Below are positions 1 through 64,000 of a stretch of 64,000 nt of DNA, one piece after another. The notes below the pieces were generated by a model, which was given only the letters and a program-made list of their open reading frames with translations, did not search any database and was not told the DNA's origin. The stretch's first letter is position 1, and the number at the start of each line of letters is the position of its first letter. A program made the position numbers and the translations under genes. Source of the stretch: Siniperca chuatsi (Eukaryota > Chordata > Actinopteri > Centrarchiformes > Sinipercidae); NCBI RefSeq assembly GCF_020085105.1, contig NC_058045.1, positions 15,838,833 through 15,902,832 on the forward strand, in the 5' to 3' direction.

Positions 1-796
1 AGAAACACCTGCTGAAAGCGACAGAAGGAGAGAGGAGACGTCGAGTTAGTGACATGCATTAATGGGATGAAAATGCATACATTTCATGATCTGATTTGTC
101 TCTGTTAAGAACTAAAGGGATCTGGCCTCACTGTTTGCTCTATGTATGTTCTAGTTCTGTCGTGAACTGACAAAGTCTCTTGGATGATGTCTGGATAAAT
201 GTCTTCAAAGCTAAACAGCAAGTTTAGTGGTTTTAAGAAAGTCGTTGGCCTGGATGAATGAGAATTTTCAGGCGTGATATGCCTGCTACCATTTTTTCAA
301 CATGCTTGAAATAGCCCAGAGGCACAGGTCTATTCTTTTGTGGGACTCACTGTATATCTGGGTTTAATAATTGACCTGTCATTATCACTTGAGGTAAAAA
401 ATGTATTTCTTAAAACACACTGAAATATTCAGTTAAAAACACTGTCTGCTAAGCAGAACACAACTAACACAAATAGATTAGAAATGCATCGATACAAAGT
501 GTATTCCACCTCAGAGCATGTGAATGTTTGAGGCAGCAACAAAACTGGATGATCATAAGAAAGTTGTGCTTGTATGTTTACAGAGCATACATACTTTTTA
601 AGGTACACCTTAAATCTGGAGCATGCTCTAAAGTAAATGGACTTGGTCTGTGTAACTCAAAAGAAAATTAAGGCTTTCTGTACAGGTAAAACATTGGAAT
701 CATCCAGTAATAAGACAGCAGATTAGTAACATCCCATTTTTCACATGCATACACTCAGTTGCCAGTTTATTAGGTACACCTAGCTAAAACTAATGT

Positions 797-1070
797 AGTC
801 TAATACAACAATCCTGCAAGCAAATCCTAATAAATCCTATGAAGATGTTGTTGAAACTGTTTTAGAGAGGTTTCCGGTGTTTCTATTATTTTGTCCTTCC
901 CATTTATATCAATGAGGGTAGGCCTCTCTGTAAAATGCAATACACTTCAGCAGCACCACAAACTGCAGCCTCCAAGTTGAATCAACACCTCTCTAAAACA
1001 GTTTCAACAAAAACCCAGCATGATAACTTTCATGAAGGTGGGATTTATTGCAGGACTGCTGTATTAGACT
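797..1070. repeat. Foldback (long inverted repeat) element
   Basis: Two nested inverted repeats are visible. Bases 797-819 (AGTCTAATACAACAATCCTG and onward) pair with 1048-1070 with two mismatches. Bases 851-871 pair perfectly with 987-1007 (ACCTCTCTAAAACAGTTTCA). The arms flank a loop of about 115 bases. The sequence just outside the left arm (about 760-780) matches a repeat motif I recall from fish genomes. It is probably a nonautonomous DNA transposon; no coding capacity is seen. Confidence 0.7.
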
Positions 1071-1100
1071 GTAGGCCACTTTAACCATTTTAATAGAGTT

Positions 1101-1350
1101 TTCTTTACAGAGGACATTTTAACACATGTTGCAGTTGGAAAAGCACAGGTGTAGATAATAAAATGAATGATTGCTGAATTCCATTTAGCTGCTTCGGCTT
1201 CATGGTGTTTCATGGTCCTGGTGTCATTGTGTCACACTGCCATGGCTTACTGGGTCACATGAACAGAACAGAGCCATCGTTATTGTTATTAGTAACACCT
1301 GTGGTTTTCCTTTTCCTATTACGACAAGTCAAAATGTCTTCCATGAAAAA
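1101..1350. mobile_element. MITE-like element, family A, diverged copy
   Basis: Terminal inverted repeats TTCTTTACAGAGGACATTTT (left, from 1101) and GTCAAAATGTCTTCCATGAA (right, 1328-1350) are diverged copies of the ends seen at 6123-6350. The interior shares phrases with that copy, such as GGAATT/GAATTCCATTTAGCTGCTTC-type sequence and an AACACCTG motif. No open frame. Nonautonomous DNA transposon by structure; the superfamily is not assigned. Confidence 0.6.
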
Positions 1351-1439
1351 GGCCATTTGAATAACACTGGAGTTAGAAAGCGGAAACACGGTGCCACGTG
1401 ACTCCTGCTGTGTTTCCCGCCTGTATTCATAATGACTTA

Positions 1440-1737
1440 TTTAGTACCCGGAAAGAGACGCAGAGTGACAGCTCTCGCCACTAAAACTTACTGTTTAGGC
1501 TTCATGTAGATGAGAAGTGTCCGTACTTCAGAGGAAGAAGACACCTTTATTACACCTGAACCAGAAGTTGAGCTGACTGCGGCGGCTGGTGGATTACAAG
1601 CTCAGATTTTAGTGTTAAAGAAGCTTTGCGAGTTTTCCTTTTGGATGTGAAACGTCCCGAGTGGCCCTACAGAGTCTGCTGTCTGTCGTCGCCGTCTGCT
1701 CAGCTTTCAAACAGTCCGCCGTCTGGGAAGAAGGCAG
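1440..1737 (+). other. Possible 5' noncoding exon of the sirtuin gene
   Basis: This stretch is richer in G+C and CpG than its surroundings. It ends at AAGGCAG followed by GTAGCT, an acceptable splice donor at 1738. The sirtuin's first coding exon at 9178 needs an upstream exon, since it begins at a splice acceptor only 8 bases before the ATG. The segment contains a short open frame (1510-1650, about 46 aa) that ends in a stop and does not reach the donor, so it would behave as untranslated leader or upstream ORF. No other evidence links it to the gene; an exon elsewhere in 1-9 kb is equally possible. Confidence 0.25.
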
Positions 1738-2440
1738 GTAGCTCGTGACAATGATGTTAATGAAAGCCCCCTTATAGCGTTAATGGCATCATTAGTATTA
1801 CCAGAGGCGGTCTGAGCATGTGGACTTCCATCTTTTTAATGACCATGTCGATGAGTTCCTGCAGAGTGGTGCTACATTAGCCCACATACATTTTCAAAGG
1901 AAGTTTCCAAGATCCTGGTATTTATTATTTCACTCAATATTAGGAACCACATTAGTGCTGTTAACAGCAGCTGGGAATGTAATTAGATCCCGTGTTTTTC
2001 TAGTGATATTAAATCCTAAATGTTCAGACTCTCCTCAAGCAGTTAGCTATCACTTTTCTGTTTACCTCTCATGACACTGCTCAGTCTGAAGAAAGAAGGC
2101 TCATGCAAAGCTGGTATGTAGGCTGTCCCATTTAGTTTAAAGTCCCCCTCCAAAATGTGTTTTGCGTGTTGTTACTCAAGGGTGGAAGAAGTACTCAGAT
2201 CTCGTAGCAATGCCACAGTGAAGAAATACTGTTACAAGTAAAAAAAGTAAAAGTACCCATTATGCAGACTGTCCCATTTCAGATTAATGTATATTATTGG
2301 ATGATAATTATCTTCATGCTTTATTGGTTAACTCACTTTAATGTTGCAGCTGGTAAGGGTGGAGCAAATTGTTTTACTATATATTCTGCCAGGTAGCTTG
2401 TGAATTTCACCAAGGGATCAATAAGGTCTTATCTTCACCT

Positions 2441-2467
2441 GTAGTAGTAGTAGTAGTAGTAGTAGTA

Positions 2468-2501
<34 letters not shown>

Positions 2502-2502
2502 A
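2441..2502. repeat. (GTA)n-(ATA)n trinucleotide microsatellite
   Basis: About eight GTA units pass directly into about twelve ATA units. It lies at the left boundary of the LINE tail that follows. Confidence 0.9.
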
Positions 2503-2539
2503 TCATCAATTATTTGTTGATTATTTTTTGTATTACAGA

Positions 2540-2840
2540 GGGACAGCTCATGTTAGATGTTTTGGAGATAAAGTCAGAGAGGCCAGATTGAGGTGGTTTG
2601 GACATGTTCAGAGGAGAGACTGTGAATATATTGGTAGAAGGATGCTGAGGTTGGAGCTGCCAGGCAGGAGGTCTAGAGGAAGACCAAAGAGGAGATTTAT
2701 GGATGTAGTGAGAGAGGACATGAAGTTAATTGGTGTGAGTGAAGAGGATGCAGAGGACAGGGTTAGATGGAGGCACATGATTCGCTGTGGCGACCCCTGA
2801 AAGAGAACAGCCGAAAGGAAAAGAAGAAGAATTTGAATCT
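2540..2840 (+). pseudogene. C-terminal tail of a non-LTR retrotransposon ORF
   Basis: An open frame (2369-2800) encodes a C-terminal segment with RWFGHVQRRD and RRSRGRPKRRFMDVV. These are characteristic of the end of non-LTR retrotransposon polyproteins that are abundant in fish. It stops at 2800 in GGCGACCCC-TGA and is followed by a short GAAAGGAAAAGAAGAAGA tail. Nothing of the reverse transcriptase core is present, so this is a severely 5'-truncated dead copy. The N-terminal half of the open frame is translated microsatellite. Confidence 0.7.
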
Positions 2841-4317
2841 GCAAAGTAACTATTAACTAAAGTTATCAAATAAATGTAGAGACGTACAAAGTAAAATATT
2901 TGCCTTTTGAATTGTAGTGGAGTAAAAGTATAAAGTAGCAGAAAATGAAAATACTCAAGTAAAGTACAAATATCTCAAAATTGTACTTAAGTACACCACT
3001 GTTGTTACTTCAGTTGGATGTTTGAGCTTTACTGTGCAGAGTTTGACACTCACCTTTTATTTAAGAGGCGACAACTAGTTTGGAAGCCAATCGTGGTTCA
3101 ATATGCAACTTACACTTAAGTGTGATGTGGAAACTTGAAACCTCCAGGTCATATACACTGAGAATGGAGACATCTTGTCTCCAGTAGTTAATCTTTTGAA
3201 ATAAAAAGTATTTGCAGTTTCATAGATTCTGTTTTTTTGTTTTTTGTTTTTTTAATGAGATAGAAGAATTAATTGGAAGAATAATTAGAAGAAATATTCT
3301 TAACAAGGTAATCAAACTTGTTGTTGAAAAAACAACCATATCAGACACCAGTTATTATTCCATGAAGATATTTTATGTCTTAAAATGTGTCTGGAGGGAA
3401 TCTGTAATATAACTGGATCCAGTAATGATTGTACTCAGTGCATGTCCCACATACCTCTGCACATATAGTAGTTGTGTGGTCTTTTTAAATTGATCGCTTA
3501 ATCTCTTATAAAAATGTTCAAAACCACTGTATAAAATGTTAAAAACAATTATGTCCACCACGAGATTTCTTACTCAGTCTAATATGCATCTAAAACAACA
3601 AAATGTTATTCATTTTAGAATTCTATACAAAAGAGAAACAGAAACATTTTACTCAGTTATCAATATAATAAATAACTTTCTGCTCATCAATGAATCAAAT
3701 CACTTTCAGCAACAGGAGACATCGTGTTACTGAAACCATCCCCATTTGGAGCTTGTGCGTTATGTTTTCTTGTGACCAATGGCTGCATATTGACTGTGTT
3801 TGCTGATTAAACAGGGTTATAGTTTGTTACTTGCTCTAAACAGCTAATCAGGTTTGGTGAATATTAAAATGTTTGGCTTTTTGTGAAGCTGTAAACTAAT
3901 TTATAACAGATACAGTAATAAATGGAGCCATCCTATGTCATTTAGTTACAGTTAGCAGTATGTGGCACAGATTCGTTTTCATGCGTAATGCGATTTAGGT
4001 TCCAGCAGGTGTCAGTGTAGCCTCACTGTTAGTAACTCCTCTGCAAGACCTGAGGATGGATGCAAGGACGGTGTCAACATGTATTTTTGTGAATTCATTC
4101 AGCAGTTGTGTAGCAGTGGACAAGCTCTGCACATCCAAAAATGCTTCTTGTTTTCTTATAAAAAAAATTTAAAAAAAGTTACACACACTGTTTGATGCAA
4201 TGTGTCTTCAACAATACGCTTTGCTAAAGGGTAGGGGAATGGCGCTTTTTATCTTAAAAAAAAGGTCAAAAGTATTGAGTTTTCTAAAGGCCTCTTCTGT
4301 AACCAAAACTCACCCTT

Positions 4318-4582
4318 TGATTAGTCGATTAATTAGGCTAAGTAGTGGATTGGCAGCTAAAAAACAACTATTAAAAACTATTTTGAAAATCAGTCATTTA
4401 TCGAGCAAAAAATGAAAACATTCACTGGTTCCAGCTTCTCAAATGTGACTTTCTGTTTTTATACCATTAAAATATATATCAATAAATATCATTGGGTTTA
4501 AAACTGTTTTACAAAACAAGCAGCATTTGACTTTTTTTGGGACTAAGCGGTTATTCAACTAAAAAGTGGATTGTTGCAGCCC
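4318..4582 (+). repeat. Dispersed repeat family B (ATTAATCG-type), copy 1
   Basis: It begins GATTAGTCGATTAATTAGG and contains ACTGGTTCCAGCTTCTCAAA and a GTTTTGGACTG/ACAAAACAAGCA-like block. It ends in a GTTGCAGCC-type terminus. The same order of blocks is found in seven other places in this window on both strands. It fits a teleost nonautonomous DNA transposon; no coding capacity. Confidence 0.65.
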
Positions 4583-5704
4583 CGGACGACTTTAATTAAC
4601 GGGACAGCCTTTTGTTTTGTTGCGTGTCACTACGTGTAGTAGTATGAGTAGTGCCTTAACATCTCGAGTGATTTGTGAGAGTGGACTCTGTGCTTTCAGT
4701 TGTTTATTTTCAGATCCGTTCTCCCAAAGAATCCACGTGGTTGTACAAATAACATCACATCCCATTATTGGTAGATTGGTGTTTAATTTAGGGCTGGTAC
4801 TGTCCTCAGAGGAGTAACAGGACGAGAGTCATTAGTTAGCTATCGACCCACTGGGCGAAATTAGCTCCCCACCACCCCACCACCCCTTCCCGTCTGCGAG
4901 AGCAAACAATATACTAACACAAATTAGGACTCGCTGCTTTGTGTCAATTGAGAGTCCAACAAAGATGCTACACAGAGTGATATGTCATTAGTGAGCAGGT
5001 GGGAAAGGAGAGCTGAGAGCTGTTGCCTCTCCAACTAAGTAATGAAGAGGTTCCCATGGCGACCAGGCTACCATCCCTGTGTCGGGGGGGAGCAGAGATC
5101 AAAGTCAGCTGTCTTCAATTCTGCTGTAAGTGGAGGGTTAAATGCTGGGGTTGCAGGGGAAAAGCCCCTCATTAAACTTAACCAAATCCCCTTTAAGACA
5201 CAGCTGACATGTTACTCCAGAGGCACCAGGTACATGTTTTTAACACTCAACTCTCTAGAAAGAAAGCAAGACTGTCTGCAGGTTCAGGCTGCTGCTGTTG
5301 ACATTGAACAAGGATCTGATTTTTGGATGTATCAGCTCTTTACTTAATGACTCTTATTTAGTATTTATTTAGTGTTTTGTGAAGAGTTTTTAGGTTTATA
5401 GCACAATTTAACTAAATATAAACACACCTTTTTAAAATATTGCTTTTGGTATTCACAGAAAAGAAGTATTTTTTTTTTGTACTGCATGTATTAACATAAC
5501 ATAATGAAGGATGTAACCTGGATTAACTGGATCGCTGTACAGCTTTTAGGAATTTAGAGACATTTTAAGGGAAAGATGAATTTATCTGAATTGCCTTGCC
5601 AGTTTATTTTAATTCCTAATAAGCAACCCTGTTGATCTGCTGTTGAAATCATGATTGTCATTTGTATTGTAGTTCATATTTTAACAAGAAAAGAAAAATT
5701 AGAT

Positions 5705-5932
5705 TAGTTAAGCGACAGAAAATTAATCAACAACAATTTTGATAGTTGATTAATTCAGGTTTTGGACTGTGGGTGGAGGACAAAACAATTCAGTTAAAGA
5801 TGTCACCTTGGTCGGGAAATTGTAATGGGCATTTTTCACTGTTTTCTGACATTTTACAGACTAAACGTTAAATTGAAAAAATTATTGATAGTTTAATTTA
5901 TAAGGTATAATAATTGTAAGTTGTAGCCTTAA
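5705..5932 (+). repeat. Dispersed repeat family B, copy 2
   Basis: It contains AATTAATCAACAACAATTTT, TTTTGGACTGTGGGTGGAGG, GATGTCACCTTGG, GGGCATTTTTCACTGTTTTC and a terminal GTTGTAGCCT. These are the blocks of family B in the same order, with the middle part shortened. Confidence 0.65.
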
Positions 5933-6122
5933 TTTAAAAGAAATTTCAAGTTATTTCTAGTCAAGCATGCAAAGCAACCTAAAAAAGTTTACAAACAGGC
6001 CATAGATGAAATCAAACTCTGTGTTGTCGTGACCTTAAAGCTTTTACAAGGTGTTTTCACTTGTGTTGCATGTTTAGACTTCTTCTCAGAACTGTGCGAG
6101 TACAAACTGTGCTTAATAGGCC

Positions 6123-6350
6123 TTTTTCACAGCAGACATTTTGACTTGTTATGGTAGGAAGAACACATGTGTTACTAATAACATTAATGACAGCTTCGTT
6201 TATAATTAAACATATACATACCTATTAAAAAAATACAATACCAGGACCCTGAAACTGAAGCAGCTAAATGGAATTCAGCCAGCATTTATTTCATTAATTA
6301 CACCTGAGCTTTTCCTAATGTGACATGTCAAAATGTCTGCTGTGGAAAAA
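6123..6350. mobile_element. MITE-like element, family A, best-preserved copy
   Basis: Terminal inverted repeats of about 23 bases are visible: TTTTCACAGCAGACATTTTG at the left and CAAAATGTCTGCTGTGGAAA at the right, with one mismatch. The element is about 228 bp, with AT-rich interior and no open frame. Related ends occur at 1101-1350 and near 24867-24893. Confidence 0.75.
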
Positions 6351-9185
6351 TCTTGTTGTTGTACTGTTTATCTGTATTATGGCTTTTAGTAGTTAAACTT
6401 TATAAACCATATTTTCAATCCAGGAAGCTTTAGCCAGATACAATACACCTGTGTGAGCTGGCAAGTTGTGTTGAATCATATTAAATTGAAACATACCTGA
6501 GCCGCTACTGAGCCATCATTATTACATTGAATTTTTTTAATTCAAACAAACAAACAAAAAAAACATATCCTCTCATGATGGTTTTAAAAAAATACCTCTA
6601 TTGTGAAAACACAGATCCAACTGCGTCCACATGCTGACAGACCCTCATTTTAGACATCAGGTTGAAGAATAAGCAGAGACCCGTATATTGTTGAAAGGTA
6701 TTATCTGTATGGAAGTAGTTGTTTTCAAAGTAGAAATTATATTTATAGCATTTATTTTTCTCCCATTTTTAAAAAAAAGAATTCTGTGCTTTTTTTTTTT
6801 TCTACCTCACATTGTTGTAGCATTTCAGACAGGAAATTCTTCTGTTTCGTCAATAAGCAGTAAATGTCAAGGAGATACCGCTGTTGCTTTTTTGTTGTTT
6901 TGACACAAATGTTTTTTTCCTGCTGCTCTTTGCTGGTTGTTTGGCTTTTGGTCCTAGCCTGAAAGGATTATCCATTAGCCTGACTTTTTGGGGGGCAATG
7001 GTGAGCACCGAGGTGTGCCCAGCGTTGTAGGACTGTCCTAATTAGATAACTGTAACCCTCATATGAGCAGCTACACTCCTGGTGGTCCGGTACTAGGACA
7101 CATAGGGACAGACCAGGCTCAGCTATTCGACTGTGGAGAGCTACAAGAATATGCAGTGTGAAAGGCCAAACAAGGGGGGTCTCTCAAATCCTTTTTTAAG
7201 CCTTTTGTTATTTATACAGGGATTTATTTGTCATTAAAGAATAATAACAGCATTTGTGGCACAATTAGGCTTTTATCAGGTAAAAAAGTGGACATTTAAA
7301 ACACTGAAAGGCAGTTTGATCTCATAAAAAATAACTTCTGTGCACCTGTGCATAGGGCTTTTTTTCATGTTTTGATGTAAACTTAAAAAAAAATTCAGCT
7401 TGTTTCAGGTTGTTGTTTCAGGCAAGTGTCAACATTGCCCTTTGTTGACTGGCTGTAACCTGTTTGCCTAAAAACCTGCTGGTGCCTCCGCCTCACCACA
7501 GTTTTCTCTAGCCACGCTGCCTATTGGGTTTTCTCTTGACGAGCTCCCATGTTCAAGTTTCTCCTCTCTTTGCACATTTTTCCCATGAGCCAAGTTTAAT
7601 TTAGTAAATCTCTAATGTCCAAGGAGGAATACACCTGATGTGTGTGTGCTTTATTTGTTGTTCTGGGTCATGTTACTTCATTACTCTCTACTGTTTATTG
7701 ATTTCAGGTTAACCAGTCTGTGTGCATGACTTTTTCTGCAAGTCTAACTTTTCCAGATAGAGGGGTCTGATCATGTTGACGTATTGGTTCTGCTGCTACA
7801 CCGCACCATCTGTGTGAGACCTTAATAACTGGGCTGGTGATTTATTGCCTGTACTCAGCAGTGTCTTTTTGAGAGGAGCCCAGACAAAAGCCAAGACCCT
7901 CACCCTCCCGCTGTTTTTAATAGTTCTTTAGGATGTGCAGGGGAAAAAAACCCAGTAGTAATGTGGGGGTTTCAGCCTTTAAGGAGGTGAAGTGAAAGAA
8001 GATGATTGCCCAAAATGAAAGTAGCTCAGAGAATGTGAGATTTTTTAAGATGGTTCAAAGGGTTGTCTACAAATTGAGCCAAAATGTACATCAGTTTTAT
8101 GCTTGGTAATAAGAAATTGTCTTTAAAAGTTAGTGTAGCAATTAAAGCAAAGCTTTGAGACTGCATCATCCCGTCACTTCAATTCCGAAGGCTGCTATTT
8201 TGGCCACGTTGCTACTTGGTAAGCCTTCAGTGACCCCTGTCCTCCTCTCCCATCCCCTCCGGAGGGCGATGAGGTGCTGCTGGAGAAAAGCCTGTCTTAT
8301 CTCCCTGCTGCCCTCTGAAGCAGTCATGTTTTATGTGTTGTAGCTCTTTTGTTTCCTTGTTCACGGCCTCTCCCTGATCACTCACACTCATTCCTCATGG
8401 AAGTTGTTTGAAGGTCTAGAATAGCTTTGGAAAAGAAGCCCCCTTCCTCCTCCTCTCTCTCCTCTTCTTCTTCCACTCCTCTGTTCCCTCTTTATTGAAT
8501 CCTGCCTCCGTATCATTTATCTCTGCACCCCCCCCCTCCCCTTTTTCCTCAGTTTAAGGGGGCCATTAGGGGGCATCTTCTTTTCTCTCCCAGCTGGGTT
8601 TGTTGACACACAGTCAATCTACGGTTCCCTTTCACCTCTGCCACCCCTCTTTTAACTCTCACCCCACACACACACACACACTCTCAGCTCGACCCTCCGC
8701 TTTCCCTGAACAGTAAAGCTGCCACAGCTGTGGACTGTATTAGCATAGCTGCTGAAGAGCGGAGGGGGGTTGCTAAATATATTGGAGCCATTACCTTTTG
8801 TTCAACAGTTGACGTTTTTAAAACATTTCAGCTTCTCTCTGTGCAAAGGGAGTGAAGAGAAAAGGATGCCACGGTGATTTCAGTGTAACAGCTTTTTAAA
8901 TATGGGAAATAGAAAACAAATCACTGAAAACAAGTCAATATCTAATTAGTGCAGTCAGGAAAAAAGAAATTAAAAGAAAATGTCCTAGAAAATAAACAAG
9001 CAATCAAGCCCATATTTACCATGTCAATTAAAAATAAAACATTGTTTTCATGTCTGACATTCAAATTTCATTTGGAGCTGATAGCACAGAGCAAAGGAAA
9101 CTTGCATTACAGCTCATAAACAGTGATTGATGTTTCATTTAGGCTGAATGATTTATTTTTTTTATTGCTGTCAGCAGGTGCAGGA

Positions 9186-12100
9186 ATGAACAGGTCCAGG
9201 TCCAGCTGGGATAAAAAAGCCCCCCAGCCTCCAGTCACCAGGATAACCCGCAGCTCCAGCTCCCAGGCTAGGCACAACGACCCGGCAGAGAGCCAGGACT
9301 CTGGGCCGGGACCGTATGGAAAACAACGAAAAAAGCAAACGGACTCTGCTTTGGCCCAGGACCTCAGCCAGATGAGTGTGAGCGGACAGGACGGTTTACC
9401 TTTAAGGTGAGAACACATTACAGTAACTTTAAAGTTACTTTATTTATTTTTAATGAATAAATGATAAGGAAAAGGAAATATTACAACTCTCATTACAGCT
9501 CCCAGCAGTCATAGAACATAAATAAGAGCAGGAAGCTCAGATCAGTGATTAACAAACAGAAAACATGTATATCAGTAAGTACAAAACAAAAGGTACAAAT
9601 CCCCAGTTCGGAGTGGAAGCCATATCTGGTCAAATATATATTAAGTGGTATAACTTTGTGCCAGCTCGCTAGACATGGTTTCTTGTCTGTGATCCAATTT
9701 AAAACAATACTAAGAGTCTACAGCTATGCTTGTGGCTCTGTGAAGCTGTACTTAGGCACAGCTGTGCTTTCAGCTAAATGCTAACATGCTAATGTTTACC
9801 AGGTATAAAGTTTACCATGTTCACTAGCTTAGTTTAGCGTATTAGCATGCTAACACTTGCCTATTAGCACTAAACACAGAGCACAGCTGAAGCTGATGGG
9901 AATGTCATTATTTTTGCAGGTGTTTGGTCATAAAGTGTTGGATGAATTTAAATGTTGACCTGATGGTGGTGCTAGAGGAAAAGTCAGGGAGCCACAATAA
10001 TCATTAGGATTCATCATCTGGGGAACATGTCTGTACAACATTTGCGCCAGTCTATCAAGTAGTTATTGAGTTATTTCACAGGAAAAGTGAAAACTAGAGG
10101 AAAAGGGGATCACCAAAGTCAGTGGGCTTCATCCTCTGGTGACATAAATGCCCATCCAATAAGATTATTAAGATATTTCAGTCTGGACCAAAGTGGTGGA
10201 CGAACTGACCAACACACCTAAAATACACAGGACAGAAAAAGTTTCTTTCTATCAATAACAATCAGCAAGTAATATTGTACCATTCTTTATATAATCCCTA
10301 ATTTGCAAGTATCTGTAAGAATCCTGTTTGGGGAGATTATGTCTCTTGGTTATACTTAACTATTTAATAAAAAAATAATTCTGTTGCAAGTAATCATGTC
10401 GGGGATCGTCCCATATGTGATCAGGATGTTTTCACGTGTCTTTTCTTGGCCTGCTCTCCAGTAAAGGAAAGATGTCCAAAGGCAGCAGTGACCCTGTGCA
10501 GGCTGGTCAGTCCTCTGGGTCCAGATCTGATCAGGGCAGTCCTTCTGCGTTTGCTGCCAAGTCATCATCCCGGGGCGGTCTGGCCTCTGTTTCTCGGCTG
10601 GTGAAGCTCGGCCGCTGTAAGAATGTGGTGGTGGTGGCCGGAGCGGGAATCAGCACAGCCAGCGGCATCCCAGATTTCAGGTTGGTGTCTGTGGATTTTG
10701 TTCTCTCTACACCCTCATCTTTCTCTTTACTATTTTGTATTAGTCTTTTATTTATTTATATTTATTATGTTTTGTTCAGTTCCACTCTAAACTTAAAGTG
10801 TAAACTTGTTTAGTGGGTATATAAACCGTCCAGGAACAGATTGGCTCTGGTTTCCTTGGGTCGAGTGTTTCAGAAGAGACATTAAACCCTTGAAAAATGT
10901 ATGAGCAAGAAACTTCCTGTAAGCTGCTCTTTAATGAAAGCACCATGTCAAAATGTCTGTACTTCCACATTTTCAGAACTCCAGGAACAGGTCTTTACGC
11001 CAACTTGGAGAAGTACAACATCCCTTACCCCGAAGCTATTTTCAACATTGACTACTTCTCAAACGACCCGCAGCCTTTCTTCTCCCTGGCCAAGGCTCTG
11101 TATCCCGGCAGCCACCGACCCAACTACATACACTACTTCATCCGCATGCTTCATCACAAAGGCCTGCTGCTCCGAATGTACACCCAGAACATTGATGGAC
11201 TGGAGAAACGTGAGATCTTTTTAAAGGGAACAGCTAGATCGAATAGATCTTTAAATTAAACTGTGGGCTAGCTGAAAGTGCATGAAGTTTTTAAAAACAT
11301 ACACAATAAAATGTAAATGTAAATTCAACTGCATACCCATCACCCAATAACTTACCTACAAGCAATGACAGACATTTTTAACATGTATGTAACCAAACAG
11401 AAATGACAAACTGTCATTGAAGACATTTACTTAAAAAAAAAAAAAAAAAAAAAAAAAACTTTATTCATTCATTCATCATGGACAACATACATTAATTACC
11501 ATCATAAATGTAATGTAAATGTGTGATTTTTCTTTTCTGCAGTCCCTGGGCAGGTTGATGTTATACATGATAAGAAACAAACAAGACATACAAAAGGCAG
11601 ATAAAACATCAGAACTCATGTATAGGAGGATACAGCATGAATGAAAAGAAACCCAATAAAATCTGTTATAGAACAGAAAACAACAGAAAAGACCAAACTT
11701 CACAAAGGAATAAAAATACAATAACATAGAAGGACTTTGTGATGCAGTTAGTTGAATAGTGACTCATACATGCTGAGACATCAGTTCTGCATATTTTAGC
11801 CAAAAATGCCTGTTTATTTTACACTACTTCTGACATGTTGTTCCAAAGCATACCAAAAGTTTGTAGATTAACCTCCTATTTTCCAGGTTCCATGAGTTTC
11901 CATTAATTTTGAAACACAGAAAATCAACCTACAGAGACCTGAAATGTTTTTTTTCCCAGAATGGATGTCCTTGTTTGCTCTTGATGTCCATCATAATATT
12001 TAATAACTTTCTTCACAGTGTGTGGCATCCCAGATGACAAACTTGTAGAGGCTCACGGTAGTTTTGCCACAGCTTCCTGTCACCTGTGCTACACTGCATA

Positions 12101-13441
12101 CCCTGCTGAAGAGGCTAAGGTATGTATGGTCAAAAACTATTCAAATTTAGTACAGTAACTCACTGCATTTGATGCTACAGTAATGTGTCTTGTTTCCCAG
12201 CATGCCATAATGAATGACAACGTCCCCATATGCACATTCTGCGCTGCAACAGTCAAACCTGATGTTGTGTTTTTTGGAGAGGACCTTCCTCAGAAGTATT
12301 TCCTCCACACTAAAGACTTCCCCAAAGCAGACCTGCTAATCATTATGGGCACATCTTTACAGGTAATATTTGTATTCAGTACTTTAAATGGGTTTCTAGT
12401 ACATTTTGTGAGTTTTCAAATTTTCTGAGCTCACTTATATCAGAACTAAAATTAATTGTTTCAGATCGAGCCATTTGCCAGCCTGGTGAATACAGTGCGC
12501 TCCACTGTGCCACGTCTCCTCCTGAACCGACACGCTGTGGGTCCCTTTGAGAAGGTCCCACTGCGGAGAGGAGACCACATGGAGCTGGGTGACCTGGAGG
12601 ATACAGTACGGAGGTTTGCTGAGATGCTCGGCTGGAGCGATGACATTGAAGAGCTGATGGGGAGCCAGGAAACACTGGTGGGTTCCATCTTTTAAAGAAC
12701 TTTTTGCAGGTTATGCAAGTCTCTCTTTGGGTTCTTTATTCAACCTTTTGTGAAATCAAAAGGAAAAGTAGGGAACATAGAGCAGAAAAAGCTTTGGTGA
12801 TATTATACATATAAACCCAAGCCAGTGGAGATACTTATGGGACTTTAAAAGAGTACTCTACTGATTTACCATTCCACTCCTATAACATTGTCAGACTCAC
12901 AATGGACAGTTGTATCATATTGATGCAGCGGAACCAGAGATAGCGTATTTCTTTTTTCTTTTTTTTCCTACACATTCTTCTTCCTTGTCAAAACCTTGCA
13001 CCTACATTACCCACAATGCAACTCAACAACAAGTGACACTTAAAGCAATTTATCAGATTTCACACAGCTCCCTCTGGAGCCAAAAAAGGCTTTATACAAC
13101 TTTTTTTTTCACATATACACATTCACATTACTCCCCAACAGACTTTGATGTGTAAAATCAGTGGAGTTCCCCTTTAACTATCGCTGGACTCTATTTTATA
13201 ATACTTTTGCTGACTATGGCAAAAATTTCTCTCTCTGCAGAGGTTCCCTACATTGATAAGCAGCCCTCCGTCAGTGAGCGGACAGACACCTTGCCAGAGC
13301 AGAGGTGCTTCAGAGTCTCCAGGTAGGATGGAGACATCCAGGCCCAGACCAGGAGCTCAAAGAGCAGCCAGCAGCGGCAGCGAAGAGACAGACTCGGAGA
13401 CAGACAGCAAGAGCTCTGCATCATCCAGCCTGAGCAACTGA
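9186..13441 (+). CDS. SIRT3-like NAD-dependent protein deacylase (class I sirtuin), complete, 7 coding exons
   Basis: Coding exons: 9186-9406, 10462-10680, 10977-11209, 12019-12119, 12201-12362, 12465-12677, 13241-13441; 449 aa, all junctions GT-AG and in phase. The product should remove acyl groups from lysine using NAD+, giving nicotinamide and O-acyl-ADP-ribose. Seen: the NAD-binding loop [14 protein letters not shown] (about 134-147), PYPEAIF, TQNID (216-220), catalytic His237 in EAHG, zinc cysteines C245-x2-C248 and C269-x2-C272, [10 protein letters not shown] (276-285) and GTSL (308-311). All key residues are present. TQNIDGLE and the CGIP segment favour SIRT3 over SIRT2. The N-terminus (1-110) is Ser/Arg/Lys-rich without a clear targeting helix; the C-terminus ends in an acidic serine-rich tail. 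The start is the first ATG after the acceptor; Met78 is an alternative. It converges on ric8b, which suggests the non-mammalian SIRT3 paralogue sometimes called SIRT3-like or SIRT3.2 (inference). Confidence 0.93.
9720..10215 (+). repeat. Dispersed repeat (GCTAACATGCTAATG type) in sirtuin intron 1
   Basis: Contains TGCTAACATGCTAATGTTTA, TAGTTTAGCGTATTAGCATG, CAGCTGAAGCTGATGGGAAT and GTCTGGACCAAAGTGGTGGA in a row. I recognise this order of phrases from a common teleost interspersed repeat. No coding capacity; only one copy is obvious in this window. Confidence 0.5.
11431..11760. repeat. Poly(A) tract and dispersed repeat family D, copy 1 (sirtuin intron 3)
   Basis: About 27 A residues (from 11431) are followed by TTTATTCATTCATTCATCAT and then CTGCAGTCCCTGGGCAGGTT. 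The latter phrase recurs, slightly changed (CTGCAGTCCCTGGAGAGGTT), near 43744 in an rfx4 intron, followed in both by AAAC(A)-rich sequence with ACAGAAAACA motifs. This suggests a dispersed retroelement; no open frame survives. Confidence 0.5.
12844..13177. mobile_element. MITE-like element with imperfect terminal inverted repeats (sirtuin intron 6)
   Basis: The left end TTTAAAAGAGTACTCTACTG (12844-12867) is an imperfect inverted copy of the right end AAATCAGTGGAGTTCCCCTT (13155-13177). The interior includes CATTACCCACAATGCA and CTCCCTCTGGAGCC. It occupies most of the intron before the last sirtuin exon and has no coding capacity. Confidence 0.6.
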
Positions 13442-13867
13442 CTCTGCATGTTTCATAAACGATGGCACTGGAAAGGTTTGATACAGTTTCTTCTCTCTTT
13501 AGTTCACACTAAGACTGTTCTCCTGTTAACATGTTACTGTTCATCTGGTTATTTTCTGCTAGTGGCAAAATGGTTTTTGTTGTGTGACAGTGCATCATTT
13601 TACTTCTTCATCTGGGAGTCACAGTTCATGTTCATGCTATGTTCATATGTAAATCAAAAAACCCTATTAAATACAGTTTATCAAGCTCAGCAAGCATACT
13701 TAAAGCACTTATTATAGAGGGAGGGTCCATCCAGAACACTAGTAAATAAATATCTGAACCATGTAACAAAAATCCTAATGTTTCTTCAGGTGTTCTTATA
13801 TGTCCCATGTCAGTAAACTTGTTAATGTTTTATATATAAGCACAACACTGTACTTTTAACAATATTT

Positions 13868-13873
13868 AATAAA
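13868..13873 (+). terminator. Polyadenylation signal of the sirtuin gene
   Basis: AATAAA lies 427 bases after the sirtuin stop codon and is followed within 40 bases by T-rich sequence. It is the first canonical hexamer in the 3' untranslated region, which would therefore span about 13442-13895. Confidence 0.6.
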
Positions 13874-14634
13874 AGTATTGGGTAATTTGCATCTTTTGTC
13901 TTTTTTTAATAAGGTTTATGTATTATGCATCCAAAAACGACAACTATTCTTATTCTCCAATTTATTAACGTTTCAGTGGAAGCCTTGCTACACAAAGTGT
14001 GGTGCTATTTACAGTATATAAATGTGCAAAAAGAACAAAACTGTTCCCATAACATATTCTTTTCAGATGAAGTTAACATGCAATTTGGATTTATCCCACT
14101 ATGACTGTGGAGGAAAAAAGGAATTTACATGGGAGCACAAACTGATCTACAGATACATAAAGACAAATTAAAGGGAAAAACCTGCAGAAATGAGTGGAGA
14201 AACCTAACAAACAGCCACTGAATGGTTTGATAAGTATCAAAATCTTGTGAAACTTAAGTTCTGGCCTTTGCAGACGATGAGTTGTTCTTGAGGCTTGTGG
14301 TTGCCCAACACCTCACTAAGACACTTAATGTTGGTTTTCCCTTTAATTTGTAAACCATCTGTAGGTCTGATCTTTCAAAAAAACCACAATTTTATTAGTC
14401 ACATGAAATTCAGGAAGGTGACTCAATGTTGAGTCAGGTCTTTTGTGCCCGTGTGAAGCCAACTCCAGATCATCTAAATATTCTACTTATCTGAGTTATT
14501 CTGTGTGAGTGGGCAGTAGTGGTGATTCACAGGCCAGGTAAAAAGTGTGCTCATGATTATTCAATATATTCCTGTAATAATGACAGGTTATCTGGTTAAA
14601 GCAATATTCAGTTTCTCTGGATTGTAATCAGCTA

Positions 14635-14834
<200 letters not shown>

Positions 14835-16195
14835 CAACAAATGTATCAGTAATCCAAAGCAGGGTTTCAGTTCAGGGGCCAAATCTGTGAAGTCATAACC
14901 AACCGTGCAGCTGATTTCAGAACTGGCAGCTTTTACATTAAATTAAATAGTATCAACACAAAGAAATATTCTTCAGTTTCTACATACACCAAACTAGTGG
15001 ATTTATATAAAATTAGCAAAAATTTCAATTTAGAAAAAAAAAAATCACATTACTGAGAACGGATGCAGATTTGGCAAAAGTAACATGGATTAGAAAACAA
15101 TCATTGCAATTTACACATTTCTTTGTTTCTGCCTGTTGTGGATTCTTGACTATCTGTTTACTATCATCCACCACAGGAAAAGTGTTGCATCTTTCCATTC
15201 AAAATCTTAATTTTAAATGAAAAGAACAAGTCTTCTTGTCCAGAACACCTTTTAGTGACACGACCGTAAGCCAACAAGCCTTGAATTCAGGAAGTTTCCT
15301 TGGCAACTAACTGGTGTGCAACATTCATCCTAATTACACGACCAAATATAGACTCTCTGTGAGCTGCAAGTTAAAACTATCCACACTGACACTGCCTGAT
15401 TACTAAATATACATCAATCCTGTGGTCCGTACTGAACAGGCCCCATGATTTTAAAGAACTAGGTTCACTGTCAACAGTTTACAATGATTTCATGTTCGTA
15501 TGTATGTATAGCACTTGAGTCATCTAGAAATACAAAGAGTGAACAAAATCATCATGTAGCAGAACAAAATTAACTTAAAGTGAAAAACAAAAGCACAAGT
15601 GAAGGAATGATTATTCAGACCCAATTACACTTTTAACAAACATATCAGTGCTTTCAGTAAGATCCAGCTAAAATTGTATTACCTGTTTTCTCAACTTTTG
15701 GAGCAATAAAATAAACCACGGAGGCCTCCTATGCATTATGATGCCACAGCAAAGTCTTTTTGCCACACATCAAGTCCACTTCCACTTTGGAGAATGCATC
15801 ACGGCTGCGACGGGGCCTCTACAGTGACATGTTGAGCTGTGTCCCAGTTCAGGGCTGGATACGTCCTAACGGGCCGTTACACTGCAAGGTGTAAATAATG
15901 CATGACAAACTTACAAATAAATAGAAATTGTATGGATATATTTACCATTAGCCTGACACACTACTTGCCAGTTGTGCTGCATTTGTTGCAGTGAAACAAT
16001 AAAACTTGTAATGTTAACTCAGGTATCATGAATCTTGTCCCAGTTGACACAATTTAAACTGTCGACCAATTTAGGGCAATTTCCTGGTGATACGAGTTGA
16101 AAAGTGGAGCCTAAATTAATTAAATTTGGGTTTCACTGAGTAGATCCACGCATTGTACTGATATCTGCCAATCCATTTAAGTTAATAGAGTGTGA

Positions 16196-16201
16196 TTTAT
16201 T
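16196..16201 (-). terminator. Candidate polyadenylation signal of ric8b
   Basis: AATAAA on the minus strand, about 236 bases after the ric8b stop codon. It is the first canonical hexamer downstream of the stop; other copies lie further away at about 14391 and 13962, so longer transcripts are possible. Confidence 0.4.
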
Positions 16202-16436
16202 GGGAGTTATCAGGACAGCATCTGGATCTTTTGACGGACTTCTGCTCTACACTCTGTTTCTGTGACAGTAGACTCTCATTTAGGGCGGAGGCACAAGTTC
16301 AGCCAAGTTTTAGCTCCTCTGAAGGACCCACCTTCGTGGGCACCAGAAGGACCCAGCCCTTGAATGGGACACAGCTTTAGATCTGTTGGGGCCCGGTGAG
16401 CTTAGCCTGGAAAATGTGGCCTAGATGGACAGTGCA

Positions 16437-19400
16437 CTAGTCAGAGTCTGATCCTGAGTTGTCTTCAGGTGGATCACAGAGAGTTTCTTCAAGAGGTGCT
16501 AACGTCCCGTCGGGCCTGACCCCCATTGGCCGGATCACGTTCTGCCTGTGGACACAAAAAGAAAAACATCAGAGATGCCCACTTGCTAGATGGAGAGAGT
16601 TTAGATTGGAAGGTTGCCAAATTGCAAACATCAATGGACATGACTTCCTTCATGTATAATTTCAAAGTAAACAAACTTTGTAGACAAAACCCTTTGTGTC
16701 CACAGACAGTCTTAAGAGGGCTTTCACTTGTACATCTTTACTCTCTTACTTGCAGAACTCGAGGACCCTCACTTGACAAACCCCCCCCCCCCCCCCCCAT
16801 GGACACTCGCCCCTGTCTGGCCATCCTCTCTCCCTCTCTGCCCTCCTCTCCTGTGGCAGTTTAATTACAGGATCAGCGCTCAGACTAATCTCCTCAAAGC
16901 CACGGCTTCCCCTTCATCCTAATCCAATTATACCTGCACTGTGTGTCACCACTCCCTCTCAGATGATTTATCAGCGAATTATCCATCAAAGATTTAAAAA
17001 GGACCCATTTGCATTCATTTGAAAGAGACTGAAATATAAATGGCCATGTAATTCCTACTGATTCCTGCAATTAAATTGAACTTATCCTGGGAAATCTACA
17101 GGTTAAGTTCTTTAAATGGAGACAGAGAAGACTTATGGTGTGGTTAATTCTGAAAATATTTCAGCATCTTTTCAGCGATGAAACCTGCAGAGAGGCACTG
17201 CCAGCCCACAGCCATATATCACAAAGTTAGCAAGTACAATGAGGACTAACAAGACAAAATAAACAAAAACATCATCTCTCTTAATTAGAGCAAAAAAATA
17301 AAAAATCCCTCGTCTTCTCCTCAGCAGTGACAGAGGACTGGGGGTCTGGCAGATGTAAGAGTGGGTGGTGGTGCAGAATATGTGCTAATTGGAGGACCAG
17401 TTAAGCAGTTAGGGGAGCACATTCTTGCAATGCTCTGACTGATCTCCCTAGAGCCTGTACTGAGGAAGCACCTCTCCATCATCATCACACCTCCTTCACT
17501 GAGGAAGAGAAGAAAGAGGAAAGGAATCTTCCTCTTCTGGGCACACGTGCCTCATTACAGCTCAGCCCCCTCTTTGGTTTAACAATGACGAGGTCAGCTT
17601 TCTTATGTCTGAACATTTGTTCACCCGTGTCTCTTCCTCTTTATCCACGTTCCACCCAAATTGCTTTGTCTAGTTGTGCCTCTGTCTCAGTCCACTCCCC
17701 ATCCAATGACTGGCTCCTCAGAACGAGAATAAAGTCAGGACACATTTGTTATTATGTGGCACATAAAGGAACCAGGACCGACAAGCTGACTGTGTGAGCC
17801 AATTAGGTGATAATTAACGGAGCGGTGGTAATGATGCTGCGGTGGCGTGCCGGCAGCTTCCATTTTACTCCAGCTGAATGCTGTGGCGTGCTGGAAGTCC
17901 AAGCCTAATTGAAGCTAACGGCAAGAGATTCTTCCTTTGATGAATCGGTTGGCAGGGAGCGAGCTCACTGTTACCTTTTGTACAGGCATCATGCTTGACT
18001 AACCTCTGCTCGCTAAGGAAAGGTCAACACAAATACAGCAGAGCTCTTTGCAGAGAAAACAATAAATAATACGAATAATTTGAGTAGGGGAAGCAACAGA
18101 CAAAGTTAATCATCTTAGTCGAGCCTTTGCAAAAGAACACAATTCATTATTTGTCAAAGACTTCTGTGGCATCTTTATGTTTGTCCTGTTTGTGTCTTAG
18201 TTAGCAGGGTATCTGAAAACCCTTTTTTGTTTGTTTAACAACCTTTCTATTAAATTTTCTATTATACACAGATGCCAGACCCCATTAAATACAGTACCAA
18301 AAATCTCAAAAACCTGTCAGCAGATTCTAATGATGATTCTAATGGTGGAAAGTTGGGCAACGGGCCCTGTTCCATCAAAACAAACTATTTAAAACATTTA
18401 CAGTATTATTACGAGAATAAATTGAGAGCATTCTGCAGGAGTTATTTGCTCTCTGACTCCTTTCTAGTTTAGTTTATTCACCTTGACAACTTGTCAAACA
18501 TATTAACAAGTTTCTGGGCTTCATACTCCTTCTGCTCCTCTGTCATCTCTTCAATGGGGTTCGGCATCGGCTCCTCCACATGACCAGTGATGGGGTTGAT
18601 GCTGGAACAAGCACATGAGCGAGCTTACTGTACAGCTGCAAATGGATCCATACATTATCAATGCATACACATTAATGTATTAAATAAGTCCTGTGCAGAG
18701 CACTCACAAGGGTTTTGCAGATTTGTATTCCTCTGTGTCTGAGTCTTCATCTTCAGAGTACTCAGTCTCTCCTCTCCCTCCTGCAAGAAGTCCTCGAGCC
18801 ACCAGGAGTCCTGCTGCGTTTCCATATCCTGTATACTTCAACAGGTTGTCCACTGCAAGACGACACCACAGATACACAAGGTTGTGAAGGTAAATATAAA
18901 TGTTCATGTGTAAGGATGAGCCGTGCTATAGTTATAGCTTAATCAAGCATCTGGCAGTGCACTTCTTCATCAATTGCACCCAACTAGAGACATCATTCCT
19001 GCTCTCTCATTCTCATATTTTCTCATCTGAAGTGCTCTCTACCCCACGTTCCTCCCATGACCCGACCACTGCCACCCCCCACCACACACCACACACCCGC
19101 TTACCACTTTCTTTGCAGAGGACAAAGAGAAACTCTGCAGCCGTCTGCTTCACACCCATGTCAACATGTGTCATAAGGCGAACCAACTTGTTTCTGACGG
19201 CGGTGCCAATCTCTGGCCTGATCTTCACATCTTTCAGTGGGGGAAGTACCTGAAGATGCAGAGATTATAAATCATTCAGATTATTGTTTTTCTGTCACTA
19301 TAACCTAGTCACTGGCTAATGAACACACACACAGGTTATTAAATAGCTATGAGGTCATTAAAATCAGTTTAGGATCCTGGTGAGACTTCAGTACTTTACT

Positions 19401-22400
19401 CAGACACTTCAGCAGGGCAGGTGCTTGCCTTTCAGAGCAAAGGAGCACCAGAAATGAAAATTCTTTATTATTGTCTTTGTTTAAATCAGTTGGCAGCTAC
19501 TGTACCTGAGCTTTGATATATATGCGGATCTCCCTGTGGTGTCTGGATCCTTCAGTCAAAAGGCTGAGCACCGGAGTCAAACCCTCTTTGTAGTTGGAGC
19601 CCTGCTTGGGGTGACACAAACCACAGACACTTCACAAGTTGGAACAGTGGGTAGATTTCACTCAGTAGTGCACTCGTGGGTAATATGAAGGATCACAAGG
19701 TAAAGACAGGATGGGTGGATGAGAAACTGAACGACATGCAGCAAAGCTTTGTGTGAAGTCATTGTGAGTGTATTTTAGTTCTGCTAGGCCAAGTATCAGA
19801 TCAGATCTGAGGGCTACCAGGTCCAGCACTACATAACAAATATCAAATAAATGCAAAATGTCACATAAAATGTGTACCATGGCTGGCTGTGAGCGTGCGT
19901 ATCTTTGCAATGTATGCATCTTAGTTTAAATGTAAGCTCAAAATATTTCTGTTATGTCCTGTAGTGTCAATTACAACAAATTTACTCCATTGGTTTTCTT
20001 ACAAGTTTTTTAAGGACATATCACAGTTTTAGATTAACTATAAACAACACAAACAGATATATTGGACAAGTAATCAGTAATTTTCAGTGTGTAAACGATG
20101 TTGCCAGTTCTCTGTCTTTGCTGCAGAGGATGAACATTACCTTGTCGATCCTTTTCTCCATGAAGTCTAGCAACACCTGGACTGCATCCATGTTTTTCCC
20201 ACCATATTTCTCTAGTCCTCCCTGGACAGGCACGTCGATTAGCTTGTCCAGGCAGGACACAGGCAGGTTATTCAGCAGATTGATGGCATGGCTGGAGACA
20301 AAAAAATATTTTTTAATGACTTCGATCTTTACAAAATGTGAGACATTTAACAGTCCAGTAAATAAAAGGGACACATCTGTTTCTGAGATGCAACTGTCAA
20401 AGGGTCCGTGTGGTTGAAGAGGTCAAAGTCTAAATGAGGTTTATGAAGTGAAGAAGATGATTAATAGATGAAAGCTTTGGAACATTTTGCCTGAGACAAG
20501 TTGTTCCTAAGTCAAGGACCCCTCATGGCAAAGGACCAATCACCTCTTTTTTTAAATCTACATTTTGTAACAGCTGCCAGATGACCTCAGGGTGCGATCT
20601 GGCTCACATGGGGTAAAGGAGCTTTCAAATGTCGAATCATTTCATCTAACTCCCACTTGTGCCACATTGTTTAATCTACACAAATCTATGTTGTCAAGAC
20701 AGCAAAATACAGGAAATCAAGTTTTATAATGAAAATGTTGGAGAGCTATTTACGCCGTTCACCACTTTATAATTTGTGCTCTGCATACAATCCTCAGCTG
20801 TGTTTAGTAAATAGAAAATTCTACCTCCTTTACTGTAGGCAGATTCATCAAGGCTGCCTAGAGTTTTGAGTTTTATTTACTTAGTGTGTATATTTACATT
20901 ACTAGTGTCTGAGAAAACCTGCAATAGTCAGTTAGAGACCGATAATGAGAAAGATTTTGGCTGAGAGAGGATCTCTGAAATGGTGAATTTGAAAAGACAA
21001 AAAGCTGGTTTCTGGGATAGCTGGGCAGCACAGATGGAGGACAAAGCTGGTTGAATATGGTGAATACTGCCAACGCCAAATATCACAGGTCTTCAAATGC
21101 TCATAATTCATAAACGTAAAGAGAAACAAGTGGTGTGTAGCTTCACCTGGAAAGACAATCTTAATAATATTGTGTTCTAGTGTGCCGTGTAATCTTATAG
21201 TGTGAGAATGTTTGTGAAATTACTTCTTAATTGAGTGCCGCACACCGATTTTAAAGTTGGTTATTATTTTTAAAGACCTTCTGTTTAACACAATATATTA
21301 ATGTAATTTTGCTGTTTTCTATATAAAAATAACTTTACCCGTTCACACTCCCTTATTTCATTTAGACCAGTTCTGTCACATACTCACATTCCAACAAACT
21401 ACAACAGAGTTATGTTGGTCAAAAGGGCCAAACTCCCATGACAGGTTCAACCAGCAACTTGACAGGTCAAGAGAAACATCAGTCACTTATACATGACACT
21501 GTTTAAATTTCAGTCGATGGCCACAGATTCTTGGCATTCCTGCATTAAATTACCATAAGAAGAAGATACTGCTGCAGTATTACGACAGCTAAGAGCATTT
21601 AGAAGATGAAACACCCAACAAGGCTCCAAAGAAACATCTCTGTTTGGCCTGTTTTTCCCACAGCACTGCAGTCTGCTATCAGATTATGGGCTATCAGTCT
21701 TAATTTCTCTCACTCATAGCTGCCTCTGCCTGTCCAGAAGGGTGCTTACATGCAAATTACAGCAGGTGATTTTCCAGTGGAGCACATGGATACAAGTTAG
21801 TTTGCTGAATGGAGGTATCTGTGTGCTTTTCTATAAAAATCAGTTTCAAATTAAGTTTGGCCAATCTCTTGGCTCAACAGCAGCATTCTAGTAAAACACA
21901 CAATCACCAAATACAGAGGTGGGGACACACATTTACATACTGTAAGCAATAAAACACAGAAGCATGAAATGACTGGGTCGTTTGATGCTTGTTTTGTGTC
22001 CTTTCACAGGTTGCAAAGTGCAGAGCGCCTTCATGCAATCACGGTGTAGCTTACTAAAAGAGATTAAAATATTAAGAGCAGTGAGGAACAGACCTGTGTG
22101 CTTCCTCTGTTTTCTCCTCTGTCTCAGTCTTCAACATCAACAGATGGCGCAGGATGGCAGCGATGAGTCTGAACTGGTGGTCATCCTCCTATCAAATCAA
22201 GGATGTACAAAAACATGAATTCCAAGCAGACAGTTTTATTGTTCAGAGGTAAAGCAAAACTATAAAGGTAAAAAATACTTAAGCTACAAAAACGGGAACC
22301 TGGAGGCACAGGCCTAACTGCAGAAATAGCTGCCTTTAATGAGGCATCACAGCCAGTCTAAAGAGACAGAGTGAGATCAAAGCCTTTAGTCTAGATTTTA

Positions 22401-25400
22401 AAAAAAGGGAGAAAGAGGAAGTTTGGATTTTTACAGTATCACAGAGGAGAGCAGGGTTTTACTTGAGCCTAAGAACTAAATTTGGTGTCATTAAGACTTA
22501 CAGTGTGTTAGATGCAGCCTTTGCGTTCTTTCTTTGTCATATGCACAACAATTACAGTGAAGCAGTTGTTGGCAATGAAATTCTTGTTCTCAGGCTCCCT
22601 CCAACAATGCTCCAACAAAATATAAAGTAAAATGAGAGATGAGAAAAAGAGAATCTAAGACAAAGACATAAATAGTGCAGAAGTTAAAATATAGGAATAT
22701 AATGTAAATAAAACAGAATAAAATAAAATATAATACAGAGGTAGACTGGTGTACAGTAGTGATGACATTAATAAACTGTATTGTAGACAGGTTGAGCAGT
22801 AATGTAGTAAATGTATATGCTTAATAAGAACTGGCTGTGGACAGGTGAGAACAGAATGTAGACAGGTAATGCACATAAATATATATATTGTGATGGTTTA
22901 ATAGCTTGTAAACAGTAGTAAAATAAATATATATGTATACTGCAATGTGTGCAGGTGTAAACAGGTAATATGTATACTGTACTGTAAAACAACCCCAAAG
23001 TCCTCTTCTCCACATTCAACACTCTTTTGAACCCATCTCCAGCCTTCAGTTTAAATGATGAAGCCTCAGTTCTCAAATGACTTTTTTTTAAAGAAAAAAA
23101 AAAAATCGACTCCATTAGATCCAGTATTACAAATGCAGATTTATCAGCTCTCTGTGATCTGCCAGTGGGTGAGCATCCATGTACTATGACATCTTTTAGT
23201 TTGACAACAGATGATGAAATTAGTGTCACCATCAACAAAATAAAGTCATCCACAAGACCCCACACTAGACCCTGCTGCTACCAACCTGTTGAAATCCAGC
23301 TTCCAGTGCGTCTCTCATGAAAAAACAAGAATAATCAACACATCTCTGCAATTAGGTACTTTCCCCTCTGCTTTTAAAACAGCTCTGGTAAAACCGCTCC
23401 TTAAGAAGCCTGATTTGGACATTAACGACCATGCCAACTACAGGCCCATCTCAAATCTTCCTTTTATATGTAAACTTTTTGAGAAGATTGTATCTGAGCT
23501 GTTACAAGGTCATCTAAATACCAATAACATATAAGATAAATTCCAGTCCAGCTTTAGATACAACCATAGCACTGAAACCGCTTTTTTAAAAACGTAGTAA
23601 ATGACCTAAGAATTTCAACTGACTCAAACAATGTAGCAGTCCTAATTTGATATGATCGATCATGGCATTTTAATCAATCAACCTGAGAAATGGGTGGGTC
23701 TCTCTGGCACAGTGCTTGACTGGTTTCTCTCATACCTGTCTGAAAGAAAATTCTTTATTAGTTTAGGTGACTCTGTGTCACAAACATCGAAAACGGCGTT
23801 CCTCAGGGAAGCATTCTGGGTTCTATTCTCTTTTCTTTATGTATGCTCCCTCTGGGCAATTTAATTAGTCACCATAATTTTAACAAGGTCACAAAAACAT
23901 AATTTTTTCATCTGAGGAACATACTTACTGTAACTCTCTTTTTACTGGTCTCCTTAAAAAGTCAGATAATTCAGAAAGCTGCAGCCAAGATTTTGACCAA
24001 TACACACAAAAAAAGAGATCACATTACCCTTATTATCTGCTCGCATCACTGCACTGGCTACCTGTATCTTTTAGAATTGATTTTAAAGTCCTTTTATTTA
24101 TCTACAAAGCCTTACATACTCTAGCACCCTCATACATCAGGGACTGCCTCTCATTTTATGTCCCAACAAAAACTCTCAGATCTTCCACTGCCTTTCTTTT
24201 AGAAGTTCCTAAAGTGTCCCACAAGAAATCTGGTGAGGCTGCTTTCTCTTTTTATGGCCCTAAACTGTGGAACTCCCCTTGGACCTCAGGACAGCAAACT
24301 CCCTTGGTATTTTTAAAAATAAATTAAAGACCTATCTTTTCGACTAGGATTTTAATTTGGGTTGATGTTCCTGGTATCATTTATCATACTGTTTATGTTT
24401 TCCTTCTATTGACTTTGCTATTTATTATTGATATAATATGTCTTGTGAAGCACTTTGGGCTGCATCTTTGCATGAAATGTGCTATACAAATAAAGTTATT
24501 ATTATTTGAAATACCTTCTTAAGACTTGACTGCCAAATTTGATAGTGATTTTCCAAAATTAGTTGTAGCTACAAAGTATTACAATCACAATCACAATCAA
24601 ATATAATATATACTTCACACATGGTCCAAAAGCATATGTAGCAAATATTGTCCTATTTGACTCACAGGATAAGATGATACTGTTTTTTGGCCTGTGTGTG
24701 AAGCCTATGAAAGAGCGAGCTAGTGTGTCAAATGAAAGCAGCCTAATGCTGGAAAATACTGCTGGTGATATTGGTGTAAAGAAGCTGTACATTTTGTCAC
24801 AGTAAGAAAAGCACAGGTGTAAATAGTAAAACATGCTGGCTCACTGTCACACTGTTCCTGCTATGACCATTCAAAATGTCTGCTGTGAAAAAGATCTGTG
24901 CTGGACTGGATATCGTTGACAGTGACTGATCTGATTTACATGTGAAACACTATCGTTATTACACAACTTAAATGTGAAAGTAAAAAAAGAGGAGGGCATT
25001 TTGTGAGTGCGACCTGTCGAATCATGTCTGTGTATTTCATAATCAAGTGAAGCTACTGCAAAACCAGTTTAATATGGACATGTATAAAAGGCTTGTATGA
25101 AGTTGATTTTACAGTTTTGATTTTTTTTTTTTTTAAAAAGGGGTCAGTGGTGGTCCCTAAATTTACCTTCTCTCTGTGGACATTTGAGAAAATCACAGGT
25201 GTAACTAATAACATTAATCACACCTATTCATAAGGACTCTCCCCCCACACATTGATTTTCTCAGTAATTGTCTTGGCTGCTCTTTAAGTGCTACACTGGT
25301 CATAGCTGTGTTCCTGATAGTGTGTGATTTGATGTGTAATATTTGTCTTCCTCATACAGCACATAGTTTTGCATGAACTGAATCTTGAATTGCAATGTTT

Positions 25401-27035
25401 TAATCAAGATACACTACATTTTATGTCACATTTACATTTCAGGGATTCAGCTGACGTGCTTACCACTGACAGTAAATTACTGAGAGTGTCTTCGTCAGAA
25501 AGACGTAAACAGGACAAGTGGTTTGTGATAGATATAATTTGGCTGTTGTGGGGATCAGATGTATGATCTTTGTGGTCCAGGACAGTCTACTCTGTAATTG
25601 AGCAAATGACTGAGCCAGAAACATTTACGTTTCTGGTGATGCATACCAGACCAGCTCTTTACCCCTCCGTATAGAGTCAGAGAACAAACCCAAATAACTA
25701 GCATGCAACATGAACCTTTACTGTAACATTACACACTCTTACAGACTCACAACACACTCACCTCACCACTAGCCTCAGACAGTGTGAGGTTGAACAAGGC
25801 TTTGAGCACTTCCATTGCTCGCTCATTGTCCTTTGCAGGCATGGGCAGGGCCTGCGGATCTGGACAAGCAGCTTCATAGGGACCAACCCAGCGCACATCC
25901 AGGGTGTGCTCCAGCACCTCTGTCAGTAGTCTCACAGCATGCAGTTCTCTCCTCAAAACTCCTCTCAGATCAGGTCTCAGGGCAGACAGCAGGAAGAGAA
26001 GGCGCAGTGTGAACAGGCCCACCTCGTGGTGCCATGTGCGGACTGTACGCAGGGTGGCACACAGGCCATGAGCCAGCTGTACATCTACACTAACCTGCTG
26101 AGCTGCAGGACTGTTGTACACCACATTGCATAAGCACTTCAAGGCCTCCACCACCACTCTCTCCTCCTCCTCTGACTGGATGTCTTCCTGAGAGCTTTTT
26201 TCACTGTCACCTTCTTCCTCTCCAGCATACAGCCCCGCCATCCCTCCCAGGATCAGCATGCCCTCCCTGGTGGCTACAGGTGCGAGGACACGCTTGTCTC
26301 TGGACAGGATGCGGAGTGTCTCCAGACATGTCTTCTGACAGCTGGACTGCACCTGCCTCCCAAGTACTGTCAACACACTCTGACACAGCTTCTGAGATTA
26401 CACAGAGTGAAAAGATTACAGATTATAACATAACTGGGCTACCTTGATCATCTAACAACCAACTGCTCATACAACTAGTACTTACACTCCGCAGGGTTTC
26501 TTCCTTTTGGTCAAAAGTGAAGGTGTGACTGTTCTGAAACAGATAAAGATGCTCATGGTGGACACCTAACAACTGAGCCTGACTTGTAACAGACATATTA
26601 AACACGCCATATTACAAATAAGCCCCAGCCTCTTTGAAACGGATATAAATGTCAACATATTCCCCAGAGATCTCCAAGAAATAGCTAATGTTTGCTAATT
26701 GTGCTGAATAACTCTACGTGCACTAACATGGTTTGTGAGCAGGCAGCATTAGCATTATGTGTTTGCCTCATTCATAGGTTTGGGTGTGATATGTTTGTTA
26801 TAGAGCATCTTTGGTTTAACGATTAGATATCATATGTTAACATTTTAGCTTAGTTGGCTAGTAGCTAACTCAAAGCTAGCTGTTTAGCTAGCTAACGTTA
26901 GCACCGTCGTTTGTTTTGGTTGACGTAAAAACGAGCAGAGCCGCGACTCACCTCTCGATTATACTGCTGCAGAAGCTTCTCGACTTCCTCTCCGTTGGCA
27001 GTTTCAAGCTGCGACAAGATATTATTCAAATCCAT
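16437..27035 (-). CDS. ric8b: RIC8B, chaperone and guanine nucleotide exchange factor for G-alpha subunits, complete, 10 coding exons
   Basis: Exons in transcript order: 27035-26952, 26533-26486, 26391-25762, 22188-22094, 20291-20141, 19601-19506, 19249-19105, 18852-18708, 18601-18482, 16545-16437; 540 aa, close to human RIC8B. RIC8 proteins fold nascent G-alpha subunits and act as receptor-independent exchange factors in the cytoplasm; RIC8B serves mainly G-alpha-s/olf (family knowledge). Seen: the armadillo-like helical body, with [14 protein letters not shown] and [14 protein letters not shown], then [17 protein letters not shown] (exon 7), [14 protein letters not shown] (exon 8) and [20 protein letters not shown] (exon 9). 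[12 protein letters not shown] (about 448-459) matches the acidic CK2-type phosphosite region of RIC8A. VDNLLKY and HVDMGVKQ fit RIC8B better than RIC8A. The start ATG sits in a near-perfect CCACCATGG context. rfx4 and polr3b follow on the same strand, as around human RIC8B. One long intron (22189-25761) carries an antisense LINE. Confidence 0.95.
22980..24510 (+). pseudogene. Degenerate L2-like LINE, antisense in a ric8b intron
   Basis: Fragments of a reverse transcriptase are readable in shifting plus-strand frames. They include [20 protein letters not shown] (about 23430), then [20 protein letters not shown] and SYLSERKF (about 23670-23750). The 3' end shows the typical LINE-2 tail: TTGTGAAGCACTTTGGGCTG near 24440, then ATACAAATAAAGTTATTATT at 24484. 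Several stops and frameshifts separate the fragments, and the catalytic YADD block is not recoverable. It is a dead copy lying opposite to ric8b transcription. Confidence 0.8.
24790..24893. mobile_element. MITE-like element, family A, partial copy
   Basis: The phrase AAGAAAAGCACAGGTGTAAA is followed by TTCAAAATGTCTGCTGTGAA (about 24867-24890), which matches the right end of the family A element at 6327-6350. A left terminal repeat is not clear, so this is an internal-to-right-end fragment. Confidence 0.5.
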
Positions 27036-27127
27036 GGTGGATATCTGAAGAAAGTGTATGGTTAGCTTGGTTTGACGTGACCAATGAGTGTTGTGCAGCT
27101 AGCTAGCTAGCTGGCTGGCCGGCTAGC

Positions 27128-27130
<3 letters not shown>

Positions 27131-27174
<44 letters not shown>
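27131..27174. repeat. (GT)n microsatellite upstream of ric8b
   Basis: About 22 GT units lie roughly 100 bases upstream of the ric8b start codon, next to a CTAG-rich stretch. The position is within or near the presumed promoter or 5' untranslated region. Confidence 0.95.
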
Positions 27175-27177
<3 letters not shown>

Positions 27178-29630
27178 AGTCAGGTCTGCTGCTGTCAACA
27201 GGGACACTCCCCTGACTGTCGCCATCAGCAGCAGGGCTGTCCTGCTCTCCTCTGGGTTTATTTAGTGTTGTACAGTTTTATACACAAAATTCAAAGTGGG
27301 CTATCTGAATACTCCAATCAACAGTCTGGTGATCATACTGCATAATATAAAAGGGATATACAAAACTCACACATAAATATCCTCAACTTTTATTAAGTCT
27401 GAATCAGAGCCGCATTTCCAGGCACACATGGTGACTATGTATGTGTAGATTTTGGTATTGGTAGCTATGTTTTGGGATATTTTGATCAGATAAATAAGGG
27501 AAATGAGAATTCATTAATTAGTATGCAGGTATTATCCATAATAATGCAGTACAATATTTTAATAAAATATTGTACTGCAAAAAAACATGCAGAGCAAACA
27601 TGTAAATTGTATGCAACTTATTAATTTGAGAATTATATGAAATACATCTTTCTGGCTCATGTTGTGGCGTTTGGAAATGAATGAGACAATTTAAAAGTCC
27701 GTGATTCCTTCACAGAACAGAGGTTTGGGTTGCCACAGTCACTTCTGGCGTCAAAATGCCTTTGTATTAAAAAAGCTCACATACATTTTCCTCTGTGACA
27801 GTCATATCTGTTCAAATCTCTCTTACTGAGAAATGAACCAACAGACTGCTTGTATTTAACTCTTGAATATCATGTTTAGCCTGGTGTTACTGAGTTAACA
27901 GTGAAACTGACTATGTGGCCTATACAAATATATTTATTAATGAAAAAAAAAGGTTAACTTCTACATTTAAGCTTATTTGAATAAAAATAAATATACCCAT
28001 ACAACTGGAGTGTTGCCATCAGTATTTTTTATTTAAGAATTTCTTGTAAATGACAGTGAATGGGGCAGTGATGCTGCAGATACACAGTTGGACAGCTTTC
28101 ATACGCAGGCTCAGACTTGCTGCAGCCACTGATGTGACTGCAGAACAAGTATACCTCGGCTCTTAGGTGACTCTGTGCCACTTTTCATGTCATTAAATGG
28201 GATCAGGATATATTGGCTGCATCTGCCTCACATTAACAGCCTCCAGTGTTTGAACTTTAGTTGTTTCTGTGTGGAGTTTGCATGTTTTCTCCTTGTCTAT
28301 GTAATCTTCTTCCTTCAACATCTCAAAGGCATGCACATAGATTGGAGAATCTAAACTACTGTTAACTGTGATTGTGTCTGTTTTGCTGCTAATAAATGTT
28401 CCCAACGTTCAGTTTCCCTTCATGACCCTGAACAAGAATATTTTAATATGGAATATGGACCCCTGCATGTGAATTTAGTTTGTAATAAGTGTATTTATTC
28501 ATCCACTGACACATTGTTTACATTATCCATATGTACATACTGAGTTTAAAAATACTGACACAGTTTGAAACTTGAAATAATAGAATAATTTTATATTTTC
28601 AGATACATCTCTTGAATTTTTCTTTTTTAGTTTTATACAAAGAAATTCCTAATTGTAGACAAAATATACTTGAATCAATGTGTTATGGACGTATTTTAAA
28701 GCATATAACTAAATATATAATTAAAATAAAAACCACTGTATAAGCAGTGTTTTGGTGATGCCAGAGATGAAACCTACTGGTCTGGCAGCATGTTTCTCAT
28801 AGCTGACAGTGACATCCTCGTGCACACCCTGGATCACCAGTCTTCCTCTGAAATCTTCAGCGGATATTGATATTGACACTCAGGTCAGGTGATTAAATCA
28901 CAATAGTGGGTTGCCATTTTTTATTTATTTTTGGCTCTTAACAGGTTTTCTGCATTCAAAGTCTCGGTTGTGAATCCTGCAGGATTTTGGAGAGACACAA
29001 CACAGGGGATCTATGTTCCAATAAATACAAACCTTGGCAGGGGTCAGAGGTCAAAGGTTACGGGACTGAGGTGCAATGACCCCAGCACAGCAGGACATTC
29101 TCTCTATAGAAATGTAATTCTTTCTGCAGTGTGGCCCTTGTGCTACTGGCCCAACCCCCCATTGTGTTGCCACTGCACAGAGAGAGAAGTAAAAATCAGC
29201 TCAGACGACCTGATGAAATGTTTTTCCTTTTCCAACATCAAAATGTAAACTGGAAGTTTGATGGAAGGCTAAAGTGGAATGATGAAAAGGCATATTTGGC
29301 AAGTTAGTGAAATCTACCTTAAGTAATTCTATAAAAACTTCTTTTATCAATAACAGCTGTCTTAAGCATAGAAAGTATAGAAAGAGCAGGACTTAATAGA
29401 CCAATGTCATTCAAGACTTTGCTCCAGTGCTGACATCGATTATGATAATTAAATAGATACAATAATATGTTTACAATTTTGTACAGAAAGAGTTGAAAAA
29501 AGAAGACAATTTGACAAAGATGACTCACTGTTTTAAATTGTGAAATTATTTATGTGGCAACATTTTTCCCACATACACATCAGTTTCAACTGTGATAGTT
29601 TAACAGTCACCACAGACGGTTTCCAGTGCT

Positions 29631-29636
29631 TTTATT
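29631..29636 (-). terminator. Candidate polyadenylation signal of rfx4
   Basis: AATAAA on the minus strand about 1.05 kb after the rfx4 stop codon. I saw no nearer canonical hexamer, so a long 3' untranslated region is implied; a variant hexamer nearer the stop cannot be excluded. Confidence 0.3.
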
Positions 29637-29860
29637 TACAGAAAAGTGACTAGACTTCATGTTACTGTACACTTTGATATTTTCCCTTTTTATAAATACC
29701 CATAGGGTAATAGGTCCTCGGTAGCTTTGAGTGCATTATAAAACACACAACCCTAGGTTAATGCGTCTTTTACTAACCATACAAAACAGAGAACAAAGTA
29801 CCAATTGTAACATAGAAAATAAAGGATACACCATGTTACAAAGTTACAGAAAATACATAC

Positions 29861-29886
29861 TATATATATATATATATATATATGTA
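29861..29886. repeat. Short (TA)n microsatellite
   Basis: About eleven TA units within the presumed rfx4 3' untranslated region. Confidence 0.85.
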
Positions 29887-30688
29887 TATTGTCACAGGAA
29901 AACAGCAAAAAGCTTGCAACAGTATACAGCTGTTTTTGAGTCACAGCATTCAATCATTAAAAAAAACTATCCAAGATGAAGACACCTTAACACACTGATC
30001 AAGGCATTTCATGAGTTTATATGAAGTTGTATGTTTTGGCTTTGTGCCACTGTTTGTAACAGGTGTCATTAACATTAAGGCAGAACAGTTCATCCACATC
30101 CTGCAGCAAACAAATCTGCTGCGACGAGCCCACGACAAGATGCTGCACAGTGCTGAGCAACAAGAGGAGACAGCGGTGTCACTGAGATTGTACTGGTGTC
30201 AGTAACAGCTTACAGCACACTGATCCGCCAGTCACTGACAAAACCGACTGAGGGTTGGTCGGATGATCTGTGTGCTGACTTGTGAGACTGACGAGGGAAA
30301 GTCTGGCAGAGTGTACATTCCTTAAAACAAAGGCACAGCTTGGCAGCAGCATTGCACTCTTGAAATGATTTTGCTGCAGGTTTTGACAATCTATATGATT
30401 TGAATTGATTTTTTTTTTCTTCCAGCAGTGAGAAAAATCATCAATTGTTGAAGAAATTTCATTAAACCTCCGTACATATTACACCACAATCATCTGAGTG
30501 ATTAACGTAATGAGTCTTTTCAAATTGTCAGTACGTCCATACCATGATTCCTATACCTTGCATCGGTACTCTCCACTCTCTGCTCCTCCTTTTTTGATGT
30601 ACTTGACTGGAAGTGTTCAGAGACTTTGCATCCACCAGTTTGGCAGACCTGCAGCTTGTATACGGCTGTCCAAAGCAGTGTTTACAGG

Positions 30689-33600
30689 CTATTTCGCCCA
30701 GCCTGTGGTGGCCTCTCCGTTGATGTAGGCAAAGCCGGGGAAATGCTGCGAGTGTTCGTACTCTGAGTTCCTGCGTGGGCCCAGGGGAGAGTACATGTCC
30801 CCGGAGGTGGCATAGCGGGATGAATGCATAGGTGGGCTGGTGTAACAGCTGTTAGCTGGCGACACATCTGGCCACCGGGGGGCAACGGGTGCAGGGTGCA
30901 ATCGAGGCGTGCTGCCCATCAAGCAAGGCTCCATTCGAGACATCTGGCCGTTGAGCTGGTACTGTGGAAGAGAAGAAGAAGAGAAAACAAGTTATGTTAT
31001 CTACTGAGAAAAGCATAAAATATACAGTGAATAGATAGAGCCTCAACCAACGACAATTTTCATTACCAATTAATCTGCTGATTATTGTCTTGATTGTGTC
31101 TAAAACTCAAATACAGTCTCTTTGCTATCATATAAGACAAAGAAAAGCATCAAATCAGCACATTTGAGAAGGTAGAATCATTAAATGTTTGGTATTTTGC
31201 TTGAAAAGTAACTCAAACGATTAATCACAATAGTTTCTGATTAATTTTCTGTGAATTGACTAATCAATGCATCGACTAATTGTTTCAGCTCAGGATTAGA
31301 TCATTGCCAGCTTTGTAGGTTATGTATTGCACTTAATACAAAAAACTGTACAACAAGTTTGCCAAAACAGCTCAAGGAGCGGATGCAAGGGTGATAATAA
31401 CTGTGTAGAACTGTTATAACTTTGTTGTTGATAAATGCAACTAAAAGCTATTAAACTATAAATTAGGCAGGAAAGTCTAAATTAATATTAAAAAATTCAG
31501 ATCGGATTTGGCAGGCAATTTCAATTAGGTGTTTTTTTTTCAGAATTTTGGACCTGATCATCACTCTGGTTACTGCGGTTACTGATCAATAAAGGGCTTC
31601 TTAAGCTTTTTTCTCTCTGGTTTCCAGGGCCGTAGCCAGTATTTTAGAAATACTGATATCATGAGTCCAAGTTCCCCGAACGCACCACTCCCAGAAACAT
31701 TTGACTTGACACCAAAAAGAAAGCCTCAATTTCTTTCTTTTTTTTTCATCTTTAATTATTCAGTTAACTGTCAAATGTTATCTTCTTTAAATTTAAATTC
31801 CCTTAAATGAATAGGAAGGAAATCATGCTTATTTGCTTTCTGGTAGTGAGAAGATTGATACCACTCTACAATGTGTCCATCAAATATGAAGCTACAACCA
31901 GCAGCCGGTTAGCTTAGCTTAGCATAAAGACTAGAAACAGGACAGTTCGGAATCAGCCTATAAAACATCCACCATGTGTAACTTTTTAAATTGTAGTATA
32001 TAAACATTTACAAATGACGTGACCTCAGTGTCCTCAAAGGTAGCTTTAGCCCTGCTGATATCATATTCGATGCTGTGTTAGCCCTGTAGCATTGGGCAAG
32101 AACTGAACCTTCCGATAGTAATTTCATGCCAGGGGAAATTGCTTCACAAGTTGTATCACAGTGGTCAAAATAGAAAATTAAGCCACTTAAGAAAATTAGA
32201 GATCAGCTGAATAAGTGGTTTTCCTGTGTTATTTTTGTTGCCTATGGTGACTGAACCCAAACAGCTCTGACTAAATCTGCCAGTTGATAACAATATTTTG
32301 GACAGATGGGCATCTGACAAAGTTTTCTGTTTGTCTCAGCTCCATCCCCAACCTCTCACACAGACAAAGCACAGGCATTGTGCCCGATTTAAGCTCAGAC
32401 AGGCTTAAAAAAAAAGTGGAAGTAGGACCCTTTCCCCTTTTCTCACTAAATATAAACACAACAGTCGATTCCATTATGAGGGATCACGGCATGGAAAAAG
32501 ACAGTCAGTGCAGGTCAGAGAGCAGAACAGACGGCTCAGCTGCCCCTTGTTCACAAGCAGAAAAGAGACCATTGAATAACAATATTTTAATAAACGCCCC
32601 CTTGCCCTGCTATGTGGCTACTGGCTCAAACAGATGAAGAGACTATTGAGAGCTGGAAAGAGGAGTAACAGAGCAGGGCCCCTCTTGGCCCCAGCCGAGC
32701 CACCTTTCACTGTCTGCTTCCGCTGTGTGGAGAGGGTGATTCGGGGACTTTTAGAAACACTGCGACCGCTGAGGCCCGGCTGATCTCCTCCCACTACGAA
32801 GGCAGTGGAGACTGGAGGGTCCTTGACAGGAAATTACCATCAAAAGAGTAAACTCACACCAGTCGTACAGACCGAGCTGTAACATCAGCAACTCCATCTC
32901 ATCCTAATAACATTTTTTTCAGTCTTCTATTTACTCTCTTTAAAGGACAGTTCTGATTGACACATCGTTCTGGCCACATTTCTGCACATATGCTGCTTCT
33001 TCTTTTTCTTCATACTACGTCTACAGCCAACATAGCACAGTTGCACACTACTCTGTATTGTGGATGTGTACAGTTTACTTATTACTTACAGTTTAGACAC
33101 ACACACTCATATTCACAGACATTATTGCTAACTTGACTAATGTGACTCAGAGTTTCATCTCTCTCTATGGACATCAACATGATCTGCAGCTTTCACTGTA
33201 CGCTGTTCTCACCCGTGAAAAGTGACAGCATACATTTACTCAAGTACTCTACTTAGGTACAATTTTGAGGTACTTGTACTTTATTATTTCAATTTTATGC
33301 TACTTTATACTTCCATTCCACTACATTTCAGAGGAGAAATATTTAACTTTTTAATCCACTGCATGCACCTGACAACTACGTTCACTTTGTAGATTAAGAT
33401 TTTACATACAAAATATATGATTTTATGTAATATGATAAACTGTTATAGATTAAACCATCCAACAGTATATGAAGTTGTTAAAATGTGGTCCACCTCGACC
33501 AACTGTAACTTTAAAATACACCTCATATGTTATGTATCAATAATGATAATAACACACATAATAACACATTACACTCTGAAAGGGCTCATGTTGTATAATG

Positions 33601-36600
33601 ATTAGTTTTGCTTTTGAATGTTAAGTGAATTTTGCTGATAATACTTGCGTACGTTTAATTATGTACAATTTTGAATAGCGGCCTTTACTTACTCAGTATT
33701 TTCATACTGTGGTATTGCTACTTACTTTTACTGTGTTATTTCTTTTCTCTTTTTATTATCGAAGAGTAACGGACACAACAGGTCATGTATCTAAACACAG
33801 TAGCATTTCCTGTAGTGTATGTTATCTATCTGGCAAAACTAAAAAAAGTTTTAGTTCCCTGAATGTAAATCTTTGAGTTTTAGTTTTTAATGATTAGATT
33901 TAAAAATCTATACCTATATAGATTTCCAAGGGATTCAAATTCACTAAGCAAATTCATTAATTGCATTACATTCATTTTAAATGCTATTAAACCTCAGTAT
34001 TTGGGTGACTGGGACTGACCTGTGCAGAAGACCGGTGGTAGGCGGAGTAGTGGAGGGGGGCTGGGATCGCCGGATCATGAGCCAGACTGGGATACTGGCT
34101 CTGGATTGAGTGAGGATGCTGGTTGGCGTAGCTGCCATAGTTGTAGCTACCAGTATACCTAGAATGGAGTAAGCAAGTCCAAATTCATTCGAGAAATTCT
34201 TCTTAACAAAATTAAAATATTTTCAAAATGCCTCGAAAATTAATTTTAATACCACAATAATAATTACCCATGCTCCTCTCTGTGGGCGTAGACTGGCATC
34301 CGGTGGGCAGAGGATGGAGGTGGGACTGGAGCGCTGCTCCTCATACAGGACAGCTGCTGTCCGGCCTCTGGAGCGGAGCCGCCTGCTGTTGTCACTGTGT
34401 ATGTAAGGGACCAGGTATATGACTGAACAGCGCCTGGTAAACACATATACGGACACAGAGACAAATGTGTTGGCGCAGAGAAACTATGTGCGCTGAGACT
34501 TCCATTTATTTAGGATATCTGTGTGTGGGTGCGAGGCCTGTCTCACCTGTGGTGGAGGTGACTCCGGTGTACTCTGGGGACACAGCTGCTGTGGGGGAGC
34601 TGGCAGAGGAAACGCCCACAGAGTGGACTGACCGAGCGGGAGAGAAGGATCCTGGAGACGGGGAGGTGGGGGTGGTTTCTGTCAGCGTGAATTCCTCCTC
34701 TCTCTCTGCTGAAGGTGTTAAGAGAGGACAAACCATTAGACAATTCAATTCAACAGGGATCTCGTGTTTTGTAATGGAAACCAAACGAAGCAGTTACTTT
34801 GAGAGGGTTTAACTCTTTTTGAACTAGCCATACCTGAATGTGTACAAGTAAAACACATATTTGAGGGTAAAGCATTTGTACTGTGTGTACAAAATAAAGC
34901 GGTATTACCTGCCTGACATACAAACAGCAAGGTTGACTCAAAATTATTCCAAAGCAGTGAACGTTTCCTACTATAGCAGGCTTTTTGCAAACTGACAGCT
35001 ATTTATTGACTTATTATACTGCATTTCTAAAGGTTTGGATACAGGTATACTTCAAACGTTTTGATATAAGCTTCAGTACCTCAGCAGTTTGAGGTTTCAA
35101 ACTGTAAAGTAAATATACTTTTATACTTTGTTTTGTTTTCTTCTACTTCTTCAGAGGGAGCTCCAAAGAGAAACCAGTTCATTTTTAAAAGAAAAATATA
35201 TGAAACAATTAGCAGTTTACATTCCCATTTGGGGTAAAAATGTTTCAGAAAATAGTGAAAAATGTACATCATAATTTCCTAAAGCCCAAGGCGATGTCTT
35301 CAGTTTGCTTGTTTTGTCTGACCAAGAGTCCAAAACCAAAGCTATTTAGTTTATTATCACATAAAACAAAGAAAAGCAGCAAATCCTCACAATTCATGAG
35401 CTGGAACTACTGAATGTTTGGGATTTCTGCTTGAAAACGCACTTAATTGATTAAACCAAATAACAATACATAATTCTTGGAAATTTCCAGTGACACAGTC
35501 TTCTTATTTGGCAACTTAATTTCTTGACAAATTACTACACAAGACATTTTTGCAGCTGCACTGTCATTAATTATTGATTGGACGTCCAGGTAACGGTCTC
35601 ACCTGTGCTGCCTTCTCCCTTCATGGCCCTCATGAGCTCGTTGGCCCTCTCCTGGCAGTGCAGGGACTCCAGCAGGTAAAGCACATAATCATCAAACATG
35701 AGGTGGATCAGGTGGAAGGACCCTGTGTACAGATAGACAGGATGAGCTTTATACAGAGAAAGAAGTATATGGAAGTTATTGTGTGTTAAAAAGTGACAGA
35801 TTAACTTGGTGACGGTGTGGAAAAAACCAAAACAAAAGGCAATCCATGTTATGGGAAAAAACATAAATGATGACGATCATTAAGACTGAAGCGTTTCTAA
35901 AAGCATGCGAGTGATGACATCACATCCTACAGACTGACAGGAGGACCGCTGTTATTAAAAAAGAAGCAAGTGCGATATTTTCCGTGTACCGGGTCAGTGT
36001 CAGAAATATGGCAGCTGACCCCGGAGGTCGCACGGAAGATGAGGCCGTGGGATGTGAGGGAGTGTCACAATTGTGTCATTGTGCCAGTCACTGCCGCCGC
36101 CGTGCGCATAACAAACACTTTTGGCTATTCAAGGGAGCGGGGTGTAATACTGACTGGTCATAAAATGGAAAAGACAGGCAAACACATCGGGAGAGGGGAG
36201 GGGTGGCTTTTGTTAATTGGCTGTTTGTGCACAGAGACCTGCTTTATCAAAACACTGCAACCAGCTGTGTCTTTGATATTCACAGACAGCAGCAAAGGAC
36301 ACAAGTAGAGGAAGGAGAAGCCATTTTCTTTGCTTTCGTTTTTACAACTTTTCACTTATTGCAAACCTTGGTCGTGCACAACACGCTATTAAAGCAGCCA
36401 TCTTACTTGTTTCTCCTCTCTCCTTGAGACTTGAGATACATACAGGAGAGGAATCCTGAAATGTTTATTAAGTTACATTGAACCTGTATGGAGTTTTTAA
36501 ATATACACCAGCTTTGGCCATGTCTGAACAGCAGCTCACTAGAAAGATGTTTAACTGGGACATTTTACACATCATCCTTTAACGTCCCTGCATTAGTATT

Positions 36601-39600
36601 ATGAAATCTTTATTTTGGTATGATTTTCGTCTTTTCTTTTTCCAAAGCAGGTTACAGTGTAATATTGATGCTCAGCGCAAATAATTTCTTATGTATAAGA
36701 AAATATGGTCCATTGATGTTTAGTACAAATCTAAATTACAAATATTTTGCCTCATGAAAAACAACTAAACTAACAAAAAGTCAAAGATCTCTGTGTGCAC
36801 AGTTATATTCAGGTAGATTAACATCAGCTAAAGCTATAGAAGCTATAGAAACAGGCAGGTTTAATGTTCTCCTTGAAGAGGAAAGACTTGTTATGTGATT
36901 TGATTTGGTGAGATTGAAGACAATGTCATATTGTATTGCTCATTATATGGTGATTTAAGGGCTACACGTTTTAGTAAATGTCCATTTCTGATGACTTCTT
37001 CTAGATCATGATAAAAAGCTTGAGTTGTGTTTTAGGAAAGGAGCCTTTTTGTGGCAGATTTTATTTGTAGAGCCTGGGACGGAAGACAAAGCTCTTTACA
37101 ATGTAAGTTTTTGTCTGACAAATGTTTCACCACTGCAACAGTATTTTTGGCATGTGTGTGGTATGTGCATGACACACCTAACTTTTCTGTATACACATCA
37201 TGAATCATTGTCAAAGTTGTGTATTTCCTGTCTGTTGCATTAAGGAATGATGACAAAGCATTAGCAGCTCACCAAAGCTGGGCGCGCTGTGGAGGGTCAT
37301 ATCCCGGATGACTCTGGTACCGAAACACGACCACATGAGCAGGAACTGTTGGGCCACCTTCTTCAGGCACCCGGGCCTCTTCCCTGCCACCTAGAGAGAA
37401 CATTTCCATGAGAAAAGAGGGGGAAGGGTCGGGATGCCGGGGTAGAATTAACCCCTGAGTCCACAGTGGGGCTTAACCCTCAAGAACGAAAAACATGTCA
37501 ACAAGTCAACTATTTAATTTGCCCCCAGGGACACGCCTTCCTATTGAACTATTGTATGGGCAGTCCAAGATGTTGCCAGGGCGACCAAATTTTACAAGCC
37601 CATATCTGGCACATAATGGACGCAAATGGGAAGCTTGAAGACATCATTAACTGGGAGGGTTGCAATGTAAGTGCCTCATTGGAAGAAAGACACGCAGAGA
37701 CGAGGGGCTTTCAGCGACAGGTGTCTTTTAAAGGGCAAAATAATCAGACTTCTGCTGTGCAAACACTTCAAACATTTAGTTAAAATCACTACTCAGCATC
37801 AAACAAGGAAAATATATAAACTTCTGTGCAACTTGAACAAAAGACAGATACTTTATGCAAAAATGCTGACTCAGACCAGGCTTAAACACCTGTTTTCTGA
37901 AATGAGTGAAAAAAAAAAAAAAGTATTTGCTGTCTGACCTTGACGACACAGCGGTCCACCATGGAGTCCAGCCACTCAATGTACGCCTCGATTGGAGACT
38001 GCTCCTCCAAGAGACGGTCAAACTCCTGATACACTGTGACAGCAGGGAGGATGTCAGGGTAGGTTACAAACTATTTTACATCACTTGAAAGCTAAAAAAC
38101 AGACAAATTTGGATGCAAATGGCATCTTTACCAACAACTTCTACTTATTTCTGTGACCTCTGATCCCGTCAGGACTGATTCAGAGGAGTGAGGCCGGAGT
38201 GAATTGGAGATGCTCCACAGGGTGTTTGAGAGGAGAGTGAACTTGTTTAACCTTTTGGTCTCCATTCATTAATGCTTTGACTCTGCTGGTCGTGGGAATG
38301 GTTGTCCCTCGGTGTGTTGTTAGTGTGGAAGTAACGTGTAATTCTCTGTCTGGCGTGTTAGAGTGGAATCAGTTTAAATGCGTGGACTTACAGTGGATAA
38401 TAAGCTGCCTGTGCTCCTCTTGTGAGTCCTCCATGGTGTAAAGTGTCTGCTTGGTGATGCTGTTCAAGTCCACATTCCTCCAGTCCTCCAGCATTTGAAA
38501 GGTGATGTCGGCACTGTTTATCACAGTCCGTGATGCCTGCGGACAGATAAATCAACAATATTACTTACACAAGCATACCCATATCCTTTATCAGCTGTGT
38601 TTGTTCATATGGATTTTATTAAAAAAACATTCAGACCACGATAAGCACCTGACATAGATGGTTTAATGATGTTTGCCGCTTTAGAATCTGAGAAAATCTC
38701 CTGGATACTGGAAACAAAAAAGGAGAAAAAAATATAGTTAAACCTGTGAGTGTCATCATTTTAACTTTCTATTTAAAAACAAAAATACATAATGTAAAAT
38801 GTTATGATGAGATGTGGATTTTTTACTTACATTCAAATTTGATATTCCTCAGGTTTTCAGGAAGGTCGTGAAGTGCTATTTTTAGCCACTCGTCGAGCTG
38901 TTTGGCAAATTTTCGGATAACCTGAGTCAAACTGTGTGGATGAGGGAAAATTATACACAATTATTGGCTTAGACACCATCCACAATTAATTTAATTAGAG
39001 CAACAACTAACAATTATTTTTATTATAGATTAATCGACTAATTATTCTTCTAAATAATCAATCAATCTATTCATTGGTCTATAAAATGTTGCAAAATACT
39101 AAAAAAAAAAAAAAAAAAAGCAAAGTTCCCAGAACCAAAGATGAGGTATTCAAAGGACCTTTTTTGTCCGACAAAAACATAAATATATTCAACTGAGCAA
39201 CCTCAATCTGCTAAGGAAGACATGCGGTGAAAAGCTACAGAAAAAGACAGTAAGTGGACCTTGAGTCAAAATGCTGTTTCCAAGCACAAGAATGAACTTT
39301 CACACTTAAGATATTCAGTTTACTTTCACATGTGACAGAGAAAAGCAGCAAATCCTCACATTTGGGAAGCTGGAACCAGATAATTTATGGTGTTTTTACC
39401 TGAAAAATCATTTGACGATTAATCAATTTTGTCAACTAAGTAACTGATCATTTCAGCCTCACATTTAAATTTCTCAATAAGCAAAATTTTGAATTGTGAC
39501 CACAATTTAAAGCTCTCAGTTTTTTTAAGGTTTTGTACTCTCCCAACTCTACTGTAGACTACTACCGTTGGAATAAAGTTTATACATATGTTGCTGCAAA

Positions 39601-42600
39601 CCCTTTAACTTAATTATTTTAATTTAAGTGAACCTCACTGATGTGTATGCACATCATTAGGCAAGACATGCTTCGGAACTACAAGAACAATTTGTTTAAC
39701 ACAATAATACACTGAAATTATACTTTATAGCAGTATAATATAGTAAAAAGTATACTATAGTAAGAAGTCCATAAGCCTCTAAAGTTCATGATATTATTAT
39801 TATATTATCAATAAGAAAACAATTTACAAGGTAGCCTAAAGTTTGGTAAACTGCTTAAATCACTTAAATAAATACTAACCAGGACATTACTGTTAATGCA
39901 GCTGCTTTAATTCTGCAGGTTTGCATAAATAAAAATAGACATTTGTTAAATCAGAGCAGTAAAAAAACAAACATACTATCCTCTGCAGTTTTAATAACAG
40001 CAAATAAAGAAATGGTACAAAATTCACTCATTTTAAGAGTGAAGGTTACAACACATGCTCACCTATCAGGTAGTGCTTGCAGGACGGTGGGCATCAGCAC
40101 CCCAGAGATGGCCTTGTAGAGGATGGAGTCACAAACACCTACTATGTTCACCACCGTGGGGGAGCCGAGGACAGGGAGCATGTGGGGCGGCATGCCCTGC
40201 CAGAAGTGCAGCAAGAAGCTTTGGACCTGAAAGTATCACACACACACACACACACACACACACCGTAATATTCAATATTACAGGAAATAAAAGTTCAGCT
40301 ATAGGAATTAGTTACATACAATCAAACTTTTTGCTGAGACAGATTTGGACTTTTAGTAAAACAGAATTGAATCTGTAAAAACAGAAGAAATCTTGCCTCA
40401 TCAAAGTTGGCTCGAATAACAGTGTCTAGTATCCTCTGACAGTGCGTTCTGTACATCATGATGAAGGTTGACACCTGTGGGCAACAACAGAGGATTAATC
40501 TAATTGCATCACAAACTTAATAGTTTTTCTCTTCTGGGGAAACTAAAAAAAAGTGCTACAAAAACAAGAAAATAAATCTTGTACAAAGCATGTGAACCAA
40601 TAAATACATGTTACAGGTCTAGGCTGGAGCAGAGTAATATAAAACGAGCTTTAGAGATCAGCAAAACACAAACCATTTAAAATCATGGCCCCTCTTTAAA
40701 AGCCGGACAGCTAGTGCCTGTCCTTTGTCCAATCCTAGATCTTATTATCTCCCCCAAAAGATTAAGAGTTAGTGAGGAGCCAGCATATAAATCCTCAAGG
40801 TCCTTCTCTAAATGCAAACCCAGTGAAGGTCCCGGGGCAGATAAAAGGCCAGAGCCAGAGGGGGCGCAGAGATGGCAGGGAGAGGTGGGAGGTGGGGGGG
40901 CTGTAAGGATGGACTTTTAAAACTCCTGTTTACCCTCTCTTCTGGCAGGCTGGCGGGCAAATTTAGGTCTTTGACATTTGGAAACTCTGGCAGGAGCGTC
41001 CCCAGTTTGGAGCGCGGTGAATACGCCACTGTCTGCTTCGTGACCTCTTTCTTGCCCGTCTCGTTCACCCACGCTGCTCCCTTTTTGGAGTACATCACGT
41101 CATAATACTGAGAGGACTCCTTTACCGCTATGCCGTAGTAGTGATACCTGAGGAGAACAGAGGGTTAACGGGTGAATAGCATCCTTTCAGCACAAGTAGG
41201 ATCACTATAGGCTATAGAAAACTGTGAAGGAATGAAAAAGAAAAACAATTCATACACATTTTATACAAATATATATATATGTCTTTCTAAATAATACATT
41301 TGTTAAAATTTGTTATAAATTCATTCAAAAAGTTAGTTCCATCAGATTACATGCTTCTCTCTGATTTTGTTATATAAATTCTGAAGGACAAAAAAATCTT
41401 ATGAAAACGTATACATAGTCTACAATTTCAGACCTTTACTAATATCAAATGTGATAAATGCTTCAGGTTAAGAAAAGTGTAGCTTTCCTGTTAAATAGGT
41501 AAAGAAATTTACTTTTTTGATAAACTCTCAGGAACTCAGGATGACAATGGACTGAAGTTTAACTTTTAGTGTTGTTATCCTGTGTTGTGCTTAAATTGTA
41601 GGCTTGACATGGGGGGGCATTTGGACAAGTGTATAATATGTGTAGGTAGTTTATGACAGAACCAAACCAAACCAACTTACTTAGACTGGCCTCTTGTCCC
41701 AAGTCTTCTGGTAGTTAACGCTGGAAACTGTTGCCTTATGATCTGTTCATTGTAGAGAGAAAAAGTTGTCAGTGTGCTGCAGTGTGAGAGAGGTTGAACT
41801 TTCTTTTTGCTGTTAGATCAAATTCATCTCAGCCTTTCATAGTAACTCATAAAAGTAAAGAGAAAAAGAAAAGGAAGTGGAAACAGGTGACATAAGGAAC
41901 CAAATAAGATCTTTATAAAATATCAACTTGTGCGTATATTTTTTACTTAGTGAGAGAAAATGCTGTATAGCAGAAAAAGGGTTGGGGATTGTTTGACTTA
42001 GAATCTAATACAGTAAATACAGAATACATGACTTAATACTGCACTTGTACAGTATCAGTTCTTTGTGAGAAAGTGTTTAGTAACGTTTGTCAGGAGAACA
42101 ACATGAAAGTCTCATAGCTGTATCCACAGGGAGGTCTGTGAGGGGAAAAAAGCTTTGAGAGTCATCCATTTATGACATCCAGGAGTATTACTTTTTTCCC
42201 CCTATATCAGCAGTCTCTCCTCATCTATCCACCACCCATCCTCTGTCCTTCTCACTCTCTTTCTCTTCTCCACTCCCTCTCTCTTCCTTTCCTCTCTTTT
42301 TGTCCAAAGAGATTGGCTCCTTGGTCCAGCTCCTGGTGCAGAAACTTTAGCAAACAGTGTAGCTCTCCATTGTGTGGGATGAAAAAAGAGGCCAAGCTGT
42401 GAAGTTTCTGTCAGGCCCCGCTTGATAAATGAGCAGACAGGGAGGCAGTCCGGGCCCTCTCTCTTTTTTTTGTCCTGAATCAATGAAGCCTTCCTAAAGG
42501 ACACCCCACACTGCTCCAGCCACTGATCTAACATTCCGCAACATCTCACCCTTCCAAATTTCCTTTAATTACACATTAATCCAGGCCCCTTCTCTTTTTC

Positions 42601-45600
42601 AATATCTTCCGACAGGAGCTATGGAAGGGTGGGGGTGGGCTGGGTTGGGGGTTGGGGCCAGAGTCCAGGGTACAGGGGATGGCTGGGGGTAGGAAGACTG
42701 AGGAACTTCTTGGGGTTGTGGGAACAGACGAAAGCACATCTCCTTTGGCTCTAGATTATGTGTTCAGTGAACGGCTGCAGAGCTTCACACTGAGCTGCAG
42801 TTGATATTACTGCAACAGCAGCCAGAGCTGCAGTACAAAACCAACCCAGACAAGAAATGGTCAGACTAATGTTTATGGCTGATGTAGTGTGTGAGATTAT
42901 TGCTTTCACAGGGGTAACAACATCTGAATGTTGTTTTGTATCTGTCCTCTGTCTTCTGAGTCATTTTGTTCTGATTACTTTAAACTTACAGTGCAAATGT
43001 ACATTAAAACCCCAAAAAGCTGAGAAAATTCTCCATACTCATTTTGGGGTGTTTTTAAAAAAAAAAAAAAAAAAAAGCTCAACTGCACATCATCTGCATC
43101 TGTAATCAAACATTTTAAAGAGACACTGACTACAGATGTTACAGAGTTAATGACTTTCATGTTTTCAAGACATTTAAATGATTTTAGATGATTTTAAGTT
43201 AAACTGGATGCGGGTGGGATTGATGAGTTGTCTGACTGTTTAACCTTCATCTCCACTGAAGTTTGAATCTTACCTTTCCAAAGCTGGCCGCGTTCACAGG
43301 CTGTGTGTCATGCTTTTCACTGAAGTCTAGGTAATGCATGTAGAGGGCACTTCGGGGGATACACACTCCTTCGGCTATCTCATAGTTCTCTTCTAGCCTG
43401 TGAATGACGATGGGAATTATCAGCGCTCAGGGAAAACAAACATGAAAGTTTGAGCATTGTTAAAATGAATGAGACGAAATGAGAGAGTCACAACTTCAAA
43501 CAGGCCTCTTATGATCATGGCCTTTCTGGTAATAATGGTGAAAATGTGCAGTAATTTTCTGTGTAAATGTTTAGGAAACCAGATTAAATTCAGGTCAGCA
43601 AAAGGAATCAATGCAGTGAAATAAGACTATTTGATGATATAAAATTATATGATGTTAAAAGTTTACATTTCATTTACTTAAGAGGGACATTAATAAACAC
43701 CATGTAAATGTACCAGATTTAGCCATTAGGGCTAATTGTTATCTGCAGTCCCTGGAGAGGTTAATGGTTTTGAAAAACATAAAATGTAACACACAACAGC
43801 CCATGAAGAAACAGAAACAGTCGAAACAGAAAACTGAATAAAAGCACAGTCATATAACATTAAACAGAGGCAGCTTCGTGCACATTAAAGCAGCGTCAAG
43901 TCAGCACATTCACATCATCAACATGTCATGTGCAGTATAAAGCATCTACACAGACATTTAACACTACAGTTAGTACCAAACAGCATGCGCCATAGGGCAA
44001 ACTGTCTCATACGCCCCAACAGGATTAAATGTTCAGCAACACACCACAATCAGCAGATGCACTGTAGCACACAACGTTAAATCTATCATGTCTAGCAGAA
44101 ACTAAGCATGACAACTCAGATATCACAACTACACAGACATTAACAACTGCTCCTGGTGGGGATACATGTGTAATAGACAAGTCCAAAAAATCATTTTCCT
44201 GATGACAGTAAGGTGCCTTGTCTCATTAACAGCTGTAGTGGACAAATTCTGATAACTTCTAGGCAGCGCAAAATGTTACCTGCATTTTTGTCAAATTTTC
44301 CATACATATAAGGTTGTATTTCATTATTCTTTTACAGTGATCATATGCGTTTGGATTTTAATCTGTTTTCAGTTCCTGCATATAAAGGGTTGCGTTGGTT
44401 TTAGTGTAGTATTACATGACTGTGTCTACCTGGTTAAAATAATTAATGTGTGGCCGAAAAAAAAATCTTAGCCTCAGTAAGTGGTTTCTGATGCACACCA
44501 TACTTGCCATGTTGATGTATAATTGATTTGCATTGAAATACTTAGACTCGTGAACTGTTTAAATCTTCATTAAGCAATATATTTGATATTAAAATTGAAT
44601 AATATTTTACTGCAGATCCCAATGAGAAGCAAAACACAACTCTACAGCTTTCTGAAGTTGTCAGCGGGACGTGTATGTAGGCAACTGTTTGCTAACACGT
44701 TAGCCATAATCAGCCATCTGAAAAACTCCATTGGCATCAGTGATGTGGCTCTGGATTGGTTCATCTCTTATCTGTTATGCTTGGAAATGCCTCCTCCTCT
44801 TGCACTTCTCTTTGTGGGGTCCCCCAGGGGTCTATTCTGGGCCCCCTTTTATTTACCATCTGCATGCTACCCCTGGGGCAAATCATGTGCAGGCATAATA
44901 TTGATTTTCATTGCTAAGCAGATGATACACAACACTTTGTCCCGATAAAGCCTGGTACCATCTATGTGTTCTTTATTATGTCCTTGCTGAAATTTATCAC
45001 CTGTTTTTGTGGCACATTTTGATATTTAGGTAATTCGATTTTTATCATTTATGGTATTGAAAGCTTTTTTAAAAATTGTGACCTAAAAAGACTGTCACTA
45101 GTACACATCCTCTGTTCGTGAGGTTAATTGCTGTCTTTTTTTAATTCAAAAAGCAGATAACACAATGAAACAAAGGTATCCTGTGAAATGAATGCTAATA
45201 TGTCAGTTATTAATGACTATAATGTGGCAGCCATATTTGAAAATTAGTGTATTTATTGCAGTTTTAGTTTTACTAATAAATCCAATATTATGCCTCCCCA
45301 ACAACAATCCTAAGGCCTTGAACATACAACAGAGGAAACCATCATGTGCAGTTTGGACCAGGTCAAATGGTCAGAATAGGAAACTGATGTTTAAAGAAGC
45401 AACAGATTGATTATTAAGAGGTAAATTCAGAGTCTGGACCTTCACAGAGTTACCAAAGTACACATTGAATCCTCCACCTCGCCTGCATCAACACTTCTGT
45501 TTATGCTTTGAATTCTCTGTCGGATTAATTTAGCTTGTACCCATTGCTTCACTTCTAATATTGATAAAAACGTTTTCTATGCCCTTTACCTTATTTCTCA

Positions 45601-48600
45601 ATAAATGCCTCTTATATTGCATTTTATTCTAATGGAATATATATGGCTACTGTAAGAGCCTGGTCCTGTTGTTTTATGAGCCATGAATTGTTTCAGTGAG
45701 CCATGGGAGGTGATCTCTTTGACCTGACTTACATTTCCTTTCAATCAGAAAGCTGTGAACTGTCTTTTGAATTACTGTCATAAAAGAATTGTTTGTAATG
45801 TTTTCAGTGGAATAACAACCATTCAACTTTACTGCATTTTCAGTGATTCTGTATTGTTCTGATGTAAATATATAAACCTAAATTTAGTGACTTCTCTGAA
45901 AATCAGATGCAAATGTAGTGTATTCTTTCTGCTTTAAAAATGAAAACCAAATCATCAATCAAAAACTCATGATTACGATTGCAAACATAGACGTTTTGTT
46001 TACTTTCACTGCAACATCCTGTTAAAGTTTAAGTAAAATTTGTAGTAAATTTCACTATACCAAAAAATTGCACCATATGTGAAACAATTATTACAATTAG
46101 TACAGAAGCCAATTACAGTTGCATTTATGTCTATAATGCTTGTCTTTAAATAGGTACATTGACCCAACTCATGTTCCTCCCACTGGGTTTCAGCCCCCCA
46201 CAGTGCAGGTTAAATCAGTATAAATATTCATGTAAGCCCATGTGCATTTTGAATGCTCAGTAAAGGGTGTCATTGGTCATGGGGGCTGTGCAACAGGCAG
46301 GCACACCTAAACTAGAGGCATGTGTGAGGTTTGCATTTTATACATGCAGAGGATATGAAGGATGTGTTGCATGTCGAAGCTGCTCTTCTTTTTTAGTCTG
46401 GAAATGTTAGATGTCTCTATTATTGAACAGCAGTGCAGAGGGAAAAAAACAAATTTTCCTGTGAGAACAATTAAAACATAAAATCTTATCCGATCAGATT
46501 ATCATCAGATGCAAGATTAACTAATTAGAAAATACAAAATTTGTGTACAAACAAGGGGGGGGGGGGGACATTCAAAAGCAGGACATCGCTTAGATCTGTG
46601 TTTGTGGTTAAATGGCACATAATGTAAATCTTAACTTTACTGATATAATAAGGCGAGAAAAGAAACCAGTGTAGAGAGAAAGTGTCCATAGTGTCATGTG
46701 TGTTGAGTAAAACGATTCAATTAATAAATTCAATTTTGATATCTAAAATAAACAAATAAACACACTGTTGTGTGTATCATTTTAAACCTTGCCAAATAAT
46801 TCTAGACTTGATATTTAGCATTAATGTTTTATGTTGGTGAGTGGAAGCGTAAGGTAAAATAATAATTTATTAAAAACCTTGTCTTTTTTTTTTTTTTTTT
46901 AGAAGACTGGCTACATCATTTTTATATTAATTTGCATTTGATTACTGCTGTTTGATATAAAAATGTGTATGTTTTTTCTTTCTCAGTTTTCTCTCACTCA
47001 TTTATTTTTTACAAATGTATTTTTAATAACTTACCATTCCAGAGTAGCCGGTGTCGAATGTGGTTTAGAGGCTCTGTTGTTTTCTTTTTCTTCATCTGTA
47101 ACATACAACACATTTTAGATTTTAGAGCAAAATTAAGTTATTCAGGTAAAATGAGACATCCCAAATGTGGCACCAATGAAAGTTTACATAACCGACACAA
47201 TAATGTGTAAAACATGTCTGTTACTTTCTCTGAGTAGACATGGTTAAATGACATTTATTGCATTAAACACTAAACATTAACTACAAGATTAATAAATGAG
47301 GTCTAGGAAACACACAACAGTTTCCTCTGTGAAGTCAGTAGTTTTAGTGTAACAGTGTTCGCCCTGCTTACGTTCATCGTTGGACATGTTCCCCAGAGAC
47401 GTGTGACTGGAGTATCGCTTGCTCTCACTCTCGTTGAGGCATCTTTCAATCCAACTTTCTAAAAAAAGACATGATGGACAACAGATCACAGAGCTGGACA
47501 AACTGGAACGCTTACATGACACCTCTAAGTACAACTCAGAAAAACTTTTTTATGTTGTTATTTAGACGGTAATGATTATGAAATTGTGAATCTGGTCAAA
47601 AGAATATGATTTTTAAAGATGTAACGTGCCGTTTGGCTAAAACATCAGTTTATAGCAGTTTTGGTATATTTGTTTTGTATTAATTTTCACTGAAACTGTC
47701 CATTTAAAAACTCACTTTCTTGGGTGAACTCCTGCAGTAGAATAGAGCCAAAGTTGTATTTACATAAACAGTGCAAATCACTGCCTATACAAGACACTTT
47801 AAATGTCACTAACGTGACAGGGCTAGTGGACAACAATCGATTGTGTGGGCAGCGGTGCAGCCATGCCTCTATTTGAGATGTTTTCACCAGGACGGCAGGA
47901 ATCCAGCATTGTTCCCAGGAGACTACAAGCGTATACACTTGCTTAAAAGAGCCTGCGCACATTACTAAAGCGGTGTGGTGGAATAGAGGCCATTGTCCTG
48001 TTTTAATTTATACTTGAAAATAGCTCAACTGGTGTGCTTTCTGTGACCAAGCAGCAGCAAAACACCAAAGCTTTCATGTAGAAACAGCCCGATACGTAGC
48101 GTGGAAATCCATTTTAAATTCTTGCATTTGTTTCAAGAAAAGCATTCAGTATTTGATAAATGTAATTAAGAAGGAAATTGTACATGATTAATACTCATCT
48201 TCTTTATTTCAGTGCAACAAAGCATTTTCTGAGTTTAATTTTTCTATTTTAATATAGAAATGGAAATATAAAGTTACAACTTCTTCTTCTTTACCAGCAA
48301 CTTGTACTTGCCCTAAACAGAGCAATAAAATGTATATTTCCCATTAAATCTAGTGAATAAAAACTATTATGTAACCTAAAATGGAAATGAGCAGGCAAGA
48401 CTACTTCTGAAGTTTACGCAGTACATACAGTACTAAATTAAAAGTACTTAACCAGTTAGTTCTAACCTCTTCAACAAAATAAAAACTGTCCACATAATAC
48501 TTTTCTGCATGTGAACTGACAACAATCACCAAAGCAGCTGTTGCTAGGACAGACTATTGGCAGGATGACCTGTTGGTGTAGCCCATGGGGGAATTCAGAG

Positions 48601-50114
48601 GAGGTCAAAGATATTCAAAAGTTTTAGAAGTTTACACTTGACGAGGAATCTACACCTCGATGTTCAGCACGTGCTGATAAAAAAGGTCATACTGCAGTTT
48701 GAGTCCCATCATCGCTGCTCAGGAGCAGAAAACTCACGGCCCTCTGAACACAGACATAAAAGTTTTTTTCTTTCTATGCTAGAGGGATATTATCATTAGA
48801 AGCTTACTCTTTAATGGTCTTAATTACTGTGATTATGATTATCATCACCTTTAACATTACTAACAGATTTATAGCACTCTACATGCCAGTTACATTGCCC
48901 GTTACACAATAAAAAAAACAGCCTGTGCATTTGCATTTTAACTTTGAATAAAACACCACTAGCATCACTGACGGCCATCTGACATGTCTCATCTTTTACA
49001 GACAGTATTTGCTTCTGTCTACCTAAAAAATAAAAAACAAAAAATAAATATAAACAAACAAACCAACCCTGGAAATGAACAAGTGAATCCACTGAAGTGA
49101 AGCTAATTCTCCACAGAGGCTCAGACCTCAAGCTTCATTTGCCGCAGGAACAGATAAGTTGGGGATCTAAATAATTGGATTAAATTTGATCAACAAGTGA
49201 AATAGATGTTCACTCATTTATTAACACACATTCAGGGCGAAACTACTCTACACTGCACCAGCATACTACAAATGTGATTTTCTTTAGTGTAAATGATTTA
49301 AAAAGTCTTGAACCAAAGATTTTATTCAATTAATCACCTTTACTAATTCTAACCAAGTGAGCCACTTCTTAGCAGATAAGAAACTGTTGCATAATTTGTT
49401 TTATTTCAATCTTTTAATCAGACTGGACATTAATCATAAATGTTTCTGAAAACCAAATAATATGTACTTTTACAAGATAACATACAAAAATATTTTACTG
49501 ATATATTCTCAGTAAAATTCAGTTTTGAAGTTGAAAAAGTGCTTTAAATGTAACCCAATTTTGGACTAAAAACCCCCCCAGAAAAATAAGCCGAAAAGAG
49601 CAGATGCACAATACTGCACCATGATGTGCACTTGCTGTTTTTATTTCTCCACTCCAAATGATGAATGGAGATCTTTTAAACTGGTTTAACTGAAAAGACT
49701 GAAAAAACTCCAAACCACTTGGTCGAGCCGATACCGAGAGATTTAAGGGATATTTCCCTGTTTTCTGTGACTTTTCTTTAATCAGTGGACAAGTGTGTTA
49801 TAACATAACAGCACTTCTCATAAATGTGTGTGAACAAAAACACTCATTCAGAGATAACTTCAGAAATTAAAAAATTTAAATAAGTGATGAAAAGGTAAAA
49901 AAATCAACAGCCGAACATCCAGAGACTTCCTTCTGAATGACTGCAGAAAAAGTTTGAGACTTTCAGAAGAGAAGCAGCAGCAGCAGAAGCTCACACAATG
50001 TTTCTGAACAGAAGCTAATTTTCTCAACACATCCACACAAGGCAAAGCGAGCAGAGTTTAACAGGACTGACCTGTGGAATCCATATCAGGCTCCTCCAGC
50101 AGCCCGCAATGCAT
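30689..50114 (-). CDS. rfx4: RFX4, winged-helix transcription factor, complete, 18 coding exons
   Basis: Exons in transcript order: 50114-50072, 47458-47372, 47095-47035, 43397-43274, 41742-41681, 41147-40934, 40474-40397, 40226-40063, 38931-38831, 38707-38649, 38536-38392, 38033-37939, 37390-37273, 35722-35603, 34708-34547, 34433-34268, 34158-34020, 30961-30689; 736 aa, matching the human long form of about 735. RFX4 binds X-box motifs in the nucleus and is needed for ciliary gene expression and dorsal brain patterning (family knowledge). Seen: [14 protein letters not shown] start of the brain-type isoform, RFX DNA-binding domain about 60-140 ([27 protein letters not shown]), extended dimerisation domains (about 150-480; [41 protein letters not shown]), then a Ser/Pro/Tyr-rich C-terminus ending [14 protein letters not shown]. 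All introns are GT-AG except that after exon 7, which is GC-AG. Orientation with ric8b and polr3b matches other vertebrates. Confidence 0.96.
31042..31300 (-). repeat. Dispersed repeat family B, copy 3 (rfx4 intron)
   Basis: Reverse orientation: CCAATTAATCTGCTGATTAT, GTCTAAAACTC, ATAAGACAAAGAAAAGCA and TAATCAATGCATCGACTAAT are family B blocks read from the other strand. Confidence 0.65.
33225..33745 (-). mobile_element. Second copy of the AAGTACT-rich DNA element (rfx4 intron)
   Basis: TTTACTCAAGTACTCTACTT, AATTTTGAGGTACTTGTACT and ATGCTACTTTATACTTCCAT are reverse-complement counterparts of the right part of the 2.2-3.0 kb element. It lies in the long intron between the last two rfx4 exons. 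No open frame. Confidence 0.55.
35270..35470 (-). repeat. Dispersed repeat family B, copy 4 (rfx4 intron)
   Basis: AAAGCCCAAGGCGATGTCTT, CACATAAAACAAAGAAAAGC and GAGCTGGAACTACTGAATGT are family B blocks in reverse orientation, ending in a ACTTAATTGATTAAAC stretch. Confidence 0.6.
38996..39460 (-). repeat. Dispersed repeat family B, copy 5 (rfx4 intron)
   Basis: AGCAACAACTAACAATTATT and AGATTAATCGACTAATTATT at the left, AAAAGCAGCAAATCCTCACA in the middle, and TGACGATTAATCAATTTTGT at the right show nearly the whole family B element in reverse. A poly(A) run sits at about 39101-39119. Confidence 0.7.
40237..40262. repeat. (CA)n microsatellite beside an rfx4 exon
   Basis: About 13 CA units begin only 11 bases upstream (in transcript sense) of the exon starting at 40226, so on the transcript a (UG)n tract lies just before that acceptor. 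Confidence 0.9.
42627..42657 (+). other. G-quadruplex-type sequence in an rfx4 intron
   Basis: Five or more runs of at least three G (GGGTGGGGGTGGGCTGGGTT continuing to GGGGTTGGGG) are separated by one or two bases. This satisfies the standard intramolecular G-quadruplex pattern. The G-rich strand is the template strand for rfx4. Confidence 0.7.
43675..43900. repeat. Dispersed repeat family D, copy 2 (rfx4 intron)
   Basis: TAAGAGGGACATTAATAAAC, CTGCAGTCCCTGGAGAGGTT and ACAGAAACAGTCGAAACAGA parallel the repeat at 11.46-11.76 kb in order and wording. Confidence 0.5.
44600..44960 (+). pseudogene. L2-like LINE fragment, antisense in an rfx4 intron
   Basis: An open frame (to 44948) reads [20 protein letters not shown], then a broken [21 protein letters not shown] in place of the usual [17 protein letters not shown] block of LINE reverse transcriptases. 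A deletion and frame changes are evident. The order of blocks matches the 23-24.5 kb LINE family; both copies are on the plus strand. Confidence 0.65.
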
Positions 50115-52027
50115 CCTCTTCCCATCAACGACACTTTCTCCTCCAAGAAAATGGCTTAGTGCACGTTTCCCCCTCCTCAGCGGCTCTCCCCTTGTCTCGC
50201 TCTGTGTTTCCGTGACCACTGCCCGTCACAGGAGATGTTGAGGATCTGAGGTTCGCCCAGAGAGGGGTGGTGTTGGCGGAGGAGAGGGGGAGGTGGGAAT
50301 AAGGGAGGAAAGGGGGGGTAGAGACTCCAGAAATCCAGCGGGGGGAAAGCCAGACCCGTCAAAATGTTTGCTGATGTTTCATGGGAAAGGGGCTGATTTT
50401 ATAGGAGCCCTGATGGGGACATGTCATTGATAGGCTTGGAAGGCTGATGAATGGCCCCAAGTCAGATGGGGATGTGGCAAGACTCACTGGAAGTCTTTTG
50501 TGGGGCTGTTTTGAATAAGAAAAGCTCCCTCCCAACCAAAAAAAAAAGGAGGCTTAGATCTACGCAGTCCTAACACTGTGGCCTCCCGGTCTTCCATTAA
50601 GGCATTTAATACGTTTTTATACACCCCAGAGCTCCATATAAACATACATCCCTACACAACCGCAGCTCCTGCCTTTCCTCACGATTTTAACTCCCGTTTC
50701 ACATCCCACGGACACTTGTTGCCACATTTGATCTATTTCTCACCTCATTCCACCATTAAACCATCTTTGTGATAACTTTTTTTTACAGAGACATCATGTG
50801 CTCGGGCGCGCATCCAAACGTGCTAAAACTGCACCAGTGTGAATTTTTTGGTGAAGTTCTCACATCTTTTTCGCTCAGTCTTCGCTGTGGCAACCTTATT
50901 TTTGGTGTGCCTCTGAGAAGAGGGAACGGTCACAAAGGGGGGGAAGTAAAAGTGCAAAGCCCGAGGCTGGGAGGGCTCTGATGGAGTGCCTGAGAGCTGG
51001 AGAAGGGAAAGCTGTGATTAGAATATGAATGGAACCACAGGAGAGGGGGAGAGGAGAGGGGAAAGAAGAGGGGAGAGGAGAAAGGCGGATTATGGCTGAA
51101 TTACTCACCACACTATGGATGGCAAAGGAGGACTTTCTCTACCAGTGCGCAGGTGTGGGCACCGCTGCTGCTGCTGCTACTCACCAACACACACCGTGCA
51201 GCCACCTGGCAGCACATGTGGGACAGGGTGGCAGCAACATCACATGGGACACTGTGCACAGGCTCATACTTTGTTAAAACAGGTCTGTGCATCCATTCAG
51301 ACTCTTATAGGAAGATAAAAGCTGCTGGAATGAGTGACAGGTCAAAAAAACAAACAAAAACCCTGTATCCTCATAAGAGGAAATCTTGTCTGACTTGTCT
51401 GCAAAGATTCTCAGTGCTTAAGAAAAGATTTAACAAGAAATATACATATAACAACCCATTAATGACACAAAATTCAAAGGCCTAAATGGTGGCTAGTGCA
51501 CAGCCGTGACCTCAAAGGAGGATCTAATTAATTTCAGTCAAATAAGGAGAAGGTGGAGTCTGCATCTCCCTCAGTGGATGTCCTTTCTTTTTCATCCTGT
51601 TATCTGCTTATTAGAGCCTCATAAAATAGGACAGGTGCAGCCACCAAAAGAGCTTCTTCCACCCTTCCTATTCTCACACACTCTGCCCGCACAAACGGAT
51701 GTGTACTGCTTTTGTTCAGTGAAAAGGCCCCAATTGAATTGTGTGTGTATGTGCGAGTGGGGGGGTATGGTTACGCTACATACGACATGTTGGTGGTATT
51801 GAGGCTTCGTTTTAAAAGAGGAAACCATATGACTCAAAGCTAGATGTTGTCACTGAACATTGTTGTATCTACCATCCAGCTGTCTGCTTAACACATGAAA
51901 TTTATATGAGGGAGGTCCTCCACTACCAGGCAGCAAATATGTGGAAACATTTTACCCGAACAGTTTAATATGAGCTGTGGGATAATTCAGTATTATTGCT
52001 AATCGATATCATGATGTTATAGCAAGC

Positions 52028-52030
<3 letters not shown>

Positions 52031-52062
<32 letters not shown>

Positions 52063-52390
52063 ACAGAGCTGCAATGATTAGTTGAATAGTATTAGTCAAT
52101 CAACAGAATTAATTGGCAACAGTTTTGACAATCGTTTTGAGTTTGTTTTTTTTAAAGAAAAAAAAAGACATTCTCTTGTTTTGAGCTTCTCAAATGTGAA
52201 TATTTGCTGTTTATTTCTTATGACGGTAAATGGAATATCTTTGGGTTTAGGACTGCTGGTCGCACAAAATAAGGCATTTGATTAAATTATCATGGGCTTT
52301 GTGAAATTTGTGACAGCCATTTATCACAATTTTCTGACATTTTTATAGACCAAACGATTAATCAGACAAGAAAATAATCGACAGACCAGT
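52031..52390 (+). repeat. Poly(A) run followed by dispersed repeat family B, copy 6
   Basis: Thirty A residues (52031-52060) are followed by GCAATGATTAGTTGAATAGT, TTTGAGCTTCTCAAATGTGA, GGTTTAGGACTGCTGGTCGC and ACGATTAATCAGACAAGAAA in family B order. The poly(A) run lies at the left edge. Confidence 0.7.
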
Positions 52391-52739
52391 AAATGTAGGA
52401 GCGCTTTCCGGACATTATTACGTTTTTAAATATTCAGTGAGGTTGATTTATATTCTATTTATTGAAAATAAAATTTGTATTTTTACTCTGTTGTTGATAT
52501 TGTCACTCCTGTTGGGATGTTGATGCACTCACATTCATATTTTCATGATGTCCATGTTTTTTTTGTGTTTGTTTTCTGGGGATGAATAACAAAAAAAGTT
52601 TTCAGCAGCCAAATGTCAAATCTCAAATTTTGGAGCTTTTAACAGCACATGAACACACCATTAGTGACCCCATAAACTTTTACATTGAGTTTGTACTTTC
52701 AGCTGCATTATCACCCAGCGGTAATTTTTTAAAAAGGGT

Positions 52740-52890
52740 TACTGTTTTGGCATTTCGCCTTTATTAGATAGAGTACAGTAGAGAGGCAGACAGAAAATGT
52801 AGAGGCACGCACAAACACAGAGACAGACAGAGAGAGAGAGCGAGAGAGACAGACAGGGGTCCGTGGCTGGATTTGAACCTGGGACATCAC
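52740..52890. repeat. Dispersed repeat with (AG)n and tRNA-like box
   Basis: CATTTCGCCTTTATTAGATA, an AGACAGACAGAGAGAGAGAG tract and GGCTGGATTTGAACCTGGGA occur in a row. The last phrase resembles an inverted T-arm (GTTCAAATCC) of tRNA-derived sequences. A SINE-like repeat is plausible; this is not a functional tRNA because no cloverleaf can be drawn. Confidence 0.4.
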
Positions 52891-53399
52891 CTGGATGCAC
52901 AAACAAGAACTACTGTGATGGATTTCCTATAGCTCAAGAATGTTTCAGGTCTCTGATTTGAAAACCAGTGGCTGTCTGAAGGAAAACACATTTAACCATC
53001 TAAAAGCCTTTTTTTCGTTGAAAATCTTTCACCAATACTATAAACAATAAAGCACATGATATGTAGTGCTAAAACATGCAAAAGCAATTTGTCTTTTTAA
53101 GAAACAAAAGAAAAAGGGCGCACACTGTGGACATGGACTGCTGCTATTTGTTCCTCATGTGTTATTATTCATGCTTGATCAAATGTTGTATTTGAGTACC
53201 TATTTTTTATTATTTGTAATTAAACAGGAAATGGTAAAAGTAATCAAATAGTACCACAAACAGCAGCTGATTGTGAAATTATCTTTTTGTGTTTATTATG
53301 TACACATACAAAGGGCAAAATGGTGAGAAAGTATCAACATAAAAAAGAAACTTCACATTGTTTTGGTTTGTGAACACCAACAAAAATGTCAAAATACAA

Positions 53400-53405
53400 T
53401 TTATT
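53400..53405 (-). terminator. Candidate polyadenylation signal of polr3b
   Basis: AATAAA on the minus strand about 140 bases after the polr3b stop codon; another copy lies at 53292-53297. Either would give a short 3' untranslated region. Confidence 0.5.
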
Positions 53406-53545
53406 TTTTTAAAGCTTTAGCCTGTTTCTTTCTGCTCATTTACAACTCTAATATCTTTTACAAATGAATGTTTCAGACTTTGTAAATTATATCTCTAACT
53501 CTAAACCTTTCACTCACACAGACTGTGTTTCTGTCCCTGTCCTGG

Positions 53546-62450
<8,905 letters not shown>

Positions 62451-62539
62451 CTGGAGTCAAGAAAAGTGTGTTTCAGAAAAGATATAATCTAGATGACAAG
62501 TTATATAATAAGCAAAGCAAAATCTGTTCTTTTAATACA

Positions 62540-63012
62540 TACACACACACACCTATATCCACACACACACACACCTATATATATACACACACACACACCT
62601 ATATATACACACACACCTATATATACACACACACACACACACACATATATATACACACACACACACATACATACATATACATACATACACATACATATAT
62701 ACATACATACATACATACATATACATACATATATACATACATACATACATACATATACATACATACATACATATACACATATACATACACAAACATATAT
62801 ACACATATACATACATATACACATATACACATATACATACATATACACATATACATACACATACATATACACATATACATACACATACATATATACATAT
62901 ATACATACACATACATATATACATATATACATACACATACATATAAACATACATACATATACACATACATACATACATACATACACACATATATGTATAT
63001 ATATATATATGT
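62540..63012. repeat. Compound (CA)/(TA)/(CATA) microsatellite, about 470 bp
   Basis: CA runs pass into TA runs and then into long (ATAC)n and (ATACAC)n mixtures. The tract sits in a polr3b intron directly between the exon at 62352-62450 and the reverse transcriptase fragment. Long open frames on both strands here translate to Tyr/His/Thr or Val/Tyr/Cys repeats and are not genes. Confidence 0.95.
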
Positions 63013-64000
63013 ATGCCGCACACATGGATCACTGAATGCTTAAAGATGTACAACATCAACAGGACTCTGAGACACTTCATTGCGAACTCGATGAGGCTGT
63101 GGAAAACCACCCTTGAGGCCAATGGCAAGCCACTTGCACAAGTATCCATCAAATGTGGCATATACCAAGGAGATGCTCTGTCCCCACTGCTGTTCTGCAT
63201 AGGTCTGAATCCCCTCAGCCAAATAATCAACAAGACTGGCTATGGATACCGACTCAGGAACGGGGCCACCATCAGTCACCTCCTCTACATGGATGACATC
63301 AAGCTATACGCTAAGAGCGAGCGGGACATCGACTCACTGATCCACACCACCAGGATCTACAGCTCTGACATTGGGATGTCATTCGGGCTTGAGAAGTGCA
63401 GTCGAATGGTGACAAAGAGAGGGAAGGTAGTCCACACAGAAGGGGTCTCACTCCCAGAAGGAACAATAGCAGACATTGAGGATGGGTACAAGTACCTTGG
63501 AATACCACAGGCAAATGGCAACCTCGAGGAGGCAACAAGGAAGACGGCAACGGCCAAATACCTCCAACGTGTAAGGCAAGTCCTAAGAAGTCAGCTCAAT
63601 GGCAAGAACAAGGCCCAGGCAATAAACAGCTACGCCCTGCCAGTGATCAGATACCCTGCAGGAATAATAAGGTGGCCAAAGGAAGAGATACAGAACACAG
63701 ACGTTAAGGCGCCGAGCTCCTCACCATGCATGGAGGGTTCCATCCCAAATCCAGCACCCTGAGACTGTACGCTAGCCGTAAGGAAGGCGGCCGTGGACTA
63801 GTGAGTGTGAGAGCCACTATCCAGGATGAAACATCCAAGATCCACAAGTACATCCAAGATAAGGCCCCAACAGATGACGTGCTCAGGGAATGTCTCAGGC
63901 AATGGGGAACAGAGGAAGACGTGCTGGAGGAAGGACCATCATGGGAGGACAAACCCCTACACGGGATGTACCACCGGAACATAACTGAAGTGGCTGATAT
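63013..64000 (+). mobile_element. 5'-truncated non-LTR retrotransposon reverse transcriptase, antisense in a polr3b intron
   Basis: An open frame of 249 codons (63013-63762) encodes the second half of a reverse transcriptase. GIYQGDALSPLLFC (about 49-62) is the conserved QG..SP..F block, LLYMDDIKLYA (about 90-100) holds the catalytic YMDD, and YKYLGI marks the thumb. The frame changes near 63703-63715; downstream another plus-strand frame carries LLTMHGGFHPKSS and stays open to the window edge. The first residues ([10 protein letters not shown]) normally follow an upstream AYDS-type motif, so the copy begins abruptly at the microsatellite and lacks the palm aspartate in that motif. Such products are often labelled R2- or R4-like; the clade is not certain. 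It cannot be autonomous as it stands. Confidence 0.85.

Follow-up and report, generated by a model that had tools for sequence, protein, structure and literature searches.

Gene organization and product

The 64,000-nucleotide stretch of mandarin fish (Siniperca chuatsi) DNA analyzed here, hereafter the window, contains an intact seven-exon gene for a class I sirtuin, referred to below as sirt3.2, which runs on the plus strand from an ATG at position 9186 to a stop codon that ends at 13441 (Table 1). The coding sequence of 1350 bases specifies 449 residues, and all six introns have GT-AG boundaries. The product is 100% identical over all 449 residues to a database protein (P0001) named NAD-dependent protein deacetylase sirtuin-3 [Siniperca chuatsi]. 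An extra coding exon upstream of the ATG was considered: the frame is open as far as a plausible splice acceptor, but nothing supports such an exon, and a published cloning primer begins at the ATG itself.

Table 1. Exons of sirt3.2 and neighboring genes (window positions unless a contig is given)
Feature	Position	Strand	Content or evidence
sirt3.2 exon 1	9186-9406	+	Residues 1-73; ATG; basic, Ser-rich start
sirt3.2 exon 2	10462-10680	+	Residues 74-146; remaining N terminus, start of catalytic domain, GAGIS
sirt3.2 exon 3	10977-11209	+	Residues 147-224; through to TQNIDGLEK
sirt3.2 exon 4	12019-12119	+	Residues 225-258; His237, first zinc pair (C245, C248)
sirt3.2 exon 5	12201-12362	+	Residues 259-312; second zinc pair (C269, C272); published siRNA target at 12321
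sirt3.2 exon 6	12465-12677	+	Residues 313-383; end of catalytic domain
sirt3.2 exon 7	13241-13441	+	Residues 384-449; low-confidence tail, conserved 22-residue acidic/Ser end, stop codon
ric8b (extent of Ric8 exon matches)	18481-26328	-	Pfam Ric8, genome matches; convergent, right neighbor of sirt3.2
rfx4, DNA-binding domain exons	41078-43414	-	tblastn with an RFX4 segment, 3 pieces, 71-91% identity
polr3b, two open frames	56848-57141, 60652-60972 (within 56848-60972)	-	Pfam RNA_pol_Rpb2_6 for both
tmem263	G000:C4:15829386-15829670		9.2 kb before the window

Residues 1 to 383 score 193 bits against the Pfam SIR2 model (cut-off, 24), and their nearest solved structures by sequence are human SIRT3 (359 bits), SIRT2 (287), HST2 (224), and SIRT1 (192), in that order. 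The SIRT3-type catalytic core spans residues 114 to 378. The motifs GAG (134 to 136), DFR (145 to 147), and QNID (217 to 220), as well as His237 and Cys245, Cys248, Cys269, and Cys272, are invariant in all 28 aligned sequences; we take them to be the positions at which sirtuins bind NAD, carry out catalysis, and hold zinc. The first-pass annotation of this DNA, which had described an intact sirtuin with all of its catalytic and zinc residues, is upheld by the SIR2 score and the invariance of these positions. The AlphaFold model is weak (mean pLDDT of 58, built from 28 sequences), with most core residues from 140 to 191 below 50. The window has no Rfam match, and all of its NCBIfam matches fall far under the model cut-offs.

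Genomic neighborhood

The order of genes at the locus is tmem263 - sirt3.2 - ric8b - rfx4 - polr3b. The placement of the sirtuin beside ric8b, also proposed in the first-pass annotation, is confirmed by the Ric8 matches, which mark the next gene rightward and include a long open frame at 25750-26397; this gene scores higher against Synembryn-B (157 bits) than against RIC8A (111 bits). The second of the polr3b frames matches human RPC2 with 140 bits. Motif scans of the window for RFX and TMEM263 found no matches, nor did a TMEM263 sequence match inside the window; tmem263 lies ahead of it. A CRY1 sequence had no match in the 30 kb preceding the window.

The order polr3b - rfx4 - ric8b - SIRT3.2 - tmem263 has been published for SIRT3.2 (PMC9897032), and in sea bream in particular (PMC11172991); the mandarin fish block agrees with it in tmem263, ric8b, rfx4, and polr3b. 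SIRT3.2 was described in 2023 (Opazo et al., PMC9897032) as a sister of SIRT3 that is missing from mammals, and was reported at a conserved locus in cartilaginous fish, coelacanth, lungfish, and amphibians, with traces in a turtle. The sea bream gene, with the same synteny, was reported in 2024 (Simo-Mirabet et al., PMC11172991). Thus, the SIRT3.2 lineage, and with it the mandarin fish gene, is already known.

A second sirt3 gene in the same genome

An ordinary sirt3 gene is found on a different contig (G000:C1, 3,636,224-3,641,031), between psmd13 and drd4. It is 94% like Micropterus SIRT3 over 289 columns and 57.6% like sirt3.2 of the same fish. Both genes are present in mandarin fish and in 8 further paired fish species. 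This argues decisively against the reading of the window gene as a relocated ordinary sirt3, which the database name sirtuin-3 might suggest, and the alternative that it is a sirt2 gene is refuted by the 50 to 53% identity of the 21 SIRT3.2 sequences to human SIRT2 and by the structure scores favoring SIRT3; the chance that either of them is correct is negligible. The earlier suggestion of an ordinary sirt3 near ric8a held only in part: a separate sirt3 does exist, but it adjoins psmd13 and drd4. A query with a piece of mammalian RIC8A found no ric8a in the surrounding 70 kb, and none of the 16 genome-wide Ric8 exon matches is on that contig.

Phylogenetic position

All 21 teleost SIRT3.2 sequences in the tree (the window protein and 20 relatives) form one branch with 100/100 support, apart from fish and mammalian SIRT3. 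The SIRT3 proteins of human, Gorilla, and Jaculus group with the other SIRT3 sequences and not with SIRT3.2, and SIRT2 falls outside both. Identity in the catalytic domain is 75 to 98% within SIRT3.2 and 54 to 63% between SIRT3.2 and SIRT3, and ten fixed differences separate the 21 SIRT3.2 from 29 SIRT3 sequences in the present sampling; Opazo et al. present six diagnostic residues (their fig. 6). The protein groups neither with mammalian SIRT3 nor with SIRT2, to which all 21 sequences show the low identity given above. With this distinct branch, the separate ordinary sirt3, and the published synteny, the proposal that the gene belongs to a SIRT3.2 lineage is well founded. The gene is almost certainly S. 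chuatsi sirt3.2, a SIRT3 paralogue that fishes and amphibians retain but amniotes have lost, which encodes a class I NAD+-dependent lysine deacetylase.

The tree samples SIRT3.2 from teleosts only and therefore cannot by itself date the duplication; for a split in the vertebrate ancestor, with SIRT3.2 as sister to all SIRT3, and for the loss from mammals, the evidence is that of the earlier study (PMC9897032), not the present tree. Two aimed searches returned no non-teleost SIRT3.2 by name among the matches listed, 120 of them for a computed ancestor-like bait; about 15 of the matches listed are nameless. The lists name no mammal either, which by itself says nothing about absence. With SIRT3.2 represented by teleosts only, the topology with SIRT3 as one clade has a p-AU of 0.569, and a teleost-only duplication is 3.09 log units worse, with a p-AU of 0.372; SIRT3 is monophyletic in 18% and 12% of the bootstrap trees in the two trees built. 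These values, together with the long SIRT3.2 branch (1.52 changes per column), would accommodate a teleost-specific sirt3 duplicate from the third genome duplication in place of an ancient paralogue. However, SIRT3.2 is reported from cartilaginous fish, coelacanth, lungfish, and amphibians, with turtle traces (PMC9897032), at a locus that the mandarin fish block matches, and a duplication confined to spiny-rayed fishes is near rejection (p-AU of 0.0515), which makes a teleost-specific origin very improbable.

Predicted enzymatic activity

The mechanism of NAD+-dependent deacetylation is established for sirtuins generally. Mandarin fish SIRT3.2 is predicted to be a deacetylase, whose SIRT3-type core would bind NAD+ and acetyl-lysine, with His237 as the probable general base and the four-Cys zinc module in a structural role. 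The expected products are nicotinamide, O-acetyl-ADP-ribose, and free lysine. For elephant shark SIRT3.2, others have shown deacetylase activity, a mitochondrial location, and raised cell ATP. The mandarin fish protein is probably at least partly mitochondrial, and its long N- and C-terminal tails might set its location and regulation.

The published mandarin fish "SIRT3"

All five oligonucleotides of a study of "SIRT3" in mandarin fish cells (PMC8754121) match sirt3.2 exactly and show 6 to 11 mismatches to ordinary sirt3, the other of the two genes compared. The cloning primer SIRT3-F begins at 9186, the reverse primer lies at 13416-13441, and the siRNA target is in exon 5. The gene that was cloned, measured, and silenced is sirt3.2. 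With that many mismatches, these oligonucleotides are not expected to touch ordinary sirt3. In that study, overexpression of "SIRT3" increased, and its knockdown decreased, IDH2 activity and virus yield. The proposed mTOR - PGC-1alpha - "SIRT3" - IDH2 link therefore belongs to SIRT3.2, and the study supplies functional data for the SIRT3.2 of a teleost. A literature search found no publication noting that it used SIRT3.2.

The mislabelling by automatic annotation that had been anticipated for this gene is evident in the S. chuatsi entry, named sirtuin-3; its relatives are called sirtuin-3 or "SIRT1 domain-containing protein," the latter name being carried by no fewer than 6 of 120 listed matches. 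Going by the listed names, the zebrafish sirt3.2 gene is si:dkey-103i16.6. The SIRT3.2 name has not reached the databases although the lineage is published, and the misassigned mandarin fish study is a concrete cost. The largemouth bass "SIRT3" primers that appear in the passages seen of another published study fit SIRT3 proper, and the passages seen of a bream "SIRT3" paper mention an antibody and no sirt3 primer.

N-terminal region and compartment

Exon 1 encodes a conserved 23-residue block (residues 46 to 68) that contains a 10-residue motif resembling a nuclear export signal. The pattern LxxxLxxMxV occurs in 110 of the 120 teleost SIRT3.2 N termini of at least 60 residues (from 127 proteins), as against a mean of 3.3 and a maximum of 10 in shuffled sequences; these proteins are related, however, and retrieving them with full-length queries favors members that keep the block, a bias that shuffling leaves uncorrected. 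The same pattern is found in 9 of 76 SIRT3 N termini (from 120 proteins; shuffled mean, 16.3). Conservation of the block is 0.79, compared to 0.60 and 0.46 in its flanks. In the first 40 residues, the SIRT3.2 and SIRT3 medians are 5 and 12 hydrophobic residues, 3 and 1 acids, and 4 and 1 prolines, respectively.

Cleaved presequences usually drift, and SIRT2, which shuttles between nucleus and cytosol, has an N-terminal export signal. The conserved, presumably disordered N terminus of teleost SIRT3.2, with its basic KQRKKQ stretch and CRM1-type LxxxLxxMxV pattern, might thus belong to a protein that is not, or not only, mitochondrial and that shuttles between nucleus and cytosol or has a dual location. 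The contrast with SIRT3 in the frequency of the pattern and the conservation of the block relative to its flanks speak for shuttling, which nevertheless appears doubtful. The first 30 residues of the mandarin fish protein are basic and include a single acid, and the helical moment (0.41) does not fall below that of SIRT3 (0.37), features that would be compatible with a presequence; a more stringent pattern covering the entire block missed 26 sequences, and a pattern match among related proteins retrieved with full-length queries is not proof of export. Elephant shark SIRT3.2 is mitochondrial, and mitochondrial target peptides have been reported for all sea bream Sirt3 paralogues (PMC11172991).

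The putative export motif nonetheless questions a purely mitochondrial role of teleost SIRT3.2, and its compartment would need rethinking if the motif is functional. As a tentative proposal, less likely than not, teleost SIRT3.2 may have traded the mitochondrial presequence for a disordered N-terminal module (a CRM1 export signal plus a basic stretch), complemented by a conserved, acidic, phosphorylatable C-terminal tail, and may act beyond the mitochondria, either exclusively or in addition to a role within them. In that case, published work on teleost "SIRT3" that used sirt3.2 would have assigned its findings to the wrong compartment. A literature search found no published mention of an export-like motif in SIRT3.2.

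Comparison with known sirtuins

SIRT3.2 of jawed vertebrates (PMC9897032) has the same kind of core and the same neighbors, tmem263, ric8b, rfx4, and polr3b. The elephant shark protein is seemingly 372 residues long, going by construct numbers alone (95-372 being an N-terminal truncation), and so should be without most of the 66-residue C-terminal tail of the mandarin fish protein. Gilthead sea bream sirt3.2 (AHX56275; PMC11172991), equated with P0016 by species and protein name only, lies in the same synteny block, and P0016 is 88% identical to the mandarin fish protein over 98% of its length. In sea bream, sirt3.1 is present as a tandem pair (PMC11172991), whereas one copy was found in mandarin fish. 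SIRT3 (sirt3.1) shares the zinc and NAD residues with SIRT3.2, whose core is 57 to 58% identical to human SIRT3 and mandarin fish sirt3, but has its own locus, psmd13 - sirt3 - drd4, and a different type of N terminus. SIRT2, likewise a class I sirtuin, is more distant from SIRT3.2 in identity, structure score, and position in the tree.

Gene Model and Genomic Context

The window, which spans C4:15838833-15902832 of the S. chuatsi genome, contains a complete sirtuin gene, sirt3.2, with seven coding exons and a coding sequence of 1350 bases that specifies 449 residues. Its exon borders were set at splice sites placed by hand, every one GT-AG, and the spliced product is identical (449/449 residues, 100%) to P0001, an S. 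chuatsi database protein named NAD-dependent protein deacetylase sirtuin-3. The sole Pfam match in residues 1 to 383, which served as the query, is SIR2, and the positions that we take to be NAD-binding, catalytic, and zinc-binding are unchanged in all 28 aligned SIRT3.2 and ordinary SIRT3 proteins. These results bear out the first-pass annotation, which had proposed an intact sirtuin gene here and foreseen a likely mislabeling as sirt3 or sirt2. Sequence matches of the protein in PDB rank human SIRT3 first (359 bits), followed by SIRT2, HST2, and SIRT1. The gene order at the locus is tmem263-sirt3.2-ric8b-rfx4-polr3b; the same block is printed for SIRT3.2 in PMC9897032 and PMC11172991. Two reverse-transcriptase-like frames in the window are presumably retrotransposon remains.

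Features of the sirt3.2 locus and related loci (window positions unless a contig or stretch is named)
Feature	Position	Remarks
sirt3.2	9186-13441	+ strand
Residues 46-68	9321-9389	conserved N-terminal block
C-terminal end	13358-13441	final 27 residues plus stop codon; conserved, Ser-rich, and acidic; rich in what we take to be possible CK2-type sites
(AT)91 array	14638-14819	perfect; just 3' of sirt3.2
tmem263	L018:554-838	stretch before the window; 69% identity to human protein
ric8b		nearer to Synembryn-B than to RIC8A
rfx4		identified by DNA-binding domain
polr3b		identified by match to RPC2
Reverse-transcriptase-like frame	23244-23531	Pfam RVT_1, E 0.0089; does not reach the cut-off
AC/AT repeat	62535-63014	long, degenerate; near right end
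Reverse-transcriptase-like frame	62947-63759	Pfam RVT_1, E 7e-15
Further Ric8-family loci	C4:2.025-2.028 Mb; C20:13.862-13.867 Mb; C21:24.988-25.005 Mb	besides window ric8b
"SIRT3" oligonucleotides of PMC8754121	9186, 11110, 12072, 12321, 13416	cloning, qPCR, siRNA; exact in sirt3.2

Relationship to Ordinary SIRT3

A SIR2 search of the S. chuatsi genome returned 15 exon matches. Those at 3.64 Mb of contig C1 represent the ordinary sirt3, the second SIRT3 gene that the first-pass annotation had proposed to look for; the pieces cover residues 1 to 343 (of 352) of Micropterus SIRT3 at 67 to 95% identity, the lowest belonging to a piece that runs across an intron. The expected ric8a is not next to it. 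The neighbors are psmd13, head to head on one side, and drd4, ~23 kb away on the other, and none of the 16 Ric8 exon matches genome-wide lies on C1 (they are on C4, C20, and C21). PMC11172991 likewise names psmd13 and drd4 as neighbors of sirt3.1.

The tree comprised 21 of 127 listed proteins taken as SIRT3.2-type, all teleost by name, 27 of 120 listed proteins taken as SIRT3-type, and human SIRT1, SIRT2, and SIRT3, hand-picked for spread and for species having both types. All 21 SIRT3.2 sequences fall on one side of a single branch (support 100/100), and human, Gorilla, and Jaculus SIRT3 are placed among the SIRT3 sequences, which, together with the published synteny, supports a separate SIRT3.2-type lineage; adding S. 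chuatsi sirt3 left the branch and the SIRT3 grouping unchanged. Catalytic-domain identity is 75 to 98% within SIRT3.2, 68 to 100% within SIRT3, and 54 to 63% between them; both occur in 8 other paired fishes, at 57 to 61% mutual identity. Membership of SIRT3.2 in the mammalian SIRT3 group or with SIRT2 is ruled out by the 100/100 branch and by a catalytic-domain identity to human SIRT2 of 50 to 53%. Other results limit how firmly the tree can be read: SIRT3 is monophyletic in only 18% of bootstrap trees (12% with S. chuatsi sirt3). With teleost-only SIRT3.2 rows, constraining SIRT3 to one clade carries no cost (p-AU 0.569); a duplication confined to teleosts is compatible with the data (p-AU 0.372). 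No protein among the matches listed, about 15 of them without a name, is named as a non-teleost SIRT3.2, so the split is not datable from the present tree.

Reassignment of a Mandarin Fish Study

PMC8754121 is a study of "SIRT3" in brain cells of the mandarin fish. The primers used there for cloning correspond to the opening 25 and closing 26 bases of the sirt3.2 coding sequence, and its two qPCR primers and the siRNA match the window exactly, at one site each. On the ordinary sirt3 gene of S. chuatsi (genomic sequence L012:1201-6200), the cloning pair has 9 and 11 mismatches, the qPCR pair at least 8 and at least 9, and the siRNA 6. Judged by these oligonucleotides, the gene worked on is sirt3.2; the authors report it cloned and expressed, which supports the ATG and stop of our model. 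Their findings are therefore to be read as SIRT3.2 findings: in overexpressing cells, GLS1, GDH, and IDH2 were expressed more strongly, IDH2 was more active, virus yield went up, and alpha-KGDH activity went down, and knockdown had the opposite effects. The antibody described there is a commercial anti-SIRT3 that may not tell SIRT3.2 from SIRT3. The words mandarin, Siniperca, and ISKNV do not occur in the text of PMC11172991 or PMC9897032, and a literature search joining SIRT3.2 and "mandarin fish" found no paper.

Terminal Regions and Location

In the AlphaFold model, residues 1 to 111 and 384 to 449 have predicted pLDDT below 50 almost throughout; core residues 140 to 191 do too, so the model itself is weak. 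Over 127 SIRT3.2 proteins, mean conservation is 0.77 for TRITRSSSS, 0.79 for residues 46 to 68, 0.71 for the last 27 residues, 0.46 to 0.60 for the remaining tail segments, and 0.92 for the catalytic core. Residues 46 to 68 fit a candidate nuclear-export-like pattern, LxxxLxxMxV, which we take to be an export-signal class. Among 127 SIRT3.2 proteins, 120 have an N-terminus 60 or more residues long, and the pattern occurs in 110 of these (shuffled mean, 3.3), counts that are not independent cases because the sequences are kin fetched with full-length queries, and it occurs in 9 of 76 SIRT3 N-termini (of 120 proteins; shuffled mean, 16.3, i.e., no enrichment). When the expression for this block was made stricter, it failed to match 26 SIRT3.2 sequences. 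The SIRT3 N-terminus is hydrophobic, poor in acids, and apparently presequence-like; that of SIRT3.2 is less rich in hydrophobic residues and richer in acids and prolines, but its helical moment is not below that of SIRT3.

A role of teleost SIRT3.2 outside mitochondria is possible but less likely than not. Counting against it are the mitochondrial target peptides that PMC11172991 describes in sea bream Sirt3 and the experiment on elephant shark SIRT3.2, a protein shown in PMC9897032 to be located in mitochondria, active as a deacetylase, and able to raise ATP. Yellow catfish "SIRT3" is mostly mitochondrial on fractionation and could be either SIRT3.2 or SIRT3. The remaining interest lies in the reassigned study and in the testable question of enzyme location.

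Comparison with the Published Lineage

The sirt3.2 gene is already known. SIRT3.2 was defined in PMC9897032, which reports it from cartilaginous fishes, bony fishes, the coelacanth, lungfish, and amphibians and did not find it in mammals, birds, or reptiles. In PMC11172991, the sea bream gene was renamed sirt3.2, is expressed in gills and immune tissues, and drops strongly with age in muscle. As SIRT3.2 is described in both, the window gene is an ortholog of the published gene.
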